DNA of 64,000 bases. Source: Roseococcus pinisoli. Lineage in GTDB: Bacteria > Pseudomonadota > Alphaproteobacteria > Acetobacterales > Acetobacteraceae. The position numbers and the translations under genes were made by a program. Below, in pieces: positions 1-64,000 of the stretch. The notes below the pieces were generated by a model. That model was not told the DNA's origin. It ran no database searches and was given only the letters and a program-made list of their open reading frames with translations. Each line of letters starts with the position of its first letter. Position 1 is the first letter of the stretch. The stretch covers positions 806,001 to 870,000 of the forward strand of contig NZ_JAHCDA010000001.1 of NCBI RefSeq assembly GCF_018413645.1. Reading direction: 5' to 3'.

Positions 1-989
1 TCGTCCAGACGCGCGAAGCCGCACGGAAGGGCGTGCAGGCCAAGGCCGAGCTGCATGCGGAGGAGCGCCTGATCTCCGCCCTGACTGGTGAGGCCGCGCA
101 GGGCGACACGAAGCAGAAGTTCCGCAAGATGCTCCGCGAGGGGCAGCTGGAGACGCGGGAGATCGAGATCGAGGTCACCGAGGCGCCGGGCCAGCCCGTC
201 GGCATGATGGACATGCCCGGCATGCCGCCCGGCCAGATGCAGAACATGCAGGAGATGTTCGGCAAGATGTTCGGCGGCCGCGCCAAGCCGCGGAAGATGA
301 CCGTGGCCGCGGCGCGCGAGGCGCTGATCCGCGAGGAGGCCGACAAGCTGCTCGACCAGGAGCAGCTGACCCGTGCCGCCGTGCAGAACGCGGAGAACAA
401 CGGCATCGTCTTCCTCGACGAGATCGACAAGATCGCGCGGTCGAGCGAAGGCGGCGTGCGCGGCGGCGACGTCTCCCGCGAGGGCGTGCAGCGCGACCTG
501 CTGCCGCTCATCGAGGGCACGACGGTCAACACGCGGCACGGCCCGGTGCGGACGGACTACATCCTCTTCATCGCGAGCGGCGCCTTCCACCTCTCCAAGC
601 CGTCGGACCTGCTGCCCGAGCTTCAGGGCCGCCTGCCGATCCGCGTGGAGCTGAAGGCGCTGACCCGCGAGGACTTCCGCCGCATCCTGACCGAGCCCGA
701 GCACTCGCTGCTCAAGCAGGCCAGCGCGCTGATGGGCACCGAGGGGCTGCAGCTCGACTTCACGCCGGGCGCGGTGGATTCCCTGGCCGACCTCGCCGCC
801 GAGATCAACGCGACGGTGGAGAATATCGGCGCGCGCCGGCTCTCGACGGTGCTGGAGCGGCTGCTGGAGGAGATCAGTTTCTCCGCCAGCGACCGCCGCG
901 GCGACGCCGTCACGGTCGATGACGGCATGGTGAAGGACCGGGTGGCGAGCCTGGCCGCCAGCGCGGACCTCTCGCGCTACATCCTGTAA
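1..989 (+). CDS. hslU: HslU, ATPase subunit of the HslUV protease (3' part)
   Basis: The frame is open from the window edge, so only the last 329 or so residues are present. HslU is the AAA+ unfoldase that feeds substrates into the HslV peptidase ring in the cytoplasm. Visible are the Met/Gly-rich part of the I domain, the Walker B segment [11 protein letters not shown], the region [12 protein letters not shown] after it, the sensor 2 region [16 protein letters not shown], and the family C-terminus ending SRYIL, which docks into HslV. The Walker A motif and probably hslV lie upstream of the window. A strong terminator follows 48 bases after the stop, so it is the last gene of its operon. Family assignment is secure. 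Confidence 0.96.
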
Positions 990-1037
990 GGCAGACTTCC
1001 GCCGGCGGCGCCGCAGGGCGCTTCCGGCGCCCCATGG

Positions 1038-1070
1038 GACCGCGATCCGATCGCTCGGACGCGGTCTTTT
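1038..1070 (+). terminator. Rho-independent terminator after hslU
   Basis: A GACCGCG/CGCGGTC stem at 1038-1044 and 1060-1066 encloses a second TCCGA/TCGGA stem with a TCGC loop. A single bulged A separates the two stems, and four T residues follow at 1067-1070. It lies 48 bases after the hslU stop and on the same strand. This is the best intrinsic terminator in the window. Confidence 0.85.
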
Positions 1071-1236
1071 CATGTCCGGGAAACGACTCCAGGCGCGCCC
1101 GGTCCGGGCCGGGAAAGGCCCTCGCGTCCCTCACCGAGGCCGGCCGTGCCGGCGGATCGCCAAATCCCTTCCCCCGGCCCGGTGTCTGGGATATGGGCGA
1201 TTCACTAGGGTTGCAACGAACTGGAGGCAAATGCCC

Positions 1237-2319
1237 ATGAATCGCCGTCTTGTCCTCGGCGCCGCCGCCGCAGCCGCGCCCGCGGCGCTGGCAGCCCCGG
1301 CCCTCGCCCAGTCCATGCCCGAGCTGCGCTGGCGCTTCCAGTCGAGCTTCCCGCGCAACCTCGACGTCCTCTTCGGCACGGCCGAGAAGGTCGCCGCCCG
1401 GGTGGCCGCGCTCACCGAGAACAAGTTCCGCATCCAGGTGGCCCAGGCGGGCGAGATCGTCCCCGGCCTGCAGGTGCTCGACGCGGTGCAGGCCGGCACC
1501 ATCGAGTGCGGCCACACCGCCACTTACTGGTACATCGGCAAGGAGCCGAGCTTCGCCTTCTTCACCGCCATGCCCTTCGGCCTGACCACGCGCCAGATGA
1601 CGGCCTGGCTGCGCCATGGCGGCGGCAACCAGTTCGCCGACCAGCTGCTGTCCGACTACAACTGCGTGGGCATCCCCTGCGGCGACACGGGCGCGCAGAT
1701 GGGCGGCTGGTTCCGCAACGAGATCCGCACCGTGCAGGACGTGCAGGGGCTGAAGTTCCGCATCTCCGGCTTGGCGGGCGAGGTGTTCAAGCGCATGGGC
1801 GCCAACCCCACGCTCGTCGCCCCGGCCGACATCTACCCGGCGCTGGAGCGCGGCACGATCGACGCGACCGAGTTCACCGGCCCGCATGACGACGAGCGCC
1901 TCGGCTTCCACCGCGTCGCCCGCTACTACTACGCGCCCGGCTTCTTCGAGCCCTGCGCGCGGCTGCACATGCTGATCAACAAGCGCTCCTTCGAGGGCCT
2001 GCCCGCCCTCTACAAGGAGGCGCTGACCATCGCCTGCGCCGAGGCCGACAGCGAGATGGTCAGCCGCTACGACCACCTGAATCCGCAGGCGCTGCGCCGC
2101 CTGGTCGCCGCCGGCGCGCAGCTGCGCTTCTACTCGCGCGAGATCCTGCAGCTGGCCTGGCGCTCCAACGAGGCGCTGATGGCCGACCTCGCGAACGGGA
2201 ATCCGCGCTTCAAGACGATCTGGGAGAACTACCGCCCCTATCGCGGCGAGCTCTTCCAGTGGTTCCGCGTGGCCGAGAACAGCTACGACAACTTCGCCTT
2301 CGCCGAAGCGGCCCGGTAG
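1237..2319 (+). CDS. TRAP transporter solute-binding protein (DctP family)
   Basis: This 360-residue periplasmic protein would bind an organic acid for a TRAP transporter. It opens with MNRRLVLG and an alanine-rich stretch ending in ALAQ, which is a Tat-like signal peptide. The mature part has the family features: a start rich in aromatic residues ([10 protein letters not shown]), the segment [22 protein letters not shown], and the conserved region around [21 protein letters not shown] 1237 is chosen over ATG 1231 because GGAGG at 1223-1227 is 9 bases from 1237 and only 3 from 1231. No DctQ or DctM membrane partner is nearby, so it is an orphan here and its ligand cannot be named. Confidence 0.88.
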
Positions 2320-2441
2320 TTTTTCCCTCAGAAGCCAGGCGCCTACGCCGCGCGCCTGGCTTCGCCCCGCCGCTGGACCACCGCCAGCGCCGGCCGGATT
2401 GCCCCTTGCCTGCCGGGGTCTGGCCGGCCAGCCTGCCCGCG

Positions 2442-2966
2442 ATGATCCCTCCGAACTTCACCCGTCGCATCCCGGAAGGCGAGGACCGCGAGCGCCTCGT
2501 CTGCAACGATTGCGGCTATATCGCCTACGAGAATCCCAAGATCGTCGTCGGCAGCGTCGTCTCCGACGAAGGGCGGATCCTGCTCTGCCGCCGGGCCATC
2601 GAGCCCCGCCGGGGCTACTGGACGCTCCCCGCCGGCTACATGGAAATGGGCGAGACGACCGAGGAAGGCGCCCGCCGCGAGGCCTGGGAGGAGGCGCGGG
2701 CGCGGCTTGCATTTGATGGCATTCTCGCCATTTACTCCATTGCAAGAATCGGTCAGGTGCAGATCATCTATCGGGCCCGGCTCGCAGAGCCCGGGTATTC
2801 ACCAGGCCCGGAAAGCCTTGATGTCCGGTTCTTCGCTTGGGGAGATATCCCTTGGGACGACCTTGCCTTTCCTTCCGTCCGCTGGGCCCTCAGGGCATGG
2901 GCCGAAGGCGAAACAGCGATAGCCGGCAATCCGCCGCGGGATCCGCGCGGAATGGATGGCCTCTGA
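2442..2966 (+). CDS. NUDIX hydrolase
   Basis: A 174-residue NUDIX protein, which would hydrolyse a nucleoside diphosphate linked to another group. The Nudix box is complete: [20 protein letters not shown] fits G-x5-E-x7-RE-xx-EE. A short N-terminal region with CNDC resembles half of the zinc ribbon found in the NudC-like subgroup. Just before the box, [16 protein letters not shown] is typical of proteins annotated as ADP-ribose or NADH pyrophosphatases, but the substrate is not determined by sequence. ATG 2442 begins the conserved part. The open frame continues upstream into the solute-binding gene, where it is not protein-like. Its 3' end overlaps the next gene by 70 bases in another frame. 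Confidence 0.88.
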
Positions 2967-3403
2967 CCCTTGGCGCCGCGCTGATCGCGCTTCTGGCGGC
3001 CGTCGGCGCGCCTTCCGCTTCCGCCCAGGCCGTCAACACGCAGGTCCGCGCGGAGGAGCCTCGTCCCGCGCCGCAGGCCCGGCCCCGGCCGCGCCCGACC
3101 GCCCCGCGCGACCGCGCCTATATGGATGGCGGCGTGCCCTCCTCGCCCGGCTTCAGCGGCTTCGGCACCACCAGGACCGCCCCGGCGCCGCAGGCCGAGC
3201 TCGCCCCGCGGCCCAATAACGACCTCGAATACCGTCCTTCCGCGCAGGATCCGCCGGACGTCGCGACGATCAGCCCGACGCTCATCAACCCGTCCCTGCC
3301 GGGACGCGGGGCGGTCTCGCATGGTGCGGTCAACCAGCGCGAGCAGCGCTTCCTCGACAATCCCGCCGCGGGCGCGCGCTTCAGCGTCCCGATGAACTGG
3401 TAG
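2897..3403 (+). CDS. Exported proline-rich protein of unknown function
   Basis: The frame encodes 168 residues. A basic N-terminus (MGRRRNS) is followed by a hydrophobic core ([16 protein letters not shown]) and an ASA-QA signal peptidase I site. The mature protein is rich in proline, arginine and alanine, with [14 protein letters not shown] and repeated PAP segments, and has no domain I recognise. The start lies inside the NUDIX gene, giving a 70-base overlap. The signal peptide and codon use make the frame credible. The next gene also encodes a small secreted protein, so the two may act together in the envelope, but that is inference. Confidence 0.62.
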
Positions 3404-3494
3404 CCGCCTCTCGCCCCGGCCGGCGCCATGGGCTATGGCTCGCGCGTCTGGGCGATCCCCGCCGATGATCCTGAGCCCTGGAGGAAGACCGACG

Positions 3495-4166
3495 ATGCGC
3501 AGCACGGCATGGATGGCCCTCTCGGCCGTCGCTCTTCTCGCGGCCACCGCCCCCTCCGCCTTCGCCCAGGGCATGCTCGGCCGCGGCGGCGCCGCCGTCC
3601 GCCCGCCGGCAGACCAGCGTCCGCGCGAGCCGGCGCCCGCCCTGCCCGGCGTGGCCGCCCAGCGCGGCATCGCGCCGATCCCGGCGGAGACCTCGCCCTC
3701 GGCCATGAATCCGAATGACGCGCTCTTCGATGGCATCGCCCGCGGCGACATCCAGACCGTGCGCGACGCGGTGGCGCGCGGCGCCGACGTGAATGCGCGC
3801 AATGCCCTGGGCCTCACGGCGGTCGATTCCGCCGTGGACCGCGGGCGGCCCGAGATCATGTTCTACCTCTTGTCGATGCGCAGCACGGCCAGCGCGCCGC
3901 CCCCGCCGCCCGAGCGTGCGGCGCCGGACGCCCGGGCCCAGCGCGCCGCCGCGGCCGCCGCAGCCGCCGCCGCGCGCGCCCGTCCGGCACAGGGCTCCGC
4001 GCCCACCGCCTCCACCGGCGGTACCGCCCGCCTTCCGCAGCTGTGGCAGGCCAATGGCGGCGCGCCGCAGCCCTCCATCGGCTTCCTGGGCTTCGATGCG
4101 GGCACGCCCGCCGGTGCCTCGCGGCCGACCGCGGCCGCCGCTACCGCCCGCCGCAACCGGGGCTGA
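3495..4166 (+). CDS. Exported ankyrin-repeat protein
   Basis: A 223-residue protein with a signal peptide (MRSTAWMALSAVALLAATAP, then SAFAQ) places it in the periplasm or outside. Residues about 75-130 carry ankyrin-like helices: NDALFDGIARGDIQTVRDAV, then ARGADVNARNALGLTAVDSA, then VDRGRPEIMFYLL. That is two recognisable units, fewer than usual, followed by an Ala/Pro-rich low-complexity tail. Ankyrin units mediate protein contacts, and the partner is unknown. GAGGAAG at 3481-3487 supports ATG 3495. It converges with the aldehyde dehydrogenase gene across a hairpin 4 bases after the stop. Confidence 0.7.
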   Translation: MRSTAWMALSAVALLAATAPSAFAQGMLGRGGAAVRPPADQRPREPAPALPGVAAQRGIAPIPAETSPSAMNPNDALFDGIARGDIQTVRDAVARGADVNARNALGLTAVDSAVDRGRPEIMFYLLSMRSTASAPPPPPERAAPDARAQRAAAAAAAAAARARPAQGSAPTASTGGTARLPQLWQANGGAPQPSIGFLGFDAGTPAGASRPTAAAATARRNRG

Positions 4167-4169
4167 TCT

Positions 4170-4190
4170 CCAGGGCCTCTCAGGCCCTGG
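4170..4190. terminator. Hairpin between convergent genes
   Basis: CCAGGGCCT and AGGCCCTGG form a perfect 9-base stem with a CTC loop, between the stops of the ankyrin gene (+) and the aldehyde dehydrogenase gene (-). There is only a weak ATTT on the plus side and no T-run on the minus side. It could terminate both operons, with plus-strand termination more likely. Confidence 0.55.
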
Positions 4191-4202
4191 ATTTCGCACG
4201 AA

Positions 4203-5525
4203 CTATCGCACGAGCCAGCGCGCCAGCCGCCGCGCCATGTCCGAACGCGGCCGGTCGAGCATGCGCGACAGGCTCCAGCCACCGTGCCGTACCCGCGCGC
4301 GCAGATTGCTGAATTCGCGGAAGCCCGCCTCGCCGTTGCGTCGCCCGAAGCCGGATTCGCCCACGCCGCCGAAGGGCAGGCCGGGAAGGGCCGCGTAGTC
4401 CAGCGCCCGGCCGGTCAGCAGCGCGCCTGATTTGGTCGAGGCGGCGATGGTCTTCTCCTCCGCGGGCGTCGCGCCGAAGGCATAGATCGCCAGCGGATGC
4501 GGCCTCGCCCGGATCCAGGCGAGGGCGGCGCTCAGGTCGCGGCATTCCTCCATGGCCAGGAGCGGCCCGAAGATCTCCTCCTCCGCCAGGGCGCCGGCCG
4601 AGGGCACCAGCCCGATGGCATCGGGCCCCGGCCCGGTCCAGACGATGGTGACGCCCGCGCCCAGCCGCTCCAGCCGCGCGCGCTGCGCCGCGTCGATGAC
4701 GGAGGTGCCGGTGTCCGGGATGCCGGCCGCCTGGGCCGCGCGGAGGAAGTCGGCGGCGCTGTGGCCGACCAGCAGCACCGTATCGGGGGCGACGCAGGTT
4801 TGGCCGGCATTCACCGATTTCGCGGCCAGGATGTCGCGCGCGGCACGGTCCAGCTTCGCGTCGGGCAGGACCAGGGCAGGGCACTTGCCGCCGAGTTCGA
4901 GGGTCAGGGGCGTCAGGTGCTCGGCCGCCGCGCGCATGACCTTGCGGCCGGTAGCGGTGCCGCCGGTGAAGACGAGGTGGTCCCAGGGCTGGGCCGCGAA
5001 ATCGGCCGCCACCTCGGGCCCGCCCTGCACCACGGCGGCCATGCCCGGCCCCAGCGCCTCGGTGGCGATCTCCTCGATCAGGGCGGCGATGCGGGGTGCC
5101 GCCTCCGACGGCTTGAGCACGACGCGGTTGCCCGCCGCCAGCGCATCGATGGCCGGCAGCAGGGCCAGCTGCAGCGGGTAGTTCCATGGCGCCATGATGC
5201 CGACGACGCCTTTGGGCACGCATTCCGTCCAGGCACGAGCCGGCAGGAAGGGCAGGGACACCGCGACGGACGCCGGCCGCGCCCAGTCGCGCAGCCATCG
5301 GCGCGAATGCGCGGCCGCCTCGGCGACCAGCAGGACATCCGCCAGCAGGGTGTCGGTGCGATCGCGGCCGCCGAAATCGGCATGGGCCGCCTCGGCGATG
5401 GCATCGGCCCGGCGGATCACCGAGCGGCGCAGGGCGGCAAGAAGCGCGCGGCGCCGTGCCAGGCCGGGCGCGCCGTCCGCAACCTCGAAGGCACGAAGGC
5501 CGGCCAGCGCCTCCGCGGGGGTCAT
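4203..5525 (-). CDS. Aldehyde dehydrogenase, probable C30 carotenoid aldehyde dehydrogenase
   Basis: This 440-residue NAD(P)-dependent aldehyde dehydrogenase belongs to the short class 3-like group that includes coniferyl aldehyde dehydrogenases and staphylococcal diaponeurosporenal dehydrogenase. Motifs are in order: APWNYPLQL, the NAD site FTGGTATGRKVM, the general base in LELGGKCP, the catalytic cysteine in NAGQTCVAPD, EEIFGP, and LPFGGVGESGFGR near the end. It is the last gene of the carotenoid operon, starting 7 bases after the hpnE stop. There it would oxidise the terminal aldehyde made by CrtP to a carboxylic acid. The enzyme family is certain; the carotenoid substrate is inferred from context. 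Confidence 0.85.
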   Translation of the reverse strand: MTPAEALAGLRAFEVADGAPGLARRRALLAALRRSVIRRADAIAEAAHADFGGRDRTDTLLADVLLVAEAAAHSRRWLRDWARPASVAVSLPFLPARAWTECVPKGVVGIMAPWNYPLQLALLPAIDALAAGNRVVLKPSEAAPRIAALIEEIATEALGPGMAAVVQGGPEVAADFAAQPWDHLVFTGGTATGRKVMRAAAEHLTPLTLELGGKCPALVLPDAKLDRAARDILAAKSVNAGQTCVAPDTVLLVGHSAADFLRAAQAAGIPDTGTSVIDAAQRARLERLGAGVTIVWTGPGPDAIGLVPSAGALAEEEIFGPLLAMEECRDLSAALAWIRARPHPLAIYAFGATPAEEKTIAASTKSGALLTGRALDYAALPGLPFGGVGESGFGRRNGEAGFREFSNLRARVRHGGWSLSRMLDRPRSDMARRLARWLVR

Positions 5526-5532
5526 CCCCCGC

Positions 5533-6789
5533 TCATCCGGAGATCGCCCGGGCCGCGGCGGCGCCCGAGAGGATGGCCGCCTCGATGGTCGCCGGCAGGT
5601 CGGGCCAGGTCCAGTCGCCGGCCAGCGCCAGATTGGCCAGCGGCATCCGCGGCGGCCGGGGAACCTGCCCGACGCGATGGCGCGGCGTGGCGCGGCGCTC
5701 CTTCACGACGCGGCAGGGCGGCGGTGCCTCCGGCCAGTCGCCCGCCACCCCGAAGGCGCGCACGGCCTCGAGGATCTCGGCCCAGGCGCGCGGGGCGAGG
5801 GCGCCCACCTCCTGATCGGCCTCGGCATCGCCCGCGCTGACCGTGACGGCGAGGCCGCCGGGGCGGATCAGCACCCATTGGCACAGCGCGCCAACCAGGC
5901 CGAGGAAGCGCACGGGCCCCGGCGAGGTGATGGCGAAATGCAGATTCACGATCGGCGCATGCGCCTCGGGCACCGGCAGCTCGGGCAGCAGCCGCTGCGC
6001 CTCCCAGGGCGGCAGGGCCAGGACCACGCGGTCGTCCGGTCCGAGCGCGGTCTCGTGGTCCTGGAAGACGAGGGCGGTGGCGCGCCGGCCGTCCCGCGCG
6101 ATCTCGCGCAGGCGATGGCCCGGCCGGTAGGCCGCGCCCGCCAGCTCCAGCGCCGCCAGCGCCGGCTCCACGAGGTCCGGGCCCAGGCCGCGCCGCGCCA
6201 CCAGGAGGCGCGTGGCGCCGGGCGCGCCGAGGCGGCGTAGCACCTGGCCCAGCCGCAGGGACGAGGCCTCGGCGGTGGGGGTGTTCAGCGCGGCGATGAC
6301 CAGCGGGTCCACGAAACCGCGCAGGAAGGCGGGGTGCCGCTGCATCGCCTCCGCGACCGTGCGGTCCTCGCCGCGCAGGGCCATGCCGGCCATGGCGAGG
6401 ACGGCCCCGGCCGTGACGCCGGCGGGCCGGCGGGCGGCCTGCCACCAGCCGAAGGGCGACAGCGAGACCAGCCGCGCGGAATGATCCGCCACATCCAGCA
6501 CGGGCAGCCCGCCCGGCTCCGGCTCCAGCCAGAACTGGCGCGCGCCGATGGCGTCGAGGAAGCCGAGCGCCGCCCGGTTGGCGCCGATCAGCGCATGGGT
6601 GCCGTTATCCGTGCCGTCGGGCAGGGCGCGGGCGCGGCCGCCGGCACCGGGCGTGGATTCGTGCAGCGTGACGAGGCGCCCCTGCAACGCCAGCGCATGG
6701 GCGGCAGCGAGGCCGGCAAGGCCCGCGCCCACCACATGCGTCACGCCGACACCCGGCCGCACGGGCGCGTCGGGGAAGGCGGCCGTCAT
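5533..6789 (-). CDS. hpnE: HpnE, hydroxysqualene dehydroxylase
   Basis: A 418-residue FAD-dependent amine-oxidase-fold protein. In the HpnCDE route it reduces hydroxysqualene to squalene. The dinucleotide-binding motif VVGAGLAGLAAAHALALQG is near residue 20, followed by the family segment GGRARAL and GTDNGTHALIGAN. The C-terminal FAD motif is LALAGDWTWPDLPATIEAAI. ATG 6789 overlaps the stop of the HpnC-HpnD fusion gene by 4 bases (ATGA), so the three squalene activities are translationally coupled. The family also contains carotene desaturases, but the position next to HpnC/D and the short length fit HpnE. Confidence 0.88.
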   Translation of the reverse strand: MTAAFPDAPVRPGVGVTHVVGAGLAGLAAAHALALQGRLVTLHESTPGAGGRARALPDGTDNGTHALIGANRAALGFLDAIGARQFWLEPEPGGLPVLDVADHSARLVSLSPFGWWQAARRPAGVTAGAVLAMAGMALRGEDRTVAEAMQRHPAFLRGFVDPLVIAALNTPTAEASSLRLGQVLRRLGAPGATRLLVARRGLGPDLVEPALAALELAGAAYRPGHRLREIARDGRRATALVFQDHETALGPDDRVVLALPPWEAQRLLPELPVPEAHAPIVNLHFAITSPGPVRFLGLVGALCQWVLIRPGGLAVTVSAGDAEADQEVGALAPRAWAEILEAVRAFGVAGDWPEAPPPCRVVKERRATPRHRVGQVPRPPRMPLANLALAGDWTWPDLPATIEAAILSGAAAARAISG

Positions 6790-8411
6790 CGCCCCGTGAC
6801 CGCGAAGACGGCCATGCGCAGCTTCTCGCCCTTGGTCAGGCGGGCGCGGACGCGCGGCAGCGACCAGCCGCGCGCCAACATGTGGTCGAGGATGCGGCGA
6901 TAGCCCCACATCATCACGCGCGCCGGGCGCAGTGCCTCGGTGTCGTAACGGGGCAGCATCGCCTCGGCCTGGAGGTAGCCGGCGGCGGCGCGCGCGGCGA
7001 TCTCGCGGCAGATGCCGGCGAAGGCCGGGTGCGACACGATGGACTTGGCCGGCCCGTCCGGGATGCCGGCCTTGGCCAGCACGCTGAGCGGGACATAGAC
7101 GCGGTCGCGCACCGCATCCTCGTCCACGTCGCGCAGGATATTGGTCAGCTGGAAGGTGTGGCCCAGCGCCAGGCCCCATCCCTCGGCCTTGGGCTCGCCG
7201 AAGATGCGCACGCTCATCGCCCCCACGCTGCCCGCCACGCGCCGGCAGTAGAGGTCGAGCGCCGCCTCGTCGGGCAGGCGCACGCGGTCGCCCGCATCGG
7301 TCTCCATGCCCGCGATCATGGCGTCGCATTCCGCATAGGGGATGTCGAAGGCCGCGCGCGCCCACGCGAGCTCGCGCGACAGGGCGCAGTCCGGATGATC
7401 GAGCTTGGCGCGCCAGCCGGCCAGGAGGCGGCGCTTCTCCGCCTCGGGCATCCGGCCGTCGGCGATGTCGTCCACCACGCGGCAGAAGGCATAGACCGCC
7501 CAGAGGGCCCGGCGGCGGTCGCCCTTCAGCGTCGCCATGCCGCGCGCGAAGGAGGAGCCGGCCCGCTGCACGCGCTCGGCAACGATCACGGCGTCGGAGC
7601 GCGCCGGGAGGACGGCCGCCAGGGCCTCGCGCGCGAAGTCGGCCTTGCCCAGGGCGACGCGGCCCAGCACCGGGTCCGCCTGACGCAGCTTCGCCAGCAG
7701 CCGCCGGGCGAGGCCCGTGGTCATGAGGGATTGCAGGCGCAGGCGGCGCGAGGCCACGAGGCGGGGCAGGGCGGCCGCGCGGTCGAGCTGGTCCTCCACG
7801 CGGTCCAGCGCCGCGTCCAGGATCTCGCGGCGGCGCGCATTGCCGGGCTCGAAGAAAGCTTCCTCACCGCCGGCCAGGGCGAGCCAGGATTGCGGCAGGT
7901 AGACGCGATCGAGCTCGGCGCGGTCGGAGACGAGGTCCTGCAGGTGGTTCAGCACCTGCAGCGCGGTGCAGAGGCCGTCGGCCGCGTGCCGGGCCTCGTC
8001 GGAATCGGTGCCGTGCAGGCGCAGCAGCATCCGGCCCACCGGATCGGCACTGCGCGTGCAGTAATCCTCGAGGTCGGTCCATTCGGCGTAGCGCGCCTGT
8101 TCCGAATCCTGCCGGAAGGCACTCAGCAGCCACCGGGCCTCCTCGGTGCCGACCTTCTGGCGGTGCAGCGCGGCGGCGACCTCCAGCGTCGTGGCCGGAT
8201 CGTCCAGCGCGGCCTCCATGGCGTCGAGGCGCGCCAGCTTCTCCGCGGGCGAGAGGCTCGAGCTGTCGGCGATGTCGTCGGCCGTGCGGGCGAAGCGATA
8301 GAAGGCCATCACCTGGGCGCGCACGGGCTTCGCCAGGATCAGCGAGGCGGTCGGGAAGTTTTCCGTGTCATGGTCCCGGTGCGGAGCTTCCGGGGCAGCC
8401 AGGTCATTCAT
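6786..8411 (-). CDS. hpnCD: Fused HpnC-HpnD: hydroxysqualene synthase and presqualene diphosphate synthase
   Basis: One uninterrupted 541-residue frame holds two complete trans-isoprenyl synthase domains. The first half (about 1-265) is HpnC-like: ENFPTASLILAKPVRAQVMA, the first aspartate motif TADDIAD, and the second region LNHLQDLVSDRAELDRVYLP. The second half (about 270-541) is HpnD-like: VQRAGSSFARGMATLKGDRR, VVDDIADG, and LTNILRDVDEDAVRDRVYVP. HpnD condenses two farnesyl diphosphates to presqualene diphosphate and HpnC converts it to hydroxysqualene. These are normally separate proteins of roughly 280 residues each. The start and stop overlap the glycosyltransferase and hpnE genes by 4 bases each. 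I see no stop codon or frame change in the linker. Confidence 0.9.
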   Translation of the reverse strand: MNDLAAPEAPHRDHDTENFPTASLILAKPVRAQVMAFYRFARTADDIADSSSLSPAEKLARLDAMEAALDDPATTLEVAAALHRQKVGTEEARWLLSAFRQDSEQARYAEWTDLEDYCTRSADPVGRMLLRLHGTDSDEARHAADGLCTALQVLNHLQDLVSDRAELDRVYLPQSWLALAGGEEAFFEPGNARRREILDAALDRVEDQLDRAAALPRLVASRRLRLQSLMTTGLARRLLAKLRQADPVLGRVALGKADFAREALAAVLPARSDAVIVAERVQRAGSSFARGMATLKGDRRRALWAVYAFCRVVDDIADGRMPEAEKRRLLAGWRAKLDHPDCALSRELAWARAAFDIPYAECDAMIAGMETDAGDRVRLPDEAALDLYCRRVAGSVGAMSVRIFGEPKAEGWGLALGHTFQLTNILRDVDEDAVRDRVYVPLSVLAKAGIPDGPAKSIVSHPAFAGICREIAARAAAGYLQAEAMLPRYDTEALRPARVMMWGYRRILDHMLARGWSLPRVRARLTKGEKLRMAVFAVTGR

Positions 8412-9481
8412 GCCGGTCTTGTGCCGGGATATGCGCGGCCTTTCCAGCCCGCCGGATAGCCGAGGGCCCCGCGGGCCAGCGCCGTCCATTGCAGCGCCAG
8501 CGCGACCAGGACCGTCAGGGGATGCAACGGCACGGTCCACCAGGGCTCCCGGCCACGCCAGGCGACGGCGGCCCGGACCGCGAAGCCCAGGAAAATCGCC
8601 GCCGCGGCCCCGGGTGCGGGCAGCAGCAGCCAGGGCCAGAGATGGCCGCCGGCCAGCAGCAGGGTCCAGACCGGCAGACCGATCGGCGTCGCCATCCCCT
8701 CGCGCGCATTCTTGAGAAAGCCGTCCCAGGCCTCGCCGAAGCCCCGATACATGCGGCAGCTGGCCAGCGGCGCGCCGGCGACGATCTCGGTATCGGCGCC
8801 GGATTGCCGGAAGCAGCGGGCGAGGGCGATCCCGTCATGCAGCACGCCCCGGATGGCCGCATGCCCGCCGGTGCGCTCATAGGCGCCGCGCTCGACGAGC
8901 AGGAGCTGCCCGCAGGCCGCGGCCAGGGCGGCCCAGCGTGTCGTCGTCCGCCCCCCGAAGGGCAGGTAGCAGAGCAGCAGAAAGTTGATGAAGGGCACCG
9001 TCAGCGCCTCGCCCAGGCTGCCGATGCGCTGCCGCGGCACCGCACTGACCATCGGCGTCCCGCGCGCGGCCATGGCGGCGGCGGCCCGGGGGGCGAGGCG
9101 CACATCGGCGTCGAGGAAGAGGAGGTGCGTGCCCGTCGCGGCCTCGGCCAGGCGGGCGCAGGCATGCACCTTGCCCGTCCAGCCCGGCGGCAGCGGCGGC
9201 GCCTGGAGCAGGCGGACGCCGGGATATCCGGCGACGATGGCCGCGGTGCCGTCGGTGCTGCCGTCATCCATCACGATCACCTCGACTTCGCAGCCCGTCG
9301 AGGCCAGCGCGGCCTCGAGGCAGGGGCCGATGTTCCCGGCCTCGTTGCGCGCGGGGATGAGGATGGAGACGCGCGTGCCGGCCGGCGGCACGCCGCGCGC
9401 CACCGGCAGCCGGATCAGGTTCAGGAGGCCGAGCAGGGCCGGCAGCAGCGCCAGCGCCAGCGCGATATGCGTGGGCGCCAT
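8408..9481 (-). CDS. crtQ: Family 2 glycosyltransferase, CrtQ-like
   Basis: A 357-residue membrane-anchored GT2 enzyme. An N-terminal hydrophobic helix precedes the GT-A start SILIPARNEAGNIGPCLEAA. The metal and donor site is FLDADV, with DDGSTDGTAA before it. Several segments match staphylococcal 4,4'-diaponeurosporenoate glycosyltransferase CrtQ: PPGWTGKVHAC, TGGHAAIRGVLHDGIALARC, RMYRGFGEAWDGFLKN and a C-terminal GWKGRAYPG. Two or three more membrane helices lie near the C-terminus. It would glycosylate the carotenoid carboxylate. It starts 2 bases after the acyltransferase stop. The hopanoid-associated HpnB family is the main alternative, but no hopanoid cyclase is present. Confidence 0.8.
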   Translation of the reverse strand: MAPTHIALALALLPALLGLLNLIRLPVARGVPPAGTRVSILIPARNEAGNIGPCLEAALASTGCEVEVIVMDDGSTDGTAAIVAGYPGVRLLQAPPLPPGWTGKVHACARLAEAATGTHLLFLDADVRLAPRAAAAMAARGTPMVSAVPRQRIGSLGEALTVPFINFLLLCYLPFGGRTTTRWAALAAACGQLLLVERGAYERTGGHAAIRGVLHDGIALARCFRQSGADTEIVAGAPLASCRMYRGFGEAWDGFLKNAREGMATPIGLPVWTLLLAGGHLWPWLLLPAPGAAAAIFLGFAVRAAVAWRGREPWWTVPLHPLTVLVALALQWTALARGALGYPAGWKGRAYPGTRPA

Positions 9482-9483
9482 GC

Positions 9484-10227
9484 TCAGCCCTCCCGCGCGC
9501 TCGGATCGTGCTCCGGCGCAAAGCGCAGGCGCTGCCAGAGCCCGTAGATGCCGCCCATGCCGCGCCCGCCGCCGATCACCACGCGGAAGCGCGCGGGATC
9601 GCGGCTGATCGCATCGGCGGCGAGCCGATCCATCACCGCCGTCAGGGCGGTGCGGAGGCCTTCCTCGTCCGTCGCCTCGACCGGAGGGCCGAAGGCCATC
9701 AGCGCCTCGCCGCGCTTCTCGGTCCAGTGGGTGTATTCGACGGCCAGCGGCAGGATCACCGCCTCCGGCGCAAGGCGCGGCAGGCGCAGGATGCCGGGCG
9801 CGAGCGGCACCGGGCGCTCGCGCACATCGGCGAAGCGGCCGGGCGCATTGACCCAGAGGAGGTGGCGCGGATCGGCCAGGACCTCCTTCGCGGTCGCGAG
9901 GAAATGGCGCGCGCCGCGCGGCGAATGCTGCTCCACGCCGAAGGCGCCGAGGCGGCGCAGGAAGCCGTATTTCTGCAGGGCCACGGCATCCATCGGCACG
10001 AAGCTGGACCGGTCCGGGAAGAGGCTTCGCGTCGCCAGCAGGACCAGGACGCCATCCCACCAGCCGGGATGGTTGGCGAGGACGATCAGGGGCCGGCCGA
10101 GCGGTGCGTCGGGCTCGCCCCAGCGCGCGAGGCGGAGGGCGCAGAAGCTGCCGGCGAACTGGCGGCGGAACGCGCCCTCGAAGAAGCGCAGCAGGCGCTC
10201 CGACCGCAGGGCGACAGGGCCGCTCAC
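9484..10227 (-). CDS. Acyltransferase of the PlsC/LPLAT fold, probable carotenoid glycoside acylation
   Basis: The 247-residue protein has the acyltransferase block I motif NHPGWWD (NHx4D). It is followed by FVPMDAVALQKYGFLRRLGA and a block III-like VNAPGRFADVRERP, then LPLAVEYTHW. It is probably membrane-associated but has no clear transmembrane helix. Between crtP and the glycosyltransferase it occupies the place of a final acylation step, as CrtO does in staphyloxanthin synthesis. Staphylococcal CrtO is a much smaller protein, so this would be an analogue and not an orthologue. A phospholipid acyltransferase role cannot be excluded. Its ATG overlaps the crtP stop by 4 bases. Confidence 0.75.
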   Translation of the reverse strand: MSGPVALRSERLLRFFEGAFRRQFAGSFCALRLARWGEPDAPLGRPLIVLANHPGWWDGVLVLLATRSLFPDRSSFVPMDAVALQKYGFLRRLGAFGVEQHSPRGARHFLATAKEVLADPRHLLWVNAPGRFADVRERPVPLAPGILRLPRLAPEAVILPLAVEYTHWTEKRGEALMAFGPPVEATDEEGLRTALTAVMDRLAADAISRDPARFRVVIGGGRGMGGIYGLWQRLRFAPEHDPSAREG

Positions 10228-11804
10228 CCGGACAGCTCGGCCTCGCGCCGGCCGGCGAGCTCCGCCTCGGGGCTCATGCCGCTGCCGCCGAGGTCGCGAT
10301 CCATGCTGTCGGCCGCGATCCAGCCGCTCATCATCACCATCGGCATGCCGGGGCCGGGATGCGCGGCGCCGCCGGCCAGATAGAGGCCCTTCACCGCGCG
10401 GCTGCGATTGCCGGGCTTGAAGGCGCCCGTGAAGGTGCCGTGCGAGGCCAGGCCGTAGATCGCGCCGTCCAGCACGCGATAGCGCTCGTGGATGTCGACG
10501 GGCGTCAGCCGACGCTCGACGACGATGCGCTCCTCGATGTCCTCTAGGCCGGCGGTGCGCTTCAGCTTGTCGAGAATTTTTTGCCGGTAGCCGGGGAAGA
10601 GCTGCTCCCAGTCGTGATGCGGGCGCAGGTGCGGCGTATGGACCAGCACGTAGAGGGACTCACCGCCTTCCGGCGCGCTGGTGGGATCGGTGGTCGCCGT
10701 CGCGGCGAGATAGGCGGTGGGATCGGGCGCGGGCTCGCCGCGCTTGTAGATCGCGTCGAACTCCTCCTCCGCGTCGCGCGAGAAGACGAAGTCGTGATGC
10801 GTCAGGTGCTCGTAGCGCCGGTTCAGCCCGAGATAGAGCACGACGCCGGAGCAGGCCGGCTCGTAGCCCTTCTTCGTATAGGCCTCGCCCGCGCGGCCGC
10901 CGACCAGCTCCTTGTAGGTGCGGATGGCGTCCATGTTGGAGATCACCGCGTCGCACATCAGGCGCTCGCCGGTGGTGAGCGTGACGGATTGCATCGCGCC
11001 ATTCTCGATGCCGAACATCGCGACATCGCAGTCGGGCCGCAGCTCCACGCCCAGCTCACCGGCCAGCTTCGCCAGGCCCTCGGCCACGGCACGCGTGCCG
11101 CCCACCGGATACCACACGCCCTCGCTCGCCTGCATGTCACCGATGGAGGCGAGCACGGCGGGCGCGAGATAGGGATTGCTGCCGACATACTGGCAATAGT
11201 GATCCAGCATCTGCGCCAGCCGCTCGTCCGGCACATGGCCACGAATGACCTTCGCGACCGTCTGGCCCATGCGCAGCGCCAGGACATCCTTCAGCGTGTT
11301 CGGCGAGAAATTCTGCTTCACGTCGAGCGTGTCGCCGATGCCCTCGACCGACTTCCAGAAGAAGAATTTTTCCGAGACGCCGTGCAGGTGCTTCGAGACG
11401 TCCTGGAAATTTCTATAGCCATCACCCGCGCCGGTGCCGGGTGCGAATTCGTCCATCATGCGCGCCATGGCATCGACCTTCTCCATCAGGTCGATGCGCG
11501 TGCCGTCGTCGAAGAAGCAGCGCCATTGCGGGTCCAGGCGGATCAGCGGCAGCTCCTTCGCCTGGTCGCGCCCCGCCTCCGCGTAGATCCGGCGCAGCAC
11601 GCGCGGCACGGTGAGGATGGTCGGCCCCATGTCGAAGCGGAATTTTCCCGAGCCGTCCGGCGCGTCGAGGAAGAGCTGCGCCGCCTTGCCGCCCAGCCAG
11701 GAATTCTTGTCCAGCAGCGTGACGCGATGGCCCCGCGCGGCCGCGACGCAGGCCGCGGCTAGGCCGCCCAGCCCCGCGCCGACGACGACAACACGCGCGC
11801 TCAT
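10224..11804 (-). CDS. crtP: CrtP-like carotenoid terminal oxidase (CrtI/CrtN superfamily)
   Basis: A 526-residue FAD enzyme. The dinucleotide site is VVVVGAGLGGLAAACVAAAR followed by GGKAAQL and FDMGPTILTVP. Features shared with staphylococcal 4,4'-diaponeurosporene oxidase CrtP are QWRCFFDDGT, the block YVGSNPYLAPAVL with MQASEGVWYPVGG, VISNMDAIRTYKELV, SGVVLYLGL, AIYGLASH and the C-terminal HPGPGMPMVMMSG. CrtN-type desaturases have HPGxGxP with a different continuation. CrtP oxidises a terminal methyl group of the C30 polyene to an aldehyde. ATG 11804 directly precedes the FAD motif. Methylotroph and planctomycete homologues act on C30 substrates, so the assignment is plausible but not tested. 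Confidence 0.82.
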   Translation of the reverse strand: MSARVVVVGAGLGGLAAACVAAARGHRVTLLDKNSWLGGKAAQLFLDAPDGSGKFRFDMGPTILTVPRVLRRIYAEAGRDQAKELPLIRLDPQWRCFFDDGTRIDLMEKVDAMARMMDEFAPGTGAGDGYRNFQDVSKHLHGVSEKFFFWKSVEGIGDTLDVKQNFSPNTLKDVLALRMGQTVAKVIRGHVPDERLAQMLDHYCQYVGSNPYLAPAVLASIGDMQASEGVWYPVGGTRAVAEGLAKLAGELGVELRPDCDVAMFGIENGAMQSVTLTTGERLMCDAVISNMDAIRTYKELVGGRAGEAYTKKGYEPACSGVVLYLGLNRRYEHLTHHDFVFSRDAEEEFDAIYKRGEPAPDPTAYLAATATTDPTSAPEGGESLYVLVHTPHLRPHHDWEQLFPGYRQKILDKLKRTAGLEDIEERIVVERRLTPVDIHERYRVLDGAIYGLASHGTFTGAFKPGNRSRAVKGLYLAGGAAHPGPGMPMVMMSGWIAADSMDRDLGGSGMSPEAELAGRREAELSG

Positions 11805-11893
11805 GTCCGTGCCCTCGAACACCGGGCGGCGGCTTCGCCGCCTTGGCTTCGCGCTGCGGAAGTGGTGCGGCCTGGAAAGTCGGGACGGGCGAG

Positions 11894-11912
11894 CCGGCCG
11901 CCGCGCGGCCGG
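11894..11912. other. GC-rich hairpin between crtN and crtP
   Basis: CCGGCCGC and GCGGCCGG form a perfect 8-base stem with a 3-base loop in the 142-base gap between the crtN stop and the crtP start. There is no T-run, so it is a weak terminator at most. It may reduce read-through or stabilise one mRNA segment, making expression of the downstream six genes partly independent of crtN. Confidence 0.4.
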
Positions 11913-11946
11913 AGGGCGGCCAATGACATGATCCTGTGATCCTTGC

Positions 11947-13491
11947 TCATGCCATTACCGTGCGCGGTGCCAGGGCGAGTTCCTGCTGCACGAGCTTGGC
12001 GGTGATGCGCGCCCCCTCATAGATCACGGGCAGGCCGGAGCCGGGATGCGTGCCGCCGCCCACGAGGTAGAGGCCCTCGGTGTCGTTGAAGCGGTTGCGG
12101 GGACGGAAGCTGAGCATCTGCATGAGGTCATGGCTGAGGTTGAAGGTGGCGCCGTAGCCCACGGCGAATTCGTCCTGCCAGGATTGCGGGCTGACGATCC
12201 GCTCGTAGCGAATCCTTGGCTCGATGTCGTGCAGGCCCAGGGTCTTCAGCCGATCCAGCGCGAGGCGGCGGTAGCGCGGCGCCTCCGCCTTCCAGTCACC
12301 GCCGTGACGCAGATTGGGCACCGGCACCAGCACGTAGAGCGACGAATGCCCCGGCGGTGCGAGGCTGGGATCGGTGATGCAGGGGTTCTGCACATAGAGG
12401 CTCGGCGCATCGGGCAATTCGCCGCTCTGGATCTGGCGGATGTTGCGCTGATACTCCTCGGCCAGCAGCACATTGTGATGCGCGAGCTGCGGGAAGGTTC
12501 CCTCCACGCCGAGATAGAGCATGAAGGTGGAGCAGGAGTAGCGCGCCTTCTCGATCTTGCGGTCGGACCAGTCCTTGCGCAGATGATCCGGCACCAGCTT
12601 CGGCACGGCATGGGCGAAGTCGGCATTAAGGATCACGGCCTCGGCCGCGATCTCCTTGCCGCCGGCCACCACGCCCGTCGCGCGGCGCCCCGCGAAGGCG
12701 ATGCGCTCGACCGGCGTGTCCAGGCGGATCTCGACGCCGAGGCGCTCCGCCACCCGCGCCATCGCATCGCTCACCGCGCCGCAGCCGCCGCGCGGATGGA
12801 ACACGCCGTGCTCGTATTCGAGGAAGCTCAGGATGGTGAAGAGCGAAGGGCAGCGGAAAGGCGACATGCCCAGGTATTTCGTCTGGAAGCCGAAGGCCAG
12901 GCGCACGCGCGGATCGGCGAAGTAGCGGCGCAGATCCTGGTCGACCTGCTGGTGCGGACGCAGCTGGGGCAGGGACTTCATCACGCCCGGCGTCATCATG
13001 CCGCGATGGCTGAGGAAGGGCCGCTCGAGGAAGGGACGGAACACCTCCAGCTTGCGGCGGTTGTCGTTCATGAAGCGCCGCAACCCCGCGACATCGCCCG
13101 GCGCCAGCGCGGCGATGGCCGCCTCCATGCGGGGAAGGTCGGAGGTCGCCTCCAGCGTCACCTGCGGCTGGCCTTCGAAGACAAGTCGGTATTGCGGATC
13201 GAGGCGGATCAGATCCACCTCCTCGTCGAGATCGGCGCCACAGGCGGCAAAGATCTCCCGCAGGATGCGCGGGTAGAGAAAGAAGGTCGGCCCGAGGTCG
13301 AAGCGGTAGCCTTCGGGCGAGGTCAGCGTGCGCGTGCGGCCGCCCACCACGCCGTCCTTCTCGAAGAGCGTGACGCGCGCGCCGGCGGCGGCCAGCTGCA
13401 TCGCGGCCGCCAACCCGCCGGGGCCAGCGCCCACCACGGCGACATGCGGCATCGCGCGGCGCAGATACGGGGCAGACAACGGCGCGTTCAT
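11947..13491 (-). CDS. crtN: CrtN-like C30 carotenoid desaturase
   Basis: A 514-residue phytoene-desaturase-family flavoenzyme. It has the N-terminal FAD motif VAVVGAGPGGLAAAMQLAAA, GGRTRTL and FDLGPTFFLYP. Segments shared with staphylococcal dehydrosqualene desaturase CrtN include LAFGFQTKYLGMSPFRCPSL, FHPRGGCGAVSDAMA, YSCSTFMLYLGV, and the C-terminal VGGGTHPGSGLPVIYEGARI at about 477. The enzyme would introduce conjugated double bonds into squalene or dehydrosqualene. It is the first gene of the operon, with 76 bases between it and the acyl-CoA dehydrogenase gene. The C30 substrate is inferred from the linked squalene genes and from the absence of crtB, crtE and crtY. Confidence 0.84.
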   Translation of the reverse strand: MNAPLSAPYLRRAMPHVAVVGAGPGGLAAAMQLAAAGARVTLFEKDGVVGGRTRTLTSPEGYRFDLGPTFFLYPRILREIFAACGADLDEEVDLIRLDPQYRLVFEGQPQVTLEATSDLPRMEAAIAALAPGDVAGLRRFMNDNRRKLEVFRPFLERPFLSHRGMMTPGVMKSLPQLRPHQQVDQDLRRYFADPRVRLAFGFQTKYLGMSPFRCPSLFTILSFLEYEHGVFHPRGGCGAVSDAMARVAERLGVEIRLDTPVERIAFAGRRATGVVAGGKEIAAEAVILNADFAHAVPKLVPDHLRKDWSDRKIEKARYSCSTFMLYLGVEGTFPQLAHHNVLLAEEYQRNIRQIQSGELPDAPSLYVQNPCITDPSLAPPGHSSLYVLVPVPNLRHGGDWKAEAPRYRRLALDRLKTLGLHDIEPRIRYERIVSPQSWQDEFAVGYGATFNLSHDLMQMLSFRPRNRFNDTEGLYLVGGGTHPGSGLPVIYEGARITAKLVQQELALAPRTVMA

Positions 13492-13508
13492 TCGAGACCT
13501 GTCACTGT

Positions 13509-13537
13509 GTTCATCGCTGTGGCGGTGGCTCCGTCAA
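13509..13537 (-). promoter_or_regulatory. Possible promoter upstream of crtN
   Basis: On the minus strand a TTGACG hexamer (13532-13537) is separated by 17 bases from ATGAAC (13509-13514), 18 bases before the crtN start. The -35 is good and the -10 is poor, so this is only a candidate. It would separate the carotenoid operon from the acyl-CoA dehydrogenase gene. Confidence 0.25.
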
Positions 13538-13546
13538 CGCTCGGGC

Positions 13547-13561
13547 GCCGCCAAAGGCGGC
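13547..13561 (-). terminator. Small hairpin after the acyl-CoA dehydrogenase gene
   Basis: GCCGCC/GGCGGC stem of 6 bases with a 3-base loop, 6 bases after the stop at 13568. It reads TTT in the loop on the minus strand but has no T-tail. This is weak evidence that transcription of the oxidoreductase genes ends before crtN. Confidence 0.35.
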
Positions 13562-13567
13562 AATCGG

Positions 13568-15171
<1,604 letters not shown>

Positions 15172-15175
<4 letters not shown>

Positions 15176-16293
15176 GGGGTCACCACCTCGTCGCCCGCGG
15201 CCCAGGCGGGCAGGAAGGCCTCCAGCTCGGGCTTCGCGATGGCCTCGGCCAGGCGCGCGCCCAGCACCGGACCGAACTTGAAGCCATGGCCCGAGAAGCC
15301 GGACATCACCCAGGCGCGGCGGGAGATCTTCTCCACGACGAAGCGCTCGTCGGGCTCCACGTCGTAGAAGCAGGTCGCGGTGCCGAGCGGCGCGAAGCGC
15401 TCCAGCCCCGGGATGCGCCGCCGCGCCAGCGCCAGGATGCGTTCCGCCTCGCGCGGATCGGCGCTGCGGTCCGGATCGTCGGGGTCGCCCTGCAGGGAGA
15501 AGCTGTGGTCGCCGATCTTGAGCGGCGTGCCGGCCACGGGTGGGACCATGTAGAAGCCGCCGGCGAGGTCGATGATCATCGGCGCCTTCGCGAAGGCCGC
15601 GGCCAGCTCCGGCGGGGGGCCCAGGCGCACGATCACCTGGCGGGAGGCCGTGACGCGCTGGCCGATGCCGGGCAGCAGCCGGGGAATCCAGGGCCCGGCC
15701 GCGACGACGAGGACATCGGCGCTGCGGACCGTGCCATCCTCCAGCACCAGCGCGGCGCGCGCCGCATCGACGCGGGTGGCCCGCGCCGTCTCGATCATCG
15801 CGCCGTGCGCGACGACATGCCGGGCCAGCGCGGCCACGATCCGCTCGGCCAGCAGGACGCCGCCCTGGGGGCACCAGAAGGCCCGCGCGATCCCGTCGCC
15901 GGACAGATAGGGGAAGCGCGCCGCGACCTCGGCGCCGGTGAGGTCCGTGACGTCGCGGCCCTCCGCGCCCAGCGCGGCGCGACTGTCGCGGAACCAGTCG
16001 CCGCTGGCCTCGTCGGTCGCCAGCACGCCGGTGGGGATGTGGAGCACCTCGCCCAGCTCGGCCCAGAGCTCGTCCCAGGCGGCATAGGCGGCGTCGACCA
16101 TCCGCATGTACCCGGCCTGCGCGCCATAGGCGTGGCGGATCAGCCGGTGATGGTCCACCGAGGAGCCGAGCGGGTTGGGCGGCGGCGCCTGGTCGACGAC
16201 CCGCACCGCGAAGCCCTCGCGCTGCAGGGCCCGTGCCGTGCTGAGCCCCATGATCCCAGCCCCGAGGACGAGGGCAGTCGGACGCCTTTCCAT
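15172..16293 (-). CDS. FAD-dependent amine oxidase, sarcosine oxidase-like
   Basis: A 373-residue DAO-family flavoprotein. It begins with the FAD motif ALVLGAGIMGLSTARALQRE. The segment GTATCFYDVEPDERFVVEK places a cysteine where monomeric sarcosine oxidase has its covalent FAD link. FSGHGFKFGPVLG near the C-terminus matches the same family. Such enzymes oxidise N-methyl amino acids or related secondary amines and release hydrogen peroxide. It is translationally coupled to the acyl-CoA dehydrogenase. The length matches monomeric sarcosine oxidase at about 390. N-methyltryptophan or pipecolate oxidase activity would also fit. Confidence 0.82.
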
Positions 16294-16350
16294 CCCGTCA
16301 TCCTGCCTGAGCGGCCGCCCGGTTGGAAGCGCGACGCCCGCCCCGGCTTC

Positions 16351-16941
16351 TCAGCGGGCGAGGGTGAGCCGCGCGACCTCCTCCTCCAGCGCCGCGATCC
16401 GGCGGTCCCGCACCGCCAGCGCGGCGGCGACGTCCTTCGCCTCGAAGCGCTGGGGGATGTGCTGCTGGCAGTTCACGTCCCAGGCGCGGAGCCGGAACAG
16501 GATCGCCTGCTCGGGAATCGCCCGGTAATCGGCCGGCCGCAGGGATTCGAGCAGGGCCGGGTCGTCCTCCACCACGCGCGCCTCGCCCCAGAGCTTGATG
16601 CGGCGCCGCTGCGCATAGTCGATGAGGAAGAGGAAGGCCTTCGGATTTTCGGCCAGGTTGCCCAGGGTGATGAACTGCCGGTTTCCCCGGAAATCGGCGA
16701 AGCCCAGCGTCTCCTCGTCCAGCACGCGCAGGAAGCCCGGCGGGCCGCCGCGATGCTGGATGTAGGGCTGCCCCTCCGCGCTGGCCGTGGAGAGGAAGAA
16801 GCTGGTCTGGGCGGCGATGAATTCCGCGAGCTCGGGCGAGACCCTGGCGGGCCAGTCGCCCTCCCGTGCCTCGAAGCGGGCGCGCGAGCCGCGCCTGGCC
16901 TGCACCGCCTTCACGCTCGGTGAGAACATGACATCGGACAT
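16351..16941 (-). CDS. Pyridoxamine 5'-phosphate oxidase-fold FMN-binding protein
   Basis: The 196-residue protein has the split-barrel flavin-binding pattern: FFLSTASAEGQPYIQHRGG, the FADFRGNRQFITLGNL segment, and AFLFLIDYAQRRRIKLWGEA. The C-terminal 25 residues form a predicted coiled coil (RDRRIAALEEEVARL). The family is cytoplasmic and often reduces or binds small molecules with FMN, heme or F420; the substrate is not visible. It is transcribed away from the LysR gene across a 98-base region with a palindrome next to the LysR start, so regulation by that LysR protein is likely. Confidence 0.78.
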   Translation of the reverse strand: MSDVMFSPSVKAVQARRGSRARFEAREGDWPARVSPELAEFIAAQTSFFLSTASAEGQPYIQHRGGPPGFLRVLDEETLGFADFRGNRQFITLGNLAENPKAFLFLIDYAQRRRIKLWGEARVVEDDPALLESLRPADYRAIPEQAILFRLRAWDVNCQQHIPQRFEAKDVAAALAVRDRRIAALEEEVARLTLAR

Positions 16942-17004
16942 GGAAGCCTCCTGATCGGCGGCCTCCTACATGATCCTTTCCCCGCGCCGGGATAATCGAA
17001 AAGA

Positions 17005-17036
17005 TTGACACTTCATCATTGCCGGAACTGCAATGA
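17005..17036. promoter_or_regulatory. Palindromic operator and -35-like box in the divergent lysR/flavin-protein region
   Basis: TCATTGC (17016-17022) and GCAATGA (17030-17036) are perfect 7-base arms around a 7-base spacer, ending 3 bases before the LysR start codon. A TTGACA lies just upstream at 17005-17010. The site fits a LysR-type dyad placed for autorepression, with a nearly leaderless lysR mRNA. No consensus -10 is visible. Confidence 0.5.
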
Positions 17037-17039
17037 CGA

Positions 17040-17933
17040 ATGGACCGCTTCGCCGCCATGGAGGCCTTCATCGCCGTCGCCGACCGGCGGGGCTTCGCGC
17101 CGGCGGCGCGGCATCTCGGCCTGGTCCCCTCGGCCGTGACGCGGCAGGTGGCGGCGCTGGAGGAGCATCTGGGCCTGCGGCTGCTGCAGCGGACCACGCG
17201 CTCCGTCACCCTCACCGATGCGGGCGCCCGCTACCTCGACCGCGCCCGGCGCATCCTGACGGAGATGCGGGAGGCCGAGGATTTCGCGCAATCCGCCCGC
17301 GCGAGCCCGATCGGGCGCCTGGTCGTGACCGCGCCTGCGACCTTCGGGCACCTGCATGTCGCGCCCCTCATGGCCGACTACCTCCGGCGCTACCCGGAGA
17401 CGCAGGGGCAGCTCCTGCTGTCCGACCGCTGGATCAACCTGGTCGAGGAGGGCATCGACCTTGCCATCCGCATCGGGCACCTGCCGGATTCGGGGCTGGC
17501 GGCGCGGCCGCTGGGGCGGACGCGGCAGGTGCTGGTGGCCTCGCCCGGCTATCTCGCCCAGGCGGGCGTGCCGCAGGAGCCGGCCGATCTCGCGCGGCAC
17601 CAGCTCATCCGCTTCGCGGGCTTCGACGGGCCGGAGGAATGGCGCTTCCAGCGGGAAGGCGTGGAGCAGCGCGTGACCGTCGCGCCCCGGCTGCTCACCA
17701 ACAGCGCGGATGCCGCCATCCGCGCGGCGGAGCGCGACATCGGCCTCGCGCGGGTGCTCAGCTACCAGGCGCGGGAGGCGATCCAGGCCGGGCGCCTGCA
17801 GGTGGTGCTGGGCGAGTTCGAGCCGCCCGCGCGGCCCATCCAGCTCGTCTGGCCGGCGGCACGGCTGGTCTCGGCCAAGCTGCGCGCCTTCATCGACCTC
17901 GCGGCCGGGACCACCGACTGGGACTTCGGCTGA
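17040..17933 (+). CDS. LysR-family transcriptional regulator
   Basis: A 297-residue regulator. The N-terminal winged helix is clear: MEAFIAVADRRGFAPAARHL, then LVPSAVTRQVAALEEHLGLR and LLQRTTRSVTLTDAG. The remainder is the periplasmic-binding-fold effector domain, with GRLVVTAPATFGHLHVAPLM and IDLAIRIGHLPDSGLAARPL. It belongs to the large group close to DsdC/PgrR-type regulators. It is divergent from the FMN-binding protein gene, and a perfect dyad sits between them. The effector cannot be read from the sequence. The stop codon lies inside the hairpin that follows. Confidence 0.92.
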   Translation: MDRFAAMEAFIAVADRRGFAPAARHLGLVPSAVTRQVAALEEHLGLRLLQRTTRSVTLTDAGARYLDRARRILTEMREAEDFAQSARASPIGRLVVTAPATFGHLHVAPLMADYLRRYPETQGQLLLSDRWINLVEEGIDLAIRIGHLPDSGLAARPLGRTRQVLVASPGYLAQAGVPQEPADLARHQLIRFAGFDGPEEWRFQREGVEQRVTVAPRLLTNSADAAIRAAERDIGLARVLSYQAREAIQAGRLQVVLGEFEPPARPIQLVWPAARLVSAKLRAFIDLAAGTTDWDFG

Positions 17934-17969
17934 CCGCGCCGGACGCGGTCAGCCGCCAGCCCTGGCGGC
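17929..17969. terminator. Two adjacent hairpins between convergent lysR and tctC genes
   Basis: The first stem is GCTGACCGCG/CGCGGTCAGC (17929-17938 and 17944-17953, 5-base loop), overlapping the lysR stop. The second is GCCGCCAG/CTGGCGGC (17952-17959 and 17962-17969), ending next to the tctC stop at 17970. Neither has a T-tail. Together they probably end transcription from both sides. Confidence 0.55.
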
Positions 17970-18941
17970 TCAGCGGGCGCGCAGGCCCAGCGTCTGCACC
18001 GCCTCGCGCTCCTCGGTCACCGTCTGGGCGAGGAAGGCCGTGTAGTCCGCCGTGTTCTTGTAGAGCAGCGGCATGTCCAGCCGGTCGAGGATGGCGCGAT
18101 GCTGCGGGTCGTGCAGCGCGTCCTTCATGCCGTCATGCAGCGCCGTGACGATCTCGGGCGACATGCCGCGCGGGCCCACGAGGCCGTAGGGCGAGTTGTA
18201 GACGAGATCGATGCCCGTCTCCCGCAGCGTCGGTGCCTGGGAGAAGCGGCGTGGCCGCTCGGCGCCCCAAGTGACGAGCAGGCGGAAGCTGCCATCCTCG
18301 ACCATCGGCGCCCAGCCGCTGGAATCCACGGCGCAGTCCACCTGGCCGCTCATCAGCGCCTGCACGTTCTCGCCCACGCCGCGATAGGGGACATGCGTCC
18401 ACTTGATGCCCTGGCTGCGCGCGATGCGCTCCATGCCGATGAAGGCGGTGCTGGCGGCGCCGGCCGTGCCGTAATTGACCTTGTCCGGGTTCGCCTTGGC
18501 GTAGTCCAGGAACTCCTGCCAGGTCTGCCAGGGCGCCTCGCGCCGCACGACCACGCCGATCAGGTAGCCGGTGAGGTGCAGGATGGGGCCGCTATCGGCC
18601 GTCGGATCCGCATTGATGTCGCCGGTCATCAGCATGCTGCGGATGGCGGTGACGGGAAGCGTCGTCAGGTTCAGCCCGTCCGGCGCGGTGGAGCGCATGG
18701 AGAGCAGGCCCAGCGAGCCGCTGGCGCCCGGCCGGTTCTCGACCATCACGGTCTGGCCGAAGCGCCGCGTCGCGGCGTCGGCGAAGACGCGCATGTGCAC
18801 GTCCGTGGAGCCGCCGGGCGAGAAGGGGACGATGAGGCGGATCGGCCGCGAGGCCAGGCCCTGGGCGCGCGACAGGCTCGGCGCCGCGAGCGTCGCCGCT
18901 GCGGTGGAGAGGAGGAGACGGCGCGAGGTGTGAAGTGGCAT
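17970..18941 (-). CDS. Bug/TctC-family periplasmic solute-binding protein
   Basis: A 323-residue tripartite tricarboxylate transporter receptor homologue. The signal peptide is MPLHTSRRLLLSTAAATLAA with an SRA site. The mature start PIRLIVPFSPGGSTDVHMRV has the family PFxPGGxxD motif, followed by VENRPGASGSLGLLSM and the second-domain segment KVNYGTAGAASTAFIGME. Such proteins bind carboxylates or amides in the periplasm, and many are orphans. There is no tctA or tctB gene nearby. It follows a second Bug gene on the same strand, separated by a hairpin, so the two are probably separate transcripts. Confidence 0.9.
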   Translation of the reverse strand: MPLHTSRRLLLSTAAATLAAPSLSRAQGLASRPIRLIVPFSPGGSTDVHMRVFADAATRRFGQTVMVENRPGASGSLGLLSMRSTAPDGLNLTTLPVTAIRSMLMTGDINADPTADSGPILHLTGYLIGVVVRREAPWQTWQEFLDYAKANPDKVNYGTAGAASTAFIGMERIARSQGIKWTHVPYRGVGENVQALMSGQVDCAVDSSGWAPMVEDGSFRLLVTWGAERPRRFSQAPTLRETGIDLVYNSPYGLVGPRGMSPEIVTALHDGMKDALHDPQHRAILDRLDMPLLYKNTADYTAFLAQTVTEEREAVQTLGLRAR

Positions 18942-19005
18942 TTTTCATCGTCCCTTATGCAATTGGGCCCGCTCATCGCATGCGGGCCGGGACGAGGCAA
19001 ACCGC

Positions 19006-19027
19006 GGCGCCCCGCAGGAGGGGCGCC
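19006..19027 (-). terminator. Terminator-like hairpin between the two Bug genes
   Basis: GGCGCCCC/GGGGCGCC is an 8-base perfect stem with a 6-base loop, located 13 bases after the stop at 19041 on the minus strand. GCGGTTTG follows on the minus strand, so the T-tract is short. It probably ends the upstream Bug gene transcript. Confidence 0.5.
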
Positions 19028-19040
19028 CTCGGCCGGCCGG

Positions 19041-20015
19041 CTATTCCAGCCGGATTCCCGCCGTCCGCATGATGGCGGCGTAGCGCTCGGCGTCCCGACG
19101 CAGCAGGTCGATCGCGTCCTGCTGGCTGCCGCCGCCGGGGATGAAGCCGGCATCCCGCACCTTGGCGCGGACGGAAGTGTCGCCCAGCGCCCTGTTCACG
19201 CCGGCCACCCAGCGGGCTGCGATCTCCGGCGGCAGGCCACCCGGGCCCATGATCATGTACCAGACATTGGCGTCGAAGCCGGGGAAGCCCTTCTCCGCGA
19301 CGGTCGGCACGTCGGGCAGCCATTCCACGCGCTCGGGCATGGTCACCGCGATGGCGCGGACGCGGCCGGCGCGGATATGCGGCAGGTAGGTCGGCAGGGT
19401 GTCGAAGGCGATGTCGATGCGGCCGGCCAGGATCTCAGTCACCGCCTGGCCGGTGCCGCGGAAGGGAACGTGCGTCATGCGCAGCCCGGCCTGGGAGGAG
19501 AGCAGCTCGGCGGTCAGGTGCTGCTGCGTCGCCACGCCCGAGGAGGAGTAATTGAGCTGGCCCGGATGGGCGCGCGCATGGGCCAGGAAGCCCTCGAAAT
19601 CCTGTGCGGGCGAGCTGAGCGGCACCACGGCCACCAGCGGCACGGTCCCCGCCAGCACCACGGCCGTCTGGTCGCGGTAGATGTCGTAGGGCGGCGGGTT
19701 GAGCAGCGGCGGCACCACGGCCGAGGCGCTCACCGTTGTCATCAGCATGGTGTAGCCGTCCGGCCGCGCGCGGGCGAGCTGAGCGACGGCGAGCGTGCCG
19801 GAGGCGCCCGGCCGGTTCTCCATGGCGACGGCATGGCCGCCGAACTCCTCCTGCAGGGTCGGCTGCAGGGCGCGGGCGATGATGTCCGTGCCGCCGCCCG
19901 GCGCGAAGGGGATGAGGAAGGTGATCGCGCGGTTCGGGTAGGCGACCTGCGCCTGGGCGAAGGTCGGCGCGGCGAGCGCGCCGAGCAGCAGGCTGCGGCG
20001 ATGGGCCATGGACAT
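19041..20015 (-). CDS. Bug/TctC-family periplasmic solute-binding protein
   Basis: A 324-residue paralogue of the preceding protein. The signal peptide MSMAHRRSLLLGALAAPTFA contains a twin arginine. The mature protein starts with NRAITFLIPFAPGGGTDIIA and contains MENRPGASGTLAVAQLA, QLNYSSSGVATQQHLTAEL and MTHVPFRGTGQAVTEIL, all family features. ATG 20015 is supported by GAGGA 3 bases upstream on the minus strand; ATG 20009 is a close alternative. The 192 bases upstream are shared with the divergent iron-regulated operon, so its promoter may sit close to the Fur palindrome. The ligand is unknown. Confidence 0.9.
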   Translation of the reverse strand: MSMAHRRSLLLGALAAPTFAQAQVAYPNRAITFLIPFAPGGGTDIIARALQPTLQEEFGGHAVAMENRPGASGTLAVAQLARARPDGYTMLMTTVSASAVVPPLLNPPPYDIYRDQTAVVLAGTVPLVAVVPLSSPAQDFEGFLAHARAHPGQLNYSSSGVATQQHLTAELLSSQAGLRMTHVPFRGTGQAVTEILAGRIDIAFDTLPTYLPHIRAGRVRAIAVTMPERVEWLPDVPTVAEKGFPGFDANVWYMIMGPGGLPPEIAARWVAGVNRALGDTSVRAKVRDAGFIPGGGSQQDAIDLLRRDAERYAAIMRTAGIRLE

Positions 20016-20086
20016 GTTTCCTCGTTGGTATTTTGGGAAGGCTAACGCGCGGCGTCGCACGGCGTCCACGCCGCGATTGTTGACAC

Positions 20087-20101
20087 TGAGAATGATTCTC
20101 A
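20087..20101. promoter_or_regulatory. Fur-type iron box upstream of the ECF sigma gene
   Basis: TGAGAAT-G-ATTCTCA is a perfect 7-1-7 inverted repeat of the Fur consensus type. It lies 106 bases before the ECF sigma factor start and directly after TTGACA at 20080-20085, so bound repressor would cover the core promoter. A -10 element is not clear. The downstream sigma/FecR/TonB genes match iron control. Confidence 0.8.
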
Positions 20102-20207
20102 TTAGCCGGACTGGCTGGCCACCCGCGGCCATCTCTTTCCTCCAGGAGCCGGAGCACGCCTCGCCGCATGGTCCATCGCGCCGCGCCTTCCCGCCGCCCG
20201 CGGATCC

Positions 20208-20723
20208 ATGTCGTCGCGCGCGGCTGACTTCGTCCGCCTTTTCGCGACCGAGCGGGGGCGGCTGCTCGGGCGCCTGAGCCGCCGGGTCGGCTGCCCGGCG
20301 ACCGCGGCCGACCTCGTGCAGGACATCTTCCTCCGCCTCTGGGAGCGGAGGAGCGAGGCCGCCGGCAACCCCGCCGCCTATCTCAACCGCAGCGCCCGCA
20401 ACGCGGCCATCGACCATCTCCGCGCCGAGCGCGTCCGCGCCGCGCATGTCACGGGGCTGACGCCCGAGCAGCACGGCGCCCAGGCCGCGCCCTCGCCCCA
20501 GCAGCTGTTCGAGGCCCGCGACCGGCTCGACCGCGTGGACGAGGCCATCCGCCGCCTGCCGGAGCGCACGCGGGACATCTTCCTCCTGCACAGGATCCAC
20601 GGGCGCGGCTATGGAGAGATCGCCGGGGTCTTCGGCATCTCCGTCAGCGGCGTGGAAAAGCACATGGCCAAGGCGCTCGAGGCCTGCCGGCGCAGCATCG
20701 CAGGTGAGGACGAGACCAGCTGA
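20208..20723 (+). CDS. ECF sigma factor, FecI type
   Basis: A 171-residue extracytoplasmic-function sigma factor. Region 2 is seen in VGCPATAADLVQDIFLRLWE and NRSARNAAIDHLRAE. Region 4 is seen in RLPERTRDIFLLHRIHGRGY and EIAGVFGISVSGVEKHMAKA. FecI-type factors transcribe an adjacent TonB-receptor gene when a siderophore signal passes through FecR. The gene is followed 32 bases later by fecR and then a receptor with a signalling domain. The Fur box upstream would switch it on in iron limitation. Confidence 0.92.
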   Translation: MSSRAADFVRLFATERGRLLGRLSRRVGCPATAADLVQDIFLRLWERRSEAAGNPAAYLNRSARNAAIDHLRAERVRAAHVTGLTPEQHGAQAAPSPQQLFEARDRLDRVDEAIRRLPERTRDIFLLHRIHGRGYGEIAGVFGISVSGVEKHMAKALEACRRSIAGEDETS

Positions 20724-20755
20724 AACGTCGAACCAAGGGAGAGGAGCGCGCGACC

Positions 20756-21751
20756 ATGTCCGACAGCCCACTTCCCGATGCCGATCCCCGGGCAACAGCG
20801 CAGGCCGAGGCCGCTGCCTGGTTCAGCCGGCTGCGCAGCCAGCCCACGGCCGCACAGCGCCAAGACTTCGCCTCCTGGCAGGCGGCGAGCCCGGCGCATG
20901 CGCGCGCCTATGACGAGATGGAGGCCGCCTGGTCCGCCACCGCTGCGCCCGGCCATCGCGTCGCGGAGGAGGAGGCCGGGCGGCTGGAATTCTACCTCGC
21001 CGCCATGGATGCGGCGAAGGCCGCGCGGCGGCGGAAGACCACACGGCGCGCGGCCGGCGCCGGCGCGGCCCTGCTCCTCCTGCTCGGTGCGGGCACCTGG
21101 CTTGAGCGGCCGGGCCTGCTGCAGGACCTCGGCACCGACCACGTCACCGCGCGCGGCGAGCGGCGCCAAGTCGCGCTGCCCGACGGCTCGACGGCACTGC
21201 TGGATGCGGACAGCGCCCTGGCCTCCGCCTACACGGCCGGGGAGCGCCGGGTGCGGCTGCTGCGCGGCGTCGCCTATTTCGAGGTGCTGCCCTCGGCGAT
21301 CCCCTTCGTCGTCGAGGCCGCCGGCGGCGAGATCCGCGTCCTCGGCACGAAGTTCGACGTCCGCGTCCTGGACGCGGAGGCCATCGTCACCCTGGCGGAG
21401 GGCCGCGTCGCGGTCACGGCCAGCGGCGGACACGCCGTGCTCGAGCCCGGCCAGCGCCTCCGCTTCGGGCGGGACGGGCTGCAGCCCGCCGAGACGGCCA
21501 GCCTCGACCAGGCCCTCTCCTGGCAGAGCGGCCGCTTCGCCTTCTACCGCATGCCGCTGGCCGAGGTGCTGGAGGAGGTGGGCCGCTACCGCCCCGGCCG
21601 CATCCTGATCCTCGACCGCGGCCTCGGCGCGCGCGAGGTGAGCGGCAGCTTCTCCCTGGCCGACACGGATGCCGCGCTGGCGTCGCTCCAGGCCAGCCTC
21701 GGCTTCCGCCTGCGCGTGCTGGCCGGCCGCCTCGTCGTCATCACGCCCTGA
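20756..21751 (+). CDS. FecR-type anti-sigma factor/signal transducer
   Basis: A 331-residue inner-membrane protein. The N-terminal DUF4880 helical region (AAWFSRLRSQPTAAQRQDFA and WQAASPAHARAYDEME) binds the sigma factor. One membrane helix follows (AGAGAALLLLLGAGTWL). The periplasmic FecR domain begins GERRQVALPDGSTALLDADS and includes VRLLRGVAYFEV and FVVEAAGGEIRVLGTKFDVR. The last 70 residues resemble an STN-like fold that contacts the receptor. It would relay receptor occupancy to the ECF sigma factor. GGGAGAGGAG before the start is a strong ribosome site. Seven T residues follow just after the stop. Confidence 0.92.
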   Translation: MSDSPLPDADPRATAQAEAAAWFSRLRSQPTAAQRQDFASWQAASPAHARAYDEMEAAWSATAAPGHRVAEEEAGRLEFYLAAMDAAKAARRRKTTRRAAGAGAALLLLLGAGTWLERPGLLQDLGTDHVTARGERRQVALPDGSTALLDADSALASAYTAGERRVRLLRGVAYFEVLPSAIPFVVEAAGGEIRVLGTKFDVRVLDAEAIVTLAEGRVAVTASGGHAVLEPGQRLRFGRDGLQPAETASLDQALSWQSGRFAFYRMPLAEVLEEVGRYRPGRILILDRGLGAREVSGSFSLADTDAALASLQASLGFRLRVLAGRLVVITP

Positions 21752-21855
21752 GTTTTTTTCGCCGCGCCGGTGAGGGGATCGTCCGCTGAGCCGTGAAAGG
21801 GGATGAGGGTGCCGGCCGGCGCCCGCATGTACCGATGTGGCAAGGGGTTGTCCGG

Positions 21856-24276
21856 ATGAGAAGGCAGTGGGCGAAGCGGCGTTGGGCCGCGCTGTTGGCG
21901 AGCACGTTCCTGGCGCCCCTCGCATTGCTTCCCGCGGCCCCCGCGCAGGCGCAGGAGGCCCGGCTCTTCAGCTTCAGCATTCCCGCCCGCCCCGTTCCCG
22001 ATGCGCTGAACGAGATCGGCCGCGTCACCGGCCTTTCCGTCGTCTTCACGGAGACCGTCCCGCGCTCCGTCATGGGCCGCCCCGTCTCCGGCTCGATGAG
22101 CGCGCAGCAGGCGCTGGCCACCATGCTGGGCGGCACCGGCTATGCCTTCCGCTTCACCGCGGCGGACACCATCACCATCGTCCCGGCCAGCGTCTCCGGC
22201 GCGGCGGACGGGGCCATCCAGGTTCCCGAGCTGCTCGTCGAGGACACCCGCCCGCTCGGCCAGGTCGGCGCGCTGATGCGGCCCTATGCGGGCGGGCAGG
22301 TCGCCACCGGCGGGCAGCTCGGCCTGCTGGGCAATCGCAGCGTGATGGACTCGCCCTTCAGCCAGACGAGCTACACCGCGCAGACGATCCAGAACCAGCA
22401 GGCGCGCAGCGTGGCCGACGTGGCGCGGAACGACCCCTCGGTGCGCAGCACCTGGGCCGATGGCAGCTACTCCAACCAGTTCTTCGTCCGCGGCTTTCCC
22501 CTCGCCAATGCCGATATCGCCATCAACGGGCTCTACGGCCTCGTGCCCGTGCAGATGTCCGGCGTCTCCTGGGTGGAGCGAGTGGAGGTGCTGCGCGGGC
22601 CGAGCGCGCTGCTCTCCGGCATGCCGCCGCAGGGCAGCATCGGCGGCACGATCAACCTCGTCACCAAGCGCGCGGCGGAGGAGCCGATCACGCGGCTGAC
22701 GCTGGGCTACATTTCCAGCAGCCAGTTCGGCGCGCAGGTGGACCTCTCGCGCCGCTACGGCCCGAACCGCGAATGGGGCGTGCGCTTCAACGGCGCCTAT
22801 AGCGGCGGCGACACGCCGGTCTCCGGCCAGGCGAACCGGCTGGGCGAGGTGGCGCTCGGCCTCGACTATCGCGGGGAACGGCTGCGCGTCTCGGCCGACG
22901 TCGCCTATCAGCGCAATGAATCCGACAATCCGGCGCGGCCCATCTATGCGCGGGCGGGCTTCCAGATTCCGCGCGCGCCCCGCGCCTCTGCCAATCTCGG
23001 GCAGGACTGGTACCGGTCGCACAGCGACGACACCTTCGGCATCCTGCGCGCGGAATACGACGTCACCGACAATATCACCGCCTATGGCAGCTTCGGCTCG
23101 CGGCGGAACAGCTTCCTCGGCCTCTACAACTTCATCTACCTGAAGAACGCGGCCGGCGACTTCGACGCGAACAACTACTACCAGCCCTCCTACACCACCT
23201 CCTACACGGGCGAGGTGGGCGTGCGCACGCGCTTCAATACCGGGCCGGTGCGCCATGAGGTCACGCTCAGCGCGATGCGCCTCTGGTACGAGACGGGCAA
23301 TCTGGCGCCGGTCATCTCCACCTTCAGCTCCAACATCTTCAGCCCGCGCTCCTTCCCCATGCCGAGCCTCGCGGGCCGTGCCTCCACCGCGCCGCGGACG
23401 GGCGAGGCGACGCTGACCAGCGTGGCGATCGCCGACAACATCTACATGCTCGACGACCGGCTGCAGCTCATCCTGGGCGCGCGCCACCAGAACGTGCGCC
23501 AGACGTCGTGGAACGCCACGACCGGGGCGCGGACGGCCCGCTACGACGAATCCGCCTGGACGCCCGCGGTGGGGCTGGTGGTGCGGCCCTGGCGCCAGGT
23601 CACCTTCTACGCGAACTATATCGAGGGGCTGAGCCAGGGGCCGGCGGCGCCGCTCGGCTCGGCGAATTACGGCGAGGTCTTCGCGCCCATCCGCTCCCGG
23701 CAATACGAGGTCGGCGCGAAGTACGATTTCGGCCGCGTGCTGGCGACGCTGGCGCTGTTCCAGATCGAGCAGCCGAGCGGCCTGCTGGACACGCGCTCCA
23801 ACCGCTATTCCGTGGGCGGCGAGACGCGCAACCAGGGCGTTGAGCTCAGCCTCTTCGGCGAGGTCACGCGCGGCCTGCGCGTTCTCGGCGGCGTCACCTT
23901 CATGCGCGGCGAGCAGACCCGCACGCCTGGCGGCCTCAACGACGGCAAGACCGCGATCGGCGTCCCCGGCACACAGCTCAATATCGGCGCCGAATGGGAC
24001 ACGCCCTTCGTGCCTGGCCTGACGCTGGGCGGGCGGGTGATCCACACCTCCTCGCAATATGCCAGCGCGGATAATGCGCAGAGCATCCCCGGCTGGACGC
24101 GCGTGGACCTGAACGCGCGCTACCGCTTCGAGCGCGCAGGCGGCCAGCCGGTCACGCTGCGCGCGGGCATCGAGAACGTCTTCGGGGAGAACTACTGGGC
24201 GGCGGCCTCGTCCAACTTCGGGCTGGCGCGCGGAGCCCCGCGCACCTTCCTGCTGTCGGCGACCTTCGATTTCTAG
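21856..24276 (+). CDS. TonB-dependent siderophore receptor with N-terminal signalling domain
   Basis: An 806-residue outer-membrane receptor. After a signal peptide ending AQAQ, residues about 35-105 form an STN signalling domain (FSFSIPARPVPDALNEIGRV). Next come a plug with GFPLANADIAINGLYGLVP and VERVEVLRGPSALLSGMPPQ, and a beta-barrel ending in phenylalanine (LLSATFDF). The barrel has many aromatic girdle residues. The plug motif and length suit ferric-siderophore receptors of the FpvA/FhuE kind. ATG 21856 gives a clean signal peptide; ATG 21835 would add 7 residues. With fecI and fecR upstream it forms a cell-surface signalling set. The siderophore is not determinable. Confidence 0.92.
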   Translation: MRRQWAKRRWAALLASTFLAPLALLPAAPAQAQEARLFSFSIPARPVPDALNEIGRVTGLSVVFTETVPRSVMGRPVSGSMSAQQALATMLGGTGYAFRFTAADTITIVPASVSGAADGAIQVPELLVEDTRPLGQVGALMRPYAGGQVATGGQLGLLGNRSVMDSPFSQTSYTAQTIQNQQARSVADVARNDPSVRSTWADGSYSNQFFVRGFPLANADIAINGLYGLVPVQMSGVSWVERVEVLRGPSALLSGMPPQGSIGGTINLVTKRAAEEPITRLTLGYISSSQFGAQVDLSRRYGPNREWGVRFNGAYSGGDTPVSGQANRLGEVALGLDYRGERLRVSADVAYQRNESDNPARPIYARAGFQIPRAPRASANLGQDWYRSHSDDTFGILRAEYDVTDNITAYGSFGSRRNSFLGLYNFIYLKNAAGDFDANNYYQPSYTTSYTGEVGVRTRFNTGPVRHEVTLSAMRLWYETGNLAPVISTFSSNIFSPRSFPMPSLAGRASTAPRTGEATLTSVAIADNIYMLDDRLQLILGARHQNVRQTSWNATTGARTARYDESAWTPAVGLVVRPWRQVTFYANYIEGLSQGPAAPLGSANYGEVFAPIRSRQYEVGAKYDFGRVLATLALFQIEQPSGLLDTRSNRYSVGGETRNQGVELSLFGEVTRGLRVLGGVTFMRGEQTRTPGGLNDGKTAIGVPGTQLNIGAEWDTPFVPGLTLGGRVIHTSSQYASADNAQSIPGWTRVDLNARYRFERAGGQPVTLRAGIENVFGENYWAAASSNFGLARGAPRTFLLSATFDF

Positions 24277-24296
24277 AAGCGAAGCCCGGGGAAGGC

Positions 24297-25076
24297 TTAG
24301 CGCCCCGTCCACTTCGCCGGGCGGCGTGCGAGAAAGCTCTCGACGCCCTCGGCGAAGTCCCTGCTGGTGAAGCACATCTCCACGAGGTCGTCCCCGTGGA
24401 TCTCGCGCAGCGGCGCGCGAAGGCGGCGCATCGCCTCCTTCGTCGCGCGCATGGTCAGCGGCGCATGGCCCATGACGGTGCGCGCCAGCTCCTCCGCGCG
24501 GGCCTGGAGCGCCGCGTGGTCCGGCAGGATCTCGCTGAGCAGGCCGGCGGCCTTCATCTCCTCCGCGCCGAGCAGCCGCGCGGTGTAGACCAGGTCCATC
24601 ACCCGCGCCGGGCCCATCATCACCGCCAGCCGCGCGTAATTCGCCATCGAGAGGCAGTTGCCCAGCGTCTTGGCGATGGGGAAGCCGAAGCGCGCATTGG
24701 CCGCGCCGATCCTGAGATCGCAGACCGAGGCGATGGCCGCGCCGCCGCCCGTGGCCGCGCCCGCGATCGCCGCGATGGTCGGCTTCTGGCAATTCTCCAG
24801 CGCCGTCATGATGCGGTCGATCTTCTCCTCGTAGGCGAGGGCGTCGGCCGCCGTCTTGAAGTTCGTGAACTGGCTGATGTCGGTGCCCGCCGCGAAGGCC
24901 TTGTCGCCCGCGCCGGTGATGACGATCACCTTCACGCTGTCATCCGTGTTCGCCTCGGTGGCGAGCTTGTAGAGGCCTTCGTACATCGGGAAGGTCATGG
25001 CGTTGCGCGCCTGCGGGCGGTTGAGCGTCACGAAGACGATTCCGTCGCGGCGCTCGATCAGCAGTTCGTCGGACAT
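24297..25076 (-). CDS. Crotonase-fold protein lacking both hydratase glutamates
   Basis: A 259-residue enoyl-CoA hydratase/isomerase family member with the family start VFVTLNRPQARNAMTFPMYE and the oxyanion-hole segment GAGDKAFAAGTDISQF. Where canonical hydratases have the two catalytic glutamates, this protein has alanine (GGGAAIASVCD) and isoleucine (FGFPIAKTLGNC). It is therefore unlikely to hydrate enoyl-CoA by the usual mechanism. The CoA-binding fold seems intact. It is divergent from a family III CoA-transferase and may handle the same acyl-CoA. A role as a decarboxylase, isomerase or hydrolase is possible. Confidence 0.82.
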   Translation of the reverse strand: MSDELLIERRDGIVFVTLNRPQARNAMTFPMYEGLYKLATEANTDDSVKVIVITGAGDKAFAAGTDISQFTNFKTAADALAYEEKIDRIMTALENCQKPTIAAIAGAATGGGAAIASVCDLRIGAANARFGFPIAKTLGNCLSMANYARLAVMMGPARVMDLVYTARLLGAEEMKAAGLLSEILPDHAALQARAEELARTVMGHAPLTMRATKEAMRRLRAPLREIHGDDLVEMCFTSRDFAEGVESFLARRPAKWTGR

Positions 25077-25219
25077 CTGGCGGTTCCTTGCCCTTGCGGC
25101 CCGGTTCCGACGCCACCCTTGAGGCGGCGGGGGACCGGCCCGTCAACATTGTCGGCACAGGGTTGCAGCGATCCGCCCGCGGTGGAAGATGCGGGGGCCG
25201 TTCAGGAGGATTCCTCATC

Positions 25220-26392
25220 ATGATGCCGCTCGCCCGCTTCACCGTGCTCGACCTCACCCGCGTCCGCTCGGGCCCCACCTGCGTCCGGCAGCTGGCGGAT
25301 TGGGGCGCCAATGTCATCAAGATCGAGGCGACGGACGAGGTCGACACCGGCAAGGGCCTGGGCGGCGAGCGCGACGGGCCGGACTTCCAGCATGTGCACC
25401 GCAACAAGCGCGCCATGACGCTGAACCTGAAGTCGGCCGAGGGCCTGGCCACCTTCAAGCGCCTGGTCGCCAAGGCCGATGTGGTGGTCGAGAACTACCG
25501 CCCCGACGTGAAGGACCGCCTCGGCATCGACTATGACAGCCTGGCCGCCATCAACCCGCGGATCATCCTCGGCTCCATCTCGGGCTTCGGGCAGGACGGG
25601 CCCTACGCGAAGCGCCCGGGCTTCGACCAGATCGCCCAGGGCATGGGCGGGCTGATGTCCGTCACCGGCCTGCCGGGCCAGGGCCCCGTCCGCGCCGGCA
25701 TCCCCGTCGCCGACCTCACGGCCGGCCTCTACTGCGCGCTGGGCATCATGGTGGCGCTGCTGGAGCGCGAGCAGACGGGCAAGGGCCGCTGGGTCCATGT
25801 CAGCCTGCTGGAGGCGATGATCGCCATGATGGACTTCCAGGCCACGCGCTGGACCATGAAGGGCGACGTGCCGAAGCAGGCCGGCAACGACCACCCGACC
25901 ACCATCCCGACCGGCCTCTTCAAGACCTCCGACGGCGTCATGAACATCGCCGGCGGCGGCCAGGTGATGTGGGAGCGCATCGTGAAGGTCCTGGGCATCG
26001 AGGAGGAGGCGAAGGATCCCGAGATCGCCACCGACAAGCTGCGCAGCCAGAACCGCAAGAAGGTCAACGCGCTGCTCGAGAAGGTCACGCAGACCGACAC
26101 CTCGGCCAATTGGGTGGCGAAGTTCAACAAGGAGGGCGTGCCCTGCGGGCCCGTCTATTCCATGGACCAGGTCTTCGCGGACGAGCAGGTGAAGCATCTC
26201 GGCGTCGAGATGACGGTGCAGCATCCGCGCCTGGGCGACGTGAACGTGGTGCGTGCGCCCATGCAGATCGCTGGCGTCGAATGCGCGAAGAACCCCACGC
26301 CCGATCGCGGCCAGCACACGGATGAGATCCTGGGCGAGTTCGGCTTCTCGGCCGAGGAGATCGCGGCGCTGCGCGCGGCGAAGGCGATCTGA
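25220..26392 (+). CDS. CaiB/BaiF family (type III) CoA-transferase
   Basis: A 390-residue family III CoA-transferase. It begins with LARFTVLDLTRVRSGPTCVR and has the nucleotide-binding GANVIKIEATDEVDTG and NKRAMTLNLKSAEGL. The catalytic aspartate lies in GIPVADLTAGLYCALGIMVA, as in formyl-CoA transferase. The start is chosen from AGGAGGA at 25204-25210, 9 bases before ATG 25220. The gene is separated from the D-tartrate dehydratase-like gene by only 2 bases, so the two are in one operon. CoA transfer to a hydroxy or dicarboxylic acid is the natural guess; the acceptor is not known. Confidence 0.88.
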   Translation: MMPLARFTVLDLTRVRSGPTCVRQLADWGANVIKIEATDEVDTGKGLGGERDGPDFQHVHRNKRAMTLNLKSAEGLATFKRLVAKADVVVENYRPDVKDRLGIDYDSLAAINPRIILGSISGFGQDGPYAKRPGFDQIAQGMGGLMSVTGLPGQGPVRAGIPVADLTAGLYCALGIMVALLEREQTGKGRWVHVSLLEAMIAMMDFQATRWTMKGDVPKQAGNDHPTTIPTGLFKTSDGVMNIAGGGQVMWERIVKVLGIEEEAKDPEIATDKLRSQNRKKVNALLEKVTQTDTSANWVAKFNKEGVPCGPVYSMDQVFADEQVKHLGVEMTVQHPRLGDVNVVRAPMQIAGVECAKNPTPDRGQHTDEILGEFGFSAEEIAALRAAKAI

Positions 26393-26394
26393 CC

Positions 26395-27570
26395 ATGAAG
26401 ATCACCTCGATCCGTCAGGGCGTCGTGCCGATCAGCAGTCAGATCGCCAACGCCTATATCGACTTCTCGAAGATGACGGCGAGCGTGGTCGCCATCACGA
26501 TCGAGGCCGGGGATGGCCGCCAGGCCACCGGCTACGGCTTCAACAGCAACGGGCGCTACGCCCAGCCCGGCCTGCTGGCCGAGCGCTTCATTCCCCGCCT
26601 CGAGGAGGCGGGGGAGCTCGCGGCCCATCCGGATGGCGGCTTCGACCCCATCCCGGCCTGGACCGCGATGATGAGGAACGAGAAGCCGGGCGGCCATGGC
26701 GAGCGCTCCGTCGCCGTCGGCGTGCTCGACATGGCGCTGTGGGACGCGGCGGCGAAGCTGGCGGGGCTGCCGCTGTGGAAGCTGCTGGCCAATCGCTACA
26801 ACGGCGGCAAGGCCGACGACGCGGCCTGGGTCTATGCGGCCGGCGGCTATTACCACCCGGGCAAGGACATCGACGGCCTGGTCGAGGAGATGAAGCGCTA
26901 CCTCGGCATGGGCTATTCGACCGTGAAGATGAAGATCGGCGGCTCGCCCGGCATGGCGGTGCGCGAGGCCCTGCTGCTCGACCTCGGCCGCATCGAGGCG
27001 GTGCTGAAGCTGCTGGACGGTGACGGCTCGCGCCTCTGCGTGGACGTGAACGGCCGCTTCGGCCTGCATGCCGCGCTCAGCTACGCCGCCTCGATCCAGG
27101 GCTTCGGCCTGCGCTGGTACGAGGAGCCGCTGGACCCGCTGGACTACAGCACCCATGCGACGCTGGCCGAGCAGTACGTCCCGCCCATCGCGACCGGCGA
27201 GAACCTGTTCAGCATGGTCGACGCCCGCAACCTGATCCGCCATGGCGGCCTGCGGCCGGACCGCGACATCCTGCAGATGGACCCGGCGCTCTCCTACGGG
27301 CTCGTGGAATACCTCCGCACCCTGCAGATGCTGCGCGAGCATGGCTGGAGCGCGCGGCGCTGCGTGCCGCATGGCGGCCACCAGTTCGCGCTCAACATCG
27401 CCGTCGGGCTCGGGCTGGGCGGCAACGAGAGCTATCCGGAGGTCTTCGCGCCCTTCGGCGGCTTTGCCACGGGCGTTCCGGTCCAGGACAGCCGCGTGCG
27501 GATGCCCGAGGTGCCGGGTGTGGGCTTCGAGGCCAAGAACGAACTTTACGCCGTCCTGAAGGATCTTTAA
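26395..27570 (+). CDS. tarD: D(-)-tartrate dehydratase-like enolase-superfamily enzyme
   Basis: A 391-residue protein whose sequence closely follows Bradyrhizobium japonicum D(-)-tartrate dehydratase TarD. Shared stretches include NAYIDFSKMTAS, GYGFNSNGRYAQ, MMRNEKPGGHGERSVAVG, YAAGGYYHPGK, KMKIGG (catalytic lysines near 178-180), VDVNGRF and YEEPLDPLDY (metal ligands), ATGENLF, PHGGHQ (catalytic histidine) and GLGLGGNESYPE. The enzyme removes water from D-tartrate to give oxaloacetate with magnesium. Length matches. It overlaps nothing and lies 2 bases after the CoA-transferase gene. The specificity is inferred from strong motif identity, not tested. Confidence 0.88.
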   Translation: MKITSIRQGVVPISSQIANAYIDFSKMTASVVAITIEAGDGRQATGYGFNSNGRYAQPGLLAERFIPRLEEAGELAAHPDGGFDPIPAWTAMMRNEKPGGHGERSVAVGVLDMALWDAAAKLAGLPLWKLLANRYNGGKADDAAWVYAAGGYYHPGKDIDGLVEEMKRYLGMGYSTVKMKIGGSPGMAVREALLLDLGRIEAVLKLLDGDGSRLCVDVNGRFGLHAALSYAASIQGFGLRWYEEPLDPLDYSTHATLAEQYVPPIATGENLFSMVDARNLIRHGGLRPDRDILQMDPALSYGLVEYLRTLQMLREHGWSARRCVPHGGHQFALNIAVGLGLGGNESYPEVFAPFGGFATGVPVQDSRVRMPEVPGVGFEAKNELYAVLKDL

Positions 27571-27644
27571 GGGGCCCCGCCCCTCCTTCCTCCGTCGCCT
27601 GGACCGTCAGCGGTACCCGGCAACTCGTTTTCAAGGGGAATCGA

Positions 27645-27674
27645 TCCCGCGCGATGCGCTTGCATCGCGCGGGA
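27645..27674. terminator. Perfect 13-base stem-loop after tarD
   Basis: TCCCGCGCGATGC and GCATCGCGCGGGA pair perfectly around a GCTT loop. It sits 74 bases after the tarD stop and 64 bases before the HtrA start. No T-tail follows. It may end the tarD transcript, shield an mRNA end or bind a protein. Its strength is unusual for this window. Confidence 0.5.
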
Positions 27675-27737
27675 AACTGCGCAGATCATGAAATTGAGGC
27701 CCGATTCGGGCTGCCACAGGAATTCGCCAGACATCCG

Positions 27738-28814
27738 ATGGTGCCGCTCTCCTCCCCCCATGTCAGCCGTCGGCGCGCCGTCTTCGGCGGGCTCCTTCTC
27801 CCCCCCGTTCTGGCCGGCTGCGGCACCAATGCCATCGCCCAGCGCGGCGCGACCTTCGATTTCGCCGATGTCGCCGAGCGCGTGCTGCCCGCCGTGGTCA
27901 ATATCGCCGTCTCGGGCGAGCAGACGGTGCAGCCCCCCGCCGAATTCCGCGGCACCCCCTTCGAACGCTACTTCCGCAACCGCCGCGAGCGGGTGCAGGG
28001 CGCGGGCTCCGGCTTCGTGATCGATCCCGCCGGCTATGTCGTCACCAACAACCACGTGGTCGGCAACGCCCAGCGCGTGACCATCTCCATCCAGGGCGGG
28101 CAGGAGCTCCAGGCCCGCGTGGTCGGCAGCGACGAGCTGGCCGACCTGGCCCTGCTCCGAGTCGAGAGCCGGACGCCGCTCACCGCCGTCTCCTGGGGCA
28201 GCAGCGCCGCCATGCGGGTGGGCCAGTGGGTGATGGCGGCCGGCAATCCCTTCGGCCTCGGCGGCAGCGTCACCTCGGGCATCCTCTCCGCCCGCGGCCG
28301 CGACATCGGCGCCGGCCCCTTCGACGACTTTCTGCAGACCGATGCGGCCATCAACCCCGGCAACTCCGGCGGTCCCCTCTTCAACCTCGCCGGCGAGGTC
28401 ATCGGCATCAACACGGCGATCTACTCGCCCTCCGGCGCGAATGCCGGAATCGGCTTCGCCACCCCCTCCGACCTGGCTCGTCCCGTTATCGAAACGTTGC
28501 GGCGCGACGGAAAGGTGGAGCGCGGATGGCTGGGAGTTCAGGTTCAGGACCTCGTCGCCGAGGACCCCCGATCGGGCCGCCGCGCCGTGCTGATCGCGGG
28601 GGTCGAACGCACGGGACCCGCGGGACGCGGCGGTTTGCGCGTGGGTGACGTGGTCTTCGCGGTGAATGGCGAGCGCACCGAAACCTCGCGAAGTCTGGTC
28701 CGCAGCGTCGCCGCCATCCCCCCCGGACAGACCATCCGCTTGACGGTTCTCCGCGACGGACGCACGCAGGACCTCACCCTCCAGGTGGGACGCCGGCCTC
28801 CCGGGCCTGGATGA
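27738..28814 (+). CDS. HtrA-type serine protease, lipoprotein with one PDZ domain
   Basis: A 358-residue S1C protease. A twin-arginine N-terminus (SRRRAVFGG) leads to a lipobox (VLAGCG), which predicts a lipoprotein in the cell envelope. The trypsin-like domain has its triad in NNHVVG (His), ELADLALLRV (Asp) and NPGNSGGPLF (Ser). One PDZ domain follows (GWLGVQVQD and VGDVVFAVNG), compared with two in DegP. It degrades or holds misfolded envelope proteins. The two-component genes begin 36 bases later on the same strand, which suggests the system senses envelope stress and includes this protease. Confidence 0.9.
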   Translation: MVPLSSPHVSRRRAVFGGLLLPPVLAGCGTNAIAQRGATFDFADVAERVLPAVVNIAVSGEQTVQPPAEFRGTPFERYFRNRRERVQGAGSGFVIDPAGYVVTNNHVVGNAQRVTISIQGGQELQARVVGSDELADLALLRVESRTPLTAVSWGSSAAMRVGQWVMAAGNPFGLGGSVTSGILSARGRDIGAGPFDDFLQTDAAINPGNSGGPLFNLAGEVIGINTAIYSPSGANAGIGFATPSDLARPVIETLRRDGKVERGWLGVQVQDLVAEDPRSGRRAVLIAGVERTGPAGRGGLRVGDVVFAVNGERTETSRSLVRSVAAIPPGQTIRLTVLRDGRTQDLTLQVGRRPPGPG

Positions 28815-28850
28815 GATTACGGCCGGTCCAGATCGAAGGACCCAAGTGAC

Positions 28851-29534
28851 ATGATGCGCATCCTTCTGGTGGAGGACGATGTCGAGGTGGCCCGCTTCGT
28901 GAAGAAGGGGTTGCAGGAGGCCGGGCATACGGTGGAGCACGCGTCCAATGGACGCGACGGGCTCTTCCTCGCGGCCTCCGAATCCTTCGACATGCTGGTG
29001 CTGGACCGGATGCTCCCGGGCGGCGTCGACGGCGTCCGCCTTGTCGAGACGCTGCGACAGCAGGGCAACCGCTCCCCCGTGCTCTTCCTCTCGGCCCTGT
29101 CGGCCGTGGACGAGCGGGTGAAGGGCCTCAAGGCCGGCGGCGACGACTACCTGGTGAAGCCCTTCGCCTTCGCCGAGCTCCTGGCGCGGGTCGAGGCGCT
29201 GGGCCGCCGCCCTTCCTCCGAGGCGCCGGTCACCAAGCTCAAGGTCGCCGACCTCGAGCTCGACCTGCTCTCGCGCACGGTGACGCGCAGCGGCCGCAAG
29301 ATCGACGTGCAGCCGCGCGAGTTCCGCCTGCTGGAGCACCTGATGCGCCATGCCGGCCAGGTGGTGACGCGCACCATGCTGCTGGAGAAGGTGTGGGACT
29401 ATCACTTCGACCCGCAGACCAACGTGATCGACGTGCATGTGAGCCGCCTGCGCCAGAAGCTCGACAAGGGCTTCGACAAGCCGTTGATCCATACGGTGCG
29501 CAACGCGGGCTACATGATCCGGGCCGAGGGGTGA
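28851..29534 (+). CDS. OmpR-family response regulator
   Basis: A 227-residue DNA-binding response regulator. The receiver has the acidic pair LLVEDDVEVARFVKKGLQ, the phospho-acceptor aspartate in MLVLDRMLPGG, and the lysine in YLVKPFAFAE. The C-terminal winged helix begins near residue 130, with ELDLLSRTVTRSGRKI and VIDVHVSRLRQKLDKG followed by HTVRNAGYMIRAEG. It follows the HtrA gene by 36 bases and is followed 37 bases later by a sensor kinase, so the three form an operon. Envelope stress is the likely theme, by context. Confidence 0.94.
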   Translation: MMRILLVEDDVEVARFVKKGLQEAGHTVEHASNGRDGLFLAASESFDMLVLDRMLPGGVDGVRLVETLRQQGNRSPVLFLSALSAVDERVKGLKAGGDDYLVKPFAFAELLARVEALGRRPSSEAPVTKLKVADLELDLLSRTVTRSGRKIDVQPREFRLLEHLMRHAGQVVTRTMLLEKVWDYHFDPQTNVIDVHVSRLRQKLDKGFDKPLIHTVRNAGYMIRAEG

Positions 29535-29571
29535 GGGGCACGGGCCAAGGCCCCGCCGCCCGGCCGGGACC

Positions 29572-30981
29572 ATGAGCGACGCGCCGCGGCTCCCCGGCCT
29601 CCGCCCGACACCGCCCCGGCTGCTCCAATCCGCCGGCTTCCGCTTCGCGCTGCTCTTCATCGCGATCTACTCCGTCGCGGCCAGCTTCCTGGTGGCCGTG
29701 CTCTGGTGGGCGACGGCGGGCGCGCTGGACCGGCAGACCATCGCTTCCATCCGCACCGATGCCTCCACCCTCGTGGAGCGCTTCCGCGAATCGGGGACGC
29801 CGGGCCTCGTCGAGGCCATCGAGGAGCGTCTCGCCCTCGATGCACAGAACGAGACGATCTACCTGTTGGTGGCCGCGGACGGCCGCCGCCTCGCCGGCAA
29901 CCTGCGCGACTGGCCGACCGCCATCGGCGAGGACGGCACCTGGTTCCGCACCCGCATCCAGCATGATGGCGGGGTGGCGGAGGCGCGCGTCCATCGCCGC
30001 GACCTGCCGGGCCTGAGGCTGCTGGTCGGCCGGGACGAGAGCGAGCGCGTGCAGCTGCGCCTGCTGCTGACCGAAGGCGTGGCCTGGTCCCTCGGCGCCG
30101 TGCTGATCTTCGCCGGCCTCGGCGCCGCGCTGATCCGCCGCGCCCTGCAGGCGCGCATGCGCCCCGCGGTCGCGACCGCACTGGGCATCGCCGGCGGCGA
30201 CCTCTCGCACCGGGTACCGCTCTCCGGCCAGGGCGACGAGTTCGACCGGCTGGGCGCCACCATGAACGACATGCTGGACCGCATCGCCTCGCTCATGGCC
30301 GGGCTGCGCGGCGTCTCGGACGCCATCGCGCATGACCTGCGCACACCCATCGCCCGCGCCCGCGCCAAGCTCGAGGAGAGCCTCAACACGGCCGCCGGCG
30401 AGGCCGAGCTGCGGGCCGCAATGGAGGAAGGCATCGCCGACCTCGACAATATCAGCCGCGTCTTCCAGGCCCTCCTGCGCATCGCCGAGGCCGAGGCCGG
30501 CGCCCGCCGCGCCGCCTTCGCGCCGCTCGACCTGCCCGAGGTGCTGCGCGACGCGGCGGAATTCTACGAGGCCATGGCCGAGGCGCATGAGCAGCGGCTG
30601 GAGACGGACCTGCCGGAGCATCTGGCGCATGTCGTGGGCGATCGGGACCTGCTGCTGCAGGCCGTGGCCAACCTGCTCGACAATGCGATCAAGTTCACCC
30701 CGCCCGGTGGCGTGATCCGCCTGGAAGCGCGGGACACCGGCGCGCGCATCGAGGTCGCGGTCAGCGATTCGGGCCCGGGCCTGCCGCCGCAGGACCGCGC
30801 GCAGGCGCTGGACCGCTTCTACCGCGCCGATTCCTCGCGCCATCTGCCAGGCTCCGGCCTCGGCCTCTCGCTGGTCCGGGCCGTGGCGCAGCTGCATGGC
30901 GGCGAGGCGGTATTGCTGGATGCGATGCCGGGGGCGGATCCGCCGGGGCTGCGCGTGGTGATCAGCCTCGCGAAGCTCTGA
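29572..30981 (+). CDS. Sensor histidine kinase partner of the OmpR regulator
   Basis: A 469-residue membrane kinase. Two membrane helices (FALLFIAIYSVAASFLVAVL near 25-45 and ALIRRALQ preceded by VLIFAGLG) enclose a periplasmic sensor of about 130 residues. A HAMP domain follows, and the phospho-acceptor histidine lies in AIAHDLRTPIARARAKLEES. The ATPase domain has the N box NLLDNAIKFTP, then GPGLPPQDR and GSGLGLSLVRAVAQLHGG. It resembles the QseC/EnvZ-like HPK group. A small exported protein follows. The signal sensed is not shown by the sequence. Confidence 0.92.
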   Translation: MSDAPRLPGLRPTPPRLLQSAGFRFALLFIAIYSVAASFLVAVLWWATAGALDRQTIASIRTDASTLVERFRESGTPGLVEAIEERLALDAQNETIYLLVAADGRRLAGNLRDWPTAIGEDGTWFRTRIQHDGGVAEARVHRRDLPGLRLLVGRDESERVQLRLLLTEGVAWSLGAVLIFAGLGAALIRRALQARMRPAVATALGIAGGDLSHRVPLSGQGDEFDRLGATMNDMLDRIASLMAGLRGVSDAIAHDLRTPIARARAKLEESLNTAAGEAELRAAMEEGIADLDNISRVFQALLRIAEAEAGARRAAFAPLDLPEVLRDAAEFYEAMAEAHEQRLETDLPEHLAHVVGDRDLLLQAVANLLDNAIKFTPPGGVIRLEARDTGARIEVAVSDSGPGLPPQDRAQALDRFYRADSSRHLPGSGLGLSLVRAVAQLHGGEAVLLDAMPGADPPGLRVVISLAKL

Positions 30982-31051
30982 GGCCCGCCATGGAGAAGGC
31001 TTCACGGCAGGCCCACCCGGAGGAGACACCCGGGCGGGCATCAACGGGGAC

Positions 31052-31318
31052 ATGCATTGGCTGTTCTCCCTGCCGGTTTCCGCGCTCGCCATCATCCCCA
31101 TCCAGGCGGAGCGCCCTTTGCGGGTGACGACGGACGGCGCCGAATACTGCCAGACGCTGGTCCTGCGCCTGGCCGCCTCGCCCAATGCCACGGCCGAGCT
31201 GCCGCGCTTCCTGGGGGAGGAGGGCCGGCACCTCTGCGCCAATGGCCGCTATCGCGCCGGCATCGCGAAGCTGCGCCGCGCGCTTCGCGCTGCCACGGCG
31301 GAACAGCGCGGCGGCTGA
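31052..31318 (+). CDS. Small exported protein of unknown function
   Basis: The 88-residue frame starts MHWLFSLPVSALAIIPIQAE, a signal peptide with IQA as the likely cleavage region. The mature part contains two cysteines (YCQT and LCAN) that could form a disulfide and a basic helix (YRAGIAKLRRALRAA). No named domain is recognised. It follows the sensor kinase gene by 70 bases on the same strand and may belong to its operon. Codon use is like its neighbours. A frame of this size could be by chance, so confidence is moderate. Confidence 0.55.
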   Translation: MHWLFSLPVSALAIIPIQAERPLRVTTDGAEYCQTLVLRLAASPNATAELPRFLGEEGRHLCANGRYRAGIAKLRRALRAATAEQRGG

Positions 31319-31354
31319 CTCCCCAATTCGCTGCGGGTGGCGCAGGCTGAGCGG

Positions 31355-32500
31355 ATGTCCGCGCGCCACAACCTGACCGCCGCCTTCGCCGGGGCGGCCG
31401 CCACCTGCGCCGGCAACGGAATCGCCCGCTTCGCCTTCGTGCCGCTCTTCCCCGCGCTGGTCTCGGCTGGCTGGGTCAGCGGGGCCGAGGCCGGGGCGCT
31501 GGGGGCCGCCAACCTCGCCGGCTACCTGCTGGGCGCGCTCGGCGGCCCGATGGCGGGGCGGCGCCTGGGCACGCGAAACGCGATGGGCGCGGGCATGGCC
31601 ATGCTGGTCGCCTCGCTGCTGCTCTGCGCCCTGCCGGGCGGCGCGCTCTGGCTGCTGCCCTGGCGCTTCCTGGCGGGGATAGGGGCCGGGGTGCTCATGT
31701 CGCTGGCCGGCCCCGCGGCCCAGCGCGCGGCACCACCCTCGCTGCGCGGCAGGGCCTCGGGCATCGTGATGAGTGGCGTCGCCATCGGGATCGGCGCCGG
31801 CGCGCTGGCGGTGCCGGCGCTGCTGGTCCTGGGGCCGAGCGCGGCGTGGCTCGGCCTCGCCGCCCTCGTCGCCGGGCTCTGGTTCTTCGCGCAGCCGCGC
31901 TTCCCGGCCGATCCCGGGGGGCGGAGCCCGGGCGGCAGGCCGCCGCTCATGCCTTTCCTGCTGCTGGCCTATACGCTTTCCGGCGCCGGGCTGGTGCCGC
32001 ACATGATCTACCTCGCCGACTATGCCGCGCGCGGCTTCGGCCTGGGCGTGACGGTGGGCAGCGGCATCTGGCTGCTCTTCGGCATCGGCGGGCTGACGGG
32101 GACCATGCTGGGGGGATGGGCGGCCGACCGGATCGGAGGCCCGGTCTCAGCCCGGCTCTGGCTCGGCGTGCAGGTGGCCGCGCTCGGGCTGGCGCTGGTG
32201 CCCTGGTGGCCGGCGCTGCTGCTCTCCGCGCTGGCGGCGGGCTTCGCCGCCGTCGGCATCTCGGCCGTCACCCTGGCCTGGGCGCGGGAGGTGGCGGGGC
32301 CGGCGGCCGGCATCCTCTGGGTCCGGGCAACGGTGGGCTTCGCCGTGGCGCAGGCGGCCTCGGGCTTCGGCTTCGCCGCGGTCTTCGGCGCGACGGGCGA
32401 GAGCCATCACGCGGTGTTCCTGGGCGGGCTGTTCTTCTCCGTGCTCGGCCTCGCCGCCACGCTGGCGCCGCATCACGCCGGGGCGCGGCGCGAGGCCTGA
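31355..32500 (+). CDS. YbfB/YjiJ-type MFS transporter
   Basis: A 381-residue membrane protein with about 12 helices. The start AAATCAGNGIARFAFVPLFP is the signature of the YbfB/YjiJ group. Later segments include the charged turn GRRLGTRNAM, the helix GVLMSLAGPAAQRAAPPSLR and GRASGIVMSGVAIGIGAGAL. ATG 31355 is chosen; a GTG at 31337 would add 6 residues with no better ribosome site. Function in this family is unknown and substrate is not predictable. It ends 77 bases before the SDR gene. Confidence 0.82.
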   Translation: MSARHNLTAAFAGAAATCAGNGIARFAFVPLFPALVSAGWVSGAEAGALGAANLAGYLLGALGGPMAGRRLGTRNAMGAGMAMLVASLLLCALPGGALWLLPWRFLAGIGAGVLMSLAGPAAQRAAPPSLRGRASGIVMSGVAIGIGAGALAVPALLVLGPSAAWLGLAALVAGLWFFAQPRFPADPGGRSPGGRPPLMPFLLLAYTLSGAGLVPHMIYLADYAARGFGLGVTVGSGIWLLFGIGGLTGTMLGGWAADRIGGPVSARLWLGVQVAALGLALVPWWPALLLSALAAGFAAVGISAVTLAWAREVAGPAAGILWVRATVGFAVAQAASGFGFAAVFGATGESHHAVFLGGLFFSVLGLAATLAPHHAGARREA

Positions 32501-32577
32501 GCAACCTTCCCAGCCGAGGATTGCCGGCACGGCCCGGGCTGTGCAGGCTGGCCGCCGTTTCCTGACGGAGTGAAGCC

Positions 32578-33336
32578 ATGCCCGAAGCCTCCCGCGTTGT
32601 TCTCGTCACTGGCGCTGCCTCGGGCATCGGTGCGGCCTGCTGCCGGGCCCTGGCCGGCCCCGGCACCTCGCTGCTGATCCACACGCGCCAGAGCGTCGAG
32701 AAGGCGGAGCAGGTGGCCGCCGAGGTCCGTGCCAAGGGCGCCCTGGCCGAGGTGATCCTGGGCGACATCGGCGAGACCGACGTGCCGGCCGCCCTGGTGG
32801 CGCGGGCGCAGCAGGCCTTCGGCGGGCTGGACGTGGTGATCGCCAATGCGGGCTTCGCGGACAAGACGCCGGTCACGCAGATCGACGACGCGCAGTTCGC
32901 CCGCAGCCTGGACACCATCCTCTGGGGCTTCATGCGCCTGGCGCGCGCCGCCGTGCCGGCGATGACCGACCGCAGCTCGCCGCGCATCATCGCCATCTCC
33001 TCCTTCGTGGCGCATGCCTTCCGCAAGGGCGTCACGACCTTCCCGGCCAGCGCGGCCGCCAAGGCGGCGGTCGAGGCGCTGGTGCGCGCCCTGGCGGTGG
33101 AAACGGGCCCCGCCGGCATCACGGTGAATGCCGTGGCCCCCGGCTTCACGCGCAAGGATCCCGGCGCGCATGCCGCCTATAGCGAGGAGCAGTGGAGGCA
33201 GGTGGTGGCCAATATCCCGCTGGGCCGCCTCGGCACGCCGGACGACGTGGCCGCCATGGTCGCCTTCCTCGCCTCGCCCGCCGCGGAATACGTAACGGGC
33301 CAGGTGATCCACGTGAATGGCGGGCTGGTGGGCTAG
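32578..33336 (+). CDS. Short-chain dehydrogenase/reductase-fold protein without the catalytic tyrosine
   Basis: A 252-residue Rossmann protein with VLVTGAASGIGAACCRAL (cofactor site), VVIANAGFADKTP and the end AEYVTGQVIHVNGGLVG. The serine of the triad is present (IIAISSFVAHA). At the usual YxxxK position the sequence reads ASAAAKAAVEALVRAL, so serine replaces tyrosine while the lysine stays. Codons around 33050 confirm this reading. It is therefore probably not a normal NAD(P)-dependent reductase, although the cofactor fold seems complete. It could bind cofactor as a regulator or use another acid. A sequencing error here would need several bases. Confidence 0.86.
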   Translation: MPEASRVVLVTGAASGIGAACCRALAGPGTSLLIHTRQSVEKAEQVAAEVRAKGALAEVILGDIGETDVPAALVARAQQAFGGLDVVIANAGFADKTPVTQIDDAQFARSLDTILWGFMRLARAAVPAMTDRSSPRIIAISSFVAHAFRKGVTTFPASAAAKAAVEALVRALAVETGPAGITVNAVAPGFTRKDPGAHAAYSEEQWRQVVANIPLGRLGTPDDVAAMVAFLASPAAEYVTGQVIHVNGGLVG

Positions 33337-33361
33337 GAAATTTCCCGGCCGGAGGCGGGCC

Positions 33362-35203
33362 TCAGCCCTCCTTCTGGCCGAACCGCTCCACGAGCTCGGC
33401 GATCACCGCCGGGTCGCTCTGCTCCATCACCCGGCGGGCGAAGCGCGCGCAGTCGTCGATGTCGAGGCTGCGCACCGCCTGCTTCACGCGGGGAATGGAG
33501 CTGGCATTCATCGAGAGGCTGCGCAGGCCGAGGCCGAGCAGCAGCGGCACCAGCTTCGCGTTCCCCGCCATCTCGCCGCAGACGCTGACCGGCATGCGCA
33601 GGCGCAGCGCGGCCTCGACGGCGAATTGCATGAGGCGCAGCACCGCGGGGTGCAGCGGGTCGTAGAGATGCGCCACGTCGATCTCGGCGCGATCCACGGC
33701 CAGCGTGTACATGGCGAGGTCGTTGGTGCCGATCGCGAAGAAATCCGCCTCCAGCGCGATGGCATCGGCGGCCAGCGCGGCCCCCGGCGTCTCGATCATG
33801 GCGCCGAGCGGCGGCAGCTTCTCGGGCAGCGTCTCGCCGCGGCGGCGCAGGCGGCGGGCGACGCGCTCGTAGATCTCCCGCGCGGCCGCGACCTCCCTCG
33901 GCACCGTGACCATGGGCAGCAGGATGCGGACATTGCCCAGATGCGCGACGCGCAGGATGGCGGCGAACTGCTCCTCGAGCAGCTCCGGCTTCTTCAGCAG
34001 CAGCCGGATGCCCCGCAGGCCGAGCGCGGGGTTGGGCCCCGTCGGCACCGGCACGCCCTGGGCCAGGGCCTCCATGTCCTTCTCGCCGCCCCAGTCCAGG
34101 ACGCGGATGGTCACGGGGTCCTGCCCCATGGCCTCGACGATCAGGCGATAGGCCTCGACCTGCGCGTCCTCGTCCGGGAGGTCCTCCCGGTTCATGAAGA
34201 GGAACTCGGTGCGCAGCAGGCCGATGCCCTGGGCGCCGGCCTGGGCGATGAGCGGCAGCTCGGCGGGAATCTCGAGATTGGCGTGGAGCTCGACCTGCTG
34301 GCCGTCCGTGGTCTCGGCGGGCAGGCGCCGCAGCTTGCCGAGTCGCGCGCGCTCCTTCGCCTGGGCGGCGAGGCCTTCCTTCGCCGCGGCCAGGGCCTCG
34401 GCGGTGGGGTGCAGCGTGATGCGGCCGGCTCCGCCGTCGAGCACGGCCTGGTCGCCGCGCCGCGCGGCCGCGGTCAGCCCGGGGCAGCCGAGCACGGCCG
34501 GGATGCCGAGCGCACGCAGCATGATGGCGGTATGGCCATCGGCCCCGCCCTCCTCGGTCGCGACGGCGGCGACGCGGCCGGGCTCGAGCAGCGCGGCGTC
34601 GGCCGGGGTCAGCTCGTCGCAGATGAGGATGGCGCCGACCGGCACGCCCTTGAGACTGCGGAAGGGCGTCGCGGTCAGGTTGCGCACGAGGCGGCGGGCG
34701 ATTTCGCGCACCTCGCCGGCGCGGCGGTTCAGCCCGGACTTGTCGTCGTCCTTGGCGGCGAGGATGAGGGTGGCGATGGCCTCGGCCTCGTCCTGCACGG
34801 CCGTCTCGGCGGAGAGGAGCTCCTCGCCGATCCGCTTGCGGGCGCCGCGCAGCAGCCGCGAATTGCCGAGCATGAGGATATAGGCGTCGAGCAGCGGCTC
34901 GAGCTCCTCCTGCGCCTCCTCGGGCAGGACGGAGAGGCGCGTCTTGAGCTTGCCCACCTGCTTGCGGGAGAAGGCGGCGGCATCGGTGAGGCGCTGTCGC
35001 TCGGCCTCGACATTGCTCTCGGCGATGCTGCGCCGGGCGGCCTCGGCCGGTGCCTCGGTCGTGTCGTAGATCTGGCCGATGACGATGCCGGGCGAGACGG
35101 GAATGCCGCTGAGACGGTGCTCGCTGGCCCGGTGGGGAAGCGTCTTGGCGCGCGCGGGCTCCGCGCGCTTGGAATCGGGCTTGGCGGGCCCCTCAGTCTT
35201 CAT
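33362..35203 (-). CDS. ptsP: PTS enzyme I (phosphoenolpyruvate-protein phosphotransferase)
   Basis: The 613-residue protein has the whole enzyme I architecture. N-terminal residues 30-165 form the HPr-binding helical domain. The swivelling domain carries the active histidine in GGADGHTAIMLRALGIPAVL. The C-terminal TIM barrel has IGLLRTEFLFMNRE, LPMVTVPREV and FFAIGTNDLAMYTLAVDR, with SVCGEMAGN containing the catalytic cysteine. It takes phosphate from PEP and passes it to HPr. There is no GAF domain, unlike PtsP of the nitrogen PTS. It overlaps the HPr gene by 11 bases and ends the operon. No EIIB or EIIC is nearby. Confidence 0.94.
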   Translation of the reverse strand: MKTEGPAKPDSKRAEPARAKTLPHRASEHRLSGIPVSPGIVIGQIYDTTEAPAEAARRSIAESNVEAERQRLTDAAAFSRKQVGKLKTRLSVLPEEAQEELEPLLDAYILMLGNSRLLRGARKRIGEELLSAETAVQDEAEAIATLILAAKDDDKSGLNRRAGEVREIARRLVRNLTATPFRSLKGVPVGAILICDELTPADAALLEPGRVAAVATEEGGADGHTAIMLRALGIPAVLGCPGLTAAARRGDQAVLDGGAGRITLHPTAEALAAAKEGLAAQAKERARLGKLRRLPAETTDGQQVELHANLEIPAELPLIAQAGAQGIGLLRTEFLFMNREDLPDEDAQVEAYRLIVEAMGQDPVTIRVLDWGGEKDMEALAQGVPVPTGPNPALGLRGIRLLLKKPELLEEQFAAILRVAHLGNVRILLPMVTVPREVAAAREIYERVARRLRRRGETLPEKLPPLGAMIETPGAALAADAIALEADFFAIGTNDLAMYTLAVDRAEIDVAHLYDPLHPAVLRLMQFAVEAALRLRMPVSVCGEMAGNAKLVPLLLGLGLRSLSMNASSIPRVKQAVRSLDIDDCARFARRVMEQSDPAVIAELVERFGQKEG

Positions 35204-35561
35204 GGAAGCCGGCTTCCATGAGCCCGGCCACCGCTTCTAGCGCCTCGCGCGCGTCCCATCCCTCGGCCTCCAGCGTCACTTCGCTGCCCTGACCGGCGCC
35301 CAGCATCATCAGCCCCATGATGGAGCAGGCCGGCACGGTCTGCCCGGCGCGGCTGACGTTCAGGCAGGCCGAGTAGCGCTCCGCCAGCGCGACCAGCTTG
35401 GCGGCGGCGCGCGCGTGCAGGCCGCGGCTGTTCACGATCTTGATGGTCCGCTTCAGCACCATCCCGTCCCCGCCGCAGCCGCAGCCCGCTTCGACGGCGG
35501 GCGTCGACGCCAGATGGGCGGAAGAGGGCGTTGCATCGGCATCCATGGGCCATTCGTTCAT
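35193..35561 (-). CDS. HPr phosphocarrier with an N-terminal extension
   Basis: HPr core begins at MVLKRTIKIVNSRGLHARAA, with the phosphorylated histidine in SRGLHAR and a serine in CSIMGLMMLGAGQG that HprK would phosphorylate. The start at 35561 gives 122 residues; it is preferred because it overlaps the EIIA stop by ATGA. The alternative ATG 35462 gives an ordinary 89-residue HPr. The extension of 33 residues contains a Cys-Gly-Cys-Gly-Gly stretch. HPr relays phosphate from EI to EIIA. Which start is used is uncertain. Confidence 0.88.
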   Translation of the reverse strand: MNEWPMDADATPSSAHLASTPAVEAGCGCGGDGMVLKRTIKIVNSRGLHARAAAKLVALAERYSACLNVSRAGQTVPACSIMGLMMLGAGQGSEVTLEAEGWDAREALEAVAGLMEAGFHED

Positions 35562-36019
35562 GACGTTCCACTCTGGGAGGGGGTAGTGGACTGCCCAGAG
35601 GGGGGATTCTGGGCGTTGAGAAGGCCGTTGGGAAGATCGCCCGCGGCCGTAATGTACTTTCTTCCTGCCATGATGGCGTGCTCGACGGCCGAGGCCAGGG
35701 GCTCGGAGCCCCGGATCTTCGCGAGCTTCACGAGCAGGGGCAGGTTCACGCCCGCGATGACCTCCTTGTTCCGGTGGTCGCAGAGCGAGAAGGCGAGGTT
35801 CGAAGGCGTGCCGCCGGCGATGTCGGTGAGCAGGATGACGCCGTCGCCCTCATCCACCTCGGCGATGCGGGCGCGGATATCGGCGCGCCGATTCTCCAGG
35901 TCATCCTCGGCGCCGATGCACACCGTGGCGATGGCGCGCTGGGGGCCGACAACGTGTTCCATGGCATGGCGCATCTCCAGCGCCAGACGGCCGTGGGTGA
36001 CGAGCACGAGGCCGATCAT
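35558..36019 (-). CDS. PTS EIIA component, mannose family (ManX type)
   Basis: A 153-residue EIIA of the mannose class. The active histidine is in VLVTHGRLALEMRHAME near residue 9. The alpha/beta fold continues with VILLTDIAGGTPSNLAFSL and NLPLLVKLAKIRGSEP. The C-terminal 20 residues are polar and variable. It accepts phosphate from HPr. With no EIIB/EIIC partner nearby it probably acts as a regulator. The start codon overlaps the rapZ stop by 4 bases and its own stop overlaps the HPr start by 4 bases. Confidence 0.9.
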   Translation of the reverse strand: MIGLVLVTHGRLALEMRHAMEHVVGPQRAIATVCIGAEDDLENRRADIRARIAEVDEGDGVILLTDIAGGTPSNLAFSLCDHRNKEVIAGVNLPLLVKLAKIRGSEPLASAVEHAIMAGRKYITAAGDLPNGLLNAQNPPSGQSTTPSQSGTS

Positions 36020-37023
36020 GAGGGATACTTCGAGGACATAGGCATGGAAAGGCTGGGGGCCGCCTTCTTGCTGGAAAGTGGGGATTCGGGGGTGCCGGCG
36101 TCTTGGGGGGGAGCGGCGAGCACCGGGGCGGATATATCGTGCGTCTGGCCCAATTCCCGATGCGCCAGATCAGCACGCCAGCCCTGCTGCCGGAGATGGG
36201 CTGCGAGCTTTTCGGCGACGAAGACGGAGCGGTGCCGGCCGCCGGTGCAGCCGACGGCAATGGTCAGGTACTTTTTCCCCTCGGCGACGTAGCGCGGCAG
36301 CAGCGGCTCAATGAAGCCCACCAGCCGCGCCCAGAAGGCCGGGAAGTCCGGATCGGCCGCGACATAGTCGCCCACCGCCGGATCCCGGCCCGTGAGTGGC
36401 TTCAGCGCCGGCACGTAATGCGGATTCGCGAGGAAGCGCAGGTCGAAGACCAGGTCGGCCTCGCGGGGCAGGCCCTTGGGGAAGGCGAAGGACTGGATCT
36501 GCAGCGAGAGGCCCGGGGCGTCATCCGGCCGGAAGCGCGCCTCGATGAGGCGGCGCAGCTCGGGCAGGGGCAGGACGGAGGTGTCCAGCACCAAATCGGC
36601 CGCGTCGCGCAGCGGGGTCAGCAGCGCGCCTTCCATGCGGATACCATCCAGTACGCGGGCGCCGAGCGGGCCGCCGGGAGCCAGCGGATGGCGCCGCCGC
36701 GTCTCGGTATAGCGCCGGAGCAGCACCTCCTCCTCGGCCGTCGCGAAGACGAGCGTGGCGGCCAGCCCCTCGCGGTCGCGCAGCCGGCGCAGCGCCGCCA
36801 CGACCTCGGCCGCCTCGAAGCCGCGGGTGCGAGCGTCGATGCCCGCGGCCAGCGGGCCCGTGCCGTCCTCGACGAGGGAATCCAGGATGGCGAGCGGGGG
36901 ATTGTCCACCGTCTCGAAGCCCAGATCCTCCAGCACCCGCAGGATCGAGGCCTTGCCGGCGCCGGAAAGGCCGGTGACGAGGACGAAGGGCCGCGGCCCG
37001 GGCGCGAGGACGGGGTCGCTCAC
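36016..37023 (-). CDS. rapZ: RapZ, RNase adapter and nucleotide-binding protein
   Basis: A 335-residue RapZ/YvcJ homologue. The P-loop reads VTGLSGAGKASILRVLEDLG, with alanine-serine after the lysine where most have serine. Conserved later stretches are FETVDNPP, FPKGLPREADLVFDLRFLANPHY and the C-terminal IAVGCTGGRHRSVFVAEKLA. RapZ proteins bind nucleotides and, in enterobacteria, direct RNase E to an sRNA that controls glucosamine synthesis. The GTG start at 37023 overlaps the hprK stop by 4 bases (GTGA), which fixes the start. In alphaproteobacteria the gene usually sits in this PTS operon, as here. Confidence 0.92.
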   Translation of the reverse strand: MSDPVLAPGPRPFVLVTGLSGAGKASILRVLEDLGFETVDNPPLAILDSLVEDGTGPLAAGIDARTRGFEAAEVVAALRRLRDREGLAATLVFATAEEEVLLRRYTETRRRHPLAPGGPLGARVLDGIRMEGALLTPLRDAADLVLDTSVLPLPELRRLIEARFRPDDAPGLSLQIQSFAFPKGLPREADLVFDLRFLANPHYVPALKPLTGRDPAVGDYVAADPDFPAFWARLVGFIEPLLPRYVAEGKKYLTIAVGCTGGRHRSVFVAEKLAAHLRQQGWRADLAHRELGQTHDISAPVLAAPPQDAGTPESPLSSKKAAPSLSMPMSSKYPS

Positions 37024-37466
37024 GCCGCGAAGGCCCCGCAGCTCAGCCGGTGCCGCTGGGCCAGCGCGCCCAGGGCGCAGGCCAGCACATCCGGCGCGGA
37101 AGGGGCGGCGCCATTGGTCTCGAGCAGCGGCAGGGAGAGGCCGAGCGCCTCCCATTGCCGGGGCACGGGAAGGCGGACCACCTCCTCCCGCGCGACGAGG
37201 CGGACCACGAGGCGAAGGGGGGCGGAAACCCAGCTGAGGCCTTCGACGATACCCAGGCCGAAGACCTCCATGCGGCCCGCGAGCGCGGGGGGCGGGGAGG
37301 CCTCCAATCGGCCGTCGACGGCCTTCAGGACCACCTGATCATCCGATACGAGACTCCAGCCACGGCCCATCAGGCGCAACAGAAGATCCGACTTGCCGGC
37401 GCCCGGGGGAGCAAGGATCAATACCGCCTCGCCATCCAGAGCCGCGCAGCTTGCGTGAAAGAGCAT
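37020..37466 (-). CDS. hprK: HprK, short HPr kinase/phosphorylase
   Basis: A 148-residue protein equal to the catalytic C-terminal domain of HPr kinase, the usual short form in alphaproteobacteria. Visible are MLFHASCAALDGEAVLILAP, the Walker A motif PPGAGKSDLLLRLMGRG and SLVSDDQVVLKAV, with an arginine in RMEVFGLG near the second metal site. It phosphorylates HPr on serine and removes the phosphate when metabolites fall. It is the first gene of the five-gene operon. The start is divergent from the dehydratase gene with 85 bases between. Confidence 0.88.
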   Translation of the reverse strand: MLFHASCAALDGEAVLILAPPGAGKSDLLLRLMGRGWSLVSDDQVVLKAVDGRLEASPPPALAGRMEVFGLGIVEGLSWVSAPLRLVVRLVAREEVVRLPVPRQWEALGLSLPLLETNGAAPSAPDVLACALGALAQRHRLSCGAFAA

Positions 37467-37551
37467 CCCGGCTGCCAGAATGTTTCAACAGGTTACTTTA
37501 TGGCAGGATTGGGGCTGCCAAGGAAGGCCGGCGTTTTCGGAGGGGTAGTGC

Positions 37552-38475
37552 ATGCAGGTTGATCAGCTCGCCATCGAGGCCGCGGCGCGTCGGATCGCGG
37601 GGGATGTGCGGCGGACGCCCCTTCTCCATCTGCCCGAATGGGGCGTGCTGAAGCTCGAGCTGCTCCAGCTGGCCGGCAGCTTCAAGCCGCGCGGGGCCTT
37701 CAACCGGATGCGCAGCGCGGGCGCGGGGCCGGCGGGGGTGATCGCGGCCTCCGGCGGCAACCATGGCGTGGCCGTGGCCGCGGCGGCGCAATCCCTCGGG
37801 CTCAGGGCCGAGATCTTCGTCCCCGAGATCGCCGCCGAGGCCAAGCGCGCGCGAATCCGCAGCTTCGGCGCGGAGCTGACCGTGGGCGGCGCCAGCTACG
37901 ACGAGGCGCGGCAGGCCAGCGAAGCCCGCGCCGCCACGACCGGCGCGCTGATGGTCCATGCCTACGATCAGGCGGAGGTCCTCGCCGGGCAGGGCACCGT
38001 CGCCCTCGAATGGGAGGAACAGGCGCCCGGCCTAACGCATCTTCTGGTCGCGGTTGGCGGCGGCGGGCTGATCGGCGGCATCGGTGCCTGGCACCGCGCG
38101 AGCGGCGTCACCCTCGTCGCCGTCGAGCCGGAGGGCTGCCCCTGCCTGCACGAGGCCCTGGCGGCGGGCCGGCCCGTGCCCGCCACGGTCGGCGGCCTGG
38201 CGGCGGACAGCCTGGGCGCGCGGCAGGTCGGCGCGCTGATGTTCCCCATCGCGGCCGGGCTGCACGCGGCGGGGCGCCTGCTCCCCGTGCGGGTGACCGA
38301 CGAGGCGATCCGGGCGGCGCAGCGCGCGCTCTGGGAAAGGGCTCAGCTCGTGGCGGAACCGGGCGGGGCGACCGCGCTGGCCGCGCTGCTCAGCGGCGCC
38401 TGGGTGCCGCCGGCCGGGGCCAAGGTCGGCGTGCTTGTCTGCGGGGCGAATACCGATCCGGGCTCGGTCGCGTGA
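37552..38475 (+). CDS. Threonine/serine dehydratase-like PLP enzyme
   Basis: A 307-residue fold-type II PLP enzyme. The lysine that binds PLP lies in AGSFKPRGAFNRM. The phosphate-binding and substrate loop is ASGGNHGVAVAAAAQ, and the glycine-rich loop is LVAVGGGGLIGGI. No regulatory ACT domain is present, as in catabolic threonine or serine dehydratases and hydroxyaspartate-type enzymes. It would deaminate a hydroxy-amino acid to a keto acid. GGAGGGG at 37539-37545 gives a ribosome site 6 bases before the start. It stands alone between the PTS operon and a solute-binding protein gene. Confidence 0.86.
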   Translation: MQVDQLAIEAAARRIAGDVRRTPLLHLPEWGVLKLELLQLAGSFKPRGAFNRMRSAGAGPAGVIAASGGNHGVAVAAAAQSLGLRAEIFVPEIAAEAKRARIRSFGAELTVGGASYDEARQASEARAATTGALMVHAYDQAEVLAGQGTVALEWEEQAPGLTHLLVAVGGGGLIGGIGAWHRASGVTLVAVEPEGCPCLHEALAAGRPVPATVGGLAADSLGARQVGALMFPIAAGLHAAGRLLPVRVTDEAIRAAQRALWERAQLVAEPGGATALAALLSGAWVPPAGAKVGVLVCGANTDPGSVA

Positions 38476-38493
38476 CCTGTCCCTGATCAGCCC

Positions 38494-39306
38494 TCAGCGG
38501 ATCAGGATGGGCGTGAGGCCGTGCCGCGCCGCGGCCCGCGTCAGGGTGCCATCCGCCCGGACGGCGCTGAGGAAACCGTTCACCTCGGCGAGCCAGGCCG
38601 GGTCGTGCAGCGGCACCGCCCAGGCGAAGAGCGTCTCCCCGAAGCGGTCCGGCGGCTCGATCACCCTCGCCCAGTCATGCATGAACAGCATGCGGCGCGT
38701 ATAGGCGAAGTCGCTCATGAAGACGTCGGCCCGGCCGGACTGGATCTCCGCCTCGCGCGTGCGCGGCGGGGCCACGACCAGCATGTCGGCCCGGCGCAGG
38801 CTGCGGCCCATCAGCGCTTCCTGGATGGTGCCGGCGGCGACCGCCACCACCGTCCCGGGCGAGTCGATATCCGTCCAGCCGCGGATCCGCGTATTGGCCT
38901 GGGTGGTCACCGCATAGACGGGGCTGGCGAGGTAGGGGCGGCTGAAGGCCACGCGCCGGGCCCGCGCCGGGGTGATGCCCACGGCCATCATGGCGATGTC
39001 GCAGTCGCCGGCCTCGATCCGGTCCATGAAGGAGATGAAGTTGGTCTCGACGAAGCCCAGCCGCACCGAAAGCCGGCTGGAGAGCGCCCGCGCCAGGTCG
39101 ATGTCGATCCCCTCGAACTCACTGTTGCGGGAGTTGCGGTAGGAAATCGCGAAGTAGTCGGGCCAGACGCAGACCTTGAGTTCTCCCCGCGCGCGGATCG
39201 CCTCCAGGCGCGGCGGGAGAGAATTTTCGGCCCATGCCTCGCAAATTGGGAGGAGCCCTGCGATAACGGCAAAAGCCATGCGCTTGAAAGCGATCCGCGA
39301 CAGCAT
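38494..39306 (-). CDS. ABC-type amino-acid-like solute-binding protein
   Basis: A 270-residue periplasmic SBP_bac_3 protein. The signal peptide is [17 protein letters not shown] after a short basic start. The mature protein has [56 protein letters not shown] and [17 protein letters not shown], all features of the polar amino acid group. No permease genes are adjacent. The start is supported by AAGGAG 6 bases upstream on the minus strand. The 5' end overlaps that of the divergent sensor kinase gene by 29 bases. Confidence 0.86.
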
Positions 39307-41890
39307 CCGGCGCTCCTTCGCTCCGAGAACGAACGAGCCGGAGCCGGCCCGGGCCGCCCCACGGCCAAGCCGTCTTTACGCGGTTGTGGCCGGGCTCGTC
39401 ATCCTGTGCCTGCTCGCCGTCTATGGCACCGTCATGTATCGCGGCCGCGCGGAGGCCATCGCGGCGGCCGAGCGCCTCACGCAATCCGTGTCGGAGGCGC
39501 TGGCCGACCAGCTCACCCGCGCCATGCAGACGGTGGACCTCGTCCTCCTCGACCTCGCCGATCGCCCGCTGGAAGGCGACCATGACGGCTTCTCGGGCCA
39601 GCGCTCGCATATCCTGCGCGACATCTCGCAGCTGCGCGGCATCGTGCGCACCGACGCCAATGGCACGGTGCTGGAATCCACCGCCGAGGGGCTGGTCGGC
39701 CTCGGCCTCGGAGACCGGGAGTGGTTCCGCGTGCTGCGCTTCGGCGGGCAGCAGCTGCGGCTGGGCACGCCGGAGAGCGGGCGCTTCATCGCCTCCCCCC
39801 ATGCCCGGCCGATCGCCGAGACCGGCCTCTGGTCCATCCCGCTGGCCCGCGCCGTCCGCAACGGCCGGGGCGAGTTCGACGGCGCGGTGATCGCGCTGCT
39901 GAACCCGGAATACCTGGTCACCATCTCCCGCCGCTATGCCGAGGCCTTCGGCGTTTCCATCCGGCTGCATTCCTTCAACGGCGCGCTGCTGGCCCGCTCG
40001 GATGGCGGGCGGGAAGGCATCGGGCAGATCCATCCCGGCGCCTGGCCCTTCCGCAACTTCCTGCCCCGGCGCGAGACCGGCTCCTTCATCGGCACCGACC
40101 AGGACGACGTGCCGGTGATGGCCAGCTTCTCGGTCACCCGGCAGGGCTTCTTCGTGGTCGAGGTGGCGCGCAGCCGTCGCGACGCGCTGGCGGGCAACCA
40201 GTCGCTTGGCCTGCTGCTGGGGCTGGGCGTGGGCGGCGCGGGGCTCTTCATCCTGCTGGCGCTCTGGCTGATGGTGCGCCAGGCGCACCGGCTGCGGGCG
40301 CAGGGCACGCAGCTCGCCCTCTCGGAAGCCGCGGCACGTGCCGGCTCCCGCGCGAAGGAAGACTTCCTCGCGAGCATGAGCCACGAGATCCGCACGCCGA
40401 TGAACGGCGTGATCGGGATGACCGGCCTGCTGCTCGACACCCGGCTCGACACGCTGCAGCGCCGCTATGCCGAGACCATCCAGAACTCGGCCGAGCACCT
40501 GCTGATGGTGCTGAACGACATCCTCGACTTCTCCAAGCTGGAGGCCGGCGCCGTCGAGCTCGAGCGCGTGCCCTTCGACCTGGAGAAGGAGATCGGCACC
40601 ATCGTCGAGCTCTTCGCGCCGCGCGCGGCCAGCAAGGGCGTAGAGCTGGTGGTGTCCATGCCGCCCGAGCTGCCGCGCCTCGTGGTGGGGGATCCCGGGC
40701 GCTTCCGGCAGGTTCTGTTCAACCTCATCGGCAATGCCGTGAAGTTCACCGACAGCGGCTGGATCCGCCTCGATCTCTCGGCCGAGAGCCTCGGCCCGCG
40801 GCAGGGCTGGCGCATGCGCTGCGACGTGATGGACACGGGCATCGGCCTCGATCCCGCGCAGATTCCCCATCTCTTCGAGCGCTTCACCCAGGCCGATGCC
40901 TCGATCCGCCGGAAATACGGCGGCACCGGCCTCGGCCTCGCCATCTGCGTCCGCCTCGCTGAGGAGATGGGCGGCGGGCTGGAGGCCGGCCAGCGCGATC
41001 CCTCACGGCCGCGCGGCGGCGGCAGCCGCTTCACCTTCACCGCCCAGCTCGGCCAGGTGCCCGGCCCGACGGACGTGCCGCTGGCCGAGGCGCTGGCCGG
41101 GCTGCGCGTGCTGGTGGTCGACGATTTCACCCTGCGCCGCGAGATCCTGGCCCGTCAGCTCGCGGGCATGGGGGCAGAGGCGCTGCCGGCGGCCGATGGC
41201 CCGACGGCGCTTGCCCTCCTGCAGAAGAGCGCCGCCGCCGGCCGCCCGGTGCGGGTAATCATACTGGACCGCCAGCTCGGCCAGATGCGGGGAATCGACG
41301 TCGCCCGGCAGATTCGCGAGCTGCCCGACGTGCCGCGCGCGCCGATCCTGCTCTGCTTCTCGGGCGCGCCGCTGGGCCGCGAGCAGCCGGAACCGGGGCT
41401 GGTGGACGGCATGCTGCTGAAGCCCATCCTGCCGGCCCGGCTGCGCGAGGGGCTGCTTTCCGTCGTCGCGCCGCCCACGCCCGCGCCCGTGCCGGTCGCC
41501 GCCGCACCGGTCGAGACGGGGCCGCGGCGGAAGGTCCTGCTGGTGGAGGACAATGCCACCAACCAGCTCGTCATGAAGACCATCCTCGGCCGCGCCAATT
41601 GCCAGGTGGACGTGGCGCCGGACGGGTCGATCGCCGTCACCATGGCGCATGGGCAGGTCTATGACGTCATCCTGATGGACCTGCAGATGCCGGTCATGGA
41701 CGGGCTGGAGGCCACGCGGCAGATCCGCGCGACCAGCAACCCGAACCGGCGGACGCGCATCATCGGGCTGACCGCCGCCGTGGGCCCGGTCTTCGAGGCG
41801 CAGTGCCGTGCCGCCGGCATGGACGACTATCTCAGCAAGCCCGTGCAGCGGGCCGCGCTGCTGGAGCGACTCGGTCTCACCCTGGCCTGA
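39278..41890 (+). CDS. Hybrid histidine kinase with two receiver domains
   Basis: An 870-residue membrane kinase. Helix 1 ([20 protein letters not shown]) and helix 2 ([20 protein letters not shown]) bracket a periplasmic PDC/Cache-like sensor of about 250 residues. The phospho-acceptor is in [20 protein letters not shown]. The ATPase domain has [22 protein letters not shown] and [10 protein letters not shown]. Receiver 1 has [13 protein letters not shown] and LDRQLGQM. Receiver 2 has [25 protein letters not shown] and YLSKPVQRA. No HPt domain is included, so a phosphotransfer partner must exist elsewhere. ATG 39278 is the likely start but has no strong ribosome site; GTG 39386 is a shorter alternative without overlap. 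Confidence 0.9.
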
Positions 41891-41983
41891 GGCAGCGCCT
41901 CGGGCCCGCCGGCCCGTGGATGGCACCGCCATTGCAAAACCGCCATCGCCCTCCGCGCCGAACACGGCCGGCTCGGCCAGGGG

Positions 41984-42308
41984 TTTGAATCCCGCGGCCG
42001 AGTGGCAGTACTACATTGAGGGCCAGGCCCCCTCCGGCGTCTTCGCCGCCCACGGCCAGGCGCGGACCTTCGACTTCTCGGCCGGCGACGTGGGCTTCAT
42101 TCCCTTCGCCATGAGCCACTACATCCAGAACACCGGCGACACGCCGCTGCGCTTCCTCGAGGTCTTCAAGAGCAGCTACTACGCGGATGTGTCGCTCAAC
42201 CAATGGCTGGCGCTGACCCCGCCCGAGCTCGTGAAGGGGCATATGGGCTTCGACGACAGCGTGATGAACGCCCTGGCGCAGCGTCGCGCCAAGACGCCCA
42301 CCCTCTGA
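41984..42308 (+). pseudogene. 3' fragment of an oxalate decarboxylase-type bicupin
   Basis: The last 110 or so residues match the C-terminal cupin of oxalate decarboxylases: PAAEWQYYIEGQAP, ARTFDFSAGDVGFIPFAMSH, YIQNTGDTPLRFLEVFKS and YYADVSLNQWLALTPPELVK. Intact enzymes have a first cupin and, just before the EWQYY segment, a metal-binding HWHxN region. Here that is missing and replaced by a Pro/Ala-rich stretch with no cupin residues. The frame starts within 100 bases of the hybrid kinase stop with no ribosome site. The protein cannot bind the second metal normally, so this is a remnant. Confidence 0.75.
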
Positions 42309-42323
42309 CGCGGCAGGCGTCGC

Positions 42324-43097
42324 TCAGACCTTCCAGACCTGCTCCGGCCTGGTCCAGAGCACAGGATCCTTCATCGCGGCGGCAAGGTTCTTCGCCACCG
42401 CGTCGATGATGGCCCGGCCCTTCTCCGCCGTCGCGGCGCGCGGATCGCCCTTCACGCCGGTGCGTGGCGCGCGCTCGGCGAAGCTGTAGAAGCGCGAATA
42501 GCCGGGGCGCACCTGCGTGCCGGCATTGCCGCCCGCGGCCTCCTCGATCCGGTCCTTGCGCACCTGCTCCTCGTCCAGCGCGAGCCACACCGCCGTCTCG
42601 CCCTCGCAGGCATGCATGACGCCGGGCTGCGTGGTGAGCGTGGCCGCGATCTCGGCCGGCGCCACGCTGGGCCAGGTGGTGGTGACGACGGGCATGCCGA
42701 ATTCATGCGCCAGCTCGCGCACGGAAACCGCCAGCGGGTCGATATTGCCGCCATGGCCGTTCACGATCAGCAGGCGGGAGAAGCCCTGCGCCTGCAGGCT
42801 ACGGACGACGCAGCGCAGCACCGCATGCAGCGTCGCGTGGTCGAGCGTGATGGTGCCGCCGAAGGGCAGGTGATGCTCGGAAAGCCCCGTCCAGAGCGGC
42901 GGCAGCACGATGGCGGGGATGTCGGTGGCGAGCTCCGCCGCGGCCACGCTCATCGCATGGGCGATGAAGCTGTCGGTCCAGACGGGGAGATGCGGGCCGT
43001 GCTGCTCGAGGCTGCCGATCGGCAGCACGGGCAGCGCACCCCTTTCGGCCAGGGCCTTCAGCTCCGGGCCGGTATGACGTTCCCAACGCACTTCCAT
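42324..43097 (-). CDS. Creatininase-family amidohydrolase
   Basis: A 257-residue creatininase-fold protein. The metal ligands appear in PIGSLEQHGPHLPVWTDSF (Glu, His, Asp), in LLIVNGHGGNIDPL (His), and in CEGETAVWLAL (Glu). These match the family metal set. Members hydrolyse cyclic amides such as creatinine, or release an amine in mycofactocin and riboflavin-related pathways, and the substrate here is not known. ATG 43097 is chosen because AGGAG lies 10 bases upstream. It follows asd on the same strand with a hairpin between. Confidence 0.86.
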   Translation of the reverse strand: MEVRWERHTGPELKALAERGALPVLPIGSLEQHGPHLPVWTDSFIAHAMSVAAAELATDIPAIVLPPLWTGLSEHHLPFGGTITLDHATLHAVLRCVVRSLQAQGFSRLLIVNGHGGNIDPLAVSVRELAHEFGMPVVTTTWPSVAPAEIAATLTTQPGVMHACEGETAVWLALDEEQVRKDRIEEAAGGNAGTQVRPGYSRFYSFAERAPRTGVKGDPRAATAEKGRAIIDAVAKNLAAAMKDPVLWTRPEQVWKV

Positions 43098-43156
43098 GGC
43101 GCATGCTCCTCTTGAAGGAAGGAGCATGCCTCGCCACGGCAGACCTGTCCCGGGGT

Positions 43157-43175
43157 CCAGGGCAAAAAGCCCTGG
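43157..43175 (-). terminator. Terminator-like hairpin after asd
   Basis: CCAGGGC/GCCCTGG, a perfect 7-base stem with a five-A loop (T loop on the minus strand), 33 bases after the asd stop and upstream of the creatininase start. No T-tail follows. It may be a weak terminator. Confidence 0.4.
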
Positions 43176-43208
43176 CGGGAGAGGAGAAGAGGGTAGAGCC
43201 CTCCCGTG

Positions 43209-44216
43209 TCAGGCCGGCACGCCAACCTTCATCTTCTCGGCGATCTGCACCGCGTTCAGGGCAGCGCCCTTCAGCAGCTGGTCGCCGCAGAGGAAGAAGT
43301 CGAGCCCGCGATCCCCAAAGACGGGGTTCTCGCGGATACGGCCGGCCTCGACGTCGTCCTGGCCCGTGGCCGTGATCGGCATCGGGTACTGCTGCTTCGC
43401 CGTGTCGTCGACCACGCGCACGCCGGCCGCTTTGGCGAGGACCGCGCGTGCGGCCTCCGCCGTCACGGGGCGCTCGGTCTCGATGGTCACGGCCTCGCCA
43501 TGCACGCGGTAGGTCGGGATGCGGACCGCCGTGCAGGAGACGGGGAGATCGGGCATGCCCATGATCTTCCGGCTCTCCCAGGCGACCTTCATCTCTTCCC
43601 GCGTGTAGCCGTTCGGCTGGAAGCTATCGATCTGCGGGATGACGTTGAAGGCCAGCGGATGCGCGAAGACCTCGTTCTGGGCCGGCTGGCCCTCGACGAG
43701 GACACGCCGCGTCTCGCGCTCCAGCTCCGCCATGCCCTCGGCCCCCGCGCCGCTCGCGGCCTGGTAGGTCGAGACGATGACGCGCTTGACGCCGAAGGCC
43801 TGGCGCAGCGGCTCGAGCGCGACCACGAGGATCGCCGTCGTGCAGTTCGGGTTGGCGATGAGGCGATGGTCGCCGATCGCGTCCGCATTCACCTCCGGCA
43901 CCACCAGCGGCACGTCGGCCTCCAGGCGGAAGGCCGAGGAATTGTCGACCACGGCCACGCCCTCGGCGGCCAGGGCGCGCGCATGCGCCTTCGAGAAATC
44001 GCCCGAGACGGCGAGCAAAGCGAGATCCAGATGGCGCGCGGCCTCGAGGCTGTAAGCCTCGATGGTAATCTCGCCGAAGGGCGTTTTCTGTTTCGTGCCG
44101 GCACTACGCGTCGAGGCGAAGAGCTTGAGCTCCGTCACCGGAAAGCGCCGCTTCGCGAGCACTTCCACCAATTCCTTACCGACCGCGCCCGTGGCGCCGA
44201 TCACGCCGACCCGCAT
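43209..44216 (-). CDS. asd: Aspartate-semialdehyde dehydrogenase
   Basis: A 335-residue enzyme that reduces aspartyl phosphate to aspartate semialdehyde with NADPH, in the lysine, threonine, methionine and diaminopimelate pathways. It opens with VGVIGATGAVGKELVEVLAK. The catalytic cysteine is in LIANPNCTTAILV. The phosphate-binding region YQAASGAGAEGM and the histidine segment RIPTYRVHGEAVTIE are present. Length fits the short Asd type. The gene is on its own, bounded by a hairpin and the MFS gene. Confidence 0.96.
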   Translation of the reverse strand: MRVGVIGATGAVGKELVEVLAKRRFPVTELKLFASTRSAGTKQKTPFGEITIEAYSLEAARHLDLALLAVSGDFSKAHARALAAEGVAVVDNSSAFRLEADVPLVVPEVNADAIGDHRLIANPNCTTAILVVALEPLRQAFGVKRVIVSTYQAASGAGAEGMAELERETRRVLVEGQPAQNEVFAHPLAFNVIPQIDSFQPNGYTREEMKVAWESRKIMGMPDLPVSCTAVRIPTYRVHGEAVTIETERPVTAEAARAVLAKAAGVRVVDDTAKQQYPMPITATGQDDVEAGRIRENPVFGDRGLDFFLCGDQLLKGAALNAVQIAEKMKVGVPA

Positions 44217-44327
44217 GTGCAGGATCCCTTCGAGTTAGAAACAGGCCCGTTTAACGTGCCGCGCGCGGGAAGGCCAATGCCTTGGCCGCGCTGCGGTCAT
44301 GCCCCAAGGGTGGGGCCGGGAGCGCGC

Positions 44328-45662
44328 CTAGCGGCGGGACAGGCTCACCACGGCGGCGATCACGGCGAACATCATGCCGCAGAGGAAGGCCAGCCAGGGC
44401 CCCGCCAGCGTGAAGCAGGCGGCCGAGGTGGTCGCGCCGAAGGCCTGGCCCAGCACCCGCGCCGTGGCCTGCAGCCCGCCCGCGCCGCCGGCCCGCGCGC
44501 GCGGCGCGTTGCCGATGATCGTGCGGTTGTTCGGCGCCTGGAAGAAGCCGAAGCCGATGCCGGCCAGCAGCAGCGCGGGGCAGATCAGCTCCGGACGGTC
44601 GGCCGGCAAGAAGGCCAGCGCCGCCACGGCGATGGCCAGGGTCACGCCGCCCACCGCGCAGGGGATCGCCGAAGGCAGCCGGTCCGACAGCCGGCCCGCA
44701 ATGGGCGCGAGCAGGCCGATCGCGATCGGATAGGGGGTGATGATCAGCCCGATCTGCAGCGGCGTGAATCCCGCCGCCGAGAGGTGGAAGGGCATGTTGA
44801 TCGCGACCAGGCTGTTCACCGCGAACATGCAGGTGGAGGCGATGACCGCGAGGCGGATCGACCGCACGCGCAGCAGGTCGAGCGGCAGCAGCGGCGTCGA
44901 GCGCGACAGCTCGCGCCAGACCAGCGCCGTGCCGCAGGCCGCGCCCGCCGCCAGCAGGATGACGCCGCCCCCGGGGCGGTGCAGCAGCAGGTCGAGGCCC
45001 AGGAAGACGAAGCCGAAGGCGGCGAGGTTCAGCGCCGCCGAGGCGAAGTCGAAGGGCCGACGCTGCGGCGGCACATCCGGCAGGTGCCGCACCCCGAAGG
45101 CCAGCACCGCGATGCCGATCGGCAGATGCACCGCGAAGACGAAAGGCCAGGGCGCCACGGCGAGCACCGCCGCGCCGATGGAGGGCCCGGCGGCGGAACA
45201 GATCGCGACGGTCATCGCATTGTTGCCGATCGCGCGGCCGAGATGCGAGGTCGGGTTGGTGTGGCGGATCAGCCCCGACAGCAGGCTCATCACCGCCGCC
45301 GCGCCGAAGCCCTGCACCACGCGCGTCACCAGCAGCACGTCGAAATTGGGTGCCAGCGCCGAGCCCAGGGCGCCAAGCAGGAAGAGCGCGAGGCCGGCGC
45401 TCCAGACCCGCTTGAACCCCAGGATCTCGCCCAGCGAGGAGAAGGGGATCAGCATTCCCACGACGGTGATCTGGAAGGCGTTCACCACCCAGACGGACTC
45501 GGCCGGCGTAAGATCGAGGGTGCGCGCGACCGAGGGCAGCGCGATGTTCACCATGCTGGAATCGAGCACCGAGATGGCGATGCCTGCCGCGAGGCAGATC
45601 GACGCATAGGCCCTGCGCGGTTGTGGCAGGCCGTCGGGCTCGGCCCTTGCCGATTGGGACAT
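44328..45662 (-). CDS. MFS transporter (DHA-type)
   Basis: A 444-residue membrane protein with about 12-14 helices. It has the DHA2-like start LAAGIAISVLDSSMVNIALP and AESVWVVNAFQITVVGMLIP. The usual MFS turn reads GEILGFKRVWSAGLALFLLG and is followed by TRVVQGFGAAAVMS. This group exports drugs or small metabolites. It lies 111 bases after asd and 111 bases before the nitrile-hydratase-like set on the same strand. It might move a substrate of those enzymes, but this is only positional. Confidence 0.86.
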   Translation of the reverse strand: MSQSARAEPDGLPQPRRAYASICLAAGIAISVLDSSMVNIALPSVARTLDLTPAESVWVVNAFQITVVGMLIPFSSLGEILGFKRVWSAGLALFLLGALGSALAPNFDVLLVTRVVQGFGAAAVMSLLSGLIRHTNPTSHLGRAIGNNAMTVAICSAAGPSIGAAVLAVAPWPFVFAVHLPIGIAVLAFGVRHLPDVPPQRRPFDFASAALNLAAFGFVFLGLDLLLHRPGGGVILLAAGAACGTALVWRELSRSTPLLPLDLLRVRSIRLAVIASTCMFAVNSLVAINMPFHLSAAGFTPLQIGLIITPYPIAIGLLAPIAGRLSDRLPSAIPCAVGGVTLAIAVAALAFLPADRPELICPALLLAGIGFGFFQAPNNRTIIGNAPRARAGGAGGLQATARVLGQAFGATTSAACFTLAGPWLAFLCGMMFAVIAAVVSLSRR

Positions 45663-45772
45663 GCTACGCCCCGGCCCCGCGATGAGACTTCATGACCTTA
45701 TACCCCCCGGTCAGGTCGTCGCACGGTGGAATCGTTGCGAAAAGCCTCCGACCGGCACGGCAGCCCTGCGGC

Positions 45773-46381
45773 TCACGCGGCGCGGGATTCCCGGCGGCCG
45801 ACGCGCGGCAGGGTGACGCCCACCATGTCGTCGCGCGTGACCAGCGCGGTCAGCTGGTCCTCGGTCCAGCCCTCCGTGCCGGCGGGCCGCTGCGGCAGCA
45901 CCATCCAGCGGAAGTCGGCCGTGCTGTCCACGACGCGGACCTGCATGCCCGCGGGCAGCACCGTTCCGAATTCCGCGAGCACCGCGCGCGGCTCGCGCAC
46001 GGCGCGGCTGCGATAGGCGGCGGATTTGTACCAGTGCGGCGGGTAGCCGATGATGGCGCGCGGGTAGCAGCTGCACAGCGTGCAGACCACGAGGTGGTGC
46101 ACGCCCGCCGTGTCCTCGAGCACACCCAGCGGCGGGTTGCCGCGCATGGAGATGCCCATGGCCTCGGCCGCCGCCGTGCCGTCGCGCAGCAGCAGGGCGC
46201 GCCATTCGGGATCGATCCAGGCGCGGGCCACCATGCGCGCGCCGGTCATCGGATTGGCGCGGTCGGCCGAGGCGCGCTTGAGCTCGATCTCCTCGTCGCT
46301 GACGATGCCGCGCCGCTTGAGCGCCGCCTCCAGCTTCGCGAGCAGCGCCAGGCTTTCGGCGCGGGGCGGTTGGTTCGCCAT
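45773..46381 (-). CDS. nthA: Nitrile hydratase alpha / thiocyanate hydrolase gamma-type subunit
   Basis: A 202-residue subunit that carries the metal site. The motif VVCTLCSCYPRAIIGYPPHW has the three cysteines and the CTLC form seen in cobalt enzymes (iron enzymes have CSLC). Flanking regions YRSRAVREPRAVLAEFGTVL and DSTADFRWMVLPQRPAGTEG match the family. It would hydrate a nitrile to an amide, or act as thiocyanate hydrolase gamma. ATG 46381 shares a base with the stop of the gene before it (TAATG). The metal site would need cysteine oxidation in the active enzyme. Confidence 0.9.
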   Translation of the reverse strand: MANQPPRAESLALLAKLEAALKRRGIVSDEEIELKRASADRANPMTGARMVARAWIDPEWRALLLRDGTAAAEAMGISMRGNPPLGVLEDTAGVHHLVVCTLCSCYPRAIIGYPPHWYKSAAYRSRAVREPRAVLAEFGTVLPAGMQVRVVDSTADFRWMVLPQRPAGTEGWTEDQLTALVTRDDMVGVTLPRVGRRESRAA

Positions 46382-46692
46382 TATGCTTCCTCCAGCCAAT
46401 GCTCGAAGAGTTCGATGAGCAGCGTGTCCCCCGCCTCGCCGTCGCCCCAGACCGGCGGCTGGTCGAACAGCACGTGGTAGAGCACGCGTGGCTCGGCGGG
46501 GCGGTTGAAGGCGATGTCCTCGGGGTTCGGGAAGGTGCCGAGCGCGCGCACGATGCGGCCGATCCTGCCGCGCGCGTAATGCGGCGTGCGAAGATGCATG
46601 CGCGCCACGCGCTCGGGCTTGGCATCCTTCACGCGCACACTCTGGCCCGCGGCGAAGCGCGCCGCGGAGACCTGCCCGGCGCCGGTGCTCAC
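46381..46692 (-). CDS. Nitrile hydratase beta C-terminal half / thiocyanate hydrolase alpha-type subunit
   Basis: A 103-residue SH3-like barrel equal to the C-terminal part of nitrile hydratase beta. Visible are AARFAAGQSVRVKDAKPERV, MHLRTPHYARGRIGRIVRAL, the loop PNPEDIAFNRP and VLYHVLFDQPPVWGDGEAGD. The arginines in YARGRIGR correspond to residues that contact the metal-site cysteines in the related enzymes. The GTG start at 46692 overlaps the stop of the gene before it (GTGA), which fixes the start. Together with the next gene upstream it makes one split beta subunit, as in thiocyanate hydrolase. Confidence 0.8.
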   Translation of the reverse strand: MSTGAGQVSAARFAAGQSVRVKDAKPERVARMHLRTPHYARGRIGRIVRALGTFPNPEDIAFNRPAEPRVLYHVLFDQPPVWGDGEAGDTLLIELFEHWLEEA

Positions 46693-46991
46693 TGCAGCTC
46701 CTCCCAGGTGACGACGCCCTTGGCGATCATCACGGCGGCGACGGCACGCAGCCATTTCTCGTAGTAGGTGAGGTCGAAATACTCGGCCTCGGGCAGGCTC
46801 TCGATGTTGAAGCGCTGCTCGTCGGTGGTGATCAGCCCCTTGTCGCGCAGCACGGCGCGCAGCGCGTCCACCCGCTTGCCGAAATCGTCAGGCGGCGCGT
46901 CGTCCTCGATCTCGACGGGCGTGCAGCGGAAGCGCGGATTGCCGCCGAGGTCGTGCTGCGCCGGGAAGGGCGCGAGATTGGGCGTTTCCAT
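46689..46991 (-). CDS. Nitrile hydratase beta N-terminal half / thiocyanate hydrolase beta-type subunit
   Basis: A 100-residue helical protein equal to the N-terminal part of nitrile hydratase beta. The segments FPAQHDLGGNPRF, FNIESLPEAEYFDLTYYEKW and LRAVAAVMIAKGVVTWEEL match it. Proteins of this size are also called nitrile hydratase accessory proteins, so either a subunit or a cobalt chaperone is possible. A strong AGGAGGT lies 11 bases before ATG 46991. It is the first gene of the set. Confidence 0.82.
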   Translation of the reverse strand: METPNLAPFPAQHDLGGNPRFRCTPVEIEDDAPPDDFGKRVDALRAVLRDKGLITTDEQRFNIESLPEAEYFDLTYYEKWLRAVAAVMIAKGVVTWEELQ

Positions 46992-47044
46992 GTGTCGAGC
47001 CTACCTCCTGGAAAGCGAAAATCTCAACCGTGCTGAGGGCAGGC

Positions 47045-48388
47045 CTAGCGCAGGGCCTGCGCCTCCCTTGCATAGCCGACGCGGCGTTCGGGCGGCGTCG
47101 GCCAGCGGCCGGTCACGCGCTCCAACAGCAACCGCGCATCGGCTTCCATGCCGGCCTCCATCGCGCAGTCGAGGAAGAGCTGCTCCAGCACGTCCTGCTG
47201 GGCATGGCTGCCGCCGAGCTCGTAGAGGCCGCCGATGGCCGGGCGCATCACCTGCACGGCCGCCGCATGCTGGCCGCGCGCGCGCAACAGCAGCGCCTCG
47301 CAGCAGGGCAGGGCCGCGTCGCGCACGATGCGGGCATTCTCGCCCGTATTGGCGCGGGCATAGTCGCGCAGCGCCTCCAGCATCTTTCCTGCGGCATCGA
47401 GGCGGCCATCGGCCGTCAGCGCCATCATCCAGTGCGGCAGGGTGAAGGCGGAGAGGCAGTCGCCGATGCGGCCCTCGGCCTTGTCCGCGAGCTCCAGCCA
47501 GCGCTCGCCCACATCGACGCCCTGGCGCTGCAGCCGGAAGAGCATGGAGGCCGCGTTCTGGCAGTCGATGTAGAGGTCGGGCTGCATCTGGGTGATGGGG
47601 CTGTCCAGGTCGCGGAAGCCCGTGTCGTAGAGGCGCAGCACCTCGTCGAACTCGCCGCGCTCCATGTGGAACATGGCCTGGTGCCAGGAGAGGTGGTGCA
47701 GCAGGTTGTTGCCGCCCGCGAAGTTCTGCGAGAGGCCGGTGATCCAGCCGATGCCCTCGGCCCGGCGCCCCTGCATCTCCAGCACATGGGCCACCGCATG
47801 CGCGGCCCAGAGATCGGCCGGATCGCGGCGGATGGCCTCGCGCCCCGCGGCTTCGGCGATCACCAGGCTCCCGCATTCCTCATGCGCGAAGGCCCGGCAG
47901 GCGAGCATGGAGCCGTAGCCCGGCATGCCGCCGTCCCAATGCGGCAGCGCCTGCTCGACGGTCGCCATCATCTCCGGCGCCTTGCCCATCCAGAAGGAGG
48001 CGAAGTGGTGCAGACGGAAGGCGAGGATGTCGCGCGGATATTCGGCCAGCAGCTCCGCCCAGATCGCGATCGCGCGGTCCTGCCCGCCCTCGGCCCAGGC
48101 GTCCAGCGCGGCAATATGGCGCTGCTCGCGCTCATTGCCGCCCAGGGCGCGGGCCTGTTCCAGCGCGGCCTTCGCCGCCGGCACATGCGCCGACTTGTAG
48201 GCGAGCATGGCGAAGGCGGCCTTCATGGCGTGCAGCAGCGGCGCCTCGCCATCCAGCTTCAGCGCGGCCTTGAGGCGCAGCGGCGTGTCGGCGCGGTACT
48301 TCAGGAAGCCCTCGATGGTATGGTCGAAGGCCTGCGCCGCCTCGTCCGAGGCGAAGCTGGCGCGGTTGCCCTGGGCGTCATGCGGCAT
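47045..48388 (-). CDS. TPR-repeat protein of the TTC38 type
   Basis: A 447-residue helical-repeat protein. Segments such as HVPAAKAALEQARALGGNER, RHIAALDAWAEGGQDRAIAI, REAIRRDPADLWAAHAVAHV and EALLLRARGQHAAAVQVMRP follow the TPR pattern, and the LHHFASFWMGK region and the WHQAMFHMERGEFDEVLRLY region match TTC38-like proteins. It is cytosolic, with no signal peptide. A biochemical role is unknown. It lies 3 bases after the CoA-transferase gene on the same strand and is likely cotranscribed with it. Confidence 0.82.
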   Translation of the reverse strand: MPHDAQGNRASFASDEAAQAFDHTIEGFLKYRADTPLRLKAALKLDGEAPLLHAMKAAFAMLAYKSAHVPAAKAALEQARALGGNEREQRHIAALDAWAEGGQDRAIAIWAELLAEYPRDILAFRLHHFASFWMGKAPEMMATVEQALPHWDGGMPGYGSMLACRAFAHEECGSLVIAEAAGREAIRRDPADLWAAHAVAHVLEMQGRRAEGIGWITGLSQNFAGGNNLLHHLSWHQAMFHMERGEFDEVLRLYDTGFRDLDSPITQMQPDLYIDCQNAASMLFRLQRQGVDVGERWLELADKAEGRIGDCLSAFTLPHWMMALTADGRLDAAGKMLEALRDYARANTGENARIVRDAALPCCEALLLRARGQHAAAVQVMRPAIGGLYELGGSHAQQDVLEQLFLDCAMEAGMEADARLLLERVTGRWPTPPERRVGYAREAQALR

Positions 48389-48391
48389 GGC

Positions 48392-49510
48392 TCAGACTCC
48401 GAATTCGGCCAGCACCGCCTCGGTATCCTGCCCGAGCGCCGGCGCGGCCGGCTCCCAGGCACCGAGGCCGGGGATGGCCGGGAAAGGCATAGGCCCAAGG
48501 CCGGGCTGATCCAGGATCGGCGCCGCGCGGGTGGCCTGGACGTGCTGCTCCGCCAGGTATTCCAGCGGCGTGTTCACGCGGTCGCAGAGCAGGCGCGCGG
48601 CCTGCAGGAGCGCAAGCCATTCGGCGGCGGTCTTCGTCAGGAAGATCTCCCGCAGGATCGCGACCAGCGCGGGCTTGTTGGCGAAGCGCGTCGGGAAGTC
48701 CTTGAAACGCGGATCCTGCGTCAGCTCCGGCCGGCCCAGCACCTCGCAGAGCGTCACCCATTCGGGTTCGCGCACCAGGGCGAACATCACCGAGACGCCG
48801 TCCTTCGCCGGATAGGCGCCGGCGGGCGTGTTCACCTCGTCGGGCATGCGGCCGAGCAGGCCGGATTCCGCGATGGGCAGCACCAGCATGGAGGCCGCGC
48901 CCTGCATCAGCGAGATGTCGAGGTGCCGGCGCTTCGGCGGCGCGCCGGTCGCGCGGTCATGCGCCTGCTCGGCCAGCGCGGCCTGGCAGGCGGCGAAGGC
49001 GGAAAGGCCGGTGAAGACGTCCACGATCTGCGTGCCGACACGATGCGGCAGCGCGTCCATGCCCGGGTTGATCGCGACCACGCCGCAGAAGGCCTGGGCC
49101 ACGCTGTCGGTGCAGGGGCGCTCGCTATAGGGGCCCGACTGGCCGAAGCCAGAGACGGAGATGCAGACGGCGTCGGGCTTGGCATTCTCGGGCCCGAGGC
49201 CGATGCGCTGCGCCACGCCGGGGCGGAAGGCCTCGATCAGGACATCGGCCTTCGCGGCCAGCTTCGCGGTCCTCGCGCGGTCGGTCTCATCGGTGAGGTC
49301 GAGCACTATGGCGCGCTTGCCGCGGTTGAAGGCGGTGTGCATCACGCTGTGGCTCTCCGCGCGCGTGCTGAGCCCGCGCGACCAGTCGCCCTTGGGCGGC
49401 TCGAGCTTCACGACATCGGCCCCGCACTGCGCCAGCAGCATCCCGCAATAGGGGCCGGCGATGCCCTGCGCGGCATCGAGAACGAAGAGACCCTTGTAGG
49501 GCTTCGGCAT
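48392..49510 (-). CDS. CaiB/BaiF family (type III) CoA-transferase
   Basis: A 372-residue family III CoA-transferase. It starts KGLFVLDAAQGIAGPYCGML and has the nucleotide-binding GADVVKLEPPKGDWSRGL and the catalytic aspartate in GTQIVDVFTGLSAFAACQAA. The C-terminal part has CDRVNTPLEYLAEQHVQATR. AGGAGG lies 6 bases before ATG 49510, so that start is preferred over an upstream open frame to 49615. It is paired with the TPR gene, and the acyl group it transfers is unknown. It is the second such transferase in the window. Confidence 0.88.
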   Translation of the reverse strand: MPKPYKGLFVLDAAQGIAGPYCGMLLAQCGADVVKLEPPKGDWSRGLSTRAESHSVMHTAFNRGKRAIVLDLTDETDRARTAKLAAKADVLIEAFRPGVAQRIGLGPENAKPDAVCISVSGFGQSGPYSERPCTDSVAQAFCGVVAINPGMDALPHRVGTQIVDVFTGLSAFAACQAALAEQAHDRATGAPPKRRHLDISLMQGAASMLVLPIAESGLLGRMPDEVNTPAGAYPAKDGVSVMFALVREPEWVTLCEVLGRPELTQDPRFKDFPTRFANKPALVAILREIFLTKTAAEWLALLQAARLLCDRVNTPLEYLAEQHVQATRAAPILDQPGLGPMPFPAIPGLGAWEPAAPALGQDTEAVLAEFGV

Positions 49511-49629
49511 CGCATCCTCCTGTTGGGAGGCATCATCACGGAAAAGCTCGCCGGAGCGAAGAGACCTCCGGGCGTGGACATCAATTACATGATTTGGCAC
49601 TTTAATCCGAAGCATCGGAGAGGATAGCC

Positions 49630-50154
49630 ATGGATCTGCTGCTGACCCGCCAGGTCATCGCCGGCGAAGCCACGATCGGGACGCTGGAGATCGACGGCGA
49701 GTTCCAGTGCCACACGCTGGAGGACCTCGAGAGGTCCAAGAAGATCCACGGCAAGACCGCGATTCCGCCCGGCAGCTACCGCCTGACCCTGGAGGAGAGC
49801 CCGCGCCTGTCGGACCGCTATGCCAAGCAAGGGCGCAGCCGGCTGATCCCGCGGCTGCACGACGTGCAGAACTTCTCGGGCATCCTCATCCATATCGGCA
49901 ATAAGCCGGAGGACACGGATGGCTGCATCCTCGTGGGCAGCTGGAAGCCCGGCCTGAAGGGCTACATCGCCAGCTCCGGCAAGGCCTATGACGCGCTGCA
50001 TGCCAAGCTCTCCAAGGCCACGAGCCTGCGCATCACCGTCAAGAACCACATGGCCGAGGCCGAGGCGCGGATGCGCCACCCGCCCAAGGTCCTTTTCGAA
50101 AGTGTGCGCCGCCCGCCCGGCTACTGCCAGTTCTTCGACTCCTTCTCCATGTGA
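49630..50154 (+). CDS. DUF5675-family protein
   Basis: The 174-residue protein has the DUF5675 pattern: the start TIGTLEIDGEFQCHTLEDLE, the central AIPPGSYRLTLEESPRLS, and the segment ILIHIGNKPEDTDGCILVGS. The histidine and cysteine in that segment resemble the active site of L,D-transpeptidases. The last 45 residues are not conserved. There is no signal peptide, so it would act in the cytoplasm or be secreted by another route. It is divergent from the CoA-transferase gene. Function is unknown, though family members are common in phages. Confidence 0.75.
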   Translation: MDLLLTRQVIAGEATIGTLEIDGEFQCHTLEDLERSKKIHGKTAIPPGSYRLTLEESPRLSDRYAKQGRSRLIPRLHDVQNFSGILIHIGNKPEDTDGCILVGSWKPGLKGYIASSGKAYDALHAKLSKATSLRITVKNHMAEAEARMRHPPKVLFESVRRPPGYCQFFDSFSM

Positions 50155-50219
50155 GCAAACGCGGCATGGCCGTGCCCGCGGGCTGCGCTATCCTCAGCGC
50201 AACCAACAAAGGAACGTCC

Positions 50220-51182
50220 ATGACCGCCACCCGCCGCGCCCTTCTGGGCGCCGCCCTCGCCGCACCGGCCATCGCCCAGGCGCAGGACGCGCCCGGCCGC
50301 CCGGTGCGCGTGATCGTCCCCTATCCGCCGGGTGGCCCGACCGACATCGTGGGCCGCGTCACGGCCGCCGGCCTCCAGGCGGAACTCGGCTCGCCCTTCG
50401 TGGTGGACAACCGGGCCGGCGCCGGCGGCTCCATCGGCGCGGGCGAGGCCTCCCGCGCCGCGCCGGACGGCGCGACCCTGCTGGTCAACGCCTCGGCCCA
50501 TGTCATCACGCCGCATCTGATGCCGGGCCTGCCCTTCAACGCGCTGACCGACTTCACGCCCATCACCGAGATCGTGAAGGTGCCGCTCATCCTCGTCGTG
50601 AACGAGGCGGTACCGGTGCGTTCCGTGCAGGACCTCATCTCGCTGGCGCGGGCGCAGCCGGGGCGGATCTCCTACGCCTCCTCCTCCATCGGCGGCGCGC
50701 CGCATCTGGCGGGCGAGCTCTTCAAGCTGATGACGCGGACGGACATCACCCACATCCCCTATCGCGGCTCCGGCCCCGCCTTGCAGGACCTGCTGGCCGG
50801 CACGGTCCAGGTCATGTTCGACAGCCTGGCCTCCTCGGCCGAGCATGTGCGCTCGGGGCGGCTGCGCGCCGTCGCGGTGACGACGACGCAGCGCCTGCCG
50901 AGTCATCCGGAACTGCCGACCATCGCCGAGTCCGGCGTCCCCGGCTACGAGATGACCACCTGGTACGCCATGTGGGGGCCGAAGAACCTGCCGCCCGCCA
51001 TGGCCGCGCGCATGCAGCAGGCGGTCGCGAAGGTCTGCCAGCGCGAGGATGCCCGCGCGCGCTTCGCCTCCATGAGCGCCGAGCCGATCGCCAGCGCGCC
51101 GGCCGATTTTGCCCGCTTCTCCGCAAGCGAGTACGAGCGTTTCGGGCGGCTCGTTCGTGATGCCGAGATCAAGGGGGAATGA
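50220..51182 (+). CDS. Bug/TctC-family periplasmic solute-binding protein
   Basis: A 320-residue binding protein. The signal peptide MTATRRALLGAALAAPAIAQ has an AQA site. Family motifs are VRVIVPYPPGGPTDIVGRVT, VVDNRAGAGGSIGAGEASRA, RISYASSSIGGAPHLAGELF and HIPYRGSGPALQDLLAGTVQ. ATG 50220 has AAAGGAAC 5-8 bases upstream. It overlaps the oxidoreductase gene by ATGA, so the two are coupled, but no transporter membrane genes are present. This is the third Bug protein in the window. Confidence 0.9.
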   Translation: MTATRRALLGAALAAPAIAQAQDAPGRPVRVIVPYPPGGPTDIVGRVTAAGLQAELGSPFVVDNRAGAGGSIGAGEASRAAPDGATLLVNASAHVITPHLMPGLPFNALTDFTPITEIVKVPLILVVNEAVPVRSVQDLISLARAQPGRISYASSSIGGAPHLAGELFKLMTRTDITHIPYRGSGPALQDLLAGTVQVMFDSLASSAEHVRSGRLRAVAVTTTQRLPSHPELPTIAESGVPGYEMTTWYAMWGPKNLPPAMAARMQQAVAKVCQREDARARFASMSAEPIASAPADFARFSASEYERFGRLVRDAEIKGE

Positions 51183-52159
51183 TGCGCGCACTGGTCTGCG
51201 AATCCTGGCGGAGCTTCGACGAGCTCGAGATCAAGGACATCCCGCCGCCGCCGATGCGGCCCGGCGCCGTGCGGATCAAGGTGGAGGCGGTGGGCGTCTC
51301 CTTTGCCGTGCAGCTCGTCGTCGCGGGCAAGTACCAGCGCAAGCCGCCGCTGCCCTTCGTGCCCGGCACCGAGGTCGCCGGCACGGTGCTGGAAGGCCCG
51401 CTGCCCAAGGGCACGCGCGTCTTCGCCGCGCTCGACTGGGGCGGCTTCGCGGAGGAGGCGGTGGCGGATGCCATCCACGTCACGCCGATCCCGGACGGGC
51501 TGCCGCTGGCGCCGGCCGTCGCCTTCCCGATCAGCTATCCCACCGCCGGCTCCGCGCTGATGTGGCGCGGCCGCGTGCAGGCGGGCGACTGGGTGCTGGT
51601 GCATGGCGCGGCGGGCGGCGTCGGCCTCGCGGGCGTCGAGATCGTGAAGGCGCTGGGCGGCAAAGTCATCGCCCGTGCGGGCGCGGCCAAGCATGCGATG
51701 CTCCAGGCGCGCGGCGCGGATGCGGTGCTGGACAGCGCCGCCCCCTTCCGCGACCAGGTACGCGAGATCACCGGCGGCGCGGGCGTGAGCTGCGTGCTGG
51801 ACACGCTGGGCGGCGACATCTTCGACGATTCGCTGCGCTGCCTGGGCGATGGCGGCACGCTGGTGACGGTGGGCTATGCCGGCGGCGGGATTCCGACCGT
51901 GCCGGCCAATATCCTCCTGCTGAAGAACATCACCGTCGCGGGGCTGAACTGGGGCACCTATATCGGCTGGTCCCCCGGCGACAACCGCGAGCGCTACGCC
52001 GCGCGCACGCGCGCGTTGTGGGACCAGCTCATGGGCTGGTGGGCCGAGGGCAAGCTGCGGCCCGAGGTGCATGCGAGCTATCCGCTCGAGAACTTCCGCG
52101 AAGCGATGGCGGAGGTGCGGGAGCGGCGCTCGGCCGGGCGCGTCGTACTCGTACCCTGA
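51179..52159 (+). CDS. Zinc-independent quinone oxidoreductase-like medium-chain dehydrogenase
   Basis: A 326-residue MDR protein. It lacks the cysteine and histidine ligands of zinc enzymes and has the quinone-oxidoreductase pattern. The catalytic domain contains FVPGTEVAGTVLEGPLPKGT. The Rossmann domain has WVLVHGAAGGVGLAGVEIVK and GGDGGTLVTVGYAGGGIPTV in similar form. It would reduce a quinone or enone with NADPH. It starts in the stop of the Bug gene, so both may serve one substrate. The substrate is unknown. Confidence 0.86.
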   Translation: MMRALVCESWRSFDELEIKDIPPPPMRPGAVRIKVEAVGVSFAVQLVVAGKYQRKPPLPFVPGTEVAGTVLEGPLPKGTRVFAALDWGGFAEEAVADAIHVTPIPDGLPLAPAVAFPISYPTAGSALMWRGRVQAGDWVLVHGAAGGVGLAGVEIVKALGGKVIARAGAAKHAMLQARGADAVLDSAAPFRDQVREITGGAGVSCVLDTLGGDIFDDSLRCLGDGGTLVTVGYAGGGIPTVPANILLLKNITVAGLNWGTYIGWSPGDNRERYAARTRALWDQLMGWWAEGKLRPEVHASYPLENFREAMAEVRERRSAGRVVLVP

Positions 52160-52163
52160 CGCC

Positions 52164-53297
52164 CTAGGCCAGCGGCGCCGTCCGGTAGAGCGTCACCCGC
52201 AGCCCACCGTGCGGGATGGGTGCCTCGGTCGGCAGGAAGGGCAGGCGGGTGGCATGCGCCAGCGAGGAGTCGCTGGCGATCAGGCCGACGCGCCAGCCCT
52301 TGAAACGGCTCGCCAGCGTCTGCCCGAGGGCGTTGTACAGCGCCGACAGCTTCTGCTTGTCGCCGATCCGCGTGCCATAGGGCGGATTGACGATCACGAG
52401 GCCGGGCGGCCCTTCGGGCGCCGTGATCTCGCTGATCGTGGCCTGCCGGAACTCGGTGCAATCGGCGACGCCCGCGCGCTCGGCATTCGCGACGCTCATC
52501 TCGATCGCACCCGCGTCGCGGTCGCTGCCGTAGAAGCGGGCGGCGGGGACGCGGCGGCTCTTCACCTCGCGCATGTCCTGCCAGGCTTCCGGGTCGAAGG
52601 TCGCGAGCTGCTCGAAGGCGAAGTGGCGGAAGCGGCCGGGGTTGAGCCGGCTCGCGATCTCCGCGGCCTCGATGACGAAGGTGCCGGAGCCGCACATCGG
52701 GTCGAACACGGGCTCGCTGCCGTCATAGCCGCATTGCTGCAGGAAGAGCGCCGCCATGGTCTCGCGCATCGGCGCGCGATTCACGGCCTCCTTGTAGCCG
52801 CGCTTGTGCAGCAGCTCGCCCGAGGTATCGAGGCTGATGGTGCAGAAATCCTGCTCGATCCGAACCCGGACGGTGAGCTCGGCTTCGTCGTCATGCGGCG
52901 CGCCGACGGCCTCCTGGATCGACTTCACGATCCGCTCCTCGGCCGCGCCCGAGTGGTAGATGCGCGAGGACGCGCAGGTGGCCTCGACGCGGAAGGGCAC
53001 GTCGCGGCGCAGGACGCTGGCCCAGGGCACGTGGCGCGCGCGGGCGTCGAGCTGGGCGAGGTGCTGCACCTTGAAGCCATCGAGGCGCGCCAGGACCCGC
53101 CCGGCGCCGCGGATCCACAGATTGGCGCGCCAGACTTCCGGCCAGCCGCCCCGGATCGTGACGCCGCCGGGAACGGGCTTGGCGAGCTTGAAGCCCTTGC
53201 CGCGCACCTCGGTATGCAGCGCGGCCTCCAGGCCCGGCAGGGCGGCCAGGAAAATCTCGAAATTCTGGTCTTTGGGCGTCTTGGCGGAATGCGGCAT
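52164..53297 (-). CDS. THUMP-domain RNA methyltransferase, RlmL-like
   Basis: A 377-residue class I methyltransferase. The N-terminal 150 residues form a ferredoxin-like and THUMP RNA-binding region, ending near KRGYKEAVNRAPMRETMAAL. The catalytic domain has DPMCGSGTFVIEAAEIASRL (AdoMet site) and IVNPPYGTRIGDKQKLSALY with the NPPY motif of N-methyltransferases. It is like the N-terminal half of E. coli RlmKL and its single-domain homologues, which make m2G2445 in 23S rRNA. It has no RlmK part. It follows the crotonase gene by 41 bases. Confidence 0.86.
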   Translation of the reverse strand: MPHSAKTPKDQNFEIFLAALPGLEAALHTEVRGKGFKLAKPVPGGVTIRGGWPEVWRANLWIRGAGRVLARLDGFKVQHLAQLDARARHVPWASVLRRDVPFRVEATCASSRIYHSGAAEERIVKSIQEAVGAPHDDEAELTVRVRIEQDFCTISLDTSGELLHKRGYKEAVNRAPMRETMAALFLQQCGYDGSEPVFDPMCGSGTFVIEAAEIASRLNPGRFRHFAFEQLATFDPEAWQDMREVKSRRVPAARFYGSDRDAGAIEMSVANAERAGVADCTEFRQATISEITAPEGPPGLVIVNPPYGTRIGDKQKLSALYNALGQTLASRFKGWRVGLIASDSSLAHATRLPFLPTEAPIPHGGLRVTLYRTAPLA

Positions 53298-53338
53298 CGC
53301 CCTGCCTACCATCCCCGGTGGAGGGCGGCCACCGCGCC

Positions 53339-54085
53339 CTATTTCTTCAGGAAGCTGGCGAAGATCGCCTGCGCTTCCTCGGTGCGCAGCCGTTCGCCGA
53401 AGGCCACGCGCTCGGCCGCCATCACCTCGGCCAAGGCGGCCGCCTGCGGTGCGCGGACCAGGCGCTTCGTCTCCGCCATGGCGCCGGGCGGCAGCGCGGC
53501 GAGGGTCTTGGCCATCTCGAGCGCCGCCGGGTCCACCTCGTTGTCGGGCACGGCGCGGGAGGCGAGGCCGCTCGCCGCCGCCTCGGCCCCCGAGATCTGC
53601 GCGCCCGAGAGCAGCCACCAATTGGCCTTCGCCACCCCCACGCGCCCGGCCAGCAGCAGGGAGGAGCCGGCCTCCGGCACCAGCCCGAGCCGCGTGAAGG
53701 GCATCTGCAGCCGCGCCGTCTCGCTGGCGACCACGACGTCGCAATGCAGCAGCATGGTCGTGCCGATGCCGACGGCATAGCCGCGCACGGCCGCGATCAC
53801 GGGCTTGGGGAAGGCGACGATGTTCTCCAGGAAATTGAAGGCCGAGCCGGGCTCGCCGGCGGGGCGGTCGCCGACCGAGGCGAAGTCCTTGAGGTCGTTG
53901 CCGGCCGTGAAGTCCTGCCCGCCGGCGAGAATCACCGCATGCACGCCGTCATCGCCCGCGGCCTGGCTCAGCGCCTCGCCCATCGCGTTGTACATCTCGC
54001 GGGTCAGGGCGTTCTTCTTGTCGGGCCGGTTGAGGCGAATGGTGAGGACGGTGCCGTCGCGCTCGATCAATACGTGTTCGGACAT
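53339..54085 (-). CDS. Enoyl-CoA hydratase/isomerase family protein, isomerase-like
   Basis: A 248-residue crotonase-fold protein with TVLTIRLNRPDKKNALTREM and GGQDFTAGNDLKDFAS. The two glutamates of hydratases are replaced (GIGTTMLLHCD and MPFTRLGLV), but a single glutamate lies in LVPEAGSSLLL, the place of the catalytic glutamate in enoyl-CoA isomerases. It would therefore shift a double bond in an unsaturated acyl-CoA more readily than add water. It sits between a methyltransferase and mobB with no shared theme. Confidence 0.86.
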   Translation of the reverse strand: MSEHVLIERDGTVLTIRLNRPDKKNALTREMYNAMGEALSQAAGDDGVHAVILAGGQDFTAGNDLKDFASVGDRPAGEPGSAFNFLENIVAFPKPVIAAVRGYAVGIGTTMLLHCDVVVASETARLQMPFTRLGLVPEAGSSLLLAGRVGVAKANWWLLSGAQISGAEAAASGLASRAVPDNEVDPAALEMAKTLAALPPGAMAETKRLVRAPQAAALAEVMAAERVAFGERLRTEEAQAIFASFLKK

Positions 54086-54142
54086 GTTTCTTCCCTTGCA
54101 CTCCGCCCCTGGCGAATCCGCCCGGCGTCGATCCTCAATAAA

Positions 54143-54640
54143 TCAGAACTTCGCCGCGTGACGTAGCGCGGCATCGGCGATCGCCTCCACCTCGTCCAGC
54201 GGCATGGCGGGCGGCGCCCCCTCGGGCGGCACGGCATCGGTGGCGAGGGCGCGGATCAGCGGGTCCTCCGGGTAGAGGAAGGGCTTGCCGTTGGCGGCGC
54301 GGTGGATCTCGATCTTCGGCACCTCCTCGCGCTTGAAGCCCTCGACGATGACGAGGTCGACCGGGTCCAGCCGGGCCAGCAGGGCGGCAAGCGCCGGCTC
54401 CGGCGCGCCGCGATGCTCGGTCATCAGCGCCCAGCGCTTGGCGGAGGAGACCAGCACCTGCGCGGCACCGGCCTGGCGATGCTCGAAGCTGTCCTTGCCG
54501 GGCTGGTCCACGTCGAAATCGTGATGGGCGTGCTTCACGGTCGAGACGGAGAGGCCGCGCGCCCGCAGCACCGGGATCAGGCGCCGGACCAGGGTGGTCT
54601 TTCCCGCGCCGCTCCATCCTGCCAGGCCGATGATCCTCAT
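54143..54640 (-). CDS. mobB: MobB, molybdopterin guanine dinucleotide biosynthesis adapter
   Basis: A 165-residue P-loop protein. The Walker A motif is GLAGWSGAGKTTLVRRLIPV. Further segments are STVKHAHHDFDVDQPGKDSF and LDPVDLVIVEGFKREEVPKI, which are conserved MobB features. It assists attachment of GMP to molybdopterin. No mobA or other molybdenum cofactor genes are nearby. The start at 54640 is the usual MobB start directly before RIIGLAG. The role in this organism implies at least one molybdoenzyme elsewhere. Confidence 0.92.
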   Translation of the reverse strand: MRIIGLAGWSGAGKTTLVRRLIPVLRARGLSVSTVKHAHHDFDVDQPGKDSFEHRQAGAAQVLVSSAKRWALMTEHRGAPEPALAALLARLDPVDLVIVEGFKREEVPKIEIHRAANGKPFLYPEDPLIRALATDAVPPEGAPPAMPLDEVEAIADAALRHAAKF

Positions 54641-54668
54641 GCGCGTCCCATCCCTTTGCGGCGCGAGG

Positions 54669-55862
54669 CTAGCGCCGGTCGAGCCGCCAGGACACCATCC
54701 AGATCGCAAGGCCGCCCAGCGCGAGCGCGACGCCGACCCAGCCCGTCGAGGTCCAGCCATGGCCCGCCGCGATGGCCAGCCCGCCGAGCCAGGGGCCCAG
54801 CGCATTGGCCATGTTGAAGGCCGAGTGGTTGAGGGCGGCCGCCAGCGTCTGCGCGTCGCCCGCCACGTCCATGAGCCGCGACTGCAGGATGGAGGCGAGG
54901 CCGCCGCCCATGCCGATCAGCAGCACCACCGGCAGCAGCGTCCAGAGGTTCTGCGCCGCCCAGGGGTAGAGGGCGAGCATGGCCGCCGAGAAGGCAAGGG
55001 TGATGGCCGCCGCCGGCATCAGGGCGCGGTCCGCCGCCCAGGCGCAGACGAGGTTCCCCAAGGTGAGCCCCACCCCCATCACGCCCAGGACCAGCGGCAC
55101 CAGAGCGGGCGAGACGCCCGTCACCTCGACCAGCGTGGTCGCGAGGTAGGTATAGACCGCGAAGAGGCCGCCGAAGCCGATGGCGCCGGTGCCCAGCGCC
55201 AGCCAGACCTGCGGTCGCCGCAGCGCGCCGAGCTCGCGCAGCGGGCTGTTCGTCGGGTCGCCGGGCTCGTCGGGCGCGAAGCGGGCGATCATCAGCGCCG
55301 TCCCGGTGGCGAGGACGGCCACCAGCCCGAAGCCCCAGCGCCAGCCCACCACCTGGCCGATGCCATTGGCCAGCGGCACGCCGACCACGGTCGCGAGCGT
55401 CAGCCCCAGCATCATGCGCGAGACCGCCTGGGCCCGCCGCTCGCGCGGCACCATCGAGGCGGCCATCAGCGCGCCGACGCCGAAGAAGGCGCCGTGCGGC
55501 AGGCCGCTGAGGAAGCGGAAGAACAGCATCCAGTGATAGTCGGGCGAGAGGGCGGAAAGCCCGTTCGCCACCGCGAAGACCACCATGAGGCCGATCAGCA
55601 GCGTCCGGCGCGCGAGCCGGGCGCCCAGCACCGCGATCACCGGCGCGCCGACCACGACCCCCAGCGCGTAGATGCTGATGACATGGCCCGCCGTCGGCTC
55701 GTCGATGCCCAGGCCGCGGGAGAAATAGGGCACGAGGCTCATCGCCGCGAATTCGGTGGTGCCGATGGAAAAGCCGCCCATGGCGAGGGCCAGCAGCACC
55801 AGCGCAGGATGCACCCCACGCCGCGCAGGCGCGGCATCGAGCGTCGTCGTGGATGTGGTCAT
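54669..55862 (-). CDS. MFS transporter, AraJ/SotB-like (DHA1)
   Basis: A 397-residue membrane protein with about 12 helices. ALAMGGFSIGTTEFAAMSLV is the signature of the AraJ/YdhP arabinose-efflux group, which also has the conserved GTTEF. The MFS turn GARLARRTLLIGL and the helix FLSGLPHGAFFGVGALMAAS are present. The substrate is unknown; export of sugars or drugs is typical. It lies 28 bases upstream of mobB on the same strand. The 128 bases before it hold no gene. Confidence 0.85.
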   Translation of the reverse strand: MTTSTTTLDAAPARRGVHPALVLLALAMGGFSIGTTEFAAMSLVPYFSRGLGIDEPTAGHVISIYALGVVVGAPVIAVLGARLARRTLLIGLMVVFAVANGLSALSPDYHWMLFFRFLSGLPHGAFFGVGALMAASMVPRERRAQAVSRMMLGLTLATVVGVPLANGIGQVVGWRWGFGLVAVLATGTALMIARFAPDEPGDPTNSPLRELGALRRPQVWLALGTGAIGFGGLFAVYTYLATTLVEVTGVSPALVPLVLGVMGVGLTLGNLVCAWAADRALMPAAAITLAFSAAMLALYPWAAQNLWTLLPVVLLIGMGGGLASILQSRLMDVAGDAQTLAAALNHSAFNMANALGPWLGGLAIAAGHGWTSTGWVGVALALGGLAIWMVSWRLDRR

Positions 55863-55990
55863 GCGCAGTCACCTCGGCGGCCGGCGCCGCCGGGCACCGG
55901 GATATGGAATGAAGATTTCCCGGAGACCGCTTCCTGGCCGCACCGGTTCGTGCGGCCGTGTCGGGGGATATCGAATGCCTTCGTGGGGCT

Positions 55991-57919
55991 TCAAGCCCCG
56001 CAGGCGGCCCCGCAATAATCCATCAGAACTGTCATGTCGCGCTCGGCATGGCAGGCGACGAAGCGGCCGGGCGCCTTGGGGTCGGGCAGGGCCTGCAGCC
56101 CGGTATCGGCATAGACCCGCAGATAGGCCGGGCCGACGCTGACGAAGGCCGCCCGCGCGCCGTTGCGCTCGCACAGGTCGCGGAAACGCCAGATGGCCGA
56201 GATGGCGTCCCGGGCATCGCCCGCGGGGTCGCCATAGCCGATCCAGATCTGACCCGCCTTGGAGAAGGCGAAGCCGGCGCGGCCGCCTTCGCCCCAGAGC
56301 ACGCCGTCGGCCTTGGGCGGCAGCGTGCCACCCAGCTTCTCCAGCGCGGCGCGCTGGGCGTCGTCATAGGGGGCCGGGCGGATGCGGGCGGGCCGCAGCA
56401 GCCGGATCAGCCCCACCAGCAGCAGCAGCACCGTGCTGCCGACGGCGAAGCGCAGCTGGATCGGCGCGCCGGCGGCCAGCACCACCTCCCACCAATAGGC
56501 GTCCTGCAGGCGGCTCGCATTGACGAAGAGGGCCAGCGCCATGCCGCTGATGGCGACGGCCGCCAGCGGCAGCAGCATCTCCTGCGAGAGCGGCTCGGCC
56601 CAGAGGCGGCTGTTGCGGTAGAAGGCGGGGCGCATCGTGGCCAGCGCGGCCGCGACCATGAGGAAGGCGCCCCAGGTCCACCATTCCTCGCTGCGCAGCC
56701 AGGCGAAGAGCGCGCCGGAGGCCAGGAGGAACAACGCCGCGCCCCAGGCCAGCGTCAGCCGCCGAGCGAGGCCGAAGGCCATGGCCATCAGCAGCGAACC
56801 CAGGATGGAGCCGGCGAATTGCGAGGCGATGGCCGTCTCGTAGCCCACCCATTGGTCGATATCGTCGACCGGGAGCGAGCCGAGGAAGATCAGCAGCGCG
56901 CCGCCCAGCGCCACGAGGCCCGCCATCGCCGGCACCTCTAGCGGCATGGCGCCCGAGCCCAGCGCGTTGAAGCGCGCCAGCCGGCCGCCGCGCTGGCTCA
57001 ACTCGAACCCCGCGAAGAGCAGGCCCGAAATGAAGAGGGGCACGATGTAGTAGTAGAGCCGGAAGACCAGCAGCGCGCCCACCACCTCGGCCGCGCCCAT
57101 ATAGGGGGCGAGGCCGATGACGATGGCCGCGTCGAAGACGCCGAGGCCGCCCGGCACGCTCGCCACGATGCCCGCCGCATAGGAGGCGAGGTAGATGCCG
57201 ACGAAGCGGATGAAGGTCAGCCCCTCCACGTCCGGCAGCAGCACGTAGAAGATCGCCGCCGTCACCGCGACGTCGACGGTGGCGAGCAGGCTCTGCGCGA
57301 TCGCCATGCCGGTGCTGGGCAGCTCGACGACATGGCCGCGGATCGTCACGGTGCGGCGGAAGCGGCTCAGCAGGATATAGGCCAGCACGACGCCGAAGAG
57401 CGGGATGGCCAGCAGCTGCAGGATCCAGTGCGGCAGCACCTGGCCAAGCCAAGGCAGCACCTCCGGCTCCAGGATGAGCACGCAGCCGCCCAGCGCCATG
57501 CCGCCCAGGCCGAAGGTCAGCGAGGTGAAGCCGATGACCTTGCCGATCTCGAGCGGCGTGTAGCCCCAGGCCGAATAGAGCCGGTAGCGCACGGCGGCGC
57601 CGGAAACGGCCGCGAAGCCCAGATTATGCGCCAGCGCATAGCCGCAGAAGGAGGCGACCAGCGCCCGCCCCCAGCCAGACGGCCTTCCGGCGTAGCGTGC
57701 CCCCAACCAGTCGTAGGCGGCCAGCACCAGATAGGCCGCGACCGTCAGCCCCGCCCCCAGCCAGAGGGCGAAGGGCGGGATCTCGCTCATCGCGCGCGTC
57801 ACATCCGCGATGGAAAGATTGCGGAACTCCCGCTGCACGACCCAGATGGCAGCAACCAGGAGGATCAGGCCGAAGACCGTCGCCCCATGGCGGCGGAGGA
57901 GCGGCAGCAGCGCTTTCAC
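55991..57919 (-). CDS. MprF-type flippase with a truncated aminoacyl-phospholipid synthase domain
   Basis: The 642-residue protein has the MprF flippase part: about 14 helices with NLGFAAVSGAAVRYRLYSAW, VASVPGGLGVFDAAIVIG and FRLYYYIVPLFISGLLFAGF. The synthase (DUF2156) domain begins at residue 520 or so with EGGRAGFAFSKAGQIWIGYG and FRDLCERNGARAAFVSVGPA. It stops after TGLQALPDPKAPGRFVACHA, about 30 residues past a region that normally lies before the catalytic GNAT part. Typical MprF proteins are 840-880 residues long, so some 200-240 residues are missing. No remainder is visible downstream in another frame. The gene overlaps the lysyl-tRNA synthetase gene by 4 bases. Confidence 0.85.
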   Translation of the reverse strand: MKALLPLLRRHGATVFGLILLVAAIWVVQREFRNLSIADVTRAMSEIPPFALWLGAGLTVAAYLVLAAYDWLGARYAGRPSGWGRALVASFCGYALAHNLGFAAVSGAAVRYRLYSAWGYTPLEIGKVIGFTSLTFGLGGMALGGCVLILEPEVLPWLGQVLPHWILQLLAIPLFGVVLAYILLSRFRRTVTIRGHVVELPSTGMAIAQSLLATVDVAVTAAIFYVLLPDVEGLTFIRFVGIYLASYAAGIVASVPGGLGVFDAAIVIGLAPYMGAAEVVGALLVFRLYYYIVPLFISGLLFAGFELSQRGGRLARFNALGSGAMPLEVPAMAGLVALGGALLIFLGSLPVDDIDQWVGYETAIASQFAGSILGSLLMAMAFGLARRLTLAWGAALFLLASGALFAWLRSEEWWTWGAFLMVAAALATMRPAFYRNSRLWAEPLSQEMLLPLAAVAISGMALALFVNASRLQDAYWWEVVLAAGAPIQLRFAVGSTVLLLLVGLIRLLRPARIRPAPYDDAQRAALEKLGGTLPPKADGVLWGEGGRAGFAFSKAGQIWIGYGDPAGDARDAISAIWRFRDLCERNGARAAFVSVGPAYLRVYADTGLQALPDPKAPGRFVACHAERDMTVLMDYCGAACGA

Positions 57920-59544
57920 GCCGTGGCGCTCTCCCGTTCCAGGGCATTCTCGATCAGGGCGCAGGCCTCCACCACGCCCATGACGGCGATGGTGCCGCCG
58001 AAGCGCGGCCCCTCGGACTTGCCCAGCAGGACCTCGTAGAGCGCGCTGAACCAGGCGCGGCCGACGCCGGGGCGCCCGCCATCCTTGGCCGGCGTCTGGA
58101 AGGCCGGGAACTCGCGGCCGGCGTCGTAGACGGCCTCCTGCAGGGCGCCCTCACGCTGCGGGCCGGGGGGCAGGGCCTCGAATTCCGGCGCGCGCTCGCG
58201 CAGGATCTCGACGAGGCGGCGCATGGCCGCGGCCTCGTCCGGCGTCGCGTCGCGGAACTTCCGCGCCGGCGCGATGAAATCGCGCCAATAGGCGCAGGCA
58301 TTGCGGACCAGGCGGTCCAGCACCGGCTCGTTCTCCGGCTTCAGCTCCGGATGGTACTTCTGCAGATAGGCCCAGAGCCGCGTGGGATCGTCCGTATTCG
58401 CGATGCCGGCGAGGTTCAGCAGCGTCGCATAGGAGACCGGCGGGGGCGCGAAGTTGGGCGCGTGGCCGCGATGGATGTGCCAGGCCGGGCTGGCCGGGTC
58501 CGGATTCTCGCGCAGCTTGCCGAGGCCCGCCAGCCAGTCGTCCACCGCGCGGGGGATGACTTCCTTGTGCAGCCGCTTGGCGCTGCCGGGCGAGGCGAAC
58601 ATGAACCAGGCCAGGCTCTCGGGCGAGCCGTATTCCAGCCACTGCTCGATGGTGAGCCCATTGCCCTTGCTCTTGCTGATCTTCTGGCCCTGGGCGTCGT
58701 TGAACAGCTCATAGGTGAAGGAGACCGGCGGCTCGCTGCCCAGCACCTTGCAGATCTTCGAGGAGAGCTTGACGCTGTCGATCAGGTCCTTGCCCGACAT
58801 CTCGTAGTCGACGCCCAGCGCGTGCCAGCGCATCGCCCAGTCGGCCTTCCACTGCGCCTTGCAGGCGCCGCCCGTCACCTTGGTCTCGAAGAGCTCGCCC
58901 GTGTCGGGGTCGCGCCAGACGATGGTCCCCGCCTCGGGACGGGTCTCCTCCACCGGCACCTGCATGACCACGCCGGTCTTCGGATGGATGGGCAGGAAGG
59001 GCGAATAGGTCGCGCGGCGATCCGGGCCGAGCGTGGGCAGGATCACCTGCCGCACCTCCTCATGCAGGGCCAGCATGCGCAGCAGCGCCTCGTCGAAGCG
59101 GCCGGAGGCGTAATAGTCGGTGCTGCTCGCGAATTCGTATTCGAAGCCGAACTCGTCGAGGAAGGCGCGCAGGCGCGCATTGTTGTGCTGGCCGAAGCTC
59201 GGATGCGTGCCGAAGGGATCGGGGATCTTGGTCAGCGGCTTGCCGAGGTTGGCGGCCAGCAGCTCCTTGTTCGGCACGTTGTCCGGGACCTTGCGCAGCC
59301 CGTCCATGTCGTCGCTGAAGGCGAGCAGGCGCGAGGGAATGCCCGTCAGCTGCGTGAAGGCATGGCGCACCCAGCTGGTGCGCGCGACCTCGCCGAAGGT
59401 GCCGATATGGGGCAGGCCCGAGGGGCCGTAGCCCGTCTCGAACAGCGCCTCTTTTTTCCCCGTGACCGCCAGGCGGTCGGCGAGCTTGGCGGCTTCCTCG
59501 AAGGGCCAGGCGCGAACGGTGCGGAGGGTTGGATCGGCGGACAT
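57916..59544 (-). CDS. lysS: Class I lysyl-tRNA synthetase
   Basis: A 542-residue class I LysRS. The HIGH-like motif is in GYGPSGLPHIGTFGEVART. The KMSKS motif appears as GQKISKSKGNGLTIEQWLEY. The segments LLAFSDDMDGLRKVPDNVPN and YEMSGKDLIDSVKLSSKICK are family features. The C-terminal helical bundle binds the anticodon. This type is usual in alphaproteobacteria and archaea. It charges tRNA-Lys and could supply lysyl-tRNA to an MprF-type lipid lysinylation. The next gene, a shortened MprF, starts in its stop codon (ATGA). Confidence 0.94.
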   Translation of the reverse strand: MSADPTLRTVRAWPFEEAAKLADRLAVTGKKEALFETGYGPSGLPHIGTFGEVARTSWVRHAFTQLTGIPSRLLAFSDDMDGLRKVPDNVPNKELLAANLGKPLTKIPDPFGTHPSFGQHNNARLRAFLDEFGFEYEFASSTDYYASGRFDEALLRMLALHEEVRQVILPTLGPDRRATYSPFLPIHPKTGVVMQVPVEETRPEAGTIVWRDPDTGELFETKVTGGACKAQWKADWAMRWHALGVDYEMSGKDLIDSVKLSSKICKVLGSEPPVSFTYELFNDAQGQKISKSKGNGLTIEQWLEYGSPESLAWFMFASPGSAKRLHKEVIPRAVDDWLAGLGKLRENPDPASPAWHIHRGHAPNFAPPPVSYATLLNLAGIANTDDPTRLWAYLQKYHPELKPENEPVLDRLVRNACAYWRDFIAPARKFRDATPDEAAAMRRLVEILRERAPEFEALPPGPQREGALQEAVYDAGREFPAFQTPAKDGGRPGVGRAWFSALYEVLLGKSEGPRFGGTIAVMGVVEACALIENALERESATA

Positions 59545-59761
59545 GGGCTTCCGATGGCAGGGGGACGCTGGATGGTCAATGCGCGGCCACCCATGACGGC
59601 GGCAAACCAGCCTTGCGAAACTGCGGGTCAGGGCGGGAAAGGGTGCCCGGCCTGCGAGGCCGCGGCACGCGCCGGAATTTTGTAACCATCTCTGCTGCCA
59701 CGCATTTGGCGGTCTATATGCCAGCCTAGCGCCTGTGCTGAATCGGCTTGCGAGGACAGCC

Positions 59762-60430
59762 ATGAAGAAACTGCTTCTCCTGGGGGCCGCGGGCCTCGGA
59801 CTGGTCGGATGTGCGGCCACGCCCCCCTCCGGCCCCACCGTCATCGCACTGCCGCCACAGGGTAAGGATTTCGCGCAATTCCAGCGCGAGGATCAGACGT
59901 GCCAGATGAACGCGGCGGCCAGCATCGGCTACGCCAATCCCTCCGCCGCGGCGACGAATGCGGCCGTGGGCAGTGCCGTGGCCGGAACGGCGGTGGGTGC
60001 CGCGGCCGGCGCGCTGGTGGGCGCGGCGGCGGGCAATCCCGGCGCCGGCGCGGCGATCGGCGCGGGGGCCGGCCTGGTCACGGGCACGGCGGTCGGCGCC
60101 AATGCGGCGGCCGGCACGACCTACGAGATGCAGGGCCGCTTCGACGTGACCTATGCCCAGTGCATGACGGCCCTCGGCAACACGGTGCAGACCGCCCCGG
60201 CGGTGCCGCCCGCGGTGCCCTACTACGCCACGCCCTATTACCCTTACGCCTATCCCTATGCGGCCTATGGGTATCCCTATGCCTACCCCTATTTCGCGCC
60301 CAGCATCGGCATCTATGGCGGTTGGGGCTGGGGAGGCTATCGCGGCGGATGGGGCGGCTACCGCGGGGGCTGGGGATATGGCGGTGGCTGGGGCTATCGC
60401 GGCGGTTATCGCGGCGGCTGGCACCGCTGA
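59762..60430 (+). CDS. Glycine-zipper lipoprotein with an aromatic repeat tail
   Basis: A 222-residue lipoprotein with the signal MKKLLLLGAAGLGLVG and lipobox cysteine at 17. Residues 60-120 are a glycine-zipper region (VGSAVAGTAVGAAAGALVGA and GAAIGAGAGLVTGTAVGA) that could span or bind a membrane. A conserved-looking QTCQMNAAAS and CMTALGNT hold two more cysteines. From about residue 150 the sequence is a low-complexity tail of Tyr-Pro-Ala repeats, then Gly-Trp-Tyr-Arg repeats. Similar YMGG-type proteins occur in the outer membrane. It stands alone, 217 bases from the divergent lysyl-tRNA synthetase gene. Function is unknown. Confidence 0.78.
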   Translation: MKKLLLLGAAGLGLVGCAATPPSGPTVIALPPQGKDFAQFQREDQTCQMNAAASIGYANPSAAATNAAVGSAVAGTAVGAAAGALVGAAAGNPGAGAAIGAGAGLVTGTAVGANAAAGTTYEMQGRFDVTYAQCMTALGNTVQTAPAVPPAVPYYATPYYPYAYPYAAYGYPYAYPYFAPSIGIYGGWGWGGYRGGWGGYRGGWGYGGGWGYRGGYRGGWHR

Positions 60431-60434
60431 GGGT

Positions 60435-61664
60435 TCAGCCCTTCACGAGCCGGACGGCGAAGAAGCCGTCCATCCCGCCCCGGTCCGACCACATGTCGGG
60501 CCGGGTCCGGAGCACGCCGCGCGGCGCCACGCCGATGCCCGGGAGCTCCTCCTCGCGCAGGGGATCGACCCGCAGCCCCTCGGGCAGGTGGTCCAGATGC
60601 CCCTCGCCCTCCTCGGCCTGCAGCGAGCAGGTGGCGAAGACCAGCCTTCCGCCCGGCTTCAGCAGCTTGGCCGCCGCTTCCAGGAGCTGGCGCTGCTGCC
60701 CGGCGAGCTTGGCGATGTCCTTCGACTGCTTGAGGTAGGGCAGGTCCGGGTGGCGGCGGATGGTGCCGGTGGCCGTGCAGGGCGCATCGAGCAGCACGGC
60801 GTCGAAGAGCCCTTCCGGCCGCCACTTGAGCACATCGGCATTGACCAGCTGCGGCGCCAGCTTCAGCCGCGCCATGTTCTCCCGCAGGCGGCCCATGCGG
60901 CCTGAATCCCGCTCCACCGCGACGACCTCGGCGCCCAGCGCGGCGAGCTGGGCGGTCTTGCCGCCCGGCGCGGCGCAGAGATCGGCCACGCGTTCGCCCG
61001 GGCGGACGTTCAACAGGAGGGCGGGCAGGGCCGCCGCGGCGTCCTGGGCCCAGAAATCCCCCTCCGCGAAGCCCGGCAGTTCGGTGATGCGCGTCCCCGC
61101 CGGGAGGCGCGCGGTGCCGGTGGGCAGCAGCACCGAACCTTCGGGCGCCGTCACGCCCGGCTTGAGCGAGAGGTCCAGCGGCGCCTCGGTCCGGTGCGCG
61201 GCGGCGATGGCCCGCACGGCCGACCCGTGCGCGGCGTGCCAGGAGGTCCAGAGCCAGCTCGGCGTATCGAGCCGGGGGTCGAGCCCTTCCAGCGCCTCGG
61301 GCCCCGCCTCGGCGACGCGGCGCAGCACGGCATTCACCAGCCCGGCCAGCGGCCGGGGCGCCAGGGACACCGCCGAGGCCACGGCCGCATGCGGCGGGGT
61401 GCCGAGCAGCAGCAGCTCCGCCGCGCCGATGCGCAGCGCCCGCTGGGCGGGCTTGGGCGGCTCGCGGCGCAGCCAGGGCTCCATCACGGCGTCCAGGCTG
61501 CCCATGCGGCGCAGCACGGCGGCGGCGATGCGATGGCCGGCCGCCTTGTCCCGCGCCTCGATCTCGCCCGGAATGGCGTCGAGGGCCTCTTCCATGGCGC
61601 GGTGCTGCTCCAGCACGGATTCCAGCAGAAGGGCGGCCACGCGGCGGGCGGGGGAAATGCTCAT
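60435..61664 (-). CDS. rsmB: RsmB-type 16S rRNA m5C967 methyltransferase
   Basis: A 409-residue RNA m5C methyltransferase. The N-terminal NusB-like helical domain (ARRVAALLLESVLEQHRAME) is followed by the Rossmann domain. It has DLCAAPGGKTAQLAALGAEV (AdoMet site), LLDAPCTATGTIRRHPDLPY (catalytic cysteine, motif IV) and LVFATCSLQAEEGEGHL (second cysteine, motif VI). It modifies the small ribosomal subunit. It converges with the lipoprotein gene at 4 bases distance and is divergent from a glycosyltransferase gene. Confidence 0.92.
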   Translation of the reverse strand: MSISPARRVAALLLESVLEQHRAMEEALDAIPGEIEARDKAAGHRIAAAVLRRMGSLDAVMEPWLRREPPKPAQRALRIGAAELLLLGTPPHAAVASAVSLAPRPLAGLVNAVLRRVAEAGPEALEGLDPRLDTPSWLWTSWHAAHGSAVRAIAAAHRTEAPLDLSLKPGVTAPEGSVLLPTGTARLPAGTRITELPGFAEGDFWAQDAAAALPALLLNVRPGERVADLCAAPGGKTAQLAALGAEVVAVERDSGRMGRLRENMARLKLAPQLVNADVLKWRPEGLFDAVLLDAPCTATGTIRRHPDLPYLKQSKDIAKLAGQQRQLLEAAAKLLKPGGRLVFATCSLQAEEGEGHLDHLPEGLRVDPLREEELPGIGVAPRGVLRTRPDMWSDRGGMDGFFAVRLVKG

Positions 61665-61745
61665 CGGCCGCTTTATGGCCGCGCGCCTCCCCGCATGCTA
61701 GACGCGCGGCGTCATGCGACCTCTCAGCCCTCGCCGCCCCTCCGC

Positions 61746-63449
61746 ATGAGCGCGACGCGGCTGGACCTCCGTCTCGACCAGATGAGCGGCGCCGCGCAGC
61801 GCTGGCCGCGGCTCGTCCTCGTCCTGCTCTGCCTCGCGCTCTTCCTGCCGGGCTTCTTTTCCATCCCGGCCACCGACCGCGACGAGAGCCGCTTCGCCCA
61901 GGCCACGCGCCAGATGGTGGAGACGGGCGACTACGTCCACATCCGCGTCGGCGAGGAGGAGCGGAACAAGAAGCCGGTCGGTATCCATTGGGCCCAGGCG
62001 GCCAGCGTCCATCTGCTGGAGGCCACCGGCCTCGCGGACCGCAGCGACATCTGGGCCTATCGCCTGCCCTCGCTGCTGGGCGCCATCCTCGCCGTCCTCG
62101 CCACCTTCCAGTTCGGGCGCGGGCTCGTGGGTCGGCGGGCGGCGATGCTGGGCGCCGCCATGCTGGCCGGCTGCATGGTGCTGATGGTCGAGGCGCATAT
62201 CGCCAAGACCGACGCCGCCCTGCTCGCCAGCGTGACGGCGGCGATGGGCCTCTTCGGCCTCGCCTATCTCCGCCCCGGCAGCTTCAGCGCGCGGCAGGCG
62301 GCCGCCTTCTGGGTGATCCTCGGCCTCGGCGTGCTGCTCAAAGGCCCGATCGCGCCTATGGTGCCCCTGCTGACCGGCCTCACCCTGGCCATCACCGACC
62401 GCCGCCGGGGCGGCCCCTGGCTCCATGCCCCCTGGCTCGGCGCGCTGCGCCTCTCCTGGGGCCTGCCGCTGATGCTGGCGATCGTGCTGCCCTGGATGAT
62501 CGCGATCGGCATCGCGACCGAGGGGCGCTTCTTCTCCCAGGCCATCGGCGGCGACATGCTGGGCAAGGTCGGCTCGGGCGACGAGAAGCACTGGGGCCCG
62601 CCCGGCTTCTACCTGCTCACCTTCCTGGTCGCGGCCTTCCCGGCCGGCTTCCTGGTCCTGCTCGCGCTGCGGCAGAGCTGGGCCGAGCGCGGCCAGCCGG
62701 CCATCCGCTTCCTCATCGCCTGGGTCGTGCCGACCTGGCTGGTCTTCGAGGCGGTGGCGACCAAGCTGCCGCACTACACCCTGCCCACCTATCCGGCCCT
62801 CATGATGCTCGGCGCCGCCTGGGCGCTCGACCCGCTGCGCACCGAGCCGCCGCGCTGGCTGCGCTGGCTCGCCCGGCTGGCGGTGGCCGGCGTGGCGCTC
62901 GGCCTCGCCGCCGTGGCCGTGGCGCTGCCCTGGTTCGTCACGGGGCACGAGCCCCTGGGCGCCCTGCTCGCTTTGCCCGCGGCCCTGCTGCTGATCTGGC
63001 TGACCTGGCGCGAGATGGGGCGCGCCCATTGGGCCCGCGCGGCGGCCGTCGCCGTCGTCGCTGCGCTGCCGATCTATGTCAGCGTGATGCAGCTCACCTT
63101 CCCGCGCATCGAGGCGATCTGGATCGCGCCGCGGATCGAGGCCCTGCTGGCGCGCGCCGCGCCCGGCCTGCCTTCCGAGAAATTCGGCATCACCGGCCAT
63201 GCCGAGCCCTCCACCCTGTTCCATGTGGGCGGGGGGTTGCAGCTTCTGCGCCGCGGCGAGGACGCCGCCATCTTTCTGACGGCCGATGCCGGCAGGGTGG
63301 TGGCGGTGGGTGACCGCGCCGAGGCAGACTTCCGCCGCGAGGCCGCGCGGCTTGGGCTGCGCCTGGAGGAGATGGGTTCCGTGGATGGACTGAACTACAC
63401 GCGCGGGCGTCGGGTGACGCTGCGCTTCTACCGGGTGGCCACGCCATGA
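61746..63449 (+). CDS. ArnT-like GT39 membrane glycosyltransferase
   Basis: A 567-residue polytopic membrane protein with the GT39/PMT pattern. The first periplasmic loop carries the catalytic acidic residues in PATDRDESRFAQATRQMVET. Other conserved parts are HIRVGEEERNKKPVGIHWAQ and MVEAHIAKTDAALLASVTAA. About 11-12 helices follow, and a 110-residue periplasmic domain at the end. Such enzymes add sugars from polyprenyl phosphate to lipid A or proteins. The DedA gene starts in its stop codon (ATGA), so the two are coupled. The sugar and acceptor are unknown. Confidence 0.85.
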   Translation: MSATRLDLRLDQMSGAAQRWPRLVLVLLCLALFLPGFFSIPATDRDESRFAQATRQMVETGDYVHIRVGEEERNKKPVGIHWAQAASVHLLEATGLADRSDIWAYRLPSLLGAILAVLATFQFGRGLVGRRAAMLGAAMLAGCMVLMVEAHIAKTDAALLASVTAAMGLFGLAYLRPGSFSARQAAAFWVILGLGVLLKGPIAPMVPLLTGLTLAITDRRRGGPWLHAPWLGALRLSWGLPLMLAIVLPWMIAIGIATEGRFFSQAIGGDMLGKVGSGDEKHWGPPGFYLLTFLVAAFPAGFLVLLALRQSWAERGQPAIRFLIAWVVPTWLVFEAVATKLPHYTLPTYPALMMLGAAWALDPLRTEPPRWLRWLARLAVAGVALGLAAVAVALPWFVTGHEPLGALLALPAALLLIWLTWREMGRAHWARAAAVAVVAALPIYVSVMQLTFPRIEAIWIAPRIEALLARAAPGLPSEKFGITGHAEPSTLFHVGGGLQLLRRGEDAAIFLTADAGRVVAVGDRAEADFRREAARLGLRLEEMGSVDGLNYTRGRRVTLRFYRVATP

Positions 63450-64000
63450 TGGACCTAATCACGAGCTGGATCACGGCGGCCGGCTACGTCGGCATCTTCG
63501 GGCTGATGTTCCTGGAGAACCTGTTCCCGCCCATCCCCTCCGAGCTGATCATGCCCTTCGCCGGCTTCGCCGCCGCGCGCGGGCAGCTGTCGGTGTCGCT
63601 GGTGATCCTGGCCGGCATCCTCGGCACCATCGTCGGCAACATGTTCTGGTACGAGGTCGCGCGCGCCTTCGGCGCGGAGCGGACCAAGCGCCTCTGCGCG
63701 AAGTACGGGCGCTGGATCGGCGTGAACGCCGCCGACCTCGACAAGGCGGAGGAGACGCTGCGCCGCTGGGGGCCGCTGGCAGTCTTCCTCGGCCGCATCA
63801 TGCCGGGCATCCGCACGGTGATCTCGATCCCCGCCGGCCTCATCGAGATGCCGCGCTCGACCTTCTATGCCTGGACGACGCTCGGCACGGCCATCTGGGT
63901 CGGAGCCCTGACCATGTTCGGCTACATCCTGGAGGAGGGCTACAACCAGCTCGAGCCCTGGATCGACCCGATCGGCAAGGGGCTGGTGCTGCTGGTGGGC
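63446..64000 (+). CDS. DedA-family membrane protein (5' part)
   Basis: The frame is open to the window end and covers the first 185 residues. Seen are YVGIFGLMFLENLFPPIPSE with the family glutamate-proline pattern, AGILGTIVGNMFWYEVARAF, and VFLGRIMPGIRTVISIPAGL, which carries the conserved arginine-proline-arginine motif. DedA proteins move undecaprenyl phosphate or phospholipids across the inner membrane. The ATG at 63446 overlaps the GT39 stop by 4 bases; a second ATG follows at 63449. The end of the gene is outside the window. Confidence 0.9.
   Translation, partial: MMDLITSWITAAGYVGIFGLMFLENLFPPIPSELIMPFAGFAAARGQLSVSLVILAGILGTIVGNMFWYEVARAFGAERTKRLCAKYGRWIGVNAADLDKAEETLRRWGPLAVFLGRIMPGIRTVISIPAGLIEMPRSTFYAWTTLGTAIWVGALTMFGYILEEGYNQLEPWIDPIGKGLVLLVG

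What the first reader, a model, noticed from the sequence alone, without database searches (positions are those of the whole stretch)
4203..13491. Staphyloxanthin-like C30 carotenoid operon built on hopanoid-type squalene enzymes
Seven minus-strand genes in order encode CrtN-like, CrtP-like, LPLAT acyltransferase, CrtQ-like GT2, HpnC-HpnD, HpnE and an aldehyde dehydrogenase. Each has visible family motifs, and four of the six junctions overlap or are within 10 bases. Established knowledge: CrtM, CrtN, CrtP, AldH, CrtQ and CrtO make staphyloxanthin from farnesyl diphosphate; HpnD, HpnC and HpnE make squalene. Inference: here squalene replaces dehydrosqualene as the precursor, and the end product is a glycosylated, acylated C30 carotenoid acid. 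A squalene route to C30 carotenoids is known in planctomycetes, but a full glycosylating and acylating set in one operon with aldH included is worth study.
Basis: partly seen in the sequence, partly recalled or inferred. Interest (0 to 1): 0.82.

Follow-up and report, generated by a model that had tools for sequence, protein, structure and literature searches.

The report
Squalene-route C30 carotenoid operon, fused HpnCD
A Roseococcus-like bacterium carries one gene row that appears to turn farnesyl diphosphate, via squalene, into a sugar-capped red pigment by a route already known from relatives; the twist is that the same row also seems to be the cell's only source of squalene for its hopanoid membrane lipids.

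Summary
Seven minus-strand genes (13491 to 4203) encode two CrtI-family flavoenzymes (CrtN/CrtP-like), an LPLAT-like protein, a GT2, HpnC and HpnD fused in one 541-aa frame, HpnE and an aldehyde dehydrogenase. The full order recurs in 30 of 48 named loci, including Roseococcus thiosulfatophilus, whose C30 carotenedioate and diglucosyl ester are in print. The pathway reading (squalene to a glycosylated, perhaps acylated C30 diacid) is well supported, but it is the Methylobacterium extorquens / Azospirillum brasilense route rather than a staphyloxanthin variant, and fused hpnCD is already in print. New variant of a known kind, moderate interest.

The parts
11947..13491 (-). crtN-like: CrtI-family desaturase, proposed to desaturate squalene towards diapolycopene
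   Evidence: TIGR02734 534 bits against cut-off 238; PDB 4dgk phytoene dehydrogenase E 3.8e-83
10224..11804 (-). crtP-like: CrtI-family flavoenzyme, proposed terminal-methyl oxidase
   Evidence: TIGR02734 392 bits against cut-off 238; role from its place beside LPLAT and GT2, as META1p3665 in AM1; relatives at E <= 1e-100 in 65 of 200 family genomes
9484..10227 (-). LPLAT-like acyltransferase, proposed to acylate the sugar
   Evidence: PF01553 E 2.4e-4, 21.4 bits, just under the cut-off of 23; conserved place
8408..9481 (-). GT2 glycosyltransferase, proposed to glycosylate the carboxylate
   Evidence: PF00535 E 3.4e-18; HpnB-like at 104 bits only (cut-off 379), while the gene beside shc scores 489 as HpnB
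6786..8411 (-). hpnCD: fused HpnC (hydroxysqualene synthase) and HpnD (presqualene diphosphate synthase), 541 aa
   Evidence: HpnC and HpnD models fit the two halves; aspartate motifs kept in both halves; model pLDDT 92, pTM 0.90
5533..6789 (-). hpnE: hydroxysqualene dehydroxylase
   Evidence: TIGR03467 247 bits over nearly the whole model, cut-off 283
4203..5525 (-). aldH: class-3-like aldehyde dehydrogenase, proposed carotenal to carotenoic acid step
   Evidence: PF00171 E 8.5e-63; closest solved chain steroid aldehyde dehydrogenase 9nxl, E 7.6e-80, with the GQTC and LELGGK stretches present
13568..15175 (-). acyl-CoA dehydrogenase (FadE-like), directly upstream of crtN; role unknown, candidate member
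   Evidence: Pfam ACAD domains; upstream of crtN in 36 of 36 testable named loci; of 6 further distinct roseomonad cassettes present in 2, absent in 4
15172..16293 (-). DAO-family FAD oxidoreductase, overlaps the acyl-CoA dehydrogenase gene by 4 bases; conserved in many but not all relatives, probably a neighbour
   Evidence: PF01266 E 9e-52; no match in the Belnapia loci L061-L063 and L074

Best explanation
A squalene-route C30 carotenoid operon of the kind worked out in Methylobacterium extorquens, here complete from farnesyl diphosphate to product. HpnD half: 2 FPP to presqualene diphosphate; HpnC half: to hydroxysqualene; HpnE: to squalene. The CrtN-like enzyme desaturates squalene, the CrtP-like enzyme oxidises the end methyls to aldehydes, AldH makes the carboxylic acid(s), GT2 adds glucose as an ester and the LPLAT acylates the sugar. 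Likely product: an (acyl)glucosyl ester of 4,4'-diapolycopene-4,4'-dioic acid. Because it holds the only hpnC and hpnD found in the genome, the same operon should also feed the two squalene-hopene cyclases. Shown here: gene families, order, conservation, no CrtB found, a single hpnC/hpnD, no hpnCDE beside either shc. Inferred: every reaction in this organism, the product, and the shared squalene supply.
For: Families and order; conserved order in 30 of 48 named loci; tailoring cassette crtN-crtP-LPLAT-GT2 without hpnCDE in 9 other Acetobacteraceae loci and 5 loci of other families fetched; GT and LPLAT functions shown by deletion and complementation in AM1 (PMC10448405); hpnCDE and crtNPOQ deletions abolish pigment in A. 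brasilense (PMC13274349); R. thiosulfatophilus holds the operon (L045) and its C30 carotenedioate and diglucosyl ester are reported (PMC12654162); no CrtB found in the own genome; one hpnC/hpnD, two shc, hpnA-hpnB-shc, and no HpnC, HpnD or HpnE match in the 18 kb around each shc.
Against: HpnE and LPLAT fall below curated cut-offs. CrtN and CrtP both best match the same broad CrtI model, so the split of roles rests on gene order. The review passage on R. thiosulfatophilus names glucosyl esters and no acyl group, and that genome also has a CrtB. Five of 48 loci keep hpnCD-hpnE without crt genes and three lack aldH, so parts are separable. The genome was not searched for further hpnE copies. No AM1 sequence could be compared directly.
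Confidence: 0.85

Rival explanations
1. A staphyloxanthin-type pathway: the fused protein acts like CrtM and makes dehydrosqualene directly, and the end product is a mono-acid.
For: The HpnD half resembles CrtM chains in sequence and fold, and CrtN/CrtP/AldH/GT analogues are present.
Against: The halves fit the HpnC and HpnD models and hpnE follows with a 4-base overlap; two shc genes need squalene and no other SQS_PSY source was found.
Confidence: 0.05
2. A C40 carotenoid pathway in which these desaturases act on phytoene.
For: Both flavoenzymes belong to the CrtI family; phototrophic relatives do carry a CrtB-like protein.
Against: No CrtB found in the window's genome: the third SQS_PSY protein matches no CrtB model and shows FNHEIARARE where I would expect the aspartate-rich motif (my reading).
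Confidence: 0.03
3. hpnCD-hpnE serve hopanoids mainly and sit in the carotenoid operon by accident; the pigment genes draw on the same pool without functional coupling.
For: Five of 48 named loci keep hpnCD-hpnE with no crt genes beside them; in G005 the two sets lie on different contigs.
Against: Tight overlaps within the operon and conserved order across many genera. It does not contradict the pathway, only the coupling.
Confidence: 0.2

Closest known systems
Methylobacterium extorquens AM1 C30 carotenoid genes (META1p1815-1817, 3663-3665, 3670)
   Same: HpnCDE squalene supply, CrtN, CrtP, LPLAT acyltransferase and GT; the GT, LPLAT and CrtP genes have consecutive locus numbers in the same order (PMC10448405)
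   Different: There hpnC, hpnD, hpnE and shc form one cluster away from the tailoring genes, and the aldehyde dehydrogenase was not found; here all are in one operon, with hpnCD fused and aldH included
Azospirillum brasilense Sp7 hpnCDE and crtNPOQ-aldH loci
   Same: Squalene route shown by deletions; aldH clustered with crtNPOQ (PMC13274349)
   Different: Two loci instead of one
Fused HpnCD of subdivision 2 Acidobacteria, some Actinobacteria and Rhodospirillum centenum
   Same: hpnC and hpnD in one gene (PMC5462960)
   Different: Described in a study of hopanoid genes; here it lies in a carotenoid operon
Methylomonas C30 genes (crtN, crtNb, crtNc)
   Same: C30 diacid, 4,4'-diapolycopene-4,4'-dioic acid, as major pigment (PMC10745290, passages)
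   Different: hpnCDE not detected there; a squalene synthase lies with the squalene-hopene cyclase gene
Staphyloxanthin pathway of Staphylococcus aureus
   Same: CrtN, CrtP, AldH and glycosyltransferase steps are analogous (PMC10448405)
   Different: CrtM makes dehydrosqualene there; here HpnCD and HpnE, and an LPLAT-like acyltransferase

Membership tests
Squalene-route C30 carotenoid pathway | HpnC, HpnD and HpnE present to make squalene | tested here: met
   HpnC and HpnD models fit the two halves, whole-protein scores over the cut-offs but summed over both halves; HpnE 247 bits under its cut-off of 283 but nearly full length and in place
Squalene-route C30 carotenoid pathway | CrtN and CrtP flavoenzymes together | tested here: met
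   Two full-length CrtI-family proteins over cut-off; which is N and which P rests on synteny
Squalene-route C30 carotenoid pathway | C30 pigment made from squalene | not testable with these tools
   Chemistry known only for a relative with the operon
Staphyloxanthin pathway | CrtM dehydrosqualene synthase | tested here: not met
   SQS_PSY proteins in the genome: the HpnC and HpnD halves and one protein that fits only HpnD weakly, 73 bits. No CrtM model of its own was run
Staphyloxanthin pathway | CrtO acyltransferase | not tested
   No CrtO sequence compared; the gene is LPLAT-like at 21.4 bits
C40 carotenoid pathway | CrtB phytoene synthase | tested here: not met
   For comparison 4 of 7 named relatives have a protein that fits CrtB best (390-407 bits, curated cut-off 500), the same 4 that have reaction-centre genes
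Fused HpnCD | HpnC and HpnD in one frame with both active-site motifs | tested here: met
   541 aa frame; DDxxD and DxxxD in both halves, invariant among 33 aligned
Hopanoid hpnCDE-shc cluster | hpnCDE beside shc | tested here: not met
   hpnA-hpnB-shc at one locus; no HpnC, HpnD or HpnE match in 18 kb around either shc

The most novel reading that the evidence does not exclude
In the roseomonads a foreign fused hpnCD was taken up next to a carotenoid cassette and displaced the hopanoid locus's own hpnCDE, so that one operon now sets squalene supply for both photoprotective pigment and membrane hopanoids. The fused enzyme passes presqualene diphosphate between its halves, and the conserved acyl-CoA dehydrogenase upstream of crtN adds an unrecognised step, for example shaping the acyl group.
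Probability: 0.2. Interest if true: 0.6.

Novelty: new variant of a known kind. Interest (0 to 1): 0.4.

Why it matters
It puts the whole route from FPP to a tailored C30 carotenoid in one compact operon, gives a concrete aldehyde dehydrogenase to test for a step left open in M. extorquens, offers a natural HpnC-HpnD fusion for studying how presqualene diphosphate is handed on, and predicts that carotenoid and hopanoid synthesis share one squalene source in many Acetobacteraceae, where earlier authors noted that hopanoid genes are not clustered and one or more is typically missing (PMC8776678, passages).

Tried and rejected
Rejected: that C30 carotenoids are the sole carotenoids of phototrophic relatives. 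The window's genome has no reaction-centre match, and the four of seven named relatives that have one also have a CrtB-like protein.

Rejected: that fused HpnCD is one ancient gene. A first tree suggested it (63 rows), but its rows from other families came only from a search limited to fused-length scores; with 11 separate pairs and 3 fused ones from other families added, starred branches force at least 6 changes. The trees are quick ones with SH-aLRT only. The clade tests were framed after the first tree was seen; one search's test also held three foreign pairs, so repeats it without them. Rows used and dropped: 24 roseomonad rows and 13, out of the loci in hand; L108 (long branch) left out; L135-L137, L160 and L161 also out; near-duplicates L144, L146 and L152 left out from then on.

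Considered and not supported: fusion as unique to carotenoid operons. It also occurs with no crt gene near.

Weak or no result: the LPLAT has no NCBIfam match; Foldseek confirmed the fold of single halves, not their pairing; paper searches gave no listing about this operon in Roseococcus or Roseomonas (listings only; one search showed 15 of 18); the PNAS 2022 survey of the squalene route is not held, so it may already show Acetobacteraceae clusters. The CrtB-like proteins of relatives and the own HpnE lie under their curated cut-offs.

Full report
What is there. The window belongs to a Roseococcus/Rubritepida-like member of the Acetobacteraceae: its HpnCD is 88-89% identical to Roseococcus sp. 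SYP-B2431 and a Rubritepida MAG. On the minus strand lie crtN-like (13491-11947), crtP-like (11804-10224), LPLAT-like (10227-9484), GT2 (9481-8408), hpnCD (8411-6786), hpnE (6789-5533) and aldH (5525-4203). Junctions are 142, -4, 2, -4, -4 and 7 bases with the ATG starts that I chose.

The fused enzyme. HpnC and HpnD form one frame of 541 aa without a stop. Its N half aligns with the solved HpnC 4hd1 and its C half with CrtM chains. Among 33 aligned fused proteins (of the 72 fused loci in hand), D45 D46 D49 and D159 D163 of the HpnC half and D314 D315 D318 and D428 D432 of the HpnD half are invariant. The AlphaFold model has mean pLDDT 92 and pTM 0.90, which suggests a fixed arrangement of the two domains; transfer of presqualene diphosphate between them is only a guess. 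Fused hpnCD is not new: it is reported for Acidobacteria, some Actinobacteria and Rhodospirillum centenum (PMC5462960, passages).

Conservation. Of 48 named loci fetched with HpnCD, 30 have the complete order, 10 agree but are cut by a contig end, 3 lack aldH (L056, L058, L065) and 5 lack the crt genes (L064, L070, L072, L075, L085). In 200 genomes of the family, 39 have a roseomonad-type HpnCD at 60% identity or more (37 full length, 2 partial), 39 have a CrtP at 74% or more, and 36 have both; 26 more have a CrtP at 58-69% and no HpnCD of this type. These counts are not independent of kinship.

Where the parts come from. Nine other Acetobacteraceae loci and five loci of other families carry crtN-crtP-LPLAT-GT2 without hpnCDE in the stretch fetched. 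In one of the latter (L155) crtN stands 3 kb from crtP, much as the locus numbers 3665 and 3670 suggest for M. extorquens; that this is a Methylobacterium relative is my guess. In trees, roseomonad HpnCD does not group with the HpnC/HpnD of its own family (AU p 3e-5, quick tree, group chosen after a first tree), and the fused state needs at least 6 changes on starred branches. So HpnC-HpnD fusion has arisen or been lost several times, and the roseomonad copy was probably acquired. In G016, G102 and G159 the cassette lacks hpnCD (G102 and G159 hpnE too), and a separate hpnC/hpnD pair, grouping with that of G479 and not with the family's own, lies elsewhere. G162, of G016's genus, holds the fused gene plus a further HpnD-like match.

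Squalene supply. The genome (12 contigs, completeness 100) has three SQS_PSY matches: the two halves of HpnCD and a protein on contig 7 that matches no CrtB model. It has two squalene-hopene cyclases. One lies as hpnA-hpnB-shc, all three over their cut-offs, and neither has an HpnC, HpnD or HpnE match in the 18 kb around it, whereas 5 of the 8 loci with a separate hpnC and hpnD fetched have an HpnB-like GT2 beside them. The carotenoid operon is therefore the only source of HpnC and HpnD found; further hpnE copies were not searched for. Earlier authors noted that hopanoid genes in this group are not clustered and one or more is typically missing (PMC8776678, passages).

Product. In M. extorquens AM1 the same kind of genes make an acylated glucosyl ester of 4,4'-diapolycopenedioic acid; GT and LPLAT were shown by deletion and complementation and no CrtO homologue was found (PMC10448405: abstract, part 1 of Results, section 3.5, Discussion). 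In A. brasilense deletion of hpnCDE or crtNPOQ abolishes pigment, and aldH lies with crtNPOQ (PMC13274349, passages). R. thiosulfatophilus RB-3, which holds this operon (L045), is said to make a C30 carotenedioate and its diglucosyl ester (PMC12654162, passages). That passage names no acyl group, so acylation is the least certain step. The same genome also has a CrtB-like protein (390 bits, curated cut-off 500) and reaction-centre genes, so its C30 pigment need not be its only carotenoid; in the window's genome neither was found.

Aldehyde dehydrogenase. The operon's AldH is a class-3-like enzyme, closest to a steroid aldehyde dehydrogenase among solved chains, and distant from the paralogues in its genome (one search lists 13 matches: itself, 10 paralogue loci and two second pieces; two of the 10 loci fall together in the tree). 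Ten further ALDH genes were found in other lineages: seven beside crtN, one beside GT2, and two beside the CrtI-family gene next to a fused hpnCD (L098, L099); the first eight come from 8 of the 14 non-roseomonad cassettes fetched, the other six showing no ALDH match. The ten form one clade apart from the 19 operon AldH rows, two of which are identical (quick tree; ALDHs from elsewhere in those genomes were not included). Two distant ALDHs thus accompany these cassettes, which supports the acid-forming role and offers candidates for the step that two deletions in AM1 did not solve.

Beyond the stated borders. An acyl-CoA dehydrogenase gene (15175-13568) precedes crtN in 36 of 36 named loci with enough upstream sequence (of 37 with crtN) and has no match in the 5 loci without crt genes. 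Among 6 further distinct roseomonad cassettes it is present in 2 (G005, G003) and absent in 4 (G016, G162, G102, G159); none was seen at the 14 non-roseomonad cassettes, one of which (L159) has too little upstream sequence. It may be an eighth member or a stable neighbour; its nearest solved relatives are probable acyl-CoA dehydrogenases (8png).

Verdict. It is a new variant of a known kind: complete, compact, with a fused squalene-forming enzyme and an apparent shared squalene supply for pigment and hopanoids. I found no description of this operon in the listings of paper searches or in the passages opened; the main survey of the route (PNAS 2022) was not readable here.

Noticed in passing
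window 13568-15175 (-): Acyl-CoA dehydrogenase-family gene conserved directly upstream of crtN in 36 of 36 testable named loci, no match where crt genes are absent (5 loci); role unknown.
   Followed up: partly
window 15172-16293 (-): DAO-family FAD oxidoreductase overlapping the acyl-CoA dehydrogenase gene by 4 bases, conserved in many relatives but with no match in Belnapia loci.
   Followed up: partly
L135, L136, L137: Three relatives with the carotenoid cassette carry a separate hpnC/hpnD pair that groups with that of G479 of another family, suggesting replacement by transfer.
   Followed up: partly
L036 6536-8569 (-) and L037 7869-9797 (+): Two different squalene-hopene cyclase genes in the window's genome; no HpnC, HpnD or HpnE match lies near either.
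   Followed up: partly
L098 8995-12068 and L158: Genome G213 has a second CrtI-family gene beside its fused hpnCD-hpnE, about 0.5 Mb from its C30 cassette.
   Followed up: no
L175, L176, L177, L178: The four of seven named relatives with reaction-centre genes also carry a CrtB-like protein (390-407 bits, cut-off 500); the three without have no such match.
   Followed up: yes
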